DNA from: an uncultured Ruminococcus sp.
GTDB taxonomy: Bacteria; Bacillota; Clostridia; Oscillospirales; Acutalibacteraceae
NCBI GenBank assembly: GCA_902802795.1
Contig: CADCNI010000017.1
Coordinates: forward strand, 39,242-89,894
Direction of reading: 5' to 3'
DNA length: 50,653 nucleotides
Below the pieces are notes generated by a model. It had not been told where the DNA came from and searched no databases. It worked only from the letters and a program-made list of their open reading frames with translations. A program made the position numbers and the translations under genes. Shown here in pieces: positions 1 to 50,653 of the stretch. Position 1 is the first letter of the stretch; each line of letters starts with the position of its first letter.

Positions 1-273
1 TCCGACGAAACGGATGACGACGATATTTACGCCGAGGAATCCGACGAAACGGATGACGACGATATTTACGCCGAGGAATCCGACGAAACGGATGACGACA
101 ATATTTACGCCGAGGAATCCGACGAAACGGATGACGAAGATCTATACGAAGAAGAATCCGACGAAACGGATGACGAAGATAATTACGCCGGGGAATCCGA
201 CGAAACGGATGACGAAGATATTTACGCCGGGGAATCCGACGAAACGGACGACGAGGAAATGTACGCCGAGGAG
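1..273 (+). repeat. 39-bp in-frame tandem repeat, about 7 copies
   Basis: Seven consecutive 39-bp units encode a 13-residue acidic motif. The first three units are almost identical in DNA and later ones diverge, as expected for recent expansion by slippage or unequal recombination. The array may continue upstream of the window. There are no spacers, so it is not a CRISPR array. Confidence 0.95.
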
Positions 274-1437
274 TCCGGGAACACGGAAGACGTGGAAGAC
301 ACAGAAACCGTTTTTTCCCATACAGAAAGCGGAGAAGAATGTGGCGAAACAGAGGATGACAAAGAATTTGTACCTCGTTCTGAGAGAGAGTATTCTGTAC
401 AGGAAGTGCTCGATGAGCTTCTGACTGCACAGGAAGAAGAGCCTGCGCGGGTATATCATCCCCGTGAGGAAGAAAAAGTGGATATCATGGGATATCTGAA
501 TGAAGACGCATTGAATGAGATTGACGAGAAATGCGCGGATATTGAAGTGACGCCGACAACTGTTTCACAGGACACGGATCTGGAACATACGCAGGTTTTT
601 GACATTGGCAGCACACGCGTTTTTGCTCCTGTAACAGAGAATGACGGTTATGTGGATGAACCATATGAGACGAATCGGTATGCGTCAGTGGCGCAGACTC
701 ACAGCAAACCCAGAAAGCGCGCGGGATTATTGCAGATTGCAGTGCTGCTGGTCGTGGTTGCCGGAATTACGTGGCTGGTGAGCAAAGCGGCCTTTTCCGT
801 TATGGGCCGCGATCAGAATGGCGACGCACAATCTGTTCCCTATGACGATTCGTCATCGGATACAGTGATAAAAACATTTGACGACGGTATGTCCGATACG
901 GTTTCCTCAGATATTCCTGAGTTTAATACCAATCAGTTGTCGGAAGGTGACACCGGTGAACTGGTGTCGGCAGTGCAGCGCCGCCTCAATTTGTTCGGAT
1001 ATCTTGCTTCGGAATCTGTGAGCGGTACTTACAACAAAGCGACCGCAGCCGCCGTCAGGCAATTTCAGAAAGCCAATGGCCTTGAGCAGAACGGTATTGT
1101 GGACAAGGCTACCTTTGATGCGATTTTTGACAATGATGCGGCTACGCAGACAACGGTGACTACGCTTTTGCCCATCACAACGGTTGCTGAAACAACCACC
1201 ACGCCGACGACGGGAGCAATCACCGATGCTCCTACGGAAGAAACAACGCAGCAAACAACACAGCAAACAACGGTACTGACCGAAAGTACGACTATGAAGA
1301 CGACAGCCGCCATGTCTTCAGATGAGACCGATGCAACCAAGTCCACGTCTACAGTGACGGAAACGATGACGTCGACGACCACAGAGTCAACTTCGTCTCT
1401 CTTGTCTCCGGACAGTACAGAGGAACAAGCTGGTTAA
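1..1437 (+). CDS. Membrane-anchored peptidoglycan-binding protein with acidic repeats (5' partial)
   Basis: The reading frame is open from base 1, so the N-terminus lies outside the window. The visible part starts with seven 13-residue acidic repeats (consensus SDETDDxDIYAEE), then an acidic linker, a basic stretch and one transmembrane helix (about 715-800), a peptidoglycan_binding_1-type domain (about 937-1130, with the typical VSAVQRRLNLFGY and FQKANGL segments) and a Thr-rich tail to the stop. The basic residues before the helix suggest that the acidic part is cytoplasmic and the peptidoglycan-binding part outside. The same order recurs in the next gene, so the two are paralogues; the missing N-terminus may also hold a TGS domain, which is inference. 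Function unknown; a cell-wall-tethered surface protein is the simplest reading. Confidence 0.8.
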   Translation, partial: SDETDDDDIYAEESDETDDDDIYAEESDETDDDNIYAEESDETDDEDLYEEESDETDDEDNYAGESDETDDEDIYAGESDETDDEEMYAEESGNTEDVEDTETVFSHTESGEECGETEDDKEFVPRSEREYSVQEVLDELLTAQEEEPARVYHPREEEKVDIMGYLNEDALNEIDEKCADIEVTPTTVSQDTDLEHTQVFDIGSTRVFAPVTENDGYVDEPYETNRYASVAQTHSKPRKRAGLLQIAVLLVVVAGITWLVSKAAFSVMGRDQNGDAQSVPYDDSSSDTVIKTFDDGMSDTVSSDIPEFNTNQLSEGDTGELVSAVQRRLNLFGYLASESVSGTYNKATAAAVRQFQKANGLEQNGIVDKATFDAIFDNDAATQTTVTTLLPITTVAETTTTPTTGAITDAPTEETTQQTTQQTTVLTESTTMKTTAAMSSDETDATKSTSTVTETMTSTTTESTSSLLSPDSTEEQAG

Positions 1438-1451
1438 GTCGCTTGCGCGAA

Positions 1452-1480
1452 TTGACACCGCGGAGAAGCTCGCTTGGAAT
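1452..1480 (+). promoter_or_regulatory. Possible promoter for the TGS-membrane protein gene
   Basis: TTGACA at 1452-1457 is followed after 17 bp by TGGAAT at 1475-1480, a weak -10. It lies in the 165-bp gap between the two paralogous genes. Read-through from the upstream gene is equally possible. Confidence 0.3.
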
Positions 1481-1602
1481 GGATTTGTGGTGCGGCTTGG
1501 GAGCAGCTCTTGAAGAAAATGTTTGATGACGGTTAAGAAACAATACCTTTTATCTTGTAATGGGTCTTTAAGATTATGGCATTTGGAGGACTGGATATCA
1601 TT

Positions 1603-3720
1603 ATGATTGAAGTAAAAATTAACGGAAAAACACTGAGTTTTGAGTCGGGAGTTACTGTGAGTGATGTGCTGGAGGCATTCGATGACAAATCTGTCGAGTA
1701 CGTTTTTGCGGTAAAGATTGACGGAGAGGTTTTTGATCTCGATGACACGATTACCCACGACTGTGAAATTGAACCGATTTCTTTCCGTGATATCAGGGGA
1801 AGACAACAGTTTTCCAGAGAGCAGGCGTACGAGGAGACAGACCACGAAAATCTTGAAGAACAAGAGAATAGCAGAGTAGGCGCTGCCGTGGGAAATGCGG
1901 TTTCTCAGGATGGATATTCTGAAATTGAGAATGAAATTAAAAATATACTCGGCGGTCTGACGGATGAGGATGACGATCCATATCTCAATTCCGATGAGGC
2001 ACTAATGATGTTGCAATCGGTGGCCAAAGAGGTAATGAATGATTCCTATGCCATGCTCTCTGAGGAAATCGAAGAAACCGCTTCCGAGGAAGACCAAGAG
2101 GAAGAAACCGCTTTTGAGGAAGACGAAGCGGAAGAAACCGCTTTTGAGGAAGACGAAGCGGAAGAAACCGCTTTTGAGGAAGACGAAGCGGAAGAAACCG
2201 TCTTTGAAGAAGACGAAGCGGAAGAAACCGTCTTTGAGGAAGACGAAGCGGAAGAAACCGCCTCCGAGAAAGACGATTTTGACATGAGTGTCTTTGATAT
2301 GATTGTACCGAGATCAGATCTGAGAGTGAATCATATAGCGGAAGCTGCGGCAGAAGAACCAGAGTTAATAGATGAGTCCGGTGACTATCTTGAGGAAGCG
2401 GACGATGCAGAAGAAGCGGACGATGCAGAAGAAGTGGATGATGCAGAGGAAGCGGACGATGCAGAAGAATATGGAACATTTGGCTCTTTTGGAGAATTCG
2501 GGGGATTTGCGGAGGACGTCGAAAGCGACCAAGCTGTTCAGGAACCGGATTACAGTGTGCAGGACAGTGATTTTGAAGAGTTTCTGATTCGCAGCAAAAA
2601 AAGCGACGATGAAGTGGATGATGTGGAAGAGAGCGAGTCTGAACGGGAAAGAAAAGAACGTCAGATGGCAGTTTTGACCAATACTTTTTATAACGACTAT
2701 TTTGATGACAAGTCGGACGATGAAGCGGATGATTCCGACGGTAAGGAAGCACAAAAACATTCCTACGCTCATTCCCATCGCCAAAAGAGAAGAGCCAAAC
2801 GTGCCATCCAGGTGGCGGCGTTGCTGATCGCACTGACCGGACTTGGCTGGATTGTAGGCAAAGCGGCCATGAAGGCGGTCGGTTCTTCTGGCAACACAGT
2901 GAGCGGTACCAATGTGGTTTCCGCATCCGAAACGGTGTCCGGAACGGATATTTCTGAAAGTGATTTCATGGTAAATGGCAAACCGCAATACAGGGCGAAG
3001 CTCTTGACGCTGGGAAGTGCCAATGAACTGGTTGGGATGGTGCAGATTCGTCTGAGCGAATTGAACTATCTCGGTGAAAAGGACGTCAATAAGATATACG
3101 GCACCAAGATGTCCAAGGCAATTGAGCAATTCCGTGCGGTCAACAAGATTAAGAGTGAGGGAGACATTGACCAAGAAACCTTTAACGCGCTGTTTAGTGA
3201 TAAGGCGATGGCAGCGCCGGTTTCTGCTTCCGATGCCGGAACGACTACTGTGACGAAAAGTACATCTGTGACATCCGCCACCACGACCGAAGCAACCACG
3301 CAGTCTACCACCAAGGAGACAACCAAAAATACAACCAAAAAGACAACCACTACGACTCGTCGTCGTACTACTACCACCACCACTACGACCCGTCGCCGTA
3401 CTACCACCACCACTACGACCCGTCGCCGTACTACCACCACCACTACGACCAGACGTCGTCGTACTACGACTACTACCCAATCAACGACGATCGAAGAACC
3501 TACTCAAACCACGACAGCAGAGGAGCCTACCTCGTCAACAACGGTGGAAACGTCCTCGACCACAAAGAAAACAACAACCAAGAAAACCACTACTAAGAAA
3601 ACAACCACCAAGACAACCACAGAGCCGACCCAAGCGCCCACCAGTGAGCCGACGTCAGCTCCTACCCAATCCCCTTCTTCTAAAGAAGAAAACACCGGAA
3701 GCACCACAGACGGAGAATGA
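1603..3720 (+). CDS. TGS domain-acidic repeat-TM-peptidoglycan-binding protein with Thr-rich tail
   Basis: The ATG at 1603 is preferred over an in-frame ATG at 1576 because GGAGGA lies at 1585-1590 and the protein then begins MIEVKINGK, aligning with MIQVTLKGD of the ThrRS encoded 420 bp downstream. The first ~70 residues look like a TGS domain: VKIDGEVFDL and EPISFRDIRG match VDGKVCDL and EILTFDDIDG of ThrRS. Then follow 10-residue acidic repeats, EADDAE repeats, a basic segment, one TM helix (about 2797-2875), a peptidoglycan_binding_1-type domain (about 2998-3200) and a long Thr tail with RRRTTTTTTT units. The predicted topology puts the TGS domain in the cytoplasm and the wall-binding domain and tail outside. 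TGS is known as a nucleotide- or RNA-associated fold in ThrRS, Obg-like and RelA/SpoT proteins; I know of no described fusion to a wall anchor. Function unknown. Confidence 0.85.
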   Translation: MIEVKINGKTLSFESGVTVSDVLEAFDDKSVEYVFAVKIDGEVFDLDDTITHDCEIEPISFRDIRGRQQFSREQAYEETDHENLEEQENSRVGAAVGNAVSQDGYSEIENEIKNILGGLTDEDDDPYLNSDEALMMLQSVAKEVMNDSYAMLSEEIEETASEEDQEEETAFEEDEAEETAFEEDEAEETAFEEDEAEETVFEEDEAEETVFEEDEAEETASEKDDFDMSVFDMIVPRSDLRVNHIAEAAAEEPELIDESGDYLEEADDAEEADDAEEVDDAEEADDAEEYGTFGSFGEFGGFAEDVESDQAVQEPDYSVQDSDFEEFLIRSKKSDDEVDDVEESESERERKERQMAVLTNTFYNDYFDDKSDDEADDSDGKEAQKHSYAHSHRQKRRAKRAIQVAALLIALTGLGWIVGKAAMKAVGSSGNTVSGTNVVSASETVSGTDISESDFMVNGKPQYRAKLLTLGSANELVGMVQIRLSELNYLGEKDVNKIYGTKMSKAIEQFRAVNKIKSEGDIDQETFNALFSDKAMAAPVSASDAGTTTVTKSTSVTSATTTEATTQSTTKETTKNTTKKTTTTTRRRTTTTTTTTRRRTTTTTTTRRRTTTTTTTRRRRTTTTTQSTTIEEPTQTTTAEEPTSSTTVETSSTTKKTTTKKTTTKKTTTKTTTEPTQAPTSEPTSAPTQSPSSKEENTGSTTDGE
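2071..2280 (+). repeat. 30-bp in-frame tandem repeat, 7 units
   Basis: Units of 30 bp encode EETAFEEDEA. Three consecutive units (2101-2190) are identical and the outer ones carry a few changes. They expand the acidic cytoplasmic region of the TGS-membrane protein. Confidence 0.93.
2398..2469 (+). repeat. 18-bp in-frame tandem repeat, 4 units
   Basis: Four 18-bp units encode the six-residue motif ADDAEE in the same acidic region. They are unrelated in sequence to the 30-bp array upstream, so two separate expansions occurred in one gene. Confidence 0.88.
3361..3450 (+). repeat. 30-bp in-frame Thr/Arg repeat, 3 units
   Basis: Three 30-bp units encode RRRTTTTTTT in the extracellular tail. The units at 3391-3420 and 3421-3450 are identical. 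Confidence 0.9.
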
Positions 3721-3746
3721 TTTTTTCGTGTGTGTGCAAAAAACAG

Positions 3747-3775
3747 TTGACAAATTTGTTTTTTTGCGTTATCAT
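3747..3775 (+). promoter_or_regulatory. Promoter of the thrS T-box leader
   Basis: TTGACA (3747-3752), 17-bp spacer, TATCAT (3770-3775). It lies directly after the stop of the TGS-membrane protein and places the transcript start near 3782, at the 5' end of the T-box leader. Confidence 0.75.
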
Positions 3776-3781
3776 AGCTTT

Positions 3782-4104
3782 ATTAACAGAATCTACACCG
3801 TAAAATCATTGAGGGAGAACAAACCCTTTTGCTTCATGTCACAGAGATTTGCCCGCAGGCTGAGAGGGCGAACGGAGCAGGAGGGCATAAACCGCTCCCG
3901 AGTGCGGAACGACAAGGCACGTCTTTTCAAAAGGCGGCACAAGTTCCGACGTGTGGCTGCGTTACAGGCCGAATGAGCGGACACAAATTTTTATTTTTTG
4001 ATTCGTGTCAACACGGGTGGAACCGTGGGCGCTGCGATTTATGCATCAAAGCCTCACCCCGAATGTACCTGACGGTATGTTCGGGGTGAGGTTTTTTCTA
4101 TTCT
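3782..4104 (+). ncRNA. T-box riboswitch (threonyl-tRNA responsive, inferred)
   Basis: The ~320-nt leader of thrS holds several stem-loops, the T-box sequence GGGTGGAACCGTGG at 4015-4028 and then a strong intrinsic terminator. T-box leaders sense uncharged tRNA and let transcription proceed when the cognate amino acid is scarce. Threonine specificity is inferred from the downstream gene; I could not place the specifier codon with confidence, although ACC, ACG and ACA triplets occur in the Stem I region. The window offers a second link to threonine: the gene just upstream has a Thr-rich tail and a ThrRS-like TGS domain. Confidence 0.88.
4052..4097 (+). terminator. T-box regulated terminator before thrS
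   Basis: A perfect 12-bp stem (CCTCACCCCGAA with TTCGGGGTGAGG) is followed by six T residues. It is 46 bp upstream of the thrS start and is the off-state hairpin of the T-box. Confidence 0.9.
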
Positions 4105-4143
4105 TCAATGAAGAGTTACTATTATTTTACAGGAGGTTTTAGT

Positions 4144-6087
4144 ATGATTCAGGTAACATTGAAAGGCGATGTCAAAGAGTACGAAGCAGGCATTTCCGTC
4201 GCGGAAATCGCCAAATCTATCGGAGCGGGTCTGTACAAATCCGCGTGTGCCGCTAAGGTGGACGGCAAGGTGTGCGATCTGCGTACCGTTCTGGAAAAGG
4301 ATTGCGAGGTGGAGATTCTCACCTTTGACGATATCGACGGCAAAAAGGCGTTCTGGCACAGCACATCTCACATTCTGGCGCAGGCGGTCAAGCACCTTTA
4401 CCCTAGCGCCAAGCTGTCCATCGGCCCTGCCATCGACAACGGTTTCTACTACGATTTTGATGTGGAGAAGCCCTTTACCGCCGATGATCTCGCTGCCATT
4501 GAAAAAGAAATGAAGGCGATCGTCAAGAGCGGCATGCCGATTGAAAAATTTGAGCTGGCCCCCGATAAGGCGCTGGCGCTGCTCGAAGAAATGCAGGAGC
4601 CTTACAAGGTGGAGCTTTGTCAGGAACACGCCGACAAGGGTGAGGACATTTCCTTCTACAAGCAGGGCGATTTCACCGATCTCTGCGCAGGCCCGCACCT
4701 CATGAGTGTGGCTCCCGTCAAGGCGTTCAAGCTTACCAACTGCACGGGCGCTTACTGGCGCGGCGACTCCAAAAACAAAATGCTCTGCCGTATCTACGGC
4801 GTGTCCTTCCCCAAGGCGTCCCAGCTCGAAGAACATCTGGCTATGCTGGAGGAAGCCAAGAAGCGCGACCACAACAAGCTCGGCAGAGAGCTGGAACTTT
4901 TCACCACGGTGGACGTCATCGGTCAGGGATTGGCGATCCTGCTGCCGAAAGGCGCGAGAATCATTCAGTTGCTCCAGCGATTTGTCGAGGATGAAGAACA
5001 GAAGCGCGGCTGGCTGCTCACTAAAACGCCCTTTATGGCCAAGAGCGACCTCTACAAAATCAGCGGTCACTGGGATCACTACAAGGACGGTATGTTTGTG
5101 CTGGGCGAGGAAGAGGAAGGCAAGGACTGCTACGCCCTGCGTCCGATGACCTGTCCTTTCCAGTACCAGGCCTACCTCAACCGTCCGCGTTCCTACCGTG
5201 ACCTGCCGCTGCGCTACAACGAGACTTCTACGCTTTTCCGCAATGAGGAAAGCGGAGAAATGCACGGTCTGATTCGTCTGCGTCAGTTTACGATTTCCGA
5301 GGGACACCTGATGTGCCGTCCCGACCAGTTGGAGGATGAATTCAAGGGCTGTCTCGAGCTTGCCATCTACATGCTCAAAACGCTGGGTCTGTATGAAGAT
5401 GCATCCTACCGCTTCTCCCAGTGGGATCCTGACAACCGCGACAAGTACATCGGAACAGAGGAACAGTGGGACGAGGCACAGGGCAAGATGAAGAACATCC
5501 TTGACGATTTGCAGGTGCCTTATGTCATCGGCATTGGCGAAGCGGCCTTTTATGGCCCCAAACTGGACATCCAGATCAAGAACGTCCACGGCAAAGAGGA
5601 TACGCTCATCACCATCCAGATCGACCAGATGCTGGCGGAGAAATTCGGCATGGAATATACCGACCGCGACGGCACCAAGAAGCGGCCCTACATCATCCAC
5701 AGAACCTCCATCGGCTGCTACGAGAGAACGCTGGCCTACCTCATTGAAAAATACGCGGGCGCGTTCCCGACATGGCTTGCGCCGGTGCAGGTCAAGCTGC
5801 TGCCCATCGCGGACAGACATCTCGATTATCTCTATGACGTGATCAAAGCGCTCGAAGCCGAGGGCATCCGCTGCGAGGTGGACGACCGCAACGAAAAGAT
5901 TGGCTACAAGATTCGCGAGGCACAGATCAAGAAGGTGCCTTACATGGTCATTGTAGGCGACAAGGACATCGAAAACGGCACGGTGGCGGTGCGTTCCCGC
6001 AAGGATGGCGACATTGGCTCGATGAAGCCGGAGGAATTTGTCAGCCTGATCGTGGAAAAGGTGAAGTCCAAGGTCATCGACTGCTGA
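4144..6087 (+). CDS. thrS: Threonine--tRNA ligase
   Basis: ThrRS charges tRNA-Thr and edits mischarged seryl-tRNA in the cytosol. The 647-residue protein has the usual order: TGS domain (about 1-62), editing domain with HSTSHILAQAV and an AGPHL segment, class II catalytic core with motif 2 around RNEESGEMHGLIRLRQF and motif 3 around IGCYERTLAYLIEKY, then the anticodon-binding domain starting near VQVKLLPI. The length is normal for bacterial ThrRS. AGGAGGT at 4131-4137 supports the ATG at 4144. Expression is controlled by the T-box leader. A 2-hydroxyacid dehydrogenase starts 13 bp downstream and is probably co-transcribed. The motif 3 residues IGCYER differ from the more usual LGSLER but the key arginine is present. 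Confidence 0.97.
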   Translation: MIQVTLKGDVKEYEAGISVAEIAKSIGAGLYKSACAAKVDGKVCDLRTVLEKDCEVEILTFDDIDGKKAFWHSTSHILAQAVKHLYPSAKLSIGPAIDNGFYYDFDVEKPFTADDLAAIEKEMKAIVKSGMPIEKFELAPDKALALLEEMQEPYKVELCQEHADKGEDISFYKQGDFTDLCAGPHLMSVAPVKAFKLTNCTGAYWRGDSKNKMLCRIYGVSFPKASQLEEHLAMLEEAKKRDHNKLGRELELFTTVDVIGQGLAILLPKGARIIQLLQRFVEDEEQKRGWLLTKTPFMAKSDLYKISGHWDHYKDGMFVLGEEEEGKDCYALRPMTCPFQYQAYLNRPRSYRDLPLRYNETSTLFRNEESGEMHGLIRLRQFTISEGHLMCRPDQLEDEFKGCLELAIYMLKTLGLYEDASYRFSQWDPDNRDKYIGTEEQWDEAQGKMKNILDDLQVPYVIGIGEAAFYGPKLDIQIKNVHGKEDTLITIQIDQMLAEKFGMEYTDRDGTKKRPYIIHRTSIGCYERTLAYLIEKYAGAFPTWLAPVQVKLLPIADRHLDYLYDVIKALEAEGIRCEVDDRNEKIGYKIREAQIKKVPYMVIVGDKDIENGTVAVRSRKDGDIGSMKPEEFVSLIVEKVKSKVIDC

Positions 6088-6100
6088 CGAACGGTTCCAT

Positions 6101-7060
6101 ATGAAAATTACGGTACTCGATATGGACACGGCCGCTATCGGGAGCGATATTTCCCTTGACGCACTGGCGGAGATGGGAGAACTGAAGGTGGTGGGGGAGA
6201 CGGATCTCTCCCGCACCGCTTCGCTCATCGGTGACGCGCAGGCGGTCATTCTCAACAAGAGCCGCCTCACCCGCGAGGTGATGGAGCAGTGTCCGCAATT
6301 ACAATACATCGGTCTGATGGGAACCGGCTTCGATCAGGTGGATATTGCCGCCGCGAAGGAGCGGGGGATTACGGTCTGCAATGTGCCGGATTATTCGTCC
6401 GACGCGGTGGCGCAGCACACTTTTGCGCTGATTCTCAACCACTTCTGCCGGATATCCGAATATGTCGCCGACTGTGCCGCCGGGGGCTGGACAGAGAAGA
6501 AATTTTTCAGCGCGTTCGGCAGGGAAACGCACGAGCTGGCAGGCAAGACCGTCGGTCTGGTGGGCTGCGGCGGCATCGGCCGCAGAGTCGCTGCCATTGC
6601 GAATGCTTTCGGCATGCAAGTGCTGGTCTACAACCGCCACCCTGCCGCACTTGCAGATGTGTCCTACATTCGTTGCGTTCCGCTGGAGGAACTGCTGCGC
6701 CGCTCAGATGTGGTGTCGATTCACTGCCCACTCAATGACCAATCGCGAGGACTCATTGACGCGCACGCCCTGTCGCTGATGAAGCCCACCGCCCTGTTTG
6801 TCAACACTTCGCGAGGCGGGATTATGGACGAAGCCGCCCTCGCTTGTGCGCTCAATGAGGGCTGGATCGCGGCTGCGGCGCTGGATGTGCTAACGGAGGA
6901 ACCCATGTCCGCCGATACCCCGCTGCGCACGGCCAAACATCTCGTGCTCACGCCGCATATTGCGTGGGCGCCAGTGGAGACGCGGAAACGGCTCTTTGCC
7001 ATCGTCTATGAAAATCTCAAAGGCTGGATGAACGGTGCTCCACAGAATGTGGTAAGCTGA
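6101..7060 (+). CDS. D-isomer-specific 2-hydroxyacid dehydrogenase (glycerate dehydrogenase-like)
   Basis: An NAD-dependent cytosolic oxidoreductase of 319 residues. Visible motifs are the Rossmann loop GLVGCGGIGRRVA, the NTSRGGIMDEAAL segment with the substrate/cofactor Arg region, the conserved Glu in LTEEPM and the catalytic His in LTPHIAW. The overall pattern, including NKSRLTREVMEQCPQLQYIG near the start, resembles glycerate/hydroxypyruvate reductases, but the exact substrate cannot be read from the sequence. It begins 13 bp after thrS and is followed by a terminator, so the two genes probably form one T-box-controlled transcript. There is no strong ribosome binding site before the ATG. 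Confidence 0.85.
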   Translation: MKITVLDMDTAAIGSDISLDALAEMGELKVVGETDLSRTASLIGDAQAVILNKSRLTREVMEQCPQLQYIGLMGTGFDQVDIAAAKERGITVCNVPDYSSDAVAQHTFALILNHFCRISEYVADCAAGGWTEKKFFSAFGRETHELAGKTVGLVGCGGIGRRVAAIANAFGMQVLVYNRHPAALADVSYIRCVPLEELLRRSDVVSIHCPLNDQSRGLIDAHALSLMKPTALFVNTSRGGIMDEAALACALNEGWIAAAALDVLTEEPMSADTPLRTAKHLVLTPHIAWAPVETRKRLFAIVYENLKGWMNGAPQNVVS

Positions 7061-7061
7061 A

Positions 7062-7104
7062 TAAAAAATCCTGACGATTTCAAAATTGTCGGGATTTTTT
7101 TATT
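7062..7104 (+). terminator. Intrinsic terminator of the thrS operon
   Basis: A stem of AATCCTGACGAT with ATTGTCGGGATT around a short loop is followed by a long T-rich run, directly after the dehydrogenase stop codon. Confidence 0.85.
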
Positions 7105-7151
7105 TTTTTCGCACCTGTTAATAAAAAAACAAAAAAGTTATCAAAAAGCAC

Positions 7152-7180
7152 TTCAATTTTATGCAAATGTATGGTATAAT
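7152..7180 (+). promoter_or_regulatory. Promoter of hprK
   Basis: A perfect TATAAT (7175-7180) is preceded after 17 bp by TTCAAT (7152-7157), a weak -35. The leader to hprK is about 70 nt. Confidence 0.6.
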
Positions 7181-7254
7181 GACAATAACTGTAGAATATG
7201 AGAATGAAGGATGATTTCTCATAATATGAATTTATTTCTGAAAGGCTGTTGGAG

Positions 7255-8223
7255 ATGGCAATCACTTTTACCGTTTCACTGGCGAAAATCATCAAGGAGT
7301 TCTCGCTCGAACCGTTGGTGATGGAGAAGAATCCTGAGGAAGTGCTGATTTCTTCCAATGAAATCAATCGTCCCGGCGTGGAACTGACGGGATTTTTCAA
7401 CTTTTATGACAACAGGCGTATTTTGGTGTGCGGCAACACCGAAATGGCCTATTTAGGAGGTTTTACCGCGGAAGAACGTGCCAAGGTGCTGGACGATCTC
7501 ATGTCGCGCGGCGCGCCTGCGCTGATTCTCTGCCGCAGCTTTGAGCCGTTTGAGGAAATGACCGAGGCCTCCAAAAAGTACAATATGCCCATGTTGGTGA
7601 CGCCCGAAGCTACCTCGCACTTTATTTCCGACCTGATCGCGTTCCTCAATGTGGAACTGGCGCCCCGTATCACACGTCACGGCGTTCTGGTGGAAGTCTA
7701 CGGTGAAGGTATCCTGCTGCTGGGCGACAGCGGCGTCGGCAAGAGCGAAACCGCCATCGAGCTGGTCAAGCGCGGTCACCGTCTGATCGCGGACGACGCG
7801 GTGGAGATCCGCAAGGTTTCCAACAAGACCCTCGTCGGTTCCGCCCCCGCCAATATCCGCCACTTTATCGAGCTGCGCGGCATCGGCATCATCAACGCAC
7901 GCCGTATTTTCGGTATGGGCTCCATCAAGATTACCGAGAAGATCGACCTGGTCATCAGCCTCGAAAACTGGGACAGCGAAAAGGTCTATGACCGTATGGG
8001 CATGGAGAACGAATATACCGAGCTTCTCGGCAACAAGCTGCCCATGCTGACCATTCCGATCAAGCCGGGTCGTAATCTCGCGATTATCATTGAGGTCGCT
8101 GCTATGAACAACCGTCAGAAAAAGATGGGCTACAACGCGGCACAGGAACTGCTGCACAACCTTGGCATGGATGTGGCGCCCGCTACTCCTGAAATCAAAG
8201 AGGAATGGGACAGCTTTAACTGA
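7255..8223 (+). CDS. hprK: HPr kinase/phosphorylase
   Basis: This bifunctional enzyme phosphorylates and dephosphorylates the regulatory serine of HPr (Ser46 in the family) and so sets carbon catabolite control. The 322-residue protein has the regulatory N-terminal domain and a C-terminal kinase domain with the P-loop GDSGVGKSE (about residue 157), the HRLIADDAVEIR segment and the HprK signature region ELRGIGIINARRIFG. The ATG at 7255 is chosen over a TTG six bases upstream because AAAGG at 7241-7245 is well spaced. In many Clostridia hprK heads a cluster with murB, rapZ and whiA, as here. Confidence 0.95.
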   Translation: MAITFTVSLAKIIKEFSLEPLVMEKNPEEVLISSNEINRPGVELTGFFNFYDNRRILVCGNTEMAYLGGFTAEERAKVLDDLMSRGAPALILCRSFEPFEEMTEASKKYNMPMLVTPEATSHFISDLIAFLNVELAPRITRHGVLVEVYGEGILLLGDSGVGKSETAIELVKRGHRLIADDAVEIRKVSNKTLVGSAPANIRHFIELRGIGIINARRIFGMGSIKITEKIDLVISLENWDSEKVYDRMGMENEYTELLGNKLPMLTIPIKPGRNLAIIIEVAAMNNRQKKMGYNAAQELLHNLGMDVAPATPEIKEEWDSFN

Positions 8224-8352
8224 TAGTTTTTAACCTTACTGTGTTTGAAGGCGCTGCGTGCCTGAAAAAATGCCTAACATCGCGATTAATGCATGAGTTT
8301 CGTATGAGCGGGGCTGTGTATTAACATACTATTATTGTTGAGGTGTATATTT

Positions 8353-9321
8353 ATGTACAATCTTGGTATTGATCTTGGCGGTATGAGCGTCAAGGTGGGC
8401 GTTGTGGATGAAAACAACGCTATCATCGGCAAAGCGGCAGTTCCCACGAACTCTCCGAATCAGCCTCCGCGTCCCGCGGATGACATTATGGACGATATCG
8501 CCACCGCCTGTAGACTGGCAGTGGAAAACGCTGGCGTGAGCTTCGATGAGGTGGAGCACATCGGCCTGGGATGTCCCGGTTCGGTCAATTCCGCGACAGG
8601 TATACTGGAATTTTCCGGCAATCTGGGTATGCGCAATTACCCCGTTTCCGCCAAGCTGGAGGAGCGTCTTGACCGCAAAGTATTTGTGGAGAACGACGCG
8701 AACGCGGCGGCCTTCGGTGAATCCATTGCGGGCGCGGCTAAGGGCGCTAAGAATGCGGTCTGTATTACGCTCGGCACAGGCGTCGGCGGCGGCATTATCA
8801 TCGACGGCAAGATCTACAGCGGCTCCAACTACGCGGGCGGCGAGCTGGGACATATGGTCATCGTGGCCGGCGGCAAATACTGCACCTGCGGCCGGCACGG
8901 CTGCTGGGAGGCTTATGCTTCCGCGACCGCGTTGATTTATCAGACGCAGATCAAGATGCTCGATGACAAGGCCTCTGAAATGTGGAATCTGGTCGAGGGC
9001 GATCTGAGAAACGTCACCGGACGCACTGCGTTTGACGGCTACCGTATGGGCGACAAGTCGGCGTGCGAGGTCGTGGACAAATACATTCAGTACATCGCGT
9101 GCGGTTTGACCAATGTGATCAATATTTTCCAGCCTGATATCATCTGCATCGGCGGCGGTGTGAGTAAGGAGGGCGATACCCTGATTGCTTCGCTCATGGG
9201 TTATGTCAACGCGGAACGCTTCGGCAAGAATCTTTCCAAGCAGACCGAAATCGTGACCGCTAAGCTGGGCAATGACGCGGGCATTATCGGCGCGGCCAAT
9301 CTTTATCTGAACGCGGAGTAA
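8353..9321 (+). CDS. glk: ROK family glucokinase
   Basis: An ATP-dependent sugar kinase, probably for glucose, of 322 residues. Visible features are the N-terminal phosphate loop GIDLGGMSVKVGVV, the catalytic Asp in VENDANAAAFGE, the GTGVGGGIIIDGKI loop and the ROK zinc motif with GELGHM followed by CTCGRHGCWE. The ATG at 8353, with GAGGTG just upstream, gives the standard start MYNLGIDLGG; a TTG at 8335 is less likely. It sits between hprK and murB, so sugar phosphorylation is next to the HPr kinase that reports glycolytic state. Confidence 0.92.
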   Translation: MYNLGIDLGGMSVKVGVVDENNAIIGKAAVPTNSPNQPPRPADDIMDDIATACRLAVENAGVSFDEVEHIGLGCPGSVNSATGILEFSGNLGMRNYPVSAKLEERLDRKVFVENDANAAAFGESIAGAAKGAKNAVCITLGTGVGGGIIIDGKIYSGSNYAGGELGHMVIVAGGKYCTCGRHGCWEAYASATALIYQTQIKMLDDKASEMWNLVEGDLRNVTGRTAFDGYRMGDKSACEVVDKYIQYIACGLTNVINIFQPDIICIGGGVSKEGDTLIASLMGYVNAERFGKNLSKQTEIVTAKLGNDAGIIGAANLYLNAE

Positions 9322-9372
9322 GCGGAAGGCGTAGTATTTTTATAAATAAACATTCGGAGGAATTCACATCTG

Positions 9373-10290
9373 ATGGGGAATCAATTTTTGCATTACAAGT
9401 CACAGTTGGAGGCGATCGGCTGCGAGGTCAAGGCAGACGAGCCGATGAAGCAACACACGTCGTTCAAAATCGGCGGCGCGGCCGATTGGTTCGTCACGGT
9501 GCATGACGAGCGGCAGCTCCGCGAGGTTCTCGCGCTGGCGAGACGGGAGGAAATTCCGGTTTTCGTGCTGGGCAACGGTTCCAATCTGCTGGTTTCCGAT
9601 AAGGGCATCCGCGGGATTGTGCTTCGACTGGGCGGTGCATTCTGCGACATCGGGCTGAATTCCGACGGCACCATACACTGCGGCGCGGGGGCGCAGCTTT
9701 CCAAGCTGTGCGCCTTTGCGCTGGAGCGTTCGCTCACGGGTCTGGAATTTGCCTGGGGCATTCCCGGCTCGTGCGGCGGCGCGGCGCTGATGGATGCGGG
9801 CGCTTACGGCGGCGAAATGAAAGACGTGGTGATTTCCTGCGAGCATATCTGTCTTGCCACAGGTGAGAGCGGCCGCTTCGCGGGCGACGAGCTGGATTTT
9901 GCCTATCGCCACAGCGTTTATTCCGGCGGCGGCTACGTTATCACGGCGCTCAATCTCAGACTCGAAAAGGGAGACAAGGAAACGATTCGCGCCAAAATGG
10001 ATGAACTGATGGGACGGCGCAAGGACAAACAGCCGCTCGAATATCCGAGCGCGGGCAGCATATTCAAGCGTCCGGCGGGGTATTTTGCGGGCGGACTCAT
10101 CGAGCAGTGCGGTTTAAAGGGCGCGCAGACAGGCGGAGCGCAGGTCAGTCCGAAGCATGCAGGGTTTATCGTGAATGTCGGCGGCGCTACCTGTGAGGAT
10201 GTACTCACGCTGATTGGCGATATTCAGCACAAGGTCAAGGAAGAAACCGGTGTGGATCTGGAATGCGAGGTCCGCAAGACGGGAGAATGA
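9373..10290 (+). CDS. murB: UDP-N-acetylenolpyruvoylglucosamine reductase
   Basis: MurB is the FAD enzyme that reduces UDP-GlcNAc-enolpyruvate to UDP-MurNAc with NADPH in peptidoglycan synthesis. The 305-residue protein has HTSFKIGGAADWFV, the FAD loop GNGSNLLVSDKGIRG, the GIPGSCGGAALMDAGAYGGE segment, YRHSVY, and EYPSAGSIFKRP with the catalytic serine. CGGAGGAATT at 9353-9362 precedes the ATG. It lies 51 bp after glk and 55 bp before rapZ on the same strand. Confidence 0.96.
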   Translation: MGNQFLHYKSQLEAIGCEVKADEPMKQHTSFKIGGAADWFVTVHDERQLREVLALARREEIPVFVLGNGSNLLVSDKGIRGIVLRLGGAFCDIGLNSDGTIHCGAGAQLSKLCAFALERSLTGLEFAWGIPGSCGGAALMDAGAYGGEMKDVVISCEHICLATGESGRFAGDELDFAYRHSVYSGGGYVITALNLRLEKGDKETIRAKMDELMGRRKDKQPLEYPSAGSIFKRPAGYFAGGLIEQCGLKGAQTGGAQVSPKHAGFIVNVGGATCEDVLTLIGDIQHKVKEETGVDLECEVRKTGE

Positions 10291-10345
10291 CAACAGGTTG
10301 TATTTCCGTGAGTGGAGACGGAAGGCAGAGAAAACGGGGGAAATT

Positions 10346-11203
10346 ATGGAATTTATTATTGTGACGGGGCTTTCCGGCGCAGGAAAATCCTTGGTGGTGG
10401 ACGCGCTGGAGGACAGCGGTTTTTACTGTGTAGACAATATGCCTCCTGTCATGATTCTGCGGTTTTACCGCATTTGCATGAAGTCGCAGGAGGAATTTGA
10501 CAAGGTGGCAGTCGTCACCGATATACGCGGCGGCGAGCCGTTCCGCACGTTGATTACTGATCTGGAAGTGCTCAAGGTGCGAAAAAATCCCTTTAAGATT
10601 CTTTTTATTGATTGCAGCAAGCATGTACTGCTCAATCGCTTTAAAGAGACGCGGCGCAAGCATCCGTTGGCGGATGAACACGAGGGCTCGGTGGAGGAAG
10701 CCATCGAAGCGGAGAGAAAGCTGCTGGAACCGGCTTATAAGATGTCGGATTACCTGATCGACACGACGGCGCTTTCTCCCACGCAGCTCAAGGAACGCGT
10801 TAAGGATATGTTCGGTGACAGTGTTTCGGAGCAGATGGTGGTGCGTGTGATGTCTTTTGGTTTCAAGTACGGTCCCAACAAAGAGGCCGACCTGATGTTT
10901 GACGTGCGCTGTTTTCCAAACCCCTATTATGTGCCTGAACTGCGCAGCCATACTGGCTTGGAGGCATGTGTACGGGATTATGTCATGAAGGACGAAGTGA
11001 CGCGCGGCTTTCTCTCCAAGCTCTACGATATGGTGGACTACCTGCTCCCTCTTTATAAAAAAGAGGGTAAGAGCGAGTTGGTGGTGGCCATCGGCTGCAC
11101 CGGCGGTAAGCACCGTTCGGTGACGATTGCGGAAAATCTGGGTGCGTATTTGGCTTCCAAAGGTGACAAGGTCATCATTTCACATCGTGATATTAAAAAG
11201 TAG
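10346..11203 (+). CDS. rapZ: RNase adapter / nucleotide-binding protein RapZ (YvcJ)
   Basis: A 285-residue P-loop protein. Walker A is GLSGAGKS (residues 8-15), followed by YCVDNMPP, the TRRKHPL motif and the conserved C-terminal block SFGFKYGPNKEADLMFDVRC with a GCTGGKHRSV motif near the end. RapZ in enterobacteria controls GlmS through RNase E, and Bacillus YvcJ affects competence; its role in Clostridia is less defined. The ATG at 10346 preceded by a GGGGG stretch at 10336-10340 gives the canonical MEFIIVTG start; the frame is open further upstream but without homology. It is followed 29 bp later by whiA, its usual partner. Confidence 0.95.
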   Translation: MEFIIVTGLSGAGKSLVVDALEDSGFYCVDNMPPVMILRFYRICMKSQEEFDKVAVVTDIRGGEPFRTLITDLEVLKVRKNPFKILFIDCSKHVLLNRFKETRRKHPLADEHEGSVEEAIEAERKLLEPAYKMSDYLIDTTALSPTQLKERVKDMFGDSVSEQMVVRVMSFGFKYGPNKEADLMFDVRCFPNPYYVPELRSHTGLEACVRDYVMKDEVTRGFLSKLYDMVDYLLPLYKKEGKSELVVAIGCTGGKHRSVTIAENLGAYLASKGDKVIISHRDIKK

Positions 11204-11232
11204 CGTTTTCAAAGGTGGCAACAGAAAAGAAA

Positions 11233-12114
11233 ATGTCTTACTCATCTATGGCAAAAAGCGAATTGTGCCGTATCAGACCGGAAAGCGAGTGCTGCCAGGT
11301 GGCAGAGGCTTACGGTCTGTTGCTGTATGCCAAACTGCTGAGCGAACGGCACGATTCCTATTCAACCGATAACAAGGCTATTGCCAGCCTGATCTGTGAA
11401 TGTGCCGCGTCAGTATGCGGCGTGTATGCCGACGTGCTGACCTATCCCAAAAGCAGCGGCGGTATCCATCGCTTTGCGGTCAAAATTCCCAACGCGGAGC
11501 AGAAAAAGATGATTTGTGCGCGGTTTGCGGGGGCGGGGAATGTGCTGGCAAATGATGACTGCCTGAATGCTTTTCTGCGGGGAGCCTTTCTGGTGTGCGG
11601 GACTGTGACCGAACCGCAGAAAGACTATCATCTGGAATTTGCAGCGGGCAGCCAGCGACGCTGCGAGATATTGGCGGGTGTGATGCAGCGTGTGGGCATT
11701 CACAGCCATCAGTTGCAGCGAAATGACAGGTGGGTGCTGTATGTCAAGGACGCGGACGGTATCATTAATCTGATGAATCGCATGGGGGCATGCTATGCCG
11801 CGCAGAATCTGGAACAGACCCGCACGGTACGCGACTGGCGCAATAATGCCAACCGTCGTGTCAACTGCGATCAGGCTAACATTGACCGCACGCTTTCCGC
11901 ATCGCAGCAGCAATGTGCGGCCATTCGCAAGCTCACCGAAAAACGGGGATTTGAGGGAATTCCACCCGAACTGAGGGAAATTGCGGCGCTGCGGCTGGAA
12001 AATCCGGAAATGTCGCTGCGGGAATTGAGCGAAAGCCTCAGCGAACCGATTACGCGCAGCGGCGTCAATCACCGTCTGAAAAAGCTGCTGGAATTGGCAG
12101 AAGAAACCCAATAG
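11233..12114 (+). CDS. whiA: DNA-binding protein WhiA
   Basis: WhiA proteins link cell division or sporulation control to growth; in Actinobacteria WhiA is a sporulation regulator and in Bacillus it affects division. The 293-residue protein has the LAGLIDADG-like N-terminal domain and a C-terminal helix-turn-helix with SLRELSESL and SGVNHRLKKLLELA. The ATG at 11233 gives MSYSSMAKSEL, which lines up with the usual MSFSSxxKxEL start; a GTG at 11215 also lies in frame. It ends the hprK-glk-murB-rapZ-whiA group and is followed by a strong terminator. Confidence 0.93.
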   Translation: MSYSSMAKSELCRIRPESECCQVAEAYGLLLYAKLLSERHDSYSTDNKAIASLICECAASVCGVYADVLTYPKSSGGIHRFAVKIPNAEQKKMICARFAGAGNVLANDDCLNAFLRGAFLVCGTVTEPQKDYHLEFAAGSQRRCEILAGVMQRVGIHSHQLQRNDRWVLYVKDADGIINLMNRMGACYAAQNLEQTRTVRDWRNNANRRVNCDQANIDRTLSASQQQCAAIRKLTEKRGFEGIPPELREIAALRLENPEMSLRELSESLSEPITRSGVNHRLKKLLELAEETQ

Positions 12115-12140
12115 CACCGGCAACAGAAAATGAAAAAGAA

Positions 12141-12185
12141 AACGAATGACAATCCTTGCAGCGGAGGGATGTCATTCGTTTTTTT
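12141..12185. terminator. Bidirectional terminator between whiA and the zinc-ribbon gene
   Basis: A perfect 11-bp stem AACGAATGACA / TGTCATTCGTT lies between convergent genes, with a T run on the + side and a T-rich stretch on the - side. Confidence 0.88.
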
Positions 12186-12186
12186 A

Positions 12187-12798
12187 TTATGCATTTTCCC
12201 GATTAAAGACTACCGTTTTGCCGTCCTCATACACCAGTTCCAGGACGTTATCATAGGCATGGTAGCGAAACGTGGGCTGCGCACCGTGTTTTTTTAAAAA
12301 CTCGCTGTCGGCGTTGACGGAATCAGGATAAAAACGGACGTTGCCTTTTTGTGCGATATAGGTGCCGCCGGATGTGAGCTGCACCGCTACGACGCCCGTG
12401 TTGGTCATGGTGTAGTCCATCCCGAATGTGCCGTCGGATTGGATCGTCAGCAAAATACTGACGTCAATGCCGTAATCTGTACTCTCATAATCGGCGGCCG
12501 TGCGGTCGGTGCAGCGCCATGAGCCGACCAGCTTATCATCGGTACGGGTGCCGTCGGTGTCAAAGGAAATGGGAGACAGATCCGAGGCGGAGACGCTTTT
12601 GGCTGGATACAGTTCTTTCATAACAAGCCATACACTGCCTGATACGAGAATAGCAATCACTGTGATCAGTGAAAGAATCGCTGCCAGGTAGCCGCCGCTT
12701 TTTTTGGGGACTGTGTTGGGTTCAATAATATAATGTCCGCAATACGTGCAGAATTTGGCGTTATCTTTAATTTTTTTTCCGCAATGACCGCATCTCAT
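12187..12798 (-). CDS. Zinc-ribbon membrane protein of unknown function
   Basis: The 203-residue protein begins with a zinc ribbon (CGHCGK and CTYCGHY), followed by one TM helix (about residues 36-59, LAAILSLITVIAILVSGSVWLVM) and an extracytoplasmic domain of about 120 residues with a beta-rich look (WRCTDRTA, SDGTFGMDYTM, TYIAQKGNVRFYPD), reminiscent of small lipocalin-like DUF domains in Firmicutes. GGGAGGAA precedes the ATG. It stands alone with its own promoter. Function unknown. Confidence 0.8.
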   Translation of the reverse strand: MRCGHCGKKIKDNAKFCTYCGHYIIEPNTVPKKSGGYLAAILSLITVIAILVSGSVWLVMKELYPAKSVSASDLSPISFDTDGTRTDDKLVGSWRCTDRTAADYESTDYGIDVSILLTIQSDGTFGMDYTMTNTGVVAVQLTSGGTYIAQKGNVRFYPDSVNADSEFLKKHGAQPTFRYHAYDNVLELVYEDGKTVVFNRENA

Positions 12799-12852
12799 GA
12801 CAAAGTTCCTCCCGGTGAGTGGTTGAACGCAGCAACCAATGATTGTATAGTT

Positions 12853-12881
12853 ATTTTATCATAGGATGAAAAAAACGTCAA
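12853..12881 (-). promoter_or_regulatory. Promoter of the zinc-ribbon gene
   Basis: On the minus strand TTGACG (12881-12876), 17-bp spacer, TAAAAT (12858-12853), about 50 nt upstream of the start codon. Confidence 0.7.
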
Positions 12882-13031
12882 TCTTGTTTTGTCAAATTAC
12901 GGAGAAATCTTTTGTGGAAGCGGTCAGTGGAGCATGGAAAAGGGGCGTTTAGTATTAATTGTAACAGCCGTCAGATAAAAAGACAAATGCCGTTTTTCCT
13001 TTTACCATTTTATACTGCTTCCTAAATTTCC

Positions 13032-13060
13032 TTGACATTCCTAAGCGATGCGATTATAAT
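13032..13060 (+). promoter_or_regulatory. Consensus promoter of the Ldh2-type dehydrogenase
   Basis: TTGACA (13032-13037), 17-bp spacer, TATAAT (13055-13060): a full sigma-70/sigma-A consensus, suggesting strong expression. The rest of the 12799-13149 gap shows only this promoter and the divergent zinc-ribbon promoter. Confidence 0.85.
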
Positions 13061-13149
13061 AATAATAAACAAAGTTGAACGAAAAATAATAAAAAAAATG
13101 TTCAGCTTATTGCAGAATAACCAAACAAAACCAGAAAATGGAGGCTCAA

Positions 13150-14262
13150 ATGATGGAAACCAGACCGTATATTCCGTGGGATATGATCACCGGATTTATG
13201 ACCGACGTATTTAAGGCTTACGGTGTGCCGGAGGAAGACGCGAAAATCTGCACAGACGTGCTGCTTGAATCCGACCGCAGAGGTATTGAGAGCCACGGCT
13301 GCAATCGGTTCAAGCCGATCTATCTGGACCGCATCAAAAACGGAACGCTGCTGCCGGTGACGAATATCGAAATTGTCAAGGAAACACCCACCACCGTGGT
13401 GATGAATGCCAACAACGGCATGGGCATGGTGGCGAGCTACCATATGATGGATCGTCTCATAGAAAAAGCCCGTGTCTATGGCATGGCAGGGGGCACCATT
13501 TTCAATTCCACCCACTACGGCATCGCGGGATATTGGACGACGATGGCGGAAAAGGCGGGCATGATCGGCATTACCGGCACCAATGCCCGTCCTTCTGTTG
13601 CGCCGACCTTCGGCGTGGAACCGATGATGGGTACCAATCCGCTTACTTTTACGCTGCCCACCGATGAGGCGTTCCCTTTCAATTTTGACTGCGCCACCTC
13701 CATCGTGCAAAACGGAAAGATTGAGTTTTATCAGCGCATGGGCAAGCCTACACCGGAGGGCTTGGTGGTCAACAAGCAGGGCGAAACGATGACCGATTCC
13801 GGCAAAATCCTCAAGGACCTGCGCGCCGGGCAGTGTTCGCTGCTGCCGCTGGGAGGCATCGGAGAGGAAACCGGCGGGCACAAGGGTTACGGGTTTACTA
13901 CGATCGTGGAGATTTTGTCGGCGGCGTTGGCTGGCGGCCCCTTTATGAAAGAACTGAGTGGCAAGGACGCTGACGGCAACAAGCAGATGTACCGCCTGGG
14001 GCATTTCTTCTTTGTGATCAATCCGGAGTTCTTCATGGGGCTGGATACATTCCGGCACACGGCGGGCGAAATCTGTCGCGAACTTCGCGGTTCTGAAAAG
14101 GCGCCCGGCGCCGAACGCATTTATACGGCGGGAGAAAAGGAATATCTCGCATGGCAGGAGCGAAAGGACAAGGGCGTTCCCGTGGGTGAGGCGATTCAGA
14201 AGGAATTCATGGCGCTGCGTGACGAGTGCGGACTCGACTATCACTTCCCGTTTGAGGATTGA
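13150..14262 (+). CDS. Ldh2/malate dehydrogenase family oxidoreductase
   Basis: The 370-residue protein belongs to the non-classical NAD(P)-dependent dehydrogenase family that includes malate, ureidoglycolate, sulfolactate and 2,3-diketogulonate dehydrogenases. Visible features are ESDRRGIESHGCNR with the conserved SHG motif, STHYGIAGYW, GTNARPSVAPTFGVEPMMGTNPL and GGHKGYGFTTIVEILS. GGAGG at 13140-13144 lies after an upstream in-frame ATG (13138), so translation more likely starts at 13150 or 13153 (MMETRPYIPWDM). The strong promoter suggests an abundant enzyme. The substrate cannot be read from sequence; malate or lactate are the default guesses. Its 3' end faces the DUF445 gene with only 21 bp between and no clear terminator. 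Confidence 0.85.
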   Translation: MMETRPYIPWDMITGFMTDVFKAYGVPEEDAKICTDVLLESDRRGIESHGCNRFKPIYLDRIKNGTLLPVTNIEIVKETPTTVVMNANNGMGMVASYHMMDRLIEKARVYGMAGGTIFNSTHYGIAGYWTTMAEKAGMIGITGTNARPSVAPTFGVEPMMGTNPLTFTLPTDEAFPFNFDCATSIVQNGKIEFYQRMGKPTPEGLVVNKQGETMTDSGKILKDLRAGQCSLLPLGGIGEETGGHKGYGFTTIVEILSAALAGGPFMKELSGKDADGNKQMYRLGHFFFVINPEFFMGLDTFRHTAGEICRELRGSEKAPGAERIYTAGEKEYLAWQERKDKGVPVGEAIQKEFMALRDECGLDYHFPFED

Positions 14263-14283
14263 GAGAGACAGCCCAATAAAGTA

Positions 14284-15165
14284 TCAGAACAACAAATTGA
14301 GAAATCCCATCAGAGCACCCAGCAAAGCGCCCAGATAGACAATGGCACGCAGCTCTTTTTTCATCACGCTGAGAATGAGGTTTTCCAGTTCTTCCGCGCT
14401 GAATGCGTTGATTTTGTCGGTGACGATTTGTTCAATGTTGACGGCCGCGAGCGCCGACGACAGCTTTTGCTCTATGACGAGGCGGTAAAGATCCATGATT
14501 CGCTCTTTGAGCGGTTCCGTTTTGTCGGCGTATTTCTCGTATAGCGTGCTGACAGGCTGATCGAGCCATTCGTTCTCCAGACGGCTGATCTCGGTTTCCA
14601 GAAAGGACGGGGCGTTCTGGGCGATGAGGCGGTTGAGTCTGCCTCCAAGATTTTGCGTGACGGAGTCGTCCATCAATCCGGTCAGCAGTCCAAAGCCGTG
14701 CTTTTCTTTCAGCGAGTTCATGGCCGCCCGCATGACAGTGCCGCCGGCATCTGCCGCAACGAGCTTTTCCGAAATGACATCGGCTCCTTTTACACAAAGC
14801 TGTTCCCCATAATGTTTGACGGTTTCCTCACCGGCCATTTCCGACAGCTTTTCACGCAGTGAACGCGTTTCGAAGCGCCATCCCTGGAATGTTTCGTCCA
14901 GTTTGACGCGAAGGGATGACATGACATTCTCTGAAAGCAGTGTTTCACGGAGTGTGGCGGGGTCAAGCAGTTCGCTGCTTATTACGCTGCCGATGGAGGC
15001 GGCAATGCGTTGACGCTGACGGGGAATCAGCCCCGGCGTAAAAGGAACCCTCCATGATCCGATGCGTATTTCGCGGCGTGGGCGAAACAGCATGCGAATG
15101 GCAAGGTCATTGGTGATATATCCGATGACACCTCCCAGCAGAGGCGCAAGAAAATATTTGAGCAT
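14284..15165 (-). CDS. DUF445 family membrane protein (YheB-like)
   Basis: A 293-residue protein with an N-terminal hydrophobic segment (MLKYFLAPLLGGVIGYITNDLA), the signature NDLAIRMLFRPRREIRI and FTPGLIPRQRQRIA, a long helical middle and a C-terminal TM segment (IVYLGALLGALMGFLNLLF). This is the DUF445/YheB pattern, of unknown function. The start at 15165 is chosen because AAGGAGA lies just upstream; the frame opens 45 bases earlier without support. The N- and C-terminal membrane segments suggest both ends in or at the membrane with a soluble helical domain between. Confidence 0.88.
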   Translation of the reverse strand: MLKYFLAPLLGGVIGYITNDLAIRMLFRPRREIRIGSWRVPFTPGLIPRQRQRIAASIGSVISSELLDPATLRETLLSENVMSSLRVKLDETFQGWRFETRSLREKLSEMAGEETVKHYGEQLCVKGADVISEKLVAADAGGTVMRAAMNSLKEKHGFGLLTGLMDDSVTQNLGGRLNRLIAQNAPSFLETEISRLENEWLDQPVSTLYEKYADKTEPLKERIMDLYRLVIEQKLSSALAAVNIEQIVTDKINAFSAEELENLILSVMKKELRAIVYLGALLGALMGFLNLLF

Positions 15166-15215
15166 AAGAATCTCCTTTTCGATTAAGATATTTTTAATAC
15201 GAAACTTCATAGTAT

Positions 15216-15244
15216 ATCATACTATATGCCGTCGGCTTTTGCAA
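15216..15244 (-). promoter_or_regulatory. Promoter of the DUF445 gene
   Basis: Minus strand TTGCAA (15244-15239), 17-bp spacer, TATGAT (15221-15216), about 45 nt before the start codon. Confidence 0.65.
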
Positions 15245-15306
15245 GTGTCTTCGTTTTTACCTTGGAAATCAATTTGGCAAAAAACATAGGAAAATCAAAG
15301 ATGGCA

Positions 15307-15335
15307 TTGAAAAAAAGAAGGGGATGCTGTATAAT
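15307..15335 (+). promoter_or_regulatory. Promoter of the CotH lipoprotein gene
   Basis: TTGAAA (15307-15312), 17-bp spacer, TATAAT (15330-15335). This is a vegetative type promoter, so the gene need not be sporulation-specific. Confidence 0.75.
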
Positions 15336-15373
15336 AAAGCAAGAATTACCTAAGTAAGAACGGAGAAAGTTTC

Positions 15374-18280
15374 ATGAAATTCATCCATAGAGCGGTCAGT
15401 CTGCTGTTGGCCGTCGTCTGTGCGGCCGGAGTGCTGGGCGGCTGTTCTTTTGGCGGCGAAAGCGACAAACTGGTGATTAATGAGATCATGACCAAAAACG
15501 CGTCGTTTCTGACAGACAGCGAGGGAGAAACCCCCGACTGGATTGAACTTTACAATGCAGGCAGCACCGATATTCATCTCAAAAACTGGTATCTGTCAGA
15601 CAATGACCGTGATCCCGGCAAATACGCTTTTCCCGATCTGACCATCAAAGCAGGCGATTACCGTCTGGTTTTTTGTGACGGTAAAGATTGGTATGATGTC
15701 GAGCATGACGAGATACATGCCAATTTTTCACTCGCGTCGCGCGGAGAAAGTCTCTATCTGATCAATCGCACCGGCAAGGTCAGCCGTGTGGATGTCGGAG
15801 AGAGTCTGAAGGATATCTCATTGGGGCGAACGAAGGACGGAACTTACTTATGGTTTGCCAAGCCATCTCCGGGCGAAAAGAATAACGGTGTTTGTGCGGA
15901 AAATCCTGAAGATGTGATTCAAAAGCTCGAAAAAGAGCTGATGATTACCGAATGCTGTTGTGCCAATGATTTTACCCTTCCGCTGGCAGACGGGAATTGT
16001 TATGGTTTTGTTACCGTCAAAAATATTTCCAAGAGCGTTGTCAGACTTTCCGATTATACTTTATCGGACGAGTCGTCAAAGGTGGAAAAATGGCATTTCC
16101 AAAAGGATGTGATGCTTCTTCCGGGAAAAACGCTGCGGGTATATTGTTCGGGACGCAATACAGTGGATGAGAACGGGAATATGCATACCTCTTTTCAGTT
16201 GAATGCCAAAGATCAGGCTGTGATTCTCGGATTGGCTGGTGTGCCGATGCAGACTGTTCGGCTCGAAAACTGTTTTGAGGGCGTTTACGCAGTCATCAAC
16301 CCAAAGGATGCGAGCATCGGATATTGTCGTTTGAATGACGAGAGCCATACCGTCTACGACAGTCCTCAGGAAGCGGTGCGCGTTCAAAATATGAGCGTCA
16401 TTATTAATGAGGTCAGTGCCGTGAAGGGCAACGGAGCACAGGAAAAGTGGGATTGGATCGAATTGTATAATCCGTCTGATAAAGATGTTTCTCTTGACGG
16501 ATGGCAACTGACTGACGGCAGCCCAAAAAGCACGCCATTTCAATTTCCTGATATCACTCTTCGGGCAGGCAACTGCCAGATCGTGTATTGTACTTCCGAA
16601 AATCACACGGAATATCCGGGGTCACTCTATGCCGGTTTTGATCTGAACAGCCATGGGGAAACAGTGTATCTCACCAATGCACAGGGAGTTCCGATGGATA
16701 TATTTGAAACCGGCAGACAACGCAGCGGCGTCACAACCGGCAGAGCCAAAGAGGGTACTGCCGAATGTGTTTTTTTTGACAATCCCACTCCCGGTCTTCC
16801 TAATGATGCCGTACCTCTGACGGGCTATGCCGGTAAACCACTGCTGAGCAATACGGGCGGTTATGTGTCTACTGGTACGACAGTCACCATACTGTCAGGA
16901 GAGGGCAATGCCACGTATCGTTATACTACCGACGGAAGCGTTCCTACGGAGCAGTCTCCGATATTCAGCCGTATAACGGTGAGTGAAAACACGGTGCTCC
17001 GCGTGCGTGCTTTTAAGGCGAACCGACTTCCCAGCGACGTTGCCACGGCTACCTTTATCAAAGGAAGCAAATCCGAACGTACACTTCCTGTTGTGTGTCT
17101 TGCGTCCGATCCGCAGGGTCTTTTCTCTACGCAGACCGGTATTTTTGCTTTTGGCACGCAGCATACCGGTGTATTTCCGTTTGTGGGCGCGAATTTCTGG
17201 CAGGACTGGGAGAGAGAAACGAATTTTGAATATTATGTGAACGGAGAAAAGGTCATTGACGAATTGGCAGGACTCAAGGTTTACGGTCAGTATTCCAGAG
17301 CTTACGATCAAAAAAGTGTCACGGTGAATTTCCGCAGTGATTACGGCTCCGATCATGTAACCTATCCGTTTTTTGAAAACAACGATCATACGGTGTTTGA
17401 CTGTCTGCTTTTAAGAGCAGGCGGACAGGATCAGAATATGACCCGCATTCGTGATCCTTACGCCGCGCAGGTCATGAAGGGACATACATCGCTGGTGTAT
17501 CAGGATTGGCAGCCCGTGGCGGTGTATATCAATGGACAGTATTGGGGTTATTATGATCTTCGTGAAAGAATCAATGCCGAATGGCTGGGAAGATACGGTG
17601 GTGTGGACGGAAACAACCTGGATCTGATCAAGGGCAACAGTACAGCCAAAGCCGGCACCAATGAGGCCTACCTTGATCTGGTTCATTTCGCTGCCACCCA
17701 TGATCTGACAGAAGAAACCAATTACAATTACGTGGCGAGCATGGTGGATATTGAAAACTTCATTGATTATTTGATTACCGAGATCTATTTTGCCAACGGC
17801 GATACCGGAAACATCAAGTTTTACCGGGAAAGAAGCAGCAGCGGCAAATGGCGCTGGATTATGTATGATTTTGATATGACTCTACGCAATGACGCGGTTT
17901 GGGATAGTTTGGATATGTTCGAGAAGCAGTTTAATCCGGCGGGTCACGGTTCCGAAAACGGTTTTTCCACAGAACTGAGGTGTGCGTTGCTGAAAAATCC
18001 GGATTTCCGGCAGCGGTTTATCGAACGCTTTGCCGAACATCTTAATTCCACTTTCCTGTCCCGCAATATGAAGCCCATTCTGGAAAGCATGGTGGCACGC
18101 ATGGATAACGAGATGCCGCGCCATTGTGATCGTTGGCAAAAGCCGGCTACTTATGAGGCATGGCAAAAGGAAGTACAGAATCTTTACCGTATCATTGACG
18201 GAAGAAATGAGCTTTGCCGCAGTCAGCTTAAACGATATTTTAAGATTTCGGATGAAGAGGCCCAGAGATGGGGCATTTAG
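15374..18280 (+). CDS. CotH-domain lipoprotein with lamin-tail domains
   Basis: The 968-residue protein has a lipoprotein signal with lipobox LGGC (Cys24). Two or three lamin-tail domains follow: VINEIMTKNASF...DWIELYNAG (about 33-160), a weaker copy (about 195-330) and VIINEVSAVKGN...DWIELYNPS (about 345-470). Then comes a chitobiase C-terminal-like/FN3 segment (TYRYTTDGSVPTEQSP, about 510-565) and a CotH kinase-like domain with YWGYYDLRERINAEWL and WRWIMYDFDMTL. CotH of Bacillus is an atypical protein kinase of spore coat proteins; here the lipid anchor and LTD domains point to the cell surface, as in many gut Clostridia. The signal and lipobox give confidence in the start at 15374. It is monocistronic, with its own promoter and a strong terminator. 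Confidence 0.9.
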   Translation: MKFIHRAVSLLLAVVCAAGVLGGCSFGGESDKLVINEIMTKNASFLTDSEGETPDWIELYNAGSTDIHLKNWYLSDNDRDPGKYAFPDLTIKAGDYRLVFCDGKDWYDVEHDEIHANFSLASRGESLYLINRTGKVSRVDVGESLKDISLGRTKDGTYLWFAKPSPGEKNNGVCAENPEDVIQKLEKELMITECCCANDFTLPLADGNCYGFVTVKNISKSVVRLSDYTLSDESSKVEKWHFQKDVMLLPGKTLRVYCSGRNTVDENGNMHTSFQLNAKDQAVILGLAGVPMQTVRLENCFEGVYAVINPKDASIGYCRLNDESHTVYDSPQEAVRVQNMSVIINEVSAVKGNGAQEKWDWIELYNPSDKDVSLDGWQLTDGSPKSTPFQFPDITLRAGNCQIVYCTSENHTEYPGSLYAGFDLNSHGETVYLTNAQGVPMDIFETGRQRSGVTTGRAKEGTAECVFFDNPTPGLPNDAVPLTGYAGKPLLSNTGGYVSTGTTVTILSGEGNATYRYTTDGSVPTEQSPIFSRITVSENTVLRVRAFKANRLPSDVATATFIKGSKSERTLPVVCLASDPQGLFSTQTGIFAFGTQHTGVFPFVGANFWQDWERETNFEYYVNGEKVIDELAGLKVYGQYSRAYDQKSVTVNFRSDYGSDHVTYPFFENNDHTVFDCLLLRAGGQDQNMTRIRDPYAAQVMKGHTSLVYQDWQPVAVYINGQYWGYYDLRERINAEWLGRYGGVDGNNLDLIKGNSTAKAGTNEAYLDLVHFAATHDLTEETNYNYVASMVDIENFIDYLITEIYFANGDTGNIKFYRERSSSGKWRWIMYDFDMTLRNDAVWDSLDMFEKQFNPAGHGSENGFSTELRCALLKNPDFRQRFIERFAEHLNSTFLSRNMKPILESMVARMDNEMPRHCDRWQKPATYEAWQKEVQNLYRIIDGRNELCRSQLKRYFKISDEEAQRWGI

Positions 18281-18302
18281 TATCCTGTTATGCGTAAAAG
18301 TT

Positions 18303-18345
18303 AAAAAGCACGCTTTTCCCGATGAAAGGGAAAAGCGTGCTTTTT
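18303..18345. terminator. Bidirectional terminator between cotH-like and dynamin genes
   Basis: A perfect 18-bp stem with a 7-nt loop; arms begin with AAAAA and end with TTTTT, so it works on both strands for the convergent genes. Confidence 0.93.
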
Positions 18346-18359
18346 CTATATGGAATGAA

Positions 18360-19955
18360 TTATTTTCCGTAAACCGTCAATTGCCGGACTTTTTCGCACA
18401 GGTCGATAAGGGTTTGTCTGTCTCGGATGGCCTGTTCGTAGCCTCCGTAAAACCCGTCGGTTTTCATACCGCCGTGTACCCGTTCAAGATAGGTGTCCCA
18501 TTGACGCAAAAGCCACGGAACGGGGCCGTTCCACACGGCTTGCACTGCGGGTTCCTGATAGCCGGCGTATTCCATTTCGCAGCCGTCGTCGATTTGAAAA
18601 CGGAATGTGGCGAAGCGAAAGAGTGTCACAAATAAGCGCTTGACCGGACCCCGTCGGCGGACGGGTTTTTTGACGAGAGGCGGAACGGTGAAATGAAGGG
18701 CAAAATATTCGCCGTTCAGGATATTGACCACCGTGTCAGCCGATGCAATGCCTTGTTGCGCACTGTAAGCGGCAATGTCTCCTATGAGCGCGGCAATCAT
18801 ACTGTTGGTAAGACGGGTTGCTTCCAATTGAAAGGAACTGGGATCGTGAAGCTGCATGATCTGCGCAGAGAGCGTACCCATGCGCTGACGCGCGAATTGC
18901 TGCGCGGCATAACTTGCTTCCCGGCGCTTGTCGGCAAATCGGTTCTGTTCGGTGCGGGCATTCCATTCCCGCTGCCTGACGGCAGCGCTGTTTTTATTTG
19001 TGAGTTCTGTGAGTTCGGCTTGCTGCTGTTGTGCCAGCCGGTCAAATACGGGCTGTATTTCCCGCAGACAGAGTGCCAGCGCCTTTTCGTCGGACTTCTG
19101 ACGGATTCGGCGGCGGATGCTTTCGTCCGAAAGTACAACGCGCAGTGTGTTTTCAAAGGCCTTGATGTGTTTTTCCGCATCAGGATAGCTGTCCGAAAGG
19201 GCGTTGCGATTGACCACGGGGAAGACAAAGCTGATATCCCCCGGAAAGACCGCCGCGTCGTTGCCTTTGTCTTTCATAAGGCGGTTGGCCTGTCGTATGA
19301 CGGCGTCGCAGTCCTCGACGGTGTTGAGGTTGTCCATGCGGGTGACCACCAGTGAAAAATGCCCCATGAGATCGTCAAGCTCTTGCAGGAGCTGGCGTTC
19401 AAAGATTTTGCCTAGTTGCAGCGCCGAGCAGCACATGACCGCCATATCTGATTCGTAGATAGCCTCGCGGCTCATGCGCTCGAGGTCGCCTCCCATTTCG
19501 TCGTTGAAGCCTGGAGTGTCGAGAAATTCCACCCGGTTTTGCAGAATTTTCGAGGGGACGGTGACGATCAGTTCGTGGGTATCGTAAACCAGTTGTTTTT
19601 GTCCTTTGATGAGCGCCTCAATGTAGTCCGTGGAAACAGCGTTTTCTCTGCCGCCCAGCCGATAGGCGCAGGCAACCTGTCTTCCGCCGCGAATGCGCGT
19701 CACCATCTTGGTAACGGGATTAACGCCTTCCGGCAGGTGAAAGGAAGAAGCCAGCAGAGAATTGATCAGGGAGGTTTTGCCGGAGGAAAACACACCGCAG
19801 AATACCACGCGAAAGGGTCTGGCACTGTCGGACAGCGCCAGACGATCCGCAATAATGCGGTATTTTGTAAGCTGTTCCTCCGTAAACATCGACCGGCAGA
19901 CAGGATTTGCATCGACGATGCGCAGAATTTCCGAAAGCGGCTGTTGTGCGGTCAT
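18360..19955 (-). CDS. Dynamin-like GTPase (third of cluster)
   Basis: A 531-residue protein with a complete GTPase domain: P-loop GVFSSGKT (residues 54-61), DTPGFNDEMGG as G3 and TRMDNL as G4. A long helical region with many Gln follows (about 300-400), typical of the dynamin stalk, and a segment VKKPVRRRGPVKRLFVTLF near 440 could touch membrane. Bacterial dynamin-like proteins (BDLP, DynA, LeoA) bind and remodel membranes with GTP hydrolysis. It is last in a four-gene operon: its ATG overlaps the stop of the preceding gene by 4 bp, which implies translational coupling. Confidence 0.87.
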   Translation of the reverse strand: MTAQQPLSEILRIVDANPVCRSMFTEEQLTKYRIIADRLALSDSARPFRVVFCGVFSSGKTSLINSLLASSFHLPEGVNPVTKMVTRIRGGRQVACAYRLGGRENAVSTDYIEALIKGQKQLVYDTHELIVTVPSKILQNRVEFLDTPGFNDEMGGDLERMSREAIYESDMAVMCCSALQLGKIFERQLLQELDDLMGHFSLVVTRMDNLNTVEDCDAVIRQANRLMKDKGNDAAVFPGDISFVFPVVNRNALSDSYPDAEKHIKAFENTLRVVLSDESIRRRIRQKSDEKALALCLREIQPVFDRLAQQQQAELTELTNKNSAAVRQREWNARTEQNRFADKRREASYAAQQFARQRMGTLSAQIMQLHDPSSFQLEATRLTNSMIAALIGDIAAYSAQQGIASADTVVNILNGEYFALHFTVPPLVKKPVRRRGPVKRLFVTLFRFATFRFQIDDGCEMEYAGYQEPAVQAVWNGPVPWLLRQWDTYLERVHGGMKTDGFYGGYEQAIRDRQTLIDLCEKVRQLTVYGK

Positions 19956-20551
19956 ATGTCTCCCTCGTTCCTGTCGTTGGGTTCCTGCTGCGGCGGGGTG
20001 TTGTCGTCCGAAGATGGGTTAGCGGGTTCATCAGCAGGGGCAGTTTCATATTTTTCACACACAGCGGTCAGCGTGTCCGCATACTCCCGCAGTTGTGCCA
20101 CATAGGCGTCCCTGACGCGTTTGGCTTCCGCCTCCTGAGCGGATGTCACCGAGCGGGCAAAGCCCAGCGTTGTCACGATAAATACGACAATGGCACTGAT
20201 GACAACGCGGATGGGGTTCCAGTGAAACAGCAGCAGAAGAACCGACGACAGGACGGCGGCAATCAATCCCAGCACCGCGCTCAGCCATATCGGTTTGACG
20301 GGCTGCGGCTCCACAGGGGAAAAAGTGAAGTCCCTCATGGTGTCGGTCAGTTCGCGGGACAACGCGCTGTTGCCCACCTGTTGCAGAATGATGCCCTCCG
20401 GATAGGCGACGCTTTGCCAGCGGTGCAGCCGCGTCTCATACCACTGCCGGAAACAGGCAGGCGCATCCCCTTTTTGCGTCAGACGGTCGTACTCCTGCGC
20501 AAAATCGCTATACAGATTCCGCCACTGTTCCTTGAATGTGTCGCTGTACAA
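19952..20551 (-). CDS. Two-TM protein of the dynamin operon
   Basis: A 199-residue protein with an N-terminal soluble helical part, two closely spaced TM helices (about 94-137: LSAVLGLIAAVLSSVLLLLF and VVISAIVVFIVTTLGFA), a charged coiled segment (AQEAEAKRVRDAYVAQLREYADTL) and an acidic Pro-rich tail. No family recognised. The start codon is TTG at 20551, supported by AGGGGGA about 10 nt upstream. Being between two dynamin-like genes and coupled to the downstream one, it is a candidate membrane partner or anchor. Confidence 0.75.
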   Translation of the reverse strand: MYSDTFKEQWRNLYSDFAQEYDRLTQKGDAPACFRQWYETRLHRWQSVAYPEGIILQQVGNSALSRELTDTMRDFTFSPVEPQPVKPIWLSAVLGLIAAVLSSVLLLLFHWNPIRVVISAIVVFIVTTLGFARSVTSAQEAEAKRVRDAYVAQLREYADTLTAVCEKYETAPADEPANPSSDDNTPPQQEPNDRNEGDI

Positions 20552-20575
20552 AGGTTGATTCCCCCTTCTTTTATG

Positions 20576-22699
20576 TTAAATGGCCATGCGTCTTATGTCG
20601 CTGTCGGAAAGTGCATGTCCGTCGAGCATCTGGTTGACATCGCTGATGTTACGCAGGAGGAGTTCTTTGATCTTGTTGGTGCGGGCGGTTTCGGTCTGGA
20701 GGTTGTCAGTATGGCTCTTGAGTTTCTGGATGGTATCATTGAGTCTGGCGGTGTAGTCGTCCGCCAGACCGCGGATACCGTCCGCCATCGAAGCGCCGGC
20801 GCGGGTGATAGCGGCGAGCTGCGCTTCCAGTTCCATGACATAGCGTTCCTGCTCCGCCTGCAATGCGGCCACTGTTTCGGTGCGCATGCCCAGCAGAATA
20901 TCGGCGGCGCGGGATTTTTTGTGCTCCTTGACGCCCCTGACCATGCTGATGACGCGATAGGCCATAATGCCCGCGCCGACCGGCCACGCTACGACGTAAA
21001 CCGCGATGTATTCGAGGAAGTTCTTAACGATAAAGTCCAGAATGGCCTTGCTGTTGGAGGTTCTGCCGTTGAGACCGCCGAGAATGATTTCGGGGTCAAG
21101 TCCGATGATGCCGAGGATGATCTGGAAGAGGTTCCCCTTGGTCATGTCACCGCTGTTGAAATCCTGGTCGCCGTGTCCCACCGTGCCGCCGAGAAGAGCC
21201 TGACGGAGATCATCTATGGAAATCGGCAGGTCGAGGCTTTCCATCTGCTCCTGCTGGACTGTGAGCTGCTTTTCAAGGGTATTGAGATACGCGTCGATAT
21301 TGGCACGCAGATTGTTGCCCATCTGATCGAATTCGTTTTTGACATACTGCTGCACCGCGTCGGCGAAGGGCTTGGTAACTTCTTTGACCTTGGCGTCGTT
21401 TTTCTTGTTCATGGTGAGTACCGCCATTTCTTTGAGGCCGAAAGGCACGCTTATGCGGGAGAAATGTGCATCCCATCCGGTGTTGATGCGGTTCATGCAA
21501 CTGGTGTATTCGCTCTTGGCGGAGGAAAGAATGCCAGCCACGCAGTTGCGGCAGCTTTCCTCGATCTGGGTGATAATCATTTCCAGACGGCCGCGCTTGC
21601 TTTCAAACTCATTGCGCTCGGCGATGAGCTGATCGGCGCCCTTGCGATAAGAGGCGAGAATTTCTTCGATTTTATCCATGGCGCCCACATATTTGCTGGC
21701 GAGCTGGGACATATAGCCGCGGAAGGCTTCCTTGTCGCGGTCATCAGCGGTAAGGTAATTGCTCAGGTCGTTCTCGAATTCCGGTACGCCTGTGATGGAA
21801 TCGTCGCACGGCATGGTTCCGAAAGGAGTCTGTACCTGTTCGCCTACGCGGGCGCAGAGCGAATGATAGGCGTCGGTGTAGAAAACACGGCTGTTGAAGA
21901 GTTCCTCGTCAAATCGGCCGCTTCTGTCGGTAAAGACGTCTTTGAGTTGCTGACGGACACTCTTTTTCAAATCCTCTTTGGACTGTTCGTCCAATGCGTC
22001 GAAGCGGTTGCAGACGAAGAAAATATTGCGCATATGCCGGCCCGCGTAATGGCTGGCGATGTACTCTTTGTCCTCGAGCATAAAGGGCATGGCGGAATTG
22101 ATCATGTAAACGATGGCGCTTGCGTTTTCGGCAAACTGACGGGCGGTCATGGTGTCCTCCACGGAGTTTTCGGTGCCGGGGGAATCCACAAGCTGCACCA
22201 GCGAACCGCCGATACCTTCGCCGGGCTGCTGGAGAACGACGTAGTCAATGTTGTTGAATTTATCGGGAGCGTCCTGACTGATGCGGAAGCTCTCAAAGAA
22301 TTCTTCCACGCTCATTTCACGGGACAGCTTCTGCCCCGTCTGGGTGTCGGTGGTCTTTTCATAGACGATGACTTTTTCATCCTGCCCGAAGACGATTTTG
22401 GTGATGACGGCCGTTTCCGCGGTAATTGCCATACGCAGCACTTTTTTGCGCATGAGGGCATTTAGCAGGGTGGATTTTCCCGCGCTGAAGCCGCCGGTAA
22501 AGAGTACCTGAAAGATACCCTGTTCCAGCTTGTCAATCTGTTTTTCCAGCGCTTCCTGTTCGACTGTCATTTGCAGTCCGGGAACAAAACCGTAGGTACC
22601 AGCCTTAGACTGGTCAGGCGCGCCCAGCATATCTGCGTAGACGCGCAAACAGCGCTGCATTTTATCGGAAAGTTCCCGTGAAGTTCTGTAATTATCCAT
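20576..22699 (-). CDS. Dynamin-like GTPase (second of cluster)
   Basis: A 707-residue protein. The P-loop is TGGFSAGKS (residues 68-76); G3 is DSPGTENSVEDT and G4 is NRFDAL. A long helical region follows, and a hydrophobic stretch around 575-605 (FLEYIAVYVVAWPVGAGIMAYR) fits the membrane-inserting paddle of bacterial dynamins. AGGAGG 10 nt before the ATG supports the start at 22699. It is 20 bp downstream of the pseudo-GTPase gene and 24 bp upstream of the two-TM gene. Tandem dynamin genes in bacteria often encode partners that act together. Confidence 0.88.
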   Translation of the reverse strand: MDNYRTSRELSDKMQRCLRVYADMLGAPDQSKAGTYGFVPGLQMTVEQEALEKQIDKLEQGIFQVLFTGGFSAGKSTLLNALMRKKVLRMAITAETAVITKIVFGQDEKVIVYEKTTDTQTGQKLSREMSVEEFFESFRISQDAPDKFNNIDYVVLQQPGEGIGGSLVQLVDSPGTENSVEDTMTARQFAENASAIVYMINSAMPFMLEDKEYIASHYAGRHMRNIFFVCNRFDALDEQSKEDLKKSVRQQLKDVFTDRSGRFDEELFNSRVFYTDAYHSLCARVGEQVQTPFGTMPCDDSITGVPEFENDLSNYLTADDRDKEAFRGYMSQLASKYVGAMDKIEEILASYRKGADQLIAERNEFESKRGRLEMIITQIEESCRNCVAGILSSAKSEYTSCMNRINTGWDAHFSRISVPFGLKEMAVLTMNKKNDAKVKEVTKPFADAVQQYVKNEFDQMGNNLRANIDAYLNTLEKQLTVQQEQMESLDLPISIDDLRQALLGGTVGHGDQDFNSGDMTKGNLFQIILGIIGLDPEIILGGLNGRTSNSKAILDFIVKNFLEYIAVYVVAWPVGAGIMAYRVISMVRGVKEHKKSRAADILLGMRTETVAALQAEQERYVMELEAQLAAITRAGASMADGIRGLADDYTARLNDTIQKLKSHTDNLQTETARTNKIKELLLRNISDVNQMLDGHALSDSDIRRMAI

Positions 22700-22719
22700 T
22701 TGATTTGGTCCTCCTTTTT

Positions 22720-24372
22720 TTACATCTGGCTCTGCAGGGAAGGTATGACCGATTGCAGATGTTCCTCGAGGAAGCGTCTGACTTCGGTTTTTTGCCCTTG
22801 CTCGATTTTCATGCGGTTGAGTTCGCCCTCCAGGCGATTGATAAGGTTATCGTAGGCGGCGCGGACGTTTTGCGAGCCTTCCTGAATCTGGCGATCAAAA
22901 CTCGCCTCCACATTCTGCACGATGATTTCTGAATTGGCGGCGCAGAGATTCTCGATCTGTTTGGCCATATCGGCGCGGGCGTTTTTGAGCTCGCTGTCTG
23001 TGCGGAATTTGCCGATGAATTTGGACGCGACGATGCTGCCCACCGCAAAGAGCGGATTGACAAAGAGCAGCGGTATGGAAACCAGCATCATACCGCGCGT
23101 CTCACGGCGAAGCTGCTGTGTTATCTGATTGATATTCACGCCCGAAAATTCCAACGGCGCGCGCACCGGCATGTTTTCGGCACGTTCAGCATAGGACGGT
23201 GCAAACGTAATGGCGCCATAGAGCGCTCGGCGTGTGGGTTCATCGAGGGCGGCAATCATATTGCCCGCATCCGCTTCCATCTGTTCGGTAAGTCTGGCGG
23301 AGACTTTTTGCAATTCTCCCTCGGTGGTTTCCGCGACCTTGGCGAGAAACGCGTCCCATGATCCGATGATGAACTGGTTGATCTCCGCGTCCATGGCGGG
23401 AAGCTGCTCCAGCGGATAGGTTTCCACCTTGGATTTGATGTTGCCTACCATACGCTGTCCGTAATCTCGGACGCTTTCGGACGCCATGACTTTGAGGCGC
23501 GTCAGTTCGTTGAACAGAATGCTCTCGGAAGCGAGCTGTCCGGCGGTTTGCAGAGACTTGCGCTGTTCTTCCAGTTTAGCGACCGCGTTGTCAATGGCGG
23601 AGGAACCGATAAGAGCGGTGCTCATGTAAGATTTTGTGCGTTCGGTCAGTTCGGTCAGACCGTTGGCGGCCACTCGCAGACTGCGGCTGGCCAGCACAGC
23701 AGGATCATTCAGAAACGCGTCCATCCATGCCATCGCTTCTGTGGGGCTATCAAATACCTGAGTGCTCATGCCCAGTCGGCGCAGTCCGGCGTTAATGGCG
23801 TCATTAACGGCCTGTACTTCCTCCTGTGTGTTGAGCAGATGCATACCCACGGTGGCGATGACGGGTTCGTTGGTGCCAAACAGCGGCTGACCGCATTCCC
23901 GCAGCCAGTTGCGTTCCAACTGGGTCATGGCCATGGTAGCGTTGATGACAAGACAGGCAATGTCGATTTCCTCTGCCAGAACAAACCATTTGTCGCGGGA
24001 TTTGACTGCGTCGCAGACCGCAATTCGTCTGGTCTGAAGCTTTTCACAGGGCAGTCCGTACACGGTGATGCCGTCGGGACCGCCGTCGATGAGAATGCCG
24101 GGGCTTCTGCTGTAGTCGAAGAGAATACAGGCGGGAGCGCCGTTTACTTTGGCCGCGAGTTCTTCGGGAATGGCAATGCCGGTAAAGTCATTGACAATGG
24201 CGAATCGTTCCGCGTGATTCATGTTGAAGCTGACAAGCGCCATGGTGGGCTTGTGTTCTTTTTCCAAGGCGCGGTGCAGCCGTGACGAGAGCGCCGAAAT
24301 ACCTGGTGCCTGCGTCTTTGCAGCAATCTGATCACAAGCAGCCGTGATGTTGGTGTATGTTTGTGCGTCCAT
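22720..24372 (-). CDS. Dynamin-like pseudo-GTPase (first of cluster)
   Basis: A 550-residue protein that follows the layout of its two neighbours but lacks GTPase motifs. At the P-loop position (about 48-57) it reads SFNMNHAER instead of GxxxxGKS; the DxPG region reads AVCDAVKSRD; the (N/T)KxD region reads TVGMHLLN. The phrase IDIACLVINATMAMTQLERNWL matches the neighbours' SAIVYMINSAMPFMLEDKEYI, supporting common descent. A hydrophobic paddle-like stretch (GMMLVSIPLLFVNPLFAVGSIVASKF) lies near residue 445. The start at 24372 has an AAGGAGG site upstream; an earlier in-frame ATG lacks support. Likely a non-catalytic partner of the two active paralogues, which is inference. Confidence 0.75.
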   Translation of the reverse strand: MDAQTYTNITAACDQIAAKTQAPGISALSSRLHRALEKEHKPTMALVSFNMNHAERFAIVNDFTGIAIPEELAAKVNGAPACILFDYSRSPGILIDGGPDGITVYGLPCEKLQTRRIAVCDAVKSRDKWFVLAEEIDIACLVINATMAMTQLERNWLRECGQPLFGTNEPVIATVGMHLLNTQEEVQAVNDAINAGLRRLGMSTQVFDSPTEAMAWMDAFLNDPAVLASRSLRVAANGLTELTERTKSYMSTALIGSSAIDNAVAKLEEQRKSLQTAGQLASESILFNELTRLKVMASESVRDYGQRMVGNIKSKVETYPLEQLPAMDAEINQFIIGSWDAFLAKVAETTEGELQKVSARLTEQMEADAGNMIAALDEPTRRALYGAITFAPSYAERAENMPVRAPLEFSGVNINQITQQLRRETRGMMLVSIPLLFVNPLFAVGSIVASKFIGKFRTDSELKNARADMAKQIENLCAANSEIIVQNVEASFDRQIQEGSQNVRAAYDNLINRLEGELNRMKIEQGQKTEVRRFLEEHLQSVIPSLQSQM

Positions 24373-24419
24373 CGCGTGATGCCTCCTTTGATGATAATGA
24401 ACAGGAATAGATTTGGAAA

Positions 24420-24559
24420 CACTATCCACAACTTAAGATTTATGATGGAACTCCCTCCGGCACTCACGTGCCACCTCCCTCAGGGAGGCATTATCGGCTC
24501 CCTCTTTGAGGGGGCTGTCGGCGTAGCCGACTGGAGGAGCGCTTAAGTTGTGGATAGTG
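24420..24559. mobile_element. 140-bp MITE with perfect 18-bp terminal inverted repeats
   Basis: CACTATCCACAACTTAAG at 24420-24437 is exactly inverted at 24542-24559, and GATTTGGAAA is directly repeated on both sides (24410-24419, 24560-24569) as a 10-bp target duplication. The interior holds several short palindromes (GGCACTCACGTGCC, CTCCCTCAGGGAGG, GTCGGCGTAGCCGAC) of the kind I recall as abundant repeats in Ruminococcaceae. No coding capacity. It sits in the 5' leader of the dynamin operon, 47 bp from the start codon. Confidence 0.92.
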
Positions 24560-24619
24560 GATTTGGAAATGAAGATAAAAACGAAAAATCCTCCGATTTT
24601 ATCCACATGATTTGACATC

Positions 24620-24648
24620 ATTTTATCATAGATAGGAGGAAAAATCAA
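24620..24648 (-). promoter_or_regulatory. Probable promoter of the dynamin operon
   Basis: Minus strand TTGATT (24648-24643), 17-bp spacer, TAAAAT (24625-24620). It lies upstream of the MITE, so the MITE would be transcribed as part of a ~240-nt leader. Confidence 0.55.
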
Positions 24649-24740
24649 TATAAATACGTCAAAAAATTGACTGAATATGGATAGTATCCATGAAAAGCGC
24701 CTTGACAAAAAAGGAAGTGCCGTAAAACATTCCGCACTTT

Positions 24741-24774
24741 TTGTCAGAAAAGAGAGGGTCCGGGGGTCTATAAT
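24741..24774 (+). promoter_or_regulatory. Upstream region of microprotein 1
   Basis: TTGTCA (24741-24746) and TATAAT (24769-24774) are separated by 22 bp, longer than usual. The block CCGCACTTTTTGTCAGAAA is repeated before microprotein 2 with the same spacing. Confidence 0.5.
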
Positions 24775-24799
24775 GATATGCGAAAGGACGGTGTGAGGA

Positions 24800-24898
24800 A
24801 TGAACGGAATCAATCCGAAGATAGTTTTCGCGGTGGCGTATGCCGTGATTTTCTTTGCCATGGCGGTGGTTCATATGGTAAAAGAGAACAGAGGCTGA
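24800..24898 (+). CDS. 32-residue single-TM microprotein 1
   Basis: The ORF starts with ATG after GTGTGAGGA and encodes a 32-residue peptide that is essentially one TM helix (FAVAYAVIFFAMAVVHMV) with a short charged C-terminus (KENRG). A paralogue of the same length follows 74 bp later, with conserved residues INxK, FAVAYAVIF, AV and H. Duplicated reading frame plus duplicated upstream block argue that it is a real gene despite its size. Function unknown; a small membrane modulator or type I toxin-like peptide are possible but unsupported. Confidence 0.65.
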   Translation: MNGINPKIVFAVAYAVIFFAMAVVHMVKENRG

Positions 24899-24914
24899 CA
24901 CGCTTCCGCACTTT

Positions 24915-24948
24915 TTGTCAGAAAGAATAGAGTCAATGCGTGTATAAT
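24915..24948 (+). promoter_or_regulatory. Upstream region of microprotein 2
   Basis: TTGTCA (24915-24920), 22-bp spacer, TATAAT (24943-24948), duplicated from the region before microprotein 1. Confidence 0.5.
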
Positions 24949-24972
24949 GACAATCGAAAGGATGGAGAAAAA

Positions 24973-25071
24973 ATGGATGAGATCAATTTCAAGGCTATTT
25001 TTGCGGTGGCATACGCGGTGATTTTCTACGGAGCGGCGGTGATGCATCTGCTGAACAAACGGTTCGGCTGA
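24973..25071 (+). CDS. 32-residue single-TM microprotein 2
   Basis: A paralogue of microprotein 1, also 32 residues, beginning MDEINFK and containing FAVAYAVIFYGAAVMHLL with a basic end (NKRFG). GGATGGAGAA lies just before the ATG. The repeated arrangement (conserved block, TATAAT, GAAAGGA, ORF) looks like a tandem duplication of a complete transcription unit. Confidence 0.65.
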   Translation: MDEINFKAIFAVAYAVIFYGAAVMHLLNKRFG

Positions 25072-25411
25072 GACACTTCCGACAGAGAGAAATAGGCCGC
25101 GTCGGGGGACGCGGTGATAGCAGGAACCGGGAGGAGGAGTGACAACAGGCACGGGCGGTCAATGCCGTGGCCGTTTGTGCTTACGGTTCACCAAGGCTTC
25201 ATTGCTGATTGTATTTGCCTGCACTTCAATGCTGCCTGTGATTGCGGGAGGGAAAAGCAGGCCGCCGGACAGCGGCTGAGGGATTTGTATGACACAAAGC
25301 GTAACTGTTCAAAAGGGGATAGGTGAAGGTGTGATGGAGAGAAAATAAAACGACATTGAATGAAAAAATCTGAAAACGGCACTTGAAAATGTCTATAATA
25401 GCAAAAAAGAA
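25072..25411. other. Intergenic region without a convincing gene
   Basis: About 340 bp between the microproteins and the WYL promoter. A GTG-initiated 46-residue frame (25139-25279) with a GGGAGGAGG stretch in front is visible, but the spacing is poor and no family is recognised. A second TATAAT (25394-25399) lies before the promoter assigned below. Confidence 0.4.
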
Positions 25412-25440
25412 TTGCAAACTGCAGCATAGCGTGATATAAT
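25412..25440 (+). promoter_or_regulatory. Promoter of the WYL-ADP-ribosylglycohydrolase operon
   Basis: TTGCAA (25412-25417), 17-bp spacer, TATAAT (25435-25440). The leader (25447-25585) contains a hairpin with arms CTCCGTCTGG and CCGGACGGGGAG (about 25474-25510) followed by a T-rich stretch, possibly an attenuator. Confidence 0.65.
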
Positions 25441-25585
25441 AATAGAAAAAATCAAAGGATGTTTATCTGTTTTCTCCGTCTGGGACGTGTTTTGCTTCCG
25501 GACGGGGAGACTTTTCTGTTTTCATGAAAGTAATCATCTGTAGAAGACTATGATTCTATTATGCGATCCTTGCAGGAGGGTGTCT

Positions 25586-26845
25586 ATGGGAAAAAGCGAA
25601 TTTATAAAGGACTACAAAAAAATTCTCCCGCTGCTCAAAAATATTTTTTACTTTGGCAGCTATTCTCAAAGTGATCTGGCAACGGAAGGCATCTGCGGCA
25701 AGAGCAAATATTATGATGACGTGAAAATGCTGCAATATATTTTCGGAAATTTGCTGGAAGAACAGACTAACCTCGCCGGAGAAAAGGCGCTGCATCTGCG
25801 CACCGATCATTTTGAAAATCCCCACCGCGCCTTCCTCCGCTTCTTTGCGTTCAAAAGCTTTACCTCTACCCGCAAGCTGCTTTTTATCTGCTATATTTTG
25901 CAGCAGTTGGGATATCGCGGCGCACTTTCGCCCGCCGAACTGATTGTGGCAATCGAGCGGGCGGACTTCGGCGGGGCAGACGGGGTGGACAGCGGCAATA
26001 CCATCCGCCGTTTGATGAATAATATGACCGAAAAGGGACTTCTTGTCCGCTGTGATCACGGCAGATATGATATTGCGTATCCGGCATGTGACGATCTGGG
26101 CGGAGAAGGATATCAATGTGATGTGAGACTGCTGCGCCTGATTGATCTGGGAACCAATATCTTTCCGCTGTCGGTCTGCGGCAGCAGTCTCCTGCTGAAA
26201 CTTGACCGCGGTTATCAAAGTCCCTTTATGTTCAAGTTTCGTTACATCGGGCAGGTTTTTAACGATGAAATGATTCGTCAACTGCTAGGGTATATGCAGG
26301 AGCGCCGTCCTGTCTGTGTGGATCACATCAACGGCAGGCTGCATTGTCTGCTTCCCTGGCGCATTATCACGGACAGGCAGACTGGGCGGCAGTATGTTTT
26401 CACGGTGTATGTGGGAACAGAAAGCTGCCCCGACCTGATGCTGCGCCTCGACCGCATCCGGAGTGTCAGTCCGGAGACGGTTTCCTGCGTTGTACCGGAT
26501 GACCAAGAAGTGGCGCGGCGTTATGCCGACGCGCTGCGATACAGCTTCACTGGGACTTCGGTGTCTCTCGGAAAACCGCCGGTTACCGGCACGCTGCTGT
26601 TTGACAACGTCGTCGAGACGGTTGTTCGGCAGCGTTTTCCGGCATGTGTTCCCGAAGACGCCGGCAGCGGACGCAGCCGCGTGCGCATACAGGTCAATTC
26701 TCTGATCGAGCTGAAGCCGTGGCTCCGGATTCATATGGATCACATATGGCTGACGCAAAGTGACGACAATACCGTGCAGGAACTGGAAGAAGAACGGATT
26801 TGGTGGAGGAAGATGTATGGATTGGAAGAAACAAAAGCTGATTGA
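25586..26845 (+). CDS. WYL-domain transcriptional regulator 1
   Basis: A 419-residue protein. The N-terminal part has helical, winged-helix-like segments (SQSDLATEGICGKSKYYDDVKML, and later NTIRRLMNNMTEKGLLVRC). The C-terminal half fits a WYL domain, a ligand-sensing fold: VDHINGRLHCLLPWRIITDRQTGRQYVF, LRLDRIRSV. The ATG at 25586 is preferred because AGGAGGG lies at 25574-25580. Its last 29 bp overlap the start of a second WYL protein, so the pair is probably translated together. WYL proteins commonly regulate defence or stress genes; here the downstream effector is an ADP-ribosylglycohydrolase. Confidence 0.78.
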   Translation: MGKSEFIKDYKKILPLLKNIFYFGSYSQSDLATEGICGKSKYYDDVKMLQYIFGNLLEEQTNLAGEKALHLRTDHFENPHRAFLRFFAFKSFTSTRKLLFICYILQQLGYRGALSPAELIVAIERADFGGADGVDSGNTIRRLMNNMTEKGLLVRCDHGRYDIAYPACDDLGGEGYQCDVRLLRLIDLGTNIFPLSVCGSSLLLKLDRGYQSPFMFKFRYIGQVFNDEMIRQLLGYMQERRPVCVDHINGRLHCLLPWRIITDRQTGRQYVFTVYVGTESCPDLMLRLDRIRSVSPETVSCVVPDDQEVARRYADALRYSFTGTSVSLGKPPVTGTLLFDNVVETVVRQRFPACVPEDAGSGRSRVRIQVNSLIELKPWLRIHMDHIWLTQSDDNTVQELEEERIWWRKMYGLEETKAD

Positions 26846-27806
26846 CGAATTCAATAACGATTTTCTGCTGGCGGTGGTTGATTCCTTCAACCGTCTGTCC
26901 GGCGATGAAGAAATCGGGCTGAATGCTTTCCGTCGGGTGCTGGAACAAAATATGGGAAACGCCGTAGGCTATCTGTTTAATAACATTGACGGACTGATAC
27001 GGCAATGTACTCCCATCGTGGATACGAGCGACCCGAACCACTGGAAGCTCCGTGTTCCCTCAAAGATTCCTCTCGGGCTGTCGAACATCGAACGGATGTA
27101 TATCAAGGCGCTGCTGCAAAGTAAGTACAGCGTCCTATTTTTTGATTCAGAAGAAAGGGTGGCTCTGCTGGATCTCTTTGCCGATGTACCGGATCTTGGT
27201 CTGGAAACGCTTTGCGTTACCGTGCCGGCAGGGTCCGCCGATCAGCCGATATCAGACGAGGAAATCCGGAATATCCGCCTGCTGCTTACGGCCATTGACG
27301 GGCAGCGCGAAATCCGATACAGCAATCGTGCGCGTAACGGCAGAGTGTATGAAAACTGCCGCGGATTTCCCGTTAAGATCGAATACACCGTCATTGATGA
27401 CCACTTCCGTCTTTCTCTGTGGTCTGTCGATGAGGAACGTCCCGTCAAAGTTAATATAGACACGATGTATGATCTCACTCTTACGGAAACGAGGTGGAAG
27501 CATGAGCTGACACCGCTCAAAATGATGGAAAAAAGGCTGATGTCCGAACCCATTGTCATGGAGATGACCGATAACCGCAAAACCGCTGAACGCGCCAACC
27601 TTGCTTTTTCCATGTATAACACGGTTACAGAAAGGGTGGACGGCGGCCTCTGGCGGGTTCGGTTGTATTGCTACAGCGTTGACGTCGAAAATGTTGTCAA
27701 CAGTATTTTATCTTTCGGCCCCAATATCCGGGTGGTGTCTCCGCCCGCCGTTGTGGAAAAAATCAAAGAACGCCTGAAGCATTCATTTCCTGTGATTACA
27801 GAGTAA
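26817..27806 (+). CDS. WYL-domain transcriptional regulator 2
   Basis: A 329-residue protein starting MDWKKQKLIDEF. GGAGGA at 26805-26810 supports the ATG at 26817, inside the end of the previous gene. The middle and C-terminal parts show WYL features: YIKALLQSKYSVLFFD, QREIRYSNRARNGRVYENCRGFPVKIEYTVIDDHFRLSLW and a C-terminal extension ILSFGPNIRVVSPPAVVEKIKERL, typical of the WCX segment after WYL. It overlaps regulator 1 by 29 bp and ends 43 bp before the hydrolase gene. Two adjacent WYL proteins may form a heteromeric regulator. Confidence 0.78.
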   Translation: MDWKKQKLIDEFNNDFLLAVVDSFNRLSGDEEIGLNAFRRVLEQNMGNAVGYLFNNIDGLIRQCTPIVDTSDPNHWKLRVPSKIPLGLSNIERMYIKALLQSKYSVLFFDSEERVALLDLFADVPDLGLETLCVTVPAGSADQPISDEEIRNIRLLLTAIDGQREIRYSNRARNGRVYENCRGFPVKIEYTVIDDHFRLSLWSVDEERPVKVNIDTMYDLTLTETRWKHELTPLKMMEKRLMSEPIVMEMTDNRKTAERANLAFSMYNTVTERVDGGLWRVRLYCYSVDVENVVNSILSFGPNIRVVSPPAVVEKIKERLKHSFPVITE

Positions 27807-27849
27807 CGGATTTGTTACAAAATACCATGAAACGAAAGGAAGATGTATC

Positions 27850-28719
27850 ATGAAAACGTCCCATTTTCTGCCGGATAAAATGTTCGGCGCGGTTGTGGGG
27901 GATACTGTGGGTTCGGTGTATGAATGGCACAACATCAAATACAAGATAGACGAGGAAAGCATGGCAGTCGGGAGGGCGCGCTTTACCGACGATTCAGTGA
28001 TGACCTGCGCGGTGGCCGACGGCATTCTGCGGGCACTGCGGCAGTTGTCGGACGAATGGCTGGCAGCCGGAGAAGAATCCCGCGCAGTCATCAAAAGCGA
28101 GATCGTGCGTTCCCTGAAAACCTACGGCAGACGGTTCCCGCGCGCAGGCTACGGCGGCTCGTTTCGCCGCTGGCTTGCATCGGAGAGCAGCGAACCCTAC
28201 AATAGCTGGGGCAACGGCTCCGCCATGCGGGTGTCTTTCGCGGGATGGGCGGCGCGTTCGCTGGAGGAAGCGGAGGTGCTGGCGGAACTGTCGGCAGCAG
28301 TGACACACAATCATCCGGAAGGCGTCAAGGGTGCGAAGGCCGTGGCGGGGAGTATCTATTTACTGCGCAGCGGCGGCACCAAGGAGGACGTGCGGCAATA
28401 CGCCGGTCGGTATTACGACCTCGGATTCACCCTTGACGAAATCAGAGCAGCCTATACGTTTGATGTTTCCTGTCAAGGCTCAGTGCCGCAGGCGATCGTG
28501 GCGTTTCTTACGGGAAAGAGCTTTGCCGATGCGGTGGCGGAGGCGATCTCCATAGGCGGCGACAGCGACACCATTGCCGCCATTGCGGGCAGCATGGCGG
28601 AGGTCGTTTACCCTATTCCGACCGCGCTGAAACAGCGTGTAGCGGAAAGACTGGATGATTTCCTGCTGCAAACGCTGACAGATGCAGCGGAATTTGCGGA
28701 GGAAAGAAAAGCAAAATAA
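27850..28719 (+). CDS. ADP-ribosylglycohydrolase family protein
   Basis: A 289-residue enzyme of the DraG/ARH family, which removes ADP-ribose from proteins or other targets using two metal ions. Key motifs are visible: GAVVGDTVGSVYEW at the start, FTDDSVMT for metal binding, NSWGNGSAMRVS, AVTHNHPEGVKGA and the C-terminal GGDSDTIAAIAGSMAE with the other metal ligands. GAAAGGAAG precedes the ATG. It is the last gene of the WYL operon. DraG acts on nitrogenase reductase in diazotrophs, and the next locus here is for ammonium assimilation, but no nitrogenase is seen in the window, so the target is unknown. Confidence 0.9.
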   Translation: MKTSHFLPDKMFGAVVGDTVGSVYEWHNIKYKIDEESMAVGRARFTDDSVMTCAVADGILRALRQLSDEWLAAGEESRAVIKSEIVRSLKTYGRRFPRAGYGGSFRRWLASESSEPYNSWGNGSAMRVSFAGWAARSLEEAEVLAELSAAVTHNHPEGVKGAKAVAGSIYLLRSGGTKEDVRQYAGRYYDLGFTLDEIRAAYTFDVSCQGSVPQAIVAFLTGKSFADAVAEAISIGGDSDTIAAIAGSMAEVVYPIPTALKQRVAERLDDFLLQTLTDAAEFAEERKAK

Positions 28720-28889
28720 AGCAAAATAAAGAAAAATAAAGCAAAAATCCCACTTTGCATACAGCACCTAAAAATATTGCTATTTAGGGCTTTTATAGAA
28801 ATGAAAAGGCACTGTTCAGGAATTTGGATTCCCAAATCTCATGTTTTTGTATTCAAGAATAACGCAAAATAGGCATTTGATCGATATAA

Positions 28890-28957
28890 AAAATCCCCCT
28901 TACCGTTGGCTTGGAATGTAACTAGCACATTTCAGCGCCTCAGATAAGGGGGATTTT
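28890..28957 (-). terminator. Terminator of gltBD
   Basis: A perfect 13-bp stem (AAAATCCCCCTTA / TAAGGGGGATTTT) around a 42-nt internal region, followed on the minus strand by a T run. The remaining gap 28720-28889 is AT-rich, with short CAAAATAAAG repeats after the hydrolase stop and no gene. Confidence 0.8.
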
Positions 28958-28974
28958 GATGTGATGCAAAAAAA

Positions 28975-30459
28975 CTATAAATTGCTGTAGCCCATCAGAC
29001 TTTCGTCCACCTCGCGGGCGCAGTCGCGTCCGTCGCGGATGGCGCGAACGACCAGCGACTGACCGCTGTGCATATCGCCTGCCGTGAAGATGTTTTCCAC
29101 GCTGGTGCGGTGGCTGCCGTCAATGCCCGCCACATTGGTGCGCGCGTCGGTCGCCACGCCAAAGGCGCTTGTGACCTCGCTTTCGCTACCGAGGAAGCCT
29201 GCCGCGATCAGCACCAGTTCCACCTCCACGGTGGATTCGGAATGCTCGATTGGCTGCATCGACATTCTGCCAGTGGCTTCGTCACGGACAGCCTGTAATT
29301 TTACCAGAACCGCGCCTTTGACATTGCCATCTTCGTCCTTGAGGAATTCCTTGACGGTGGTCTGATAGACGCGAGGATCGCTGCCGTACACCGCAATGGC
29401 TTCTTCCTGTCCGTAGTCGGTCTTGCAGACACGCGGCCACTGCGGCCAGGGGTTGTTTCCCGCGCGGGTGTCGGGAAGCTTGGGCATCATTTCGAGCTGG
29501 AGAACGCTCCTCGCGCCGTGTCGCACACAGGTGCCGACGCAGTCGTTGCCGGTGTCGCCGCCACCGATGACCATGACATTTTTATCCTTGGCGGAGATGT
29601 AGGAGCCTTCGGCGAGGCCGCTGTCGAGCAGCGCCCTGGTGGTGGATGTCAGGAAATCCACCGCGAAATAAATGCCCTTTGCGTCGCGCCCCTCCGCCTG
29701 AATATCGCGGGGACGGGATGCGCCGCAGGCGAGGATGACCGCGTCATAGCCGTCCGTAATGGCTTCGGCGGAGATGTCCTTTCCGACGTTCACATTGGTG
29801 CGGAACTCCACGCCCTCTTCTTTCATGACAGCGACGCGGCGCTCGATGACGGATTTCTCCAGCTTCATGTTGGGGATGCCGTACATCAGCAGTCCGCCGA
29901 CGCGGTCGCTGCGTTCATACACGGTGACCGCGTGTCCGCGGCGGTTGAGCTGGTCGGCGGCAGCCAGTCCCGCAGGGCCGGAGCCGATGACCGCCACCCG
30001 CTTGCCGGTGCGCACCTTGGGGGGCTGCGCTTTGGCATATCCTTCGGCATAGGCGCGCTCGACAATGGCATATTCGTTGTTTCTCACCGTGACGGGGTCG
30101 CCCTCCGCGCCGCAGGTACACGCCTTTTCGCACAGCGCGGGGCAGACGCGGGAGGTGAATTCGGGGAAGTTGTTGGTGAGCCGCAGGCGGTCATAGGCCT
30201 GCTTCCATGCGCCGCGGTAGAGCAGATCGTTCCATTCGGGAATGAGGTTGCCCAGCGGACAGCCCGACAGCATGCCGCCGAGCATCATGCCCGACTGACA
30301 GAACGGCACGCCGCACGCCATGCACCGCGCCGCCTGCTGCTTCTGCGCCGCCTCATCGAGCGGCTTGTGAAATTCGTTGTAGTTCTGAATGCGCTGGCTG
30401 ACGGAGAAGGCAGGCGCTTCCTTCCGTTGATATTCCAGAAATCCGGTTGGTTTTCCCAT
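28975..30459 (-). CDS. gltD: Glutamate synthase (NADPH) small subunit
   Basis: The beta subunit of GOGAT feeds electrons from NAD(P)H to the large subunit. The 494-residue protein has N-terminal iron-sulfur Cys motifs (CMACGVPFC, CPLGNLIPEW, CPALCEKACTCG), an FAD Rossmann motif GSGPAGLAAADQLNRRGH and a second nucleotide-binding motif VIGGGDTGNDCVG, ending with the FAD loop FTAGDMHSGQSLVVRAI. The ATG at 30459 gives the usual MGKPTGFLEY start; another ATG lies three bases upstream. The gene starts 12 bp after gltB and is part of the same operon. Confidence 0.96.
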   Translation of the reverse strand: MGKPTGFLEYQRKEAPAFSVSQRIQNYNEFHKPLDEAAQKQQAARCMACGVPFCQSGMMLGGMLSGCPLGNLIPEWNDLLYRGAWKQAYDRLRLTNNFPEFTSRVCPALCEKACTCGAEGDPVTVRNNEYAIVERAYAEGYAKAQPPKVRTGKRVAVIGSGPAGLAAADQLNRRGHAVTVYERSDRVGGLLMYGIPNMKLEKSVIERRVAVMKEEGVEFRTNVNVGKDISAEAITDGYDAVILACGASRPRDIQAEGRDAKGIYFAVDFLTSTTRALLDSGLAEGSYISAKDKNVMVIGGGDTGNDCVGTCVRHGARSVLQLEMMPKLPDTRAGNNPWPQWPRVCKTDYGQEEAIAVYGSDPRVYQTTVKEFLKDEDGNVKGAVLVKLQAVRDEATGRMSMQPIEHSESTVEVELVLIAAGFLGSESEVTSAFGVATDARTNVAGIDGSHRTSVENIFTAGDMHSGQSLVVRAIRDGRDCAREVDESLMGYSNL

Positions 30460-30471
30460 CATGCTCCTCCT

Positions 30472-33400
30472 TTATTGCTCGTTGGTCAGGTTGTAAAACG
30501 CTTCGATCTTCGCTTCGTCGGGGGAGAGACCTTTGCCTTCCAGCCGCGCGATGTCCTCGATGATGCGCTTGTAATCGTGGGGAATGATTTTCTTGAAGTT
30601 GGGCAGGTAGTCGGAGAAGTGATCGAGAATCATCTGTCCCTTGGGCGAACGGGTCGCGGCGGTGTGTTCCTCGATGAGGGAACGCAGCGTGCGGACATCC
30701 ACGTCCTCCGTGACCTCCGAAACCTCCACCAGCTCCTTGTTGAGCTTCATGTAGAGATCCCTGTCCTCGTCAAGCACATAGGCGACGCCGCCCGACATAC
30801 CTGCCGCGAAGTTTTTGCCTGTCTGGCCGAGGATGACCGCGCAGCCGCCTGTCATGTATTCGCAGCCGTGGTCGCCCACGCCTTCGACAACGGCGGTCGC
30901 ACCGGAATTGCGCACGCAGAAGCGTTCGCCCGCCACGCCGTTGATGAAAGCCTTGCCGCTTGTCGCGCCGTAAAGCGCCACGTTGCCGATGATGATGTTG
31001 TCCTCCGGCTTGAATTTGGATTCCTGCGGGGGGGAGACCACCAGCTTGCCGCCCGAAAGTCCCTTGCCGAAGTAGTCGTTGCTGTCACCGACCAGTTCGA
31101 GGGTGAGTCCCTTGGGGATGAACGCGCCGAAGCTCTGTCCGCCCGCGCCGCGGCAAATCACCTTGAAGGTGTCGTCGGACAGGGTGTCGCCAAAGCGGCG
31201 GGTGATCTCCGAGCCGAAAGCGGTGCCGAGCGAACGGTCGGTATTTTTGACCTCTATTTCAATGGTCTTGGCCTTGCCCTTGGAAAAGGCGCTCTTGAAG
31301 CCGTCGCGGAGGGCAGTAGCGTCGAGTGTCTTTTCCAGTTCAAAGTCGTACAGGTTCTTGTTGTTGTAGGAAATATGCTCCGTCGCGGTTTCACGGTCGA
31401 GAATCGCGCTCAGATCGACGCTGTTTTCTCTCTCGGAAAGTCCTTCCTTGCGGCGCAGCAGGTCGGTTCTGCCCACCAGTTCATCTACCGTGCGCACACC
31501 GAGTTTAGCCATGAGTTCGCGCAGTTCCTCCGCCACGAACAGTATGAAGTTGACCACATACTCCGGCTTGCCCTTGAAGCGTTTGCGCAGTTCGGGGTTC
31601 TGCGTCGCCACGCCGAAGGGGCAGGTGTCGAGGTTGCACACCCGCATCATGGCGCAGCCGAGCGTCACCAGCGGCGCGGTGGCAAAGCCGAATTCTTCCG
31701 CGCCGAGGATGGCGGCAATGGCCACGTCGCGTCCTGTCATCAGCTTGCCGTCGGTTTCGATGACCACCTTGTTGCGCAGACCGTTCATGAGCAGTGTGCG
31801 GTGCGCTTCGGCCAGACCCAGCTCCCACGGCAGACCCGCGTTGTGGATGGAACTGCCGGGCGCGGCGCCTGTGCCGCCGTCATAGCCGGAGATCAGAATG
31901 ACCCCCGCGCCCGCCTTGGCGACGCCTGCCGCGACGGTACCCACGCCGCATTCCGACACGAGTTTGACCGAAATGCGCGCGTTTTGGTTGGCGTTTTTCA
32001 GATCGTAGATGAGCTGCGCCAGATCTTCGATGGAGTAAATGTCATGGTGGGGGGGAGGGGAAATCAGCGACACGCCGGGGGTGGAGTGTCGTGTCTTGGC
32101 GACCCACGGATAGACCTTTCGTCCCGGCAGATGACCGCCCTCGCCCGGTTTTGCGCCCTGCGCCATTTTGATCTGGATTTCGTCGGCGGAAGTCAGGTAT
32201 TTCGAGGTCACGCCGAAGCGTCCCGAAGCCACCTGCTTGATGGCGGAGCAGCGGTTTTCCGCGCTGCCCTTGGTGAGCAGGCGTTCGTCGCTCTCGCCGC
32301 CTTCGCCGGAGTTGGATTTGCCGTGCAATTGGTTCATGGCTAGCGCCAGTGTTTCATGGGCTTCCTGTGAAATGGAGCCGTAGGACATCGCGCCTGTCTT
32401 GAAGCGCTTTACGATGGAGGCGGCGCTTTCCACTTCGTCGAGGGACAGGGGCTGCGCCGCGTAGTTGAAATCGGTCAGCCCGCGCAGATTCATCGCGCCG
32501 GATTCCTCCGTAATCATGCGGGAGTATTCCTTGAAAAGCGCGTAGTCGCCCGCTCGCGTCGCCATTTGCAGGGCGTGGATGGTGCGGGGATTGTAGAGAT
32601 GCTCCTCCTTGCCGCTGCGGAATTGGTGCGCGCCGCGGGAACGCAGCTCGGTGTCGGTGCCGAGTCCCAGCGGATCGAACGCCGCCGTGTGGAGGCTGTC
32701 TACCGTTTCCTCAATGTCTTTGAGGGAAATGCCGCCCACGCGGCTGACGGTTCCCGTGAAGTATTCGTCGATGACCTCCTTCCCGAGTCCCACCGCCTCA
32801 AAGATCTGGGAGCCGTGGTAGGACTGGATGGTGGAGATGCCCATTTTGGAGGCGATTTTGACGATGCCGTGCAGAATGGCGTTGTTGTAATCGTCCACGG
32901 CGGCGTAGTAATCCTTGTCGAGCAGATCGTCGTGAATCAGCTCATGAATGGTTTCCTGCGCCAGATAGGGATTGATGGCGCTGGCGCCGTAACCCAGCAG
33001 GGTGGCAAAATCATGCACCTCGCGGGGTTCGCCGCTTTCCAGCACCACCGCGAGAGAGGTCCTTCTCTTGGTGACGACCAGATGATGGTGCAGCGCCGAG
33101 ACTGCCAGCAGCGACGGAATGGCGAGATGGTTTTCATCCACGCCTCTGTCGGAGAGAATGAGGATGTTCGCGCCCTCGTTGTAGGCTTTGTCCGCTTCGA
33201 TAAACAGGCGCTTGATGGCTTTCGCAAGTCGGGTGTTCTTGTAGTAGAGAATCGGGATGACCGCGACCTTGTAGCCGCTGACGTGCATATTTTTCAGCTT
33301 TAAGATATCGGTGGAGGTGAGAATGGGATTGCGGATCTTGATAACATGGCAGTTTTCCGGCTTCTCTTCTAAGATATTGCCGTCCTCGCCGATATACACG

Positions 33401-35010
33401 GTGGTGGAGGTGACGATTTCCTCGCGGATGGCGTCGATCGGCGGGTTGGTGACCTGCGCAAAGAGCTGCTTGAAATAACGGAAAAGCGGCTGCGGCTGCT
33501 TGGAAAGGACGGCGAGGGGCGTATCCACGCCCATGGCGGTGATAGGTTCGCTGCCGGTCTGCGCCATGGGAAGGATGGAGTGCATGATTTGCTCGTAGGT
33601 GTAGCCGAACGCCTTTTGCAGACGGCGGCGTTCCTCCCTGTGATGCTCCTGCACCTTGACATTGGGAATTTTGAGGTCTTTGAGGCGCACGAGGTGGCTG
33701 TCAAGCCATTCGCCGTAGGGCTGACGGGAGGCATAGGATTCCTTTAATTCCTCGTCGTCGATGACTCTGCCCTTGACGGTGTCCACCAGCAGCATTTTGC
33801 CGGGGCGCAGACGTTCCTTGACGACAATCTTCTCCGCCGGAACCGGCAGCGCACCGACCTCCGAGGAAAGCACCAGGAATCCGTCGTCGGTGATGTAATA
33901 GCGGGAGGGACGCAGACCGTTGCGGTCGAGCACCGCGCCCATCACGTCGCCGTCCGAAAAGAGGATGGAGGCGGGACCGTCCCACGGTTCCATCATGGTG
34001 GCGTAATATTGATAGAAGTCGCGCTTGCGGCGGCTCATGGTGTGGTTTCTGTCCCACGGCTCCGGTATGGTAATCATGACCGCGAGGGGGAGCGGCATGC
34101 CGCTCATGACGAGAAATTCGAGCGTGTTGTCAAGCATGGCGGAGTCGGAACCCTCGGTGTTGACCACGGGGATGACCTTGTCGAGGTCGCCTTTTAAATG
34201 CTCTGAGCGCATGGTTTCTTCACGGGCGAGCATTTTGTCGGCGTTGCCCTTGATGGTGTTGATTTCGCCGTTGTGGACGATCATGCGGTTGGGATGCGCC
34301 CGCTGCCAGCTCGGATTGGTGTTGGTGGAGAAGCGGGAATGCACCATGGCGATGGCGGAGGCGTAATCTTCATCCTGCAAGTCGAGGAAGAAGCGGCGCA
34401 GATCGCCGACGAGAAACATACCCTTGTAAACCACAGTGCGGCTGGAAAGCGAAACAACGTAAGTGTCCTCGTTGCTTTGCTCAAAGACGCGGCGCGCCAC
34501 ATAGAGGCGGCGGTCAAAGTCAATGCCATTTCTGACGTTTTCGGGGCGTTTGATAAAGCACTGCTGGATGTCCGGCATACAGTCGAGCGCCCGCTGCCCG
34601 ATGGCGGTGGTGTCGCAGGGAACCTTTCTCCAGCCGAGTACCTCCAGTCCTTCCTTGTCCGCGATGATTTCAAACATCTTCTTGGCCTGGTTGCGGGGCA
34701 GCTCCTTGCGGGGGAAGAAGAACATACCCACCGCGTAATCACGTCCGGCGGGAAGGGAAATGCCGATCTGCGCAGCGGCTTTTTTAAAAAACGAATGGGA
34801 TATTTGTGTCAGAATGCCTACGCCGTCGCCTGTCTTGCCGTCGGCGTCCTTGCCCGCGCGGTGTTCGAGCGTCTCCACGATGGTCAGCGCATCCGCGACG
34901 ACCTTATGAGAGGGGAGTCCCTTGATGTTGACGACCGCGCCGATGCCGCAGTTGTCGTGCTCAAACGACGGGTCATAGAGGCTGTGTGTCTGTTGCTGCA
35001 TATTCTCCAT
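30472..35010 (-). CDS. gltB: Glutamate synthase large subunit
   Basis: GOGAT converts glutamine plus 2-oxoglutarate to two glutamates. The 1512-residue protein has the normal length and domains: an N-terminal class II amidotransferase beginning at Cys in HDNCGIGAVV, which needs removal of a short propeptide, a central domain, the FMN domain with GEGGESDERL and the 3Fe-4S motif around CNLDTCPFGVATQNP, and the C-terminal GXGXG beta-helix (GATSGKAFINGVAGERF). The start at 35010 is supported by AAGGAAG and by homology; the frame extends 150 bp further upstream without support. It is divergent from glnN, with strong consensus promoters on each side. Confidence 0.97.
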   Translation of the reverse strand: MENMQQQTHSLYDPSFEHDNCGIGAVVNIKGLPSHKVVADALTIVETLEHRAGKDADGKTGDGVGILTQISHSFFKKAAAQIGISLPAGRDYAVGMFFFPRKELPRNQAKKMFEIIADKEGLEVLGWRKVPCDTTAIGQRALDCMPDIQQCFIKRPENVRNGIDFDRRLYVARRVFEQSNEDTYVVSLSSRTVVYKGMFLVGDLRRFFLDLQDEDYASAIAMVHSRFSTNTNPSWQRAHPNRMIVHNGEINTIKGNADKMLAREETMRSEHLKGDLDKVIPVVNTEGSDSAMLDNTLEFLVMSGMPLPLAVMITIPEPWDRNHTMSRRKRDFYQYYATMMEPWDGPASILFSDGDVMGAVLDRNGLRPSRYYITDDGFLVLSSEVGALPVPAEKIVVKERLRPGKMLLVDTVKGRVIDDEELKESYASRQPYGEWLDSHLVRLKDLKIPNVKVQEHHREERRRLQKAFGYTYEQIMHSILPMAQTGSEPITAMGVDTPLAVLSKQPQPLFRYFKQLFAQVTNPPIDAIREEIVTSTTVYIGEDGNILEEKPENCHVIKIRNPILTSTDILKLKNMHVSGYKVAVIPILYYKNTRLAKAIKRLFIEADKAYNEGANILILSDRGVDENHLAIPSLLAVSALHHHLVVTKRRTSLAVVLESGEPREVHDFATLLGYGASAINPYLAQETIHELIHDDLLDKDYYAAVDDYNNAILHGIVKIASKMGISTIQSYHGSQIFEAVGLGKEVIDEYFTGTVSRVGGISLKDIEETVDSLHTAAFDPLGLGTDTELRSRGAHQFRSGKEEHLYNPRTIHALQMATRAGDYALFKEYSRMITEESGAMNLRGLTDFNYAAQPLSLDEVESAASIVKRFKTGAMSYGSISQEAHETLALAMNQLHGKSNSGEGGESDERLLTKGSAENRCSAIKQVASGRFGVTSKYLTSADEIQIKMAQGAKPGEGGHLPGRKVYPWVAKTRHSTPGVSLISPPPHHDIYSIEDLAQLIYDLKNANQNARISVKLVSECGVGTVAAGVAKAGAGVILISGYDGGTGAAPGSSIHNAGLPWELGLAEAHRTLLMNGLRNKVVIETDGKLMTGRDVAIAAILGAEEFGFATAPLVTLGCAMMRVCNLDTCPFGVATQNPELRKRFKGKPEYVVNFILFVAEELRELMAKLGVRTVDELVGRTDLLRRKEGLSERENSVDLSAILDRETATEHISYNNKNLYDFELEKTLDATALRDGFKSAFSKGKAKTIEIEVKNTDRSLGTAFGSEITRRFGDTLSDDTFKVICRGAGGQSFGAFIPKGLTLELVGDSNDYFGKGLSGGKLVVSPPQESKFKPEDNIIIGNVALYGATSGKAFINGVAGERFCVRNSGATAVVEGVGDHGCEYMTGGCAVILGQTGKNFAAGMSGGVAYVLDEDRDLYMKLNKELVEVSEVTEDVDVRTLRSLIEEHTAATRSPKGQMILDHFSDYLPNFKKIIPHDYKRIIEDIARLEGKGLSPDEAKIEAFYNLTNEQ

Positions 35011-35074
35011 ATTGATCTTCCTTTCCGGAGAGTGTCCCGCTGATGTGTGCATGTGTGCGGGTGTTGTGGTCACT

Positions 35075-35103
35075 ATTATAATACCGCTATGCAGGATTGT
35101 CAA
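35075..35103 (-). promoter_or_regulatory. Consensus promoter of gltBD
   Basis: Minus strand TTGACA (35103-35098), 17-bp spacer, TATAAT (35080-35075). The gap to the glnN promoter (35104-35228) is AT-rich and includes a dyad near 35113-35136 (GCATATTTTT ... AAAAATGC) that could be a regulator site. Confidence 0.85.
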
Positions 35104-35228
35104 GAGTAAATTGCATATTTTTGATTTGAAAAATGCGAATTTGAGAACGGACAGCCGCATAAGCTCCTTTTATTAAGGAAGATATTGCAATAAAAATAAA
35201 AAAACTTGCAAAAATTTCAAAAAAGTAC

Positions 35229-35257
35229 TTGACAAACGAAAGGGATGGGTATATACT
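35229..35257 (+). promoter_or_regulatory. Promoter of glnN
   Basis: TTGACA (35229-35234), 17-bp spacer, TATACT (35252-35257). The predicted transcript start is near 35264, just before the antiterminator hairpin. Confidence 0.8.
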
Positions 35258-35268
35258 TGTCACATCGA

Positions 35269-35284
35269 ACGGCAAAGGCGCTGT
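35269..35284 (+). promoter_or_regulatory. ANTAR-type antiterminator hairpin in the glnN leader
   Basis: Stem ACGGC/GCTGT (one G-U pair) closes the hexaloop AAAGGC, with A at loop position 1 and G at position 4, the signature recognised by ANTAR-domain antiterminators. Its 3' arm overlaps the 5' arm of the following terminator, so the two structures exclude each other. Confidence 0.65.
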
Positions 35285-35336
35285 GAGCAGGAAGTCAAAG
35301 GCAGACTTCCGGGCTTACGGCGTTTTTCTGTTTTTT
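35279..35336 (+). terminator. Leader terminator (attenuator) of glnN
   Basis: A 17-bp two-part stem (CGCTGTGAGC with GCTTACGGCG, then GGAAGTC with GACTTCC) and loop AAAGGCA, followed by TTTTTCTGTTTTTT. It stands 15 bp before the glnN ribosome binding site, so it can only be regulatory. Confidence 0.88.
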
Positions 35337-35366
35337 ATCCTATTTTACTTTGAGGAGCGATTTGTT

Positions 35367-37457
35367 ATGACAAACGTACCGGAATTATTCGGCAGCATGG
35401 TATTTAACGATCAGAAGATGAAGGAACGCCTTCCCCGCGCTACCTACAAGGCGCTTAAAAAGACCATTCAGAACGGAGAGCCGCTGGACCTCAGCGTCGC
35501 CAACGCCGTTGCCAACGCCATGAAGGACTGGGCGGTTGAGATGGGCTGCACGCATTACACCCACTGGTTCCAGCCCATGACAGGCGTGACCGCCGAGAAG
35601 CACGACAGCTTCATTTGCCCCGACGGCGACGAAGTCATCATGGAGTTTTCCGGCAAGGAACTCATCAAAGGCGAGCCTGACGCGTCGAGCTTCCCCTCCG
35701 GCGGCATCCGCGCCACCTTTGAAGCGAGAGGCTACACCACATGGGACCCCACCTCCCCGGCGTTCATCCGCGACGCCACGCTGTACATCCCCACGGCGTT
35801 CTGCTCCTACACAGGCGAGGTGCTTGACAAAAAGACCCCGCTGCTCCGCTCGATGGAAAAACTCAGCTCGGTTGCCGTCAGAATGCTGCACCTTCTCGGC
35901 AAGGAGGATGTGACGAGAGTCACCACCACCGTCGGTCCCGAACAGGAGTATTTCCTGATTGACAAGAAAATGTATGACGCGCGTCCCGACCTCATCTATA
36001 CCGGACGCACCCTCTTCGGCGCGCCCGCTCCCAAGGGACAGGAACTTGAAGACCATTACTTCGGCTCCATCAAAACGAGAGTCGCCGCCTTTATGAAAGA
36101 CCTTGACGAAGAGCTGTGGAAGTTAGGCGTGCTGGCCAAGACCAAGCACAACGAAGTGGCGCCGTCGCAGCACGAACTCGCGCCCATCTTCTCCACCTCC
36201 AACATCGCCACCGACCACAACGAGCTGACCATGGAAGTGATGAAGAAGACCGCCGAGAAGCACGGGCTGGTCTGCCTGCTGCACGAGAAGCCTTTCGCGG
36301 GCGTCAACGGCTCCGGCAAGCACAACAACTGGTCGATCTCCACCAATACGGGCGAGAATCTGCTCGACCCCGGCAAGAATCCCGAAGACAACCTGCAATT
36401 CCAGCTCCTCCTCGCCGCCGTGGTCAAAGCGGTGCATGAATACCAGGATCTGCTGCGCATCACCGTCGCGTCGGCGGGCAACGATCACCGCCTCGGCGCG
36501 AACGAAGCGCCTCCCGCCATCATCTCGATGTATTTAGGCGACGACCTCGGCGCGTTGGTCGAAGCCATCATCAACGGCAAAGAGTACCGCAGCAAGGACA
36601 AATCCGATATGCGCACAGGGGTGGATGTGCTGCCCGATTTCAAGAAGGATAATTCCGACCGCAACCGCACCTCGCCATTTGCTTTTACGGGCAACAAATT
36701 TGAATTCCGCGCACTGGGTTCTTCCCTGAATATAGGCTGCCCCAACTATATGCTCAATACGATGGTGGCGCAGGAGCTTTCCGAATTCTATGACGCGCTC
36801 GAAGGCGCGGACGATCTCGAAGCGGCGCTCAAGGCGTTGATCAGGAAAACCTTCACCGAGCATAAGAATATCATCTTCAACGGCGACAACTACTCCGCCG
36901 AATGGGTGGAGGAAGCCGCGAGACGCGGTCTTTGCAACTACCGTTCGCTGCCCGAAGCCATGGCGCATTATGTCGATCAGAAGAACATCGACCTCTTTGT
37001 CAACAACGGCATTGTCTCCGAAGCCGAGATCCGCGCCCGTTATGAGATCGAGCTGGAGCATTACGCCAAGCAGCTCCGCATCGAGGCGCTGACCATGATC
37101 GACATGGCGGAAAAGAACATCACCCCCGCCGTGAGCGCTTTTGTGGGCGAACTGACGCAGACCGCCCTTGCCAAAAAGTCCCTGTCGTCCGCCGTGTCGG
37201 TCTATACGGAGACGGCGCTGGTGGAGGAGCTTTCAACCAAACTGGAAGCCTTTGTGAAAAAGACGGCGGAGCTGTCCGAAGCGGTTGCCAAGGCGGAACA
37301 TTTTGAAGGCGACAACCTCGCGCTGGCTTCCTATTACCGCGAGACGGTCTTCGCGCTGATGGGTGAGCTTCGCGAACTGGGCGACGCGATGGAGAAAAAG
37401 ACGGCGGCGAAATATTGGCCCTATCCCTCTTACGGCGAGATCCTTTTCGGGGTGTAA
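35367..37457 (+). CDS. glnN: Glutamine synthetase, type III
   Basis: GSIII forms glutamine from glutamate, ammonia and ATP and is common in Bacteroidetes and Clostridia. The 696-residue length fits the type III family and exceeds type I (~470). Visible motifs are [84 protein letters not shown] and [28 protein letters not shown] at 35352-35357 supports the ATG at 35367. The leader has a terminator and an overlapping AAAGGC hairpin, so expression is probably set by transcription antitermination in response to nitrogen. The gene is divergent from gltBD and followed by amt. Confidence 0.97.
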
Positions 37458-37508
37458 TGCTTTTCTAATATATACCCGTATTCTGACAAGCGAATACTGT
37501 TATTGATT

Positions 37509-37524
37509 CTGTCAAAGGCGGCAG
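37509..37524 (+). promoter_or_regulatory. ANTAR-type antiterminator hairpin in the amt leader
   Basis: Stem CTGTC/GGCAG (one G-U pair) with hexaloop AAAGGC, the same loop as in the glnN leader. The 3' arm overlaps the start of the terminator stem at 37521. A further hairpin (GTATTC ... GAATAC, 37478-37497) lies just upstream. Confidence 0.68.
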
Positions 37525-37570
37525 GTGTCCTACGCGCGGGATTGACGCGCGGAGGATACCTGCTTTCTTT
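37521..37570 (+). terminator. Terminator between glnN and amt (attenuator)
   Basis: A long stem GCAGGTGTCCT with AGGATACCTGC plus an inner CGCGCG/CGCGCG, followed by TTTCTTTAT. It lies 64 bp after glnN and 31 bp before the amt start codon and can end glnN transcripts as well as control amt. Confidence 0.82.
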
Positions 37571-37600
37571 ATAAAACTATTTTTGAGGAGTTGGTCATTT

Positions 37601-39301
37601 ATGAATGACGCAATGAGAGAGCTGGTCACACAGGCAACGACCGAGCAGGTCTTTGCCGTGTGGTTCCTGATCGGCGCGGCGCTGGTCTTCTGGATGCAGG
37701 CCGGATTTGCGATGGTGGAGGCGGGCTTTACCCGCGCCAAGAATACCGGCAACATCATCATGAAAAACCTGATGGACTTTTGTATCGGCACGGTGGTCTT
37801 TATCCTGATCGGTTTCGGACTTCTGATGGGAGAGGATCTGGTGGGCTTCATCGGCAAGCCGGGGTTCGATCTCTTTACCGCTTACGCAGGGTTTGATTTT
37901 TCGAGCTTTGTGTTTAACCTCGTGTTCTGTGCCACCACCGCCACCATCGTGTCCGGCGCGATGGCGGAACGCACCAAGTTTCTTTCCTATTGTATCTATT
38001 CCGGTGTGATCTCCGCGTTCATCTATCCCGTGGAAGCGCACTGGATCTGGGGCGGCGGCTGGCTCAGTCAGCTCGGCTTCCACGATTTTGCCGGTTCCTG
38101 TGCCATTCATATGGTGGGCGGCATCTCCGCTCTCATCGGCGCGAAAATCCTCGGCGCGCGTATCGGCAAGTTCAAGAGAGACGCCGACGGCAAGGTGGTC
38201 AAGGTCGGCGCGTTCCCCGGTCACAACATCGCGCTCGGCGCGTTGGGCGTATTCATCCTGTGGCTCGGCTGGTACGGCTTTAACGGTGCGGCTGCCACTT
38301 CTGTGGAGCAGCTCGGTTCCATCTTCCTGACCACCACCATCGCGCCCGCCGTTGCGACAGTGGTCTGCATGGTCTTTACATGGCTCAAGTACGGCAAGCC
38401 TGATGTGAGTATGTGTCTCAACGCTTCCCTCGCGGGTCTGGTCGCCATCACCGCCCCCTGTGACGTGACCGACGCGCTCGGCGCGATTGTTATCGGCGCG
38501 GTCGCGGGTCTGCTGGTGGTCTTTGGCGTATGGCTTCTCGACTATGTGCTGCACATCGACGACCCGGTCGGCGCGGTCGCGGTACACATGATGAACGGTA
38601 TCTGGGGTACCCTTTCCGTCGGACTGTTTGCGACCGACGCGGCGCCCGGCTATTCCATCGCGGACGCCAGCGGTCACAAGCTGGTGGGTCTGTTCTATGG
38701 CGGCGGCTTCAGACTGCTGGGGTTGCAGCTTCTGGGCTTTGCTTCCGTGGCAGCGTGGACGGCTGTGACGATCACCGTCACCTTCTTTGTCATCAAGAAG
38801 CTCGTGGGTCTGCGCGTGACCCGTGAAGAAGAAATCACCGGTCTGGACGCGACCGAACACGGTATGCCTTCCGCCTACGCGGGCTTCGCGATGGTGCCCG
38901 AATATGTGGAAGAGGGCGATGTGCCGCCCGTCGTGGTGGACGGCGACACCCCGGTAGCCGAAGCGGTTCCCGTCAGAAAAGAGCCTTCCTTTGTGGAAGA
39001 AGGCAGACCCAAGATCACCAAGGTGGAGATCGTCTGCAAGGAATCCCGTCTTGAACCTCTTAAGAACGCCATGATGGGCATCGGCATCACCGGCATGACG
39101 GTGTCTCATGTGCTGGGCTGCGGCGCGCAGAAGGGCAAGCCGGAGTATTACCGCGGCGTACAGATCGAAGCCAATCTCCTGCCCAAGGTGCAGGTGGACA
39201 TCGTGGTCTGCAAGGTGCCTGTGGCGGACGTTATCGAAACCGCCAAGAAGGTGCTTTACACCGGACACATCGGCGACGGCAAGATCTTCGTCTATCTATG
39301 A
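37601..39301 (+). CDS. amt: Ammonium transporter fused to a truncated P-II domain
   Basis: The first ~410 residues form the Amt channel: GAALVFWMQAGFAMVEAGFTRAKN, a VEAHWIWGGGWLSQLG segment and VHMVGGISALIGA, with the usual 11-helix hydrophobic pattern. After a linker comes a GlnK-like P-II domain (KITKVEIVCKESRLEPLKNAM, T-loop EYYRGVQIEANLLPK, GHIGDGKIFVY). Then a 4-bp tandem duplication CTATCTAT (39292-39299) shifts the frame and gives a stop at 39299. Without it the protein would continue YDVEDVVKVRTGETG to 39368, the normal P-II end with the ATP-contact arginines. As read, it lacks the last ~22 residues. The ATG at 37601 has GAGGAG upstream. Confidence 0.93.
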   Translation: MNDAMRELVTQATTEQVFAVWFLIGAALVFWMQAGFAMVEAGFTRAKNTGNIIMKNLMDFCIGTVVFILIGFGLLMGEDLVGFIGKPGFDLFTAYAGFDFSSFVFNLVFCATTATIVSGAMAERTKFLSYCIYSGVISAFIYPVEAHWIWGGGWLSQLGFHDFAGSCAIHMVGGISALIGAKILGARIGKFKRDADGKVVKVGAFPGHNIALGALGVFILWLGWYGFNGAAATSVEQLGSIFLTTTIAPAVATVVCMVFTWLKYGKPDVSMCLNASLAGLVAITAPCDVTDALGAIVIGAVAGLLVVFGVWLLDYVLHIDDPVGAVAVHMMNGIWGTLSVGLFATDAAPGYSIADASGHKLVGLFYGGGFRLLGLQLLGFASVAAWTAVTITVTFFVIKKLVGLRVTREEEITGLDATEHGMPSAYAGFAMVPEYVEEGDVPPVVVDGDTPVAEAVPVRKEPSFVEEGRPKITKVEIVCKESRLEPLKNAMMGIGITGMTVSHVLGCGAQKGKPEYYRGVQIEANLLPKVQVDIVVCKVPVADVIETAKKVLYTGHIGDGKIFVYL

Positions 39302-39368
39302 CGTGGAGGACGTTGTCAAGGTCAGAACCGGCGAGACCGGCTATGACGCCATGCAGGACGTGGAGTAA
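39302..39368 (+). pseudogene. Out-of-frame C-terminus of the P-II domain
   Basis: In the shifted frame the bases after the stop encode DVEDVVKVRTGETGYDAMQDVE and a stop at 39368. This is the conserved P-II C-terminus, with Arg residues that contact ATP in the family. It is intact except for the upstream 4-bp duplication. Confidence 0.9.
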
Positions 39369-39408
39369 CCTTTTATTTACGACTATACCGAAACAGCCAT
39401 TTTCATGG

Positions 39409-39450
39409 GAGGGTGTGCAGGCACAAAAAAGTGCCGGCGCACCCTCTTTT
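39409..39450 (+). terminator. Terminator of amt
   Basis: Arms GAGGGTGTGC and GCGCACCCTC with an inner GGCAC/GTGCC, a six-A loop and a short T run. Confidence 0.85.
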
Positions 39451-39511
39451 GATTTGCCTATAAAGATACTACTGCGCGAAGTCATGGGGGGATTGTATCA
39501 TCAATGGGTTC

Positions 39512-39641
39512 CTATAGCAATCCAAACAAACAAAAAGACAAGTTCGGCGCGCTGGTGAGCACATGGCTGCGTTGTCGTCCTAGGTGGGCGCCAGCCCACC
39601 GTCGTCCTCTTTTGTCTCCCTGATTATTTGGATTGCTATAG
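39512..39641. mobile_element. 130-bp MITE with 15-bp inverted repeats (IS630-like ends)
   Basis: CTATAGCAATCCAAA (39512-39526) is exactly inverted at 39627-39641. The TA just inside each outer base could be a TA target duplication as in IS630/Tc1 elements, which is inference. The interior has a GGTGGGC/GCCCACC hairpin and no gene. It marks the left edge of the accessory region. Confidence 0.8.
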
Positions 39642-39750
39642 TAGACGATTAGTCGCCATTTTGCAAATCTATTTGGTATAATTATTAATCCGGCACATGC
39701 TCCTGGCTTTTCATTTGGGCATGAGCCAATTTTCGATATAACTTTTGTTG

Positions 39751-39867
39751 TACGGAGGACCAGATGGTGAATTGGGCGCTTCCATGCGCTATCTCAGTCA
39801 ACGGTACGCCATGCCTTATCCTGAATTGAAGGCAATACTGACCGACATCGGCTCCGAGTCCCCTTGA
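39751..39867 (+). pseudogene. cotJC: Internal fragment of the spore coat gene cotJC
   Basis: In the + frame the sequence encodes YGGPDGELGASMRYLSQR, then YAMPYPELKAILTDIG, and a stop soon after. This matches the manganese-catalase-like spore coat protein CotJC, where YGGxDGEL, LRYLxQRY and LTDIGTEE are conserved. Homology begins abruptly at 39751 and ends at about 39851, where TEELAHLE is expected but SESP-stop is found. Neither the N- nor the C-terminal part is elsewhere in the window. The 3' end of the recombinase gene overlaps it antisense. Confidence 0.78.
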
Positions 39868-41534
39868 TTTGCCATTTTTTCGTCATTCTCCCCGTTACCG
39901 TCATTTTCTCCGTTATTTTCTTCCTTTTCTCTGTTGTATTTCTCGATTTCCGCCCTTCCCTGTAAAATTCGTGCCTGCCACCGATCCGGAATGCATTTCA
40001 AATGAACGTCGAGCGTCCGGTCGGCGTGAACCACGATTTTGTCAACGATGCTACGATAGAAGGTGTCGTCCCATTCTTCACCGGCGGAGAGGGAATGAAT
40101 GTAGCCGCTGATATCCTCCATGAGTTTGGTCTTGTCCGCCAGCAATTGTGCGCGGGCTTTTTCTTTTGCGAGTTTTTCCTGAAGGGTGAGCTGTTCTTCA
40201 TTCAGCCGCTGAATCCCTTTTTTATATTCCACCGTTTCGATGTCGCCCGACAGACACATATCCAGCAGCTTTTGCTTTTTGCCCTCGATCTTTTGCAGCT
40301 CGCTCTCGAAGTAATCGGCGTTGCCCTTCTCCGAGCAGGATTTCAGCACGTCGCTCACCGTGCCGAGAACGCTTTGCAACAGGCTCTCCCTGTCCCGCAT
40401 GACCTGCCCGACCACATATTGCAGAATGTCGCGGATGTCGCGGTCGTGAAGGTTGCAGCAGTTGCAGCCCACTTCATCGCCGTTTCCGATGGTGTGCTTT
40501 TTGCCGCCTTCCCGCTGCCTTCTGATACACCGCCAGACTTCATAGGGCGAACCGTTGCCCGCCGTGCGCTGTATATGGACGAAGGTGGAACCGCATTCGC
40601 CGCAGATGATTTTGCCCGACATCGCGTAACGGTTGGCAAAGCCGTTTTTGGCGGCGTGAAGCTCGTGCCGCCTTTCGATCTCCCGCTGTGTCGCCTCGAA
40701 CACCTCTCTGGAAATGATTGGCTCGTGGTGGTCGCGGATGGTGACAAATTCCATTTCGCCGCGGTTGTACTTCTTGCCGTGGGTGAGATAGTCGGGGGTG
40801 AAGGTCTTTTGCTGCACCAGATCGCCGCAGTATTTTTCGTTCTTCAATATGCGGAGAATGACGGTGTACGACCATTCCTTCATGTAGATGGAGGTGCGGA
40901 TGCCCGCTTCACGCAGCTCGTGAGCGATGACGTGAGTTCCCTTGCCTTCGTCAAGGTACTTGTGGAAGATCAGCCTCACGATCTCCGCTCCTTCCGGATT
41001 GATGTGAAGCTCACCGTTGCGCACATCGTAGCCCAGCATATCCCGCCCGAAGACAACGCCCTGCTCCATGCGCCGGCGGTGTCCCCATTTGACGCGCTCG
41101 GACGTGCGGCGGCTTTCCTCCTGCGCGATGGAGGACATGATGGTGAGCCGCAATTCCGAGTCCGCGTCGAGGGTGTTGATGTTGTCGTTCATGAAGATCA
41201 CGCCGATTCCCATTGCCTTGAGCTGCCGGGTGTAACCGATGCTGTCCAGCACGTTGCGGGCGAAGCGGGAGATTTCCTTGGTCAGAATGAGGTCGAATTT
41301 GTGTTCCTTCGCGTCCTCGATCATGCGGTTGAAGGCGGCGCGTTTCTTCGTTCCGGTGCCGCTCACGCCCTCGTCCACATAGATTTCGTGAAGCTCCCAC
41401 AGCGGGTTGCGGCGGATGTACTCGTTGAAATACCGCTGCTGGCTTTCCAGCGAATTGGCCTGGTCGAGATTGTCGGTAGACACGCGGCAATAGGCGGCAA
41501 CTCTTTTAATTTGATTGTCGAATGGATTGATCAT
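39816..41534 (-). CDS. Large serine recombinase
   Basis: A 572-residue site-specific recombinase. The N-terminal resolvase domain has RVAAYCRVSTD with the nucleophile Ser19, YVDEGVSGT, LTKEISRFARN and MSSIAQEESRRTSERVKWG. A recombinase domain follows (GYDVRNGEL to KTFTPDYLTHGKK), then a zinc ribbon (CGECGSTF ... CNCC) and a coiled coil (about 420-480). This architecture is typical of integrases of conjugative transposons and skin-like elements in Clostridia. AAAGGAG upstream supports the ATG at 41534. Its last ~17 codons lie within DNA that resembles cotJC on the other strand, so the gene crosses a junction with the target. Confidence 0.93.
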   Translation of the reverse strand: MINPFDNQIKRVAAYCRVSTDNLDQANSLESQQRYFNEYIRRNPLWELHEIYVDEGVSGTGTKKRAAFNRMIEDAKEHKFDLILTKEISRFARNVLDSIGYTRQLKAMGIGVIFMNDNINTLDADSELRLTIMSSIAQEESRRTSERVKWGHRRRMEQGVVFGRDMLGYDVRNGELHINPEGAEIVRLIFHKYLDEGKGTHVIAHELREAGIRTSIYMKEWSYTVILRILKNEKYCGDLVQQKTFTPDYLTHGKKYNRGEMEFVTIRDHHEPIISREVFEATQREIERRHELHAAKNGFANRYAMSGKIICGECGSTFVHIQRTAGNGSPYEVWRCIRRQREGGKKHTIGNGDEVGCNCCNLHDRDIRDILQYVVGQVMRDRESLLQSVLGTVSDVLKSCSEKGNADYFESELQKIEGKKQKLLDMCLSGDIETVEYKKGIQRLNEEQLTLQEKLAKEKARAQLLADKTKLMEDISGYIHSLSAGEEWDDTFYRSIVDKIVVHADRTLDVHLKCIPDRWQARILQGRAEIEKYNREKEENNGENDGNGENDEKMANQGDSEPMSVSIAFNSG

Positions 41535-41671
41535 TTTTTTAGAACTCCTTTCTTTGTTAGTTTTTTTCAAGAGCAATTATATCCAGATTTTTAAACATAG
41601 CCAGTGAATGACGTGAAGTTTATATTTTTTTAAGACATAAAAGTATACCGTTGAAGGTTTGCAGAACGATA

Positions 41672-41700
41672 TTGACTTCCCGAACCAAATATGATACAAT
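41672..41700 (+). promoter_or_regulatory. Promoter of the lipoprotein hydrolase gene
   Basis: TTGACT (41672-41677), 17-bp spacer, TACAAT (41695-41700). Confidence 0.7.
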
Positions 41701-41746
41701 CAAAGCGAAAATAGTTCGTATGAAAAAGGGAGAGAATATAAACAAT

Positions 41747-42709
41747 ATGAGAATGATGAAAAGAATACTGGCAATCGGACTTTCTGCTGTGATGGCATTG
41801 TCGTTTGTCGGCTGCGGAAATACCGACGCTTCCTCCGTTCCGGAGGACAGCCTTTCTTCCTCTGCTGTGGAAAAAGACGGATTTAACTTTGCCGATTATC
41901 TGGGCGACGAGATTATTGAGATTGCAAAGGTGGATAACGGCGAGCAGCTTGATTCCATATGTGAAACCTACCGATTTATTTTTTTGTCGGACCTGGAGAA
42001 AAAATACAAAATCAAGGGGTTTATTTCCATCCCCTTGTCATGCATAGAAACCCGCACGCCCTGCCAATGCATGATATTTTGCAGGGGCGGGAACAGCAAT
42101 CTCGGCTATTTGGATAAAATAGATACCGCTGTGAGATGCGTTGTTTCCAATCGCATTGTGATCGGCTGCGAACACAGAGGAGGCAACGGCACCGAGGGAA
42201 CCGACCAGTACGGCGGCGATGATCTGAATGACGTGATCAGGCTGATTGATTTTTGCGATACGATGTTTGAATTTGCCGATATCAGTGATCTGTGCGTCGA
42301 AGGCGAGTCCAGAGGAGGACTCATGACCTACATGACCGCTCGCCGGGACAAAAGGGTTAAAAAAATTATCGTCTGCTCGGGTATCAGCGACCTGTTTGCG
42401 GCTTTCAATGAAGGTGAAGACAAAATGAAAGAGGTTCTTGTCAGATGTATCGGCGGCACGCCAGAGGAAATGCCAGAAGAATATGAAAAGCGCTCCGCTG
42501 TCTGTTGGGCTGATGAAATTAAAATTCCAATTCTCATCATTCACAGCAAGGGAGACAAACAGGCAAATTTTGAAACACAGGCGCAAGCCATCTACGACAA
42601 GCTGAAGGACAGCACAGACTGCACGTTTATCACCTATGAAGATGATATGCACGGTTTCCATGAGGATAAAGATCCCGCCGTTATCAGAGAATGGCTGGAA
42701 ACACACTGA
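41747..42709 (+). CDS. Alpha/beta hydrolase lipoprotein (S9 peptidase-like)
   Basis: A 320-residue exported lipoprotein: signal MKRILAIGLSAVMALSFVGC with the lipid-modified Cys at residue 23, then a Ser-rich linker and an alpha/beta hydrolase domain. The nucleophile elbow is GESRGG, the acid is probably Asp in IHSKGDKQ and the His lies in DDMHGFHED. The pattern resembles prolyl oligopeptidase-family (S9) hydrolases; whether it is a peptidase or esterase cannot be told. The start at 41747 gives the best signal peptide; an ATG at 41720 is possible. It has its own promoter and terminator, so it is a cargo-like single gene next to the recombinase. Confidence 0.82.
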   Translation: MRMMKRILAIGLSAVMALSFVGCGNTDASSVPEDSLSSSAVEKDGFNFADYLGDEIIEIAKVDNGEQLDSICETYRFIFLSDLEKKYKIKGFISIPLSCIETRTPCQCMIFCRGGNSNLGYLDKIDTAVRCVVSNRIVIGCEHRGGNGTEGTDQYGGDDLNDVIRLIDFCDTMFEFADISDLCVEGESRGGLMTYMTARRDKRVKKIIVCSGISDLFAAFNEGEDKMKEVLVRCIGGTPEEMPEEYEKRSAVCWADEIKIPILIIHSKGDKQANFETQAQAIYDKLKDSTDCTFITYEDDMHGFHEDKDPAVIREWLETH

Positions 42710-42718
42710 AAGGCTATG

Positions 42719-42755
42719 AGGACTGCCGCACTACGAAAGTGAGGCAGTCCTTTTT
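42719..42755 (+). terminator. Terminator of the lipoprotein hydrolase gene
   Basis: Stem AGGACTGCC/GGCAGTCCT followed by five T, starting 10 bp after the stop codon. Confidence 0.88.
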
Positions 42756-42775
42756 GTTGTCAGTCCGGAGAAGGG

Positions 42776-42955
42776 TTATTGCTGTTTTCCCAGACACAGC
42801 TCATACTGGGCGCGGGTAATAAAACCCTTCTCCAGAAGAGCCAGAAACAGCGCCTTTTTGATTTCGTTTTCAAATTCCGTATTCCTGTTTTCATGGACGG
42901 ATTCATTTTGCACGGCTAAGGACTTTGGACATTCAAAGATGATTTGCGTTTTCAT
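42776..42955 (-). CDS. Small SHOCT-like protein, 59 residues
   Basis: A minus-strand frame from ATG at 42955 encodes a 59-residue protein. It starts MKTQIIFECPKS and ends with a helix-turn pattern (NEIKKALFLALLEKGFITRAQYELCL) that resembles SHOCT-like small proteins found near recombinase genes in Clostridia. GAGGCGATCGGG precedes the start. The family assignment is from memory of the pattern and needs a search. It probably belongs to the mobile-element module. Confidence 0.6.
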   Translation of the reverse strand: MKTQIIFECPKSLAVQNESVHENRNTEFENEIKKALFLALLEKGFITRAQYELCLGKQQ

Positions 42956-43072
42956 CCCGATCGCCTCATCATAAGGCTATGCCGCGCTCACTCCCGTTAT
43001 GAATGGATCGTCATTCCCCCTTGATCACACTGAATTTTTGGGATTTCAAAAAAGATTTGCATGAAGCAAAAA

Positions 43073-43143
43073 CCTCCCGCTGCTGTATTTGGAACATTAC
43101 CGGTATTTCCGATAATAAGCATACAGCACGGGAGGAATTTTTT
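43073..43143. terminator. Large bidirectional hairpin
   Basis: Arms CCTCCCG and CGGGAGG with an inner CTGTAT/ATACAG pair flank a 32-nt interior, with A run before and T run after. The rest of the 42956-43247 gap shows no gene. Confidence 0.7.
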
Positions 43144-43247
43144 CAATAAATTCGGGAAGAGGCTCTATTTTCGGAGGAAGATTCTCTATTTTTGACTTTG
43201 ACTCTGTTTGAATATGGTTTTTTCGCAGAAAAATTTCCGATTAGGTA

Positions 43248-43276
43248 TTGACAATTGCAATTTGGTAATTTATAAT
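43248..43276 (+). promoter_or_regulatory. Consensus promoter with palindromic operator, XRE/ImmA operon
   Basis: TTGACA (43248-43253), 17-bp spacer, TATAAT (43271-43276). The spacer contains the palindrome AATTGCAATT and a related AATTTGGTAATT, likely operator half-sites for the XRE repressor encoded next. Confidence 0.8.
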
Positions 43277-43300
43277 TAACTGGAAAGGAGAGAAAAAAAT

Positions 43301-43615
43301 ATGACATGGCAGGCGAAGGTTAAACAGCTTATGGCTATAAAAGGCATAAATCAAAAGCAATTGTCACAGCTCAGCAGCATTACAGAAGCGTCTGTTTCAC
43401 GGTACTTAAAAGGTGAGCGCACAGCTCGATTAGACATTATCGTTAACTTTGCAAAAGCTCTGAATGTCACCACAGAGTATTTGCTTAACGATGACGAAGA
43501 AACGGAAATCAGACCTTATGCAGAAATAGCAACGGCAATTGCCAGAAATGGGGGTTCTCTGACAGCGGAAGAGAAGAACTCTTTAATTGCAATGATTCTG
43601 GGAAGTGGGGATTAA
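43301..43615 (+). CDS. XRE-family helix-turn-helix repressor
   Basis: A 104-residue protein with an N-terminal HTH_3 domain (VKQLMAIKGINQKQLSQLSS, ASVSRYLKGERTARLDIIVNFAKALNVTTEYLL), as in phage and ICE repressors. GGAAAGGAG precedes the ATG. Its stop codon is directly followed by the ATG of an ImmA-like peptidase gene. Such pairs control mobile elements such as ICEBs1, where ImmA cleaves the repressor ImmR. AT-rich codon use differs from the core genes. Confidence 0.9.
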   Translation: MTWQAKVKQLMAIKGINQKQLSQLSSITEASVSRYLKGERTARLDIIVNFAKALNVTTEYLLNDDEETEIRPYAEIATAIARNGGSLTAEEKNSLIAMILGSGD

Positions 43616-44206
43616 ATGTACTGGATGGGCAGCGACTACGATCGAATGGCAAAATTGGTTATTGATATTTTTCTCGATTATGGAATAAAATCATTTCCGA
43701 TTGACGAAAAAGATATTTGCAGAAAGATGGGGCTGAAATTGGTTCCTTACTCTGCATATCCCGACGAAAGACGGCAATTGCTTGTAAAAAAATCTGAAGA
43801 CGCTTTTTTTGTTCCGGCTACCCGTCATACACCGGTAACGATTTTTTACAATGACAGGGTGGATTCTTATGAAAGACAGAGGTACTCTATTTTTCACGAA
43901 ATCAAGCATTATGTGAACAACGACACCGATGATGACCCTTACAGCGACGATATGGCGGATTATTTCGCGAGGTATTTCATGGCTCCTACGCCATATCTGA
44001 TACAAATGGGAATTGACGATGAACTTACGATTATCAGTAATCACGGCATGAGCATGACAGCAGCATGGTATGCCTTAAAAAATGTCCGCAATCGCAAAGC
44101 AAAATATGGTACATCTATTTTCGAGTACGAAAAACCGCTGATTGATTTACTTTGCCCTGACGATTGCTTTTCTTTTGAGGAGAGTGATGATTATATGATT
44201 GTATAA
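43616..44206 (+). CDS. ImmA/IrrE-family zinc metallopeptidase
   Basis: A 196-residue protein with the zinc motif HEIKH (in IFHEIKHYV) and a downstream helix with DMADYFARYFMAP that carries a third ligand region, as in ImmA/IrrE peptidases. It starts immediately after the XRE gene stop (TAA-ATG), so the two are translationally coupled. By analogy with ICEBs1 it would cleave the neighbouring repressor and derepress element genes. No excisionase or conjugation genes are seen in the window, so the element looks incomplete. Confidence 0.9.
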   Translation: MYWMGSDYDRMAKLVIDIFLDYGIKSFPIDEKDICRKMGLKLVPYSAYPDERRQLLVKKSEDAFFVPATRHTPVTIFYNDRVDSYERQRYSIFHEIKHYVNNDTDDDPYSDDMADYFARYFMAPTPYLIQMGIDDELTIISNHGMSMTAAWYALKNVRNRKAKYGTSIFEYEKPLIDLLCPDDCFSFEESDDYMIV

Positions 44207-44400
44207 TAAAAAACTTTTATGATAAAGGAAAGCGCACTGACAAGTTGCTGGTAACAACATATCAATGCGCTTCGGAAGCTATGATATAATCATAACCCTA
44301 GACAAGTTTATTATACCATGCTCCTTTTCCTTTGTCAATTGGCAGAATGACTATATTTCTGGTCATCAAATTCTTTTAGTAAAAGGAGCAATCAATTACA

Positions 44401-45117
44401 TTGATAAAAAACAGAATACGAAAAGGGATAATTGATGTATGGTGGAAACCGTACATGGTTGTCGGTGCAAAATTTTCAAAAACCGATATCCCGTTTTGCC
44501 CTACAACAGCTATGACTCTACCTGTTATGATTATCACCTATAAAGAAGCCAAAGAAATTTACAGCAGGGAAATGCGCAGAGGCAATAAGTGTTTTTCACA
44601 TCTCGCCTTCGTGTGCTTTTTTGAAGATGACTGGACATTTGACTCCATATCAGGCATCTGGTTTCGCAGCAGTCACGCCTATAAGATCCTGTCTCATTTC
44701 GCTGGGATTATCACGCCTGATTTTTCAACCTATCAGGATTTTCCGTACCCTCTCAAACTTTGGAACACCTATAGGATGAGGGCTTTCGGTTATTGGTATG
44801 GGACGATATGCGGAAATGCCGTTTATAACAATGTGCGTTGGGGAACGTCCGAAACATACAGATATTGTTTTGATGGTCTTCCGAAACACGATATTGTTGT
44901 TATCGGTACCGTTGGCGGCAGCCCCAGAAAGAAGATCGACCGTCCGCGATTTGAAGAAGGACTTAATGAAATGGTCAGAGTACTTCAACCGCATACAATT
45001 ATTGTTTACGGCTCCGCAAATTACGAATGCTTTAGAAAACTGGAAAAACAGGGCATTAAGATAGTTGCCTACCCTGGAAAAACAAGCAAGGCTTTTTCGG
45101 GGGTGGCAAGGAAATGA
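44401..45117 (+). CDS. DUF4417-domain protein
   Basis: A 238-residue protein with the pattern I recall for DUF4417: IITPDFSTYQDFP, WNTYRMRAFGYWYG, NVRWGTSETYRYCFDGLPKHDIVVIGTVG and a C-terminal region with VYGSAN. The start is probably TTG at 44401 after AAAAGGAGC; no in-frame ATG lies near. DUF4417 proteins are found with phages and mobile elements and have no defined function. The gene overlaps the next one by 4 bp (ATGA), so the two are coupled. AT-rich composition fits transfer. Confidence 0.75.
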   Translation: MIKNRIRKGIIDVWWKPYMVVGAKFSKTDIPFCPTTAMTLPVMIITYKEAKEIYSREMRRGNKCFSHLAFVCFFEDDWTFDSISGIWFRSSHAYKILSHFAGIITPDFSTYQDFPYPLKLWNTYRMRAFGYWYGTICGNAVYNNVRWGTSETYRYCFDGLPKHDIVVIGTVGGSPRKKIDRPRFEEGLNEMVRVLQPHTIIVYGSANYECFRKLEKQGIKIVAYPGKTSKAFSGVARK

Positions 45118-45524
45118 GTAAAGGAAGTTCACATCTCTTTCCAGGAACCAGCGGTGCAGGAAGGGCTTTAATTGAGGAAGTAATAGCTAACGGAGAAAAA
45201 ATATCTCCTGAAAAAGTTGTAATGATAACTCGTGATCCAAAAGGTAAGATTGTATGGCTTGAAACGGGTACTGATAGATCGGGTTTAAAGCATATAATTG
45301 ATGCACACGGAAATGATTTCAAAAGCAAAGGAATCTCAAATGAAAATATTCCCGACTATGTGCTTGAAGCTGTATATCAAGGGAAAATAGTAGGCACTCA
45401 AGGAAAGCGCGATCCTCGAACGATATATGAATTCAAATATAATGGAGTTGTTCAACGTATTGCGGTTCAGGTAAGTGAAAACGGATATATCGTTGGTGCT
45501 AATCCCAAAAGTATGAAAGGATAA
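45114..45524 (+). CDS. Nuclease-toxin-like protein (PBECR/polymorphic toxin type)
   Basis: A 136-residue protein. The segments VVMITRDPKGKIVWLETGTDRSGLKHIIDAHG, FKSKGI, TIYEFKYNGVVQRIAVQVSENGYIVGANP resemble the BECR-fold (barnase-EndoU-colicin-RelE) nuclease domains that occur at the C-terminus of polymorphic toxins and phage head proteins. The conserved His residues (KHII, DAHG) and the final GYIVGANP fit that idea. No secretion or delivery domain is attached. A small acidic protein follows at once, as immunity genes do. The family call is from pattern memory and should be tested by a profile search. Confidence 0.6.
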   Translation: MSKGSSHLFPGTSGAGRALIEEVIANGEKISPEKVVMITRDPKGKIVWLETGTDRSGLKHIIDAHGNDFKSKGISNENIPDYVLEAVYQGKIVGTQGKRDPRTIYEFKYNGVVQRIAVQVSENGYIVGANPKSMKG

Positions 45525-45529
45525 TGATA

Positions 45530-45850
45530 ATGATTAAAAAAATTCGGCTTCTTTTAGAATACAACACTTATTGTATGTGGCTATATGACGAAAATGACGA
45601 AATAATTGATAACGACAATCCTCCTGAATGGAATGATGATCAGGAACTTACATCTGCTTTTATGGCAGTAAGTGATCTGTATGATTCCTTTTTTGTAAAT
45701 ACCGCAAAGGAATTTTCCTATAGAGGTTGTCCTGATGAGGATACTGCTTGCAGATTAAGAGAATTGTTTGATAAGGCTGTTAATCTTTTGAATAAAAAGA
45801 ATAACGGAAAGTACATTATTCAAAACGACGTCAATCTGGATCGACTGTAA
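45530..45850 (+). CDS. Small acidic protein, candidate immunity protein
   Basis: A 106-residue acidic protein (MIKKIRLLLEYNTYCMWLYDENDEI..., ending NGKYIIQNDVNLDRL). The start at 45530 has AAAGGA about 8 nt upstream; another ATG at 45524 is too close to it. Size, acidity and position just after a nuclease-like gene suggest an immunity or antitoxin role. No family recognised with confidence. Confidence 0.65.
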   Translation: MIKKIRLLLEYNTYCMWLYDENDEIIDNDNPPEWNDDQELTSAFMAVSDLYDSFFVNTAKEFSYRGCPDEDTACRLRELFDKAVNLLNKKNNGKYIIQNDVNLDRL

Positions 45851-45950
45851 AAGTCGTAGTAAATTGCGGAAAAAAGCCGTATTTTTAAGAACTATAAAAG
45901 ATAGGACGCAAAGACCTATCTTCTATTGACACTGGAAAGGATTGATTCAA

Positions 45951-46838
45951 ATGAGAATATTCGCGTTGGAGCTCGACAATGACATAAAAGGCATCGAGCG
46001 GAGAGACAGCTATATCGAAGAACTGATCAGTAAGCTGCCGGAGCCGGAACTGGTGGTGCTGCCGGAACTGTCGCGGTGCAGCTACATGGCAAGTCAGGCA
46101 ATGTGGAAATATGCCGACGATCGCAGCAGGGAGACCTCCGCGTGGGCGGTGCGTGTGGCGAAGAAGTATCATACCTTCATCGGCGCAGGCTACCTCGACA
46201 GGGAAGACGGGCATTACTACAACCGCTATCTGATTGCCGAACCGGACGGCGTGTGCGGCGTTATCTCCAAATCCGAGGGCGAATCCGCCGTATTCAGACA
46301 GGGAGATTTCGGCAGCGTCATTTCCACGCCATTCGGCAAGGTGGGCGTGGCGATCTGCTATGATTCAAGGCGCAAGCATTTTTATGAAAACGTCAGGGAC
46401 GAGGAACTGTCGCTGATCCTGTTTCCTCACGGCGCTCCCGCTGACCCGACCAAACCGGAAGCCGAACACGCCGAAAACGACAAACGATGCCAGATGTACG
46501 TCGATGCGTTCGGCGTGCCGGTGGTTTACGTCAACAGCGTCGGCAGTCTGGAATATATGCCGGGAATGATGGGTTCGATGATGAAAAAACACGGCTTCAG
46601 AATGAATGGAATGAGTAAAATCTACGCCGGAGACGCCAATCCGATTGACGCCGGAATACCCGAGGCAATCGGCGCGGAGATTGCGATTGCGCCTCACAGA
46701 CGTGTGAAGGAAATCAAATTCCACGGCGAGGATATTCTGCCGGGCAACTGGCTTTTCAAGCATTTGATTCTGAAGCCCGATACAAAAGCCGGCATAAGAT
46801 CGTATGAAGCCAATCGCCCGATGGAGAACAAATCATAG
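45951..46838 (+). CDS. Carbon-nitrogen hydrolase (nitrilase superfamily)
   Basis: A 295-residue amidase-like enzyme with the catalytic triad visible: Glu39 in VVLPELSRC, Lys107 in GVISKSEGE and Cys136 in VGVAICYDSRR. GGAAAGG at 45934-45940 supports the ATG at 45951 (a TTG at 45942 is in frame). Substrate unknown; nitrilase-superfamily members hydrolyse amides, N-carbamoyl compounds or nitriles. The higher GC content compared with the preceding cassette suggests a separate origin. A terminator follows. Confidence 0.9.
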   Translation: MRIFALELDNDIKGIERRDSYIEELISKLPEPELVVLPELSRCSYMASQAMWKYADDRSRETSAWAVRVAKKYHTFIGAGYLDREDGHYYNRYLIAEPDGVCGVISKSEGESAVFRQGDFGSVISTPFGKVGVAICYDSRRKHFYENVRDEELSLILFPHGAPADPTKPEAEHAENDKRCQMYVDAFGVPVVYVNSVGSLEYMPGMMGSMMKKHGFRMNGMSKIYAGDANPIDAGIPEAIGAEIAIAPHRRVKEIKFHGEDILPGNWLFKHLILKPDTKAGIRSYEANRPMENKS

Positions 46839-46845
46839 ACAAAAT

Positions 46846-46890
46846 CGCCGCCTTCTTCCCATACATCGGGTTGAAGGCGGCGGTTTGTTT
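46846..46890 (+). terminator. Terminator of the nitrilase-family gene
   Basis: Stem CGCCGCCTTC/GAAGGCGGCG followed by GTTTGTTTT, just after the stop codon. Confidence 0.83.
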
Positions 46891-46895
46891 TGCTT

Positions 46896-47024
46896 TCACT
46901 TCATCACGTCGATCATCAGCTTCACGCCCAGCCGGAAGCCGATGACGAACATTTCCCGTTCTGACACCGAGGAGATATCCGTCACACATTCCGTGAACTT
47001 TTCAAATTCCGGTGTGGCTGTCAT
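46896..47024 (-). CDS. Short protein resembling the C-terminus of DUF6809
   Basis: A minus-strand frame of 42 residues with FVIGFRLGVKLMIDVMK at the end, matching the C-terminal GFRLGxxLMxEV pattern of DUF6809-type small proteins I recall from Clostridia, whose N-terminal LYxGxxxP part is absent here. AAGGA lies 9-10 nt before the ATG, so it might still be translated. Either a short member or a truncated remnant. Confidence 0.45.
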   Translation of the reverse strand: MTATPEFEKFTECVTDISSVSEREMFVIGFRLGVKLMIDVMK

Positions 47025-47041
47025 GAAAAACAAATCCTTAA

Positions 47042-48169
47042 TCATTTATTCATTAATTTCAATGCTGCCTCATAGTTATCCAAAGCATTAATAATATCAT
47101 TCGGATTCCATGTATATGCTTTACAAATGCTATCAGGATTTAAAAAACGATAGAAATCCTTAAAAATATTAGATTGCTGAACACGCCACCCCCTAAGAGT
47201 GAAAATATCAGTAAATGCTCCTGGTATTTGTATCAATGGTTTTACTTCCCAATGATACCAACTGAAGTTCGTTGTTTTTATAAATTGTTCGATTTCTCTA
47301 CCTCTTGAAAACATATTTGTCATTTTTGTTCTAATACATGCGTTGATTTTTACATAATCGTTTTTCATCATATAAATATCTTCTCCTATTAATTCTTTTT
47401 TTGCATCAACATACCCTGTAATCATTTTTGCTTGAATCGCTCGTTGGGAAAAGTCTAAATCGGGCAAAACATCTTTCGAAATACTATCATCCAGCGGCTC
47501 CAAAGGAGAAATCACAAAAAGCTCTGCATCTTTGCACAATTGACGGATATCCGAAATTTTTAATGAATTTGTTTTGTTGTACCCGAAGTTTTCATCCAAA
47601 GAGAGTAACAGAATATTTCGACATCCGACTTTATACAAGCTTTCAATCGGCATATTACCCAGCTTCGTCCAACCGCCATCGTGGTAAAAATGTCCATCAA
47701 TTTTAACAGGTTCATAAAATCCCGGCATTGCTGAAGTTGCCAGTAAAACATCTATCTGTTCTTCTTTTGATAGGTCGTTGATTCTTTTACTGACAACTTG
47801 ATCGGTTTGCGTATCATGAATGTTACAATAAACGTCAATACCACAGTATTTCAGTTTTTGCAGATCCAAGTGGTTTAATATTCTGCGGAGACCGCCCCGG
47901 GAAAATAAGCTTTTTCCTTTGTTGCCAAAACCAGTAAAAGCCGTATCTTCACGAACAGAATTCCATATTTCTTTTGCCCTGTTCAAATCTCCCAATGCAA
48001 AAAGAACGGCATTCAATCCACCGATAGATGTACCGGAAACCGTTCGGATTGATCTTGTCAATCCCAAGTCTTCCAACGCCGCCCATGCACCAATCTGAAA
48101 TGCGCCTTTTGCACAACCTCCGCAAAAAGCAATAGAGTCAAAATGATGTGTGCAACCTAATAATGGCAT
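47042..48169 (-). CDS. Patatin-like phospholipase
   Basis: A 375-residue protein. The patatin fold is shown by the oxyanion motif CGGCAKGAFQIGAW, nucleophile Ser48 in SGTSIGGLNAV and Asp164 in HDGGWTKLG, a Ser-Asp dyad. The C-terminal ~190 residues are not recognised. The gene is AT-rich compared with the core region. Patatin-like enzymes hydrolyse membrane lipids; some act as effectors of anti-phage systems (for example CapV), but no cyclase or sensor partner is next to it. AGAGGTG precedes the ATG at 48169. Confidence 0.88.
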   Translation of the reverse strand: MPLLGCTHHFDSIAFCGGCAKGAFQIGAWAALEDLGLTRSIRTVSGTSIGGLNAVLFALGDLNRAKEIWNSVREDTAFTGFGNKGKSLFSRGGLRRILNHLDLQKLKYCGIDVYCNIHDTQTDQVVSKRINDLSKEEQIDVLLATSAMPGFYEPVKIDGHFYHDGGWTKLGNMPIESLYKVGCRNILLLSLDENFGYNKTNSLKISDIRQLCKDAELFVISPLEPLDDSISKDVLPDLDFSQRAIQAKMITGYVDAKKELIGEDIYMMKNDYVKINACIRTKMTNMFSRGREIEQFIKTTNFSWYHWEVKPLIQIPGAFTDIFTLRGWRVQQSNIFKDFYRFLNPDSICKAYTWNPNDIINALDNYEAALKLMNK

Positions 48170-48210
48170 ATAAAGAACACCTCTGGAAATGATATATTAT
48201 TTCTTTTTAC

Positions 48211-48239
48211 ATTGTAACGTATTACATAAATGATGTCAA
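48211..48239 (-). promoter_or_regulatory. Promoter of the patatin-like gene
   Basis: Minus strand TTGACA (48239-48234), 17-bp spacer, TACAAT (48216-48211), about 40 nt before the start codon. Confidence 0.75.
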
Positions 48240-48338
48240 CTGTATTGATGGAAGAATAATAGAAAAAAAATCCCGACTTGCACACGGGTCATAAAAGCAT
48301 GGCTTTTATGGGGCAATAATCGTTATAAATATCGGAAA

Positions 48339-49573
48339 CAATGTCAATCACTTAAGAAAAGACACGAAAACCTCTGCCACAGATTTAATATAAAGTTCAA
48401 CATTTAGTAATACTGACGACACATTTTTTGAAACGGAAAAACTGCGCTCAACCATTTCCGTCCGTTGGCTGATGCGAATATCAAGGTTTGTCAAAGTGCG
48501 TTCAGTCAGGCAAGATCGAGGATAAATGATATCATTTTTCGTGAGCTTTTTGAAATGACAGCCCGTACCGGATACGAAAACCGTCAGGCATTCAATAAGG
48601 CAGGCGGAAAGCTTTTCCATGGACGTTTGATTTGTGCCGTTGACGGTACACAGGTAAAATTGCCGCATACTGCCGAATTAAAGGCTTATTTTGGCACAAG
48701 CGGTAAGGGAGAAAAAGCCGTAACAGGAAGGGCTTCTGCTCTGTATGACATTCAGAATGACATTGTACTGGACGCAAAATTAGCCCCGTTCAGTCACGGA
48801 GAGCGCGTTCAGGCTTTAGAAATGCTTGAAAAGAAGCATATCTTTTCAGGAGTCAAGGAACTCGTTATCTTTGATAGAGGCTATTATTCCTCAGAATTTA
48901 TGGAGGAACTGCTTTCTCGCAGTATCGAGTTTGTTTTTCGTATGCCATCAAAGAAACTGGCGCAGGCAGATGAGCTACCGAAAGGAATACACACCATAAA
49001 AATTACGCTGAAAAGCGGAAAAAACGCGAGAATCAGAGTTGTTAAATTCGATTTGCCGAGTGGCGAAACGGAGACACTGGTGACTGATTTTTACTTGCGT
49101 AAAATGACGGCTGACGACTATAAAGCGCTCTATTTTATGCGCTGGCCGGTTGAAACGAAATTCGATATTGTCAAGAACAAAATACAGCTCGAAAACTTTA
49201 CCGGCAGGACGGTAGAAGCCATATCACAGGATTTCTATACCTGTATGTATCTGACCAACATGGCTGCCATTTTCAAGGCAGAAGCGGATGAGGAAATCTG
49301 TGATCAGCGCAAAGATAAAAACAACAAGTATCAGTATCAGGCGAACACCAATGAGATCGTCGGCGCGTTTAAAGACAGACTTATTTTTGCGCTAACCGAG
49401 TCCTCGCCTTCCAAACGTGAAAAGTTGGTTAATCAAATTTTTGATGAAATCAAGCAATCGGTTGTTCCCATCAGACCTGACAGATCTGTTCATAGACCAT
49501 CTGCACCTCGTGATATGAAGTTCTATCACAATAAGAAAAACAACTCCTGATTCCCCTTAAGTGATTGACATTG
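48339..49573 (+). mobile_element. IS4-like insertion sequence, probably decayed
   Basis: CAATGTCAATCACTTAAG (48339-48356) is exactly inverted at 49556-49573, defining a 1235-bp element with 18-bp terminal repeats. No target duplication is seen in the flanks. The internal transposase lacks its N-terminus. The right end lies inside a tyrosine integrase gene. Confidence 0.87.
48465..49550 (+). pseudogene. IS4-family DDE transposase, N-terminally truncated
   Basis: The frame has the IS4 catalytic core: first Asp in AVDGTQVKLPHT, second Asp in VIFDRGYYSSEF, Glu in FMRWPVETKFDIVKNKIQLENFTGRT. Homology starts around VCQSAFSQARSRI, but the frame is closed by TGA at 48429 and only TTG is available as start, so the expected ~90 N-terminal DNA-binding residues are missing. 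The short distance from the left repeat (about 110 bp) suggests an internal deletion. The element probably needs a transposase in trans. Confidence 0.75.
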
Positions 49574-49872
49574 AATAATCATCTGCTACCTGTGTTCGGT
49601 GATTCTCAAGTCTCTGATATTACAAGAAACGATATTTCACAATTCTGCAATGCCTTGTTGTCTGAAGGAAACGATACACTGGCTCTTTCCCCAAAAACGG
49701 TCTCAAGTATTATGTGCGTGCTGAAAAATATTTTTGACTACGCGGCACAGGTCAAGCAATATGCGACGGTAGACTTGCGTGGTGTTTCGATAAGACAGCC
49801 GCAGCGACAATTGCGGGTATTAAGCCTGTCGGAGCAACAGACGCTTAGTGCATATCTCTGCGAAAATCGTAA
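49574..49872 (+). pseudogene. Tyrosine integrase fragment (core-binding domain)
   Basis: The frame encodes NHLLPVFGDSQVSDITRNDI...LSPKTVSSIMCVLKNIFDYA...LSLSEQQTLSAYLCENRN, the SAM-like core-binding domain of phage/ICE integrases and the start of the catalytic domain. The N-terminal arm-binding part is replaced by the IS4-like element and the catalytic RHRY residues are lost at the IS66 junction near 49869. It is a remnant held between two insertion sequences. Confidence 0.82.
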
Positions 49873-50653
49873 CTATTCAGTGACCAGGGAAAATCGCCCA
49901 TAAAGAAGAGAGCGCAGGGCTTCAAAAGCAGTAAACCCATTTTTGACAGCGGTGGATGTAAAGGACTTGAGGATGAGGAAATCTTTAGCGCCTTGTTCGG
50001 AACGAAACGTGCCAATTACCTTGTTTTTCATTTTGACCATACGGAGATCACGCTCCGCCTGATTGTTGGTGAACGGAACGAGAGGATTATCTGCAAAACG
50101 GCAGACGTCTCCCTTGTGTTCAATAAGACGATCAATCAAGGCGCGAATGGTGCCTTTCTTCGGTTTTCCTCGTTTTCCCTTTTCCTTCTCCGGAATGGGA
50201 TTTTGCCGCACGCCCCTTTCGAGAATCTCATCATAATGCACTTTCAGGCATTCCATGTAATGCTGGCGTGATGTAATTTCCGGATGCTGATTGTAGAAAT
50301 CAGCCGCTTGGTGCATGGCAAGCAACTGATCATACATCTCACGCGCCCACACCTGCTCCGGATGATTCTCGAAAATGCCTGTAAGCTCACGTAAAATATG
50401 AGCGCAGCACATAGCGTGTTCCGCTTCGGTTGCTATGAAATACGATTGCCAGAAATCATGTTCCACAATCCCTTTATACTCCGGAAGAAAACCGATTTGT
50501 TCCATCGCTTCCTTCCCGCGCTTTTTGGAAAGCGCATAGTAAGTCAGATCCGCCGTACACATCACATGAACATAGTGCAGCTTACCATTGACGTCTGCTC
50601 CTGTTTCGTCACAATTCACAACAGGTTTTTGGTGCAAAAGTTGTGGAAAAGTA
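49868..50653 (-). mobile_element. IS66-family element, partial (continues beyond window)
   Basis: The transposase gene runs off the window end and its 3' end abuts the integrase fragment. The sequence GTAACTATTCAGTGACC at 49868-49884 is the likely terminal repeat; the other end is not in view, so this could not be checked. Confidence 0.65.
49873..50653 (-). CDS. IS66-family transposase TnpC (5' partial)
   Basis: At least 259 residues, open to the window end. Visible are the catalytic Asp in VNCDETGADVNGKLHYVHVM, the second Asp in GIVEHDFWQSYF, the CCAHILREL segment typical of IS66 and the Glu in FTNNQAERDLRMVKMKNKVIGTFRS. It ends FSLVTE. The stop codon falls within the presumed inverted repeat. 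Confidence 0.9.
   Translation of the reverse strand, partial: TFPQLLHQKPVVNCDETGADVNGKLHYVHVMCTADLTYYALSKKRGKEAMEQIGFLPEYKGIVEHDFWQSYFIATEAEHAMCCAHILRELTGIFENHPEQVWAREMYDQLLAMHQAADFYNQHPEITSRQHYMECLKVHYDEILERGVRQNPIPEKEKGKRGKPKKGTIRALIDRLIEHKGDVCRFADNPLVPFTNNQAERDLRMVKMKNKVIGTFRSEQGAKDFLILKSFTSTAVKNGFTAFEALRSLLYGRFSLVTE

Follow-up and report, generated by a model that had tools for sequence, protein, structure and literature searches.

The window, a 50,653-nucleotide stretch of DNA from an uncultured Ruminococcus sp., contains an ORF (1603-3720) coding for a protein of 705 amino acids, here termed B, that joins an N-terminal TGS domain of the threonyl-tRNA synthetase (ThrRS) subtype to an acidic region, a single predicted transmembrane (TM) helix, a PG_binding_1 domain and a threonine-rich tail. 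This architecture had been proposed in a preliminary description of an ORF at the same place and is borne out here, as is the remark that no such protein has been described: no TGS + TM + wall-binding architecture was found in the published literature, as far as its text was accessible. Our favoured reading, held with a confidence evenly poised between belief and doubt, is that B would be a cytoplasm-to-wall scaffold in which the TGS domain is reused as a protein-docking head, and not as a sensor of RNA or threonine. The features of the locus are as follows.

1-1437, + strand: A, tandem paralog of B, with acidic repeats, TM helix, PG_binding_1 and threonine-rich tail, without TGS (domain search, homology)
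1585-1589, + strand: GGAGG, likely ribosome-binding site of B (sequence)
1603-1800, + strand: TGS domain, ThrRS subtype, residues 1-66 of B (alignment, profile, AlphaFold/Foldseek)
1801-2772, + strand: long acidic, repeat-bearing region of B, presumably disordered and cytoplasmic (sequence)
2803-2859, + strand: single predicted TM helix of B, residues 401-419 (hydropathy)
3025-3192, + strand: PG_binding_1 (PF01471), residues 475-530 of B (29.4 bits, cut-off 23)
3211-3717, + strand: threonine-rich C-terminal tail of B (80 of 169 residues are Thr)
3747-3775, + strand: sigma-70-type promoter-like site TTGACA-17-TATCAT, between B and the T-box (consensus match only, 11 of 12)
3800-4064, + strand: T-box leader of thrS (69.1 bits, E 7.5e-15, under the Rfam gathering score)
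4050-4093, + strand: intrinsic-terminator-like site at the end of the T-box (sequence)
4144-6087, + strand: thrS, threonyl-tRNA synthetase with TGS, SAD, catalytic core and anticodon-binding domain (ORF, domain search)

Architecture and gene neighbourhood

The B ORF starts with an ATG codon at 1603, and all 14 aligned B domains begin with MI-x-[VI]. In the acidic region (residues 67-395), aspartate and glutamate account for 124 of 329 residues, and in one subgroup of B proteins this stretch holds conserved motifs, for instance DYSVDDxDMDAFL and MQMHLGVPKIDDLV. An N-in/C-out topology is expected for B because a K/R-rich stretch precedes the TM helix; all twelve long B proteins have one TM helix, the N-terminal flank of which is the more positively charged. 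Threonine makes up 104 of the 705 residues of the whole protein, the C-terminus of which reads TTDGE. A Pfam domain search found in B none of the SAD, catalytic core and anticodon-binding domains, and no (p)ppGpp domains.

The PG-binding domain, also above the cut-off in the relative L053, is a sound assignment in the window protein, but as a constant part of the architecture it does not hold, since three of the twelve long B proteins (L056, L060 and L061) have no PG_binding_1 match. The conserved core of B is thus TGS, TM helix and threonine-rich tail, and wall binding may depend on the tail alone or be dispensable. The upstream paralog A, whose 5' part, beyond a run of N, is not within the window, is homologous to B over the TM helix and the PG-binding domain (32% identity, E 2e-24), and immediately precedes B at all 11 loci examined. 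Threonine-rich stretches occur in A and in further proteins of the genome.

B is present in 14 of the 18 genomes of the genus, and in all twelve genomes where a single contig carries both genes, it is found directly before a T-box thrS, as had been noted for the window. Gene order and domain order are conserved in most of the genus, although the B-thrS order could simply be inherited from the founding event of B. Of the four remaining genomes, one (G003) lacks B, and only a TGS-less homolog occupies the place; the other three are uninformative. No second case came up, at the thresholds used, among 300 genomes sampled from the family and 297 from the order, and a contig scan whose query took in the acidic repeats, a poor choice, gave a single locus, a plain ThrRS.

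For its part, thrS is preceded by a T-box and a promoter-like site that both lie after B. An ACC at 3891-3893 in its T-box was read by eye as the specifier, and a T-box was found in 13 of 13 thrS leaders searched in the genus. B itself does not look T-box controlled, because the promoter-like site and the T-box both follow the B stop codon, and neither a T-box nor any other Rfam family was matched before B (1300-1900, E <=1).

Identity and origin of the TGS head

The N-terminal 70 residues of B can be aligned gap-free with the neighbouring ThrRS (pairwise E 5e-14, 33% identity) and are 33-37% identical to ThrRS of the genus; the only other match to the head in the whole of its own genome is thrS (E 1.6e-9). 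Single-sequence Pfam searches hinted at a ThiS sulfur carrier, as window B scored 18.4 bits with ThiS and 14.2 with TGS in one search, and 18.1 and 13.8 in another, both under the cut-off, and among the 14 B domains the TGS cut-off was passed by four and the ThiS cut-off by two. This identity was dropped since profile and fold comparisons favour ThrRS. Comparison of a profile of the 14 B domains with one of 19 ThrRS TGS domains gave a probability of 99.5 and an E value of 1.3e-22, and a PDB profile search with the head placed ThrRS first (E 1.3e-6), followed by a second ThrRS (8e-4), SAMP2 (0.002) and ThiS (0.3). In Foldseek searches with an AlphaFold model of the head (mean pLDDT 86.5), ThrRS was again the top match (1tje, E 2.2e-4), the best ThiS reaching 3.7e-3. 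Membership in ThiS/MoaD also fails because the domain has no free C-terminal Gly-Gly and is N-terminal in a protein of 705 residues.

On a panel of 29 sequences, the B profile gave 56-76 bits for the 19 ThrRS of set A3, at most 37 bits for the rows of TGS-bearing uridine kinases, and 11 bits for the RelA-type row (L090, the best TGS match, taken as RelA by our reading). By sequence, then, the nearest relatives of the B head are ThrRS TGS domains, and the suspected TGS identity, for which profile and AlphaFold comparisons had been suggested, is upheld by profile comparison, PDB profile search, panel and Foldseek, with ThrRS placed before ThiS and no unrelated ubiquitin-like family in its stead.

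The further suggestion that the head was copied from thrS is upheld in so far as ThrRS is its nearest relative; copying from the thrS of this genus is neither favoured nor disfavoured. In a tree of 70 columns, a clade uniting B with the ThrRS of the genus was neither recovered nor rejected (p-AU 0.244), and the ThrRS of the genus score highest on the panel (63-76 bits vs 56-71 for other ThrRS), in overlapping ranges. In the tree, a TGS-bearing uridine kinase (L146) sits on a very long branch within the B sequences, and because it also looked alike, an origin from such kinases was tested. This origin is disfavoured by the panel scores (at most 37 bits vs 56-76 for the A3 ThrRS), and no TGS-bearing uridine kinase was found in the own genome at E 1e-15. 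One distant ThrRS from another family scores 28 bits with the B profile, under the best kinase, and some matches from the order lower still, an observation that runs counter to the rejection.

The proposed route is that a ThrRS would have donated the TGS domain to a duplicated A-type gene. A gain of B after the G003 lineage diverged would agree with the hprK tree, in which G003 is the first branch (82/88), but the A gene of G003 clusters with those of the other genomes. Since placing it outside that cluster is not rejected either (p-AU 0.285), a gain of B in the other genomes and a loss from G003 are both compatible with the trees.

Possible roles of B

The head has diverged from ThrRS in a particular pattern, with invariance judged over 19 ThrRS TGS domains. 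Some residues are kept in all 14 B domains (G8, A36, G41, F61) or in 13 of them (D53, C54, D63), whereas other ThrRS-invariant positions are partly kept (G16 and T60 in 10, L46 in 11, C35 in 9) or nearly lost: K24, S25 and K32 each persist in a single B domain, A23, G29 and L30 in none, and R47 is D or E in all 14. In addition, D21, F26 and V37 are common to 13 of the 14 B heads, and R62 to 12. The mean net charge of the TGS is -7.4 in B vs -4.7 in ThrRS, with overlapping ranges (-3 to -12 vs -3 to -7). For the B TGS, dN/dS lies between 0.11 and 0.26 in all eight chosen pairs; by this measure the domain evolves slowly in protein relative to silent sites. The missing basic residues argue against a role with RNA and, because so many ThrRS hallmark residues are gone, docking of a protein appears the likelier function than sensing of threonine. 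An RNA role nonetheless keeps some plausibility, since TGS domains sit nearly always in RNA-binding proteins (PMC1779556, in the text available) and the RelA TGS binds the CCA end of tRNA (PMC4974054, likewise).

The preliminary description had linked B to threonine status, and in such a scheme the head would report on threonine or tRNA-Thr, by way of tRNA-Thr, ThrRS, the ribosome or an alarmone, to a threonine-hungry wall protein, with thrS linked by position. The kinship with ThrRS, the invariable place before thrS, the T-box in every leader searched and the threonine content of B are consistent with such a link, which is nevertheless quite improbable: the promoter-like site and the T-box of thrS follow B and no RNA-family match precedes it, many ThrRS-invariant residues are gone, other proteins of the genome also have threonine-rich stretches, and the gene order may be mere inheritance from the event that created B. 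A different possibility is that the head has no task at all, being a hitch-hiking N-terminal cap while the parts common to A (TM helix, acidic stretch and wall tail) do the work. A manages without a TGS, and the window head is only 33-37% identical to ThrRS of the genus, but the low dN/dS and the residues common to B heads make an idle cap unlikely.

The head may also bind ThrRS or another TGS by homotypic pairing, tethering the translation machinery at the membrane near the wall. This is a slim prospect, raised by the dimeric state of the isolated TGS of Clostridium leptum RSH (PMC4974054, in the part available) and by the ThrRS subtype of the head. Many residues common to ThrRS TGS domains are lost in B, however, and the sequence gives no sign of pairing. 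Finally, the topology of B recalls anti-sigma factors of the RsgI kind, which have a small cytoplasmic head, one TM helix and an outer binding part, and B could by analogy sense the wall and hold a cytoplasmic regulator. This is very improbable, as no sigma factor was recognised by eye among the neighbouring ORFs and, to our knowledge, TGS is not an anti-sigma domain.

In the favoured scaffold reading, the head of B would lie in the cytoplasm and its tail in the wall, where tail and PG-binding domain would fix the outer part. The TGS head and the short conserved motifs of the acidic stretch would recruit a cytoplasmic protein partner, the TGS acting as a docking domain much as the SpoT TGS docks ACP and Rsd. 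A and B may act as a pair of such scaffolds or position markers, MapZ-like in topology. Mimicry of the C-terminal tail of the own-genome FtsZ by the acidic stretch was dropped as a candidate, there being no signal at p <0.05 in any of 11 proteins (lowest p 0.11). A more specific and doubtful version is that the domesticated synthetase domain heads a wall-spanning pair linking the growing wall to a cytoplasmic assembly, with B acting by its TGS and A by a T-x-V-F motif of the phospho-threonine type, a possible target of the FHA domain carried by the own-genome FtsW/RodA fusion. If this is true, a TGS on a bitopic envelope protein would be without precedent, as far as known in the literature searched, and a translation-derived module would have become part of envelope wiring.

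Comparison with known systems

Otherwise, TGS domains have been described in translation proteins and alarmone proteins, where they are almost always associated with RNA (PMC1779556, as far as available), and B presents a conserved TGS head outside that setting. As B has a possible parent gene and a tandem paralog devoid of TGS as its neighbours, and as one genome has the TGS-less gene alone, both an origin by domain fusion and a possible switch of TGS from RNA to protein are testable within a single genus.

The streptococcal MapZ is similar to B in having a single TM helix, a largely disordered cytoplasmic part, the N-terminal region of which binds FtsZ, and an extracellular part with a low-complexity, Ser-rich linker (PMC7055233, PMC4931243); no TGS is mentioned for MapZ in the available text of these sources, and the likeness is an analogy of plan only. 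With the ThrRS TGS (PF02824), B shares the fold, the N-terminal position, the ungapped 70-residue alignment and the DCExExLTF signature, but B, a membrane protein, lacks the SAD, catalytic and anticodon domains and has lost many invariant residues. In RelA/SpoT proteins, too, the TGS fold serves a regulatory purpose within a multidomain protein, although the own RelA-type TGS scores only 11 bits with the B profile and B has no (p)ppGpp domains. TGS-bearing uridine kinases, matched in 8 of 197 order genomes (one match, L199, reads as a ThrRS), also carry a ThrRS-like TGS on another protein; where B has its TM and wall parts, they have a kinase domain (PF00485 in L146), and they score at most 37 bits. 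In the case of mL39 of the mitochondrial ribosome, found by PDB profile and Foldseek matches, the protein is ribosomal whereas B is a membrane protein, but in both a ThrRS-like TGS has been reused in a non-synthetase.

The N-terminal domain of B

The reading frame B lies between a tandem paralog, A, and the ThrRS gene thrS, and joins an N-terminal TGS domain, referred to here as the head, to a TM helix and a wall-binding part.

Features of the A-B-thrS region (window coordinates; residues are those of B)
1-1437, + strand: A, with the plan of B without TGS; its 5' part is beyond the window
589-624: region of A with the T-x-V-[FY] motif
1585-1589, + strand: GGAGG, likely ribosome-binding site of B, before its ATG start
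1603-3720, + strand: B open reading frame, 705 aa
residues 1-66: TGS domain
residues 401-419: single TM helix, by hydropathy
residues 475-530: PG_binding_1
3891-3893, + strand: ACC, putative Thr specifier of the thrS T-box, by eye

The TGS domain, whose MI-x-[VI] start is the same in relatives, is followed by an acidic region of about 330 residues (124 of 329 are D or E) with short tandem repeats, and a K/R-rich stretch lies between this region and the TM helix. The tail is rich in Thr (80 of 169 residues), and ACC makes up 47 of the 104 Thr codons of B. All twelve long B proteins have one TM helix, and in each of them (12/12) the 15 residues preceding the helix carry a higher net positive charge than the 15 that follow, which suggests an N-in/C-out topology. 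Pfam detects PG_binding_1 in the window protein and in L053, and not in the B proteins L056, L060 and L061; in the remaining seven the domain is visible in the alignment.

The preliminary description had recognised a ThrRS-type TGS domain at the N-terminus of B, and this is borne out by BLASTP, profile, PDB and Foldseek comparisons. For the window protein alone, Pfam scored ThiS (18.4 bits) above TGS (14.2 bits), both below threshold, and for the 14 B domains four exceeded the TGS cut-off (33.5, 29.6, 27.8 and 24.4 bits) and two the ThiS cut-off (24.3 and 24.4 bits). Comparisons stronger than single-sequence Pfam agree on ThrRS, and point to a TGS domain of that type. By BLASTP, the head aligns with the adjacent ThrRS over 70 ungapped residues at 33% identity (E 5e-14), thrS is its sole other match in the whole genome (E 1.6e-9), and profile against profile it matches ThrRS TGS with a probability of 99.5 (E 1.3e-22). 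The PDB profile search placed ThrRS on top at 1.3e-6, the first non-ThrRS entry being SAMP2 at 0.002. With an AlphaFold model built from the 14-row alignment (pLDDT 86.5), the top Foldseek match was ThrRS 1tje; rows 1-13 were ThrRS or mitochondrial ribosome chains (named mL39 in the PDB profile search), row 14 was ThiS at 3.7e-3, and only three rows reached E 0.001. ThrRS came first, then, in both the profile and the AlphaFold comparison that had been proposed as a check of the N-terminus against TGS.

The B profile was also scored on a panel of 29 sequences. The 19 ThrRS of the comparison alignment (A3) gave 56-76 bits, RelA 11 bits, and nine rows from a uridine-kinase query from below 0 to 37 bits. 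One of these nine, L199 (28 bits), lacks a P-loop and looks, by reading, like a divergent ThrRS; the Pfam identity check on the kinase rows covered L146 alone, which holds the PF00485 kinase domain.

Distribution and ancestry

In the genus of the source genome (18 genomes), a 70-residue query found a match in 16 genomes, and B is present in 14. The expected conservation of synteny with thrS in relatives was upheld: wherever a single contig of a genus genome carries the two genes (12 of 12 genomes), B immediately precedes thrS in the same orientation. The B genes of G007 and G017 end close to the edge of a contig. Four genus genomes are without B. The thrS start is near or beyond a contig end in G006 and G008, and G012 gave no match to the 70-residue query. 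In G003 the locus (L062) is intact: immediately upstream of thrS, which has its T-box, lies a single A-type gene without TGS that encodes a TM helix, PG_binding_1 and a Thr-rich tail. The neighbours of this gene on the hprK side differ in order and orientation.

Outside the genus, no B was seen in the family and order samples at the thresholds used. Of 300 family genomes, 209 had a match; four of these belong to the genus, and each of the remaining 205 has one match. The 26 loci read from these 205 held no second B, and all 26 were read as ThrRS. In the order sample (297 genomes, 14-row B profile, threshold 1e-4), 126 genomes matched, the source genome being the only genus member among them, and 171 gave nothing; the threshold is strict, because even the ThrRS of these 171 was missed. 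Twenty-nine loci from other order genomes were fetched, one of them (L064) already read, and no second B was found in the 28 new ones, all ThrRS (27 by motif, one by reading). A single match need not be ThrRS, however: in G355 it belongs to a TGS-uridine kinase (L192). Two matches per genome occur outside the genus only in G499, with one ThrRS and one TGS-uridine kinase, and in G361, where the second lies inside a 1335-aa frame that is surface-protein-like by reading. In 20 family genomes, the surroundings of thrS, fetched over at most 10 kb, showed no A- or B-like gene, and none was found near hprK in six genomes outside the genus.

ThrRS is the closest relative of the head. Of the panel scores with the B profile, those of genus ThrRS are highest (63-76 bits, against 56-71 bits outside the genus), with overlapping ranges. 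In a tree of 66 TGS domains over 70 columns, a clade of B with genus ThrRS was neither recovered nor rejected (p-AU 0.244). Without constraint the uridine kinase falls among the B rows, but the likelihood is higher when all B form one clade. G003 is the earliest branch of the hprK tree (82/88), which would fit an acquisition of B after the split from G003. The A gene of G003, however, groups within the other A genes, with a long branch (p-AU of the alternative 0.285), and a loss of B in this genome is equally possible.

Paralog A and the proposed threonine link

A and B are 32% identical over the TM helix and PG-binding domain (E 2e-24). A is directly upstream of B at 11 of 11 loci examined (L050 lacks upstream sequence, and L057 and L058 are outside the count), at a spacing of about 26 to 165 bases, and a tree of 12 A and nine B proteins forms two well separated groups (99/98). 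Pfam identifies PG_binding_1 in the A proteins of the window, L049 and L062, and in the other A proteins the domain is visible in the sequence. A 120-base N run (G000:C17:39122-39241; L048 10123-10242) in the acidic repeats of A, directly before the window start, is either an assembly gap in the repeat or a withheld stretch.

A T-x-V-[FY] motif precedes the TM helix by 31-50 residues in 12/12 A proteins and is present in 0/12 B proteins; when the same A region was shuffled, 0-33 of 300 shuffles had the motif anywhere. The motif is of a type similar to the phospho-threonine sites that FHA domains recognise, as in GarA/OdhI. FHA domains occur in two proteins of the source genome. In L190 (1156-3192; G000:C5 near 93863) the domain is fused to an FtsW/RodA/SpoVE protein, and in L189 (G000:C14 near 40417-40899) two are fused to an ABC transporter ATPase. 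Any connection between A and the FHA-FtsW/RodA protein through the putative phospho-Thr motif would be a guess only.

The suggestion that B is tied to threonine status was not supported. A T-box precedes thrS in all 13 genus leaders searched, from 16 genus thrS loci. A strong promoter-like site (11 of 12 matches to consensus) lies between B and the T-box, in a stretch with five such sites of all grades versus 2.7 expected, and no Rfam family was found at E 1 or less in 1300-1900, before and into B; on these grounds the T-box unit seems, by consensus matches, to begin after B. Thr-rich stretches are also present in A and in proteins at L003 and L008, and Thr-richness is not special to B.

When thrS of the window (4144-6087) was compared with L049-L056 and L059-L063, the N-terminal 235 residues of ThrRS were 82-99% identical to the window's in 13/13 relatives; the other 412 residues were 90-99.5% identical in six and 47-51% in seven. 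ThrRS is thus a mosaic in the genus, whose catalytic half seems to have been exchanged while TGS, SAD and T-box stayed.

Changes in the head and a possible role

Residues of the 14 B domains were compared with 19 ThrRS TGS domains. M1, I2, G8, A36, G41 and F61 are kept in all 14 B domains, and D53, C54 and D63 in 13. Among positions invariant in ThrRS (19/19), L6, A23, G29, L30 and R47 are kept in no B domain and K24, S25, K32 and D62 in one of 14; partly kept are V4 and L46 (11 each), G16 and T60 (10 each), C35 (nine), and D45 and G66 (six each). R47 is replaced by D in 11 and by E in three, and residues common to B and specific to it are D21, F26 and V37 (13/14) and R62 (12/14). Over 65 residues the net charge averages -7.4 in B (-3 to -12) versus -4.7 in ThrRS (-3 to -7). 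Eight chosen pairs, some with dS >1, gave dN/dS values of 0.11-0.26 for the head. The low dN/dS together with the lost ThrRS-invariant residues argues that the head is kept by selection, probably for a task that differs from that in ThrRS.

B, in which a structured head is followed by a long acidic stretch, one TM helix, a wall-binding part and a low-complexity tail, has the plan of a cytoplasm-to-wall scaffold, which is its most likely role; docking would fall to the head. TGS domains can bind RNA or protein: nearly all belong to multidomain proteins that bind RNA (PMC1779556), that of RelA holds the CCA end (PMC4974054), and that of SpoT is required for ACP and Rsd binding (PMC6917717). For the B head, a protein partner is preferred over RNA because of the charge and the residue losses.

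To our knowledge, no protein that combines TGS, TM and wall-binding parts has been described. None was found in the literature searched, from which subscription journals were mostly absent, and the TGS passages in PMC1779556, PMC7159879, PMC6917717 and PMC4974054 contain no such protein. The closest analog in topology known to us is MapZ (PMC7055233, PMC4931243). B is a new combination of known parts in a known topology.
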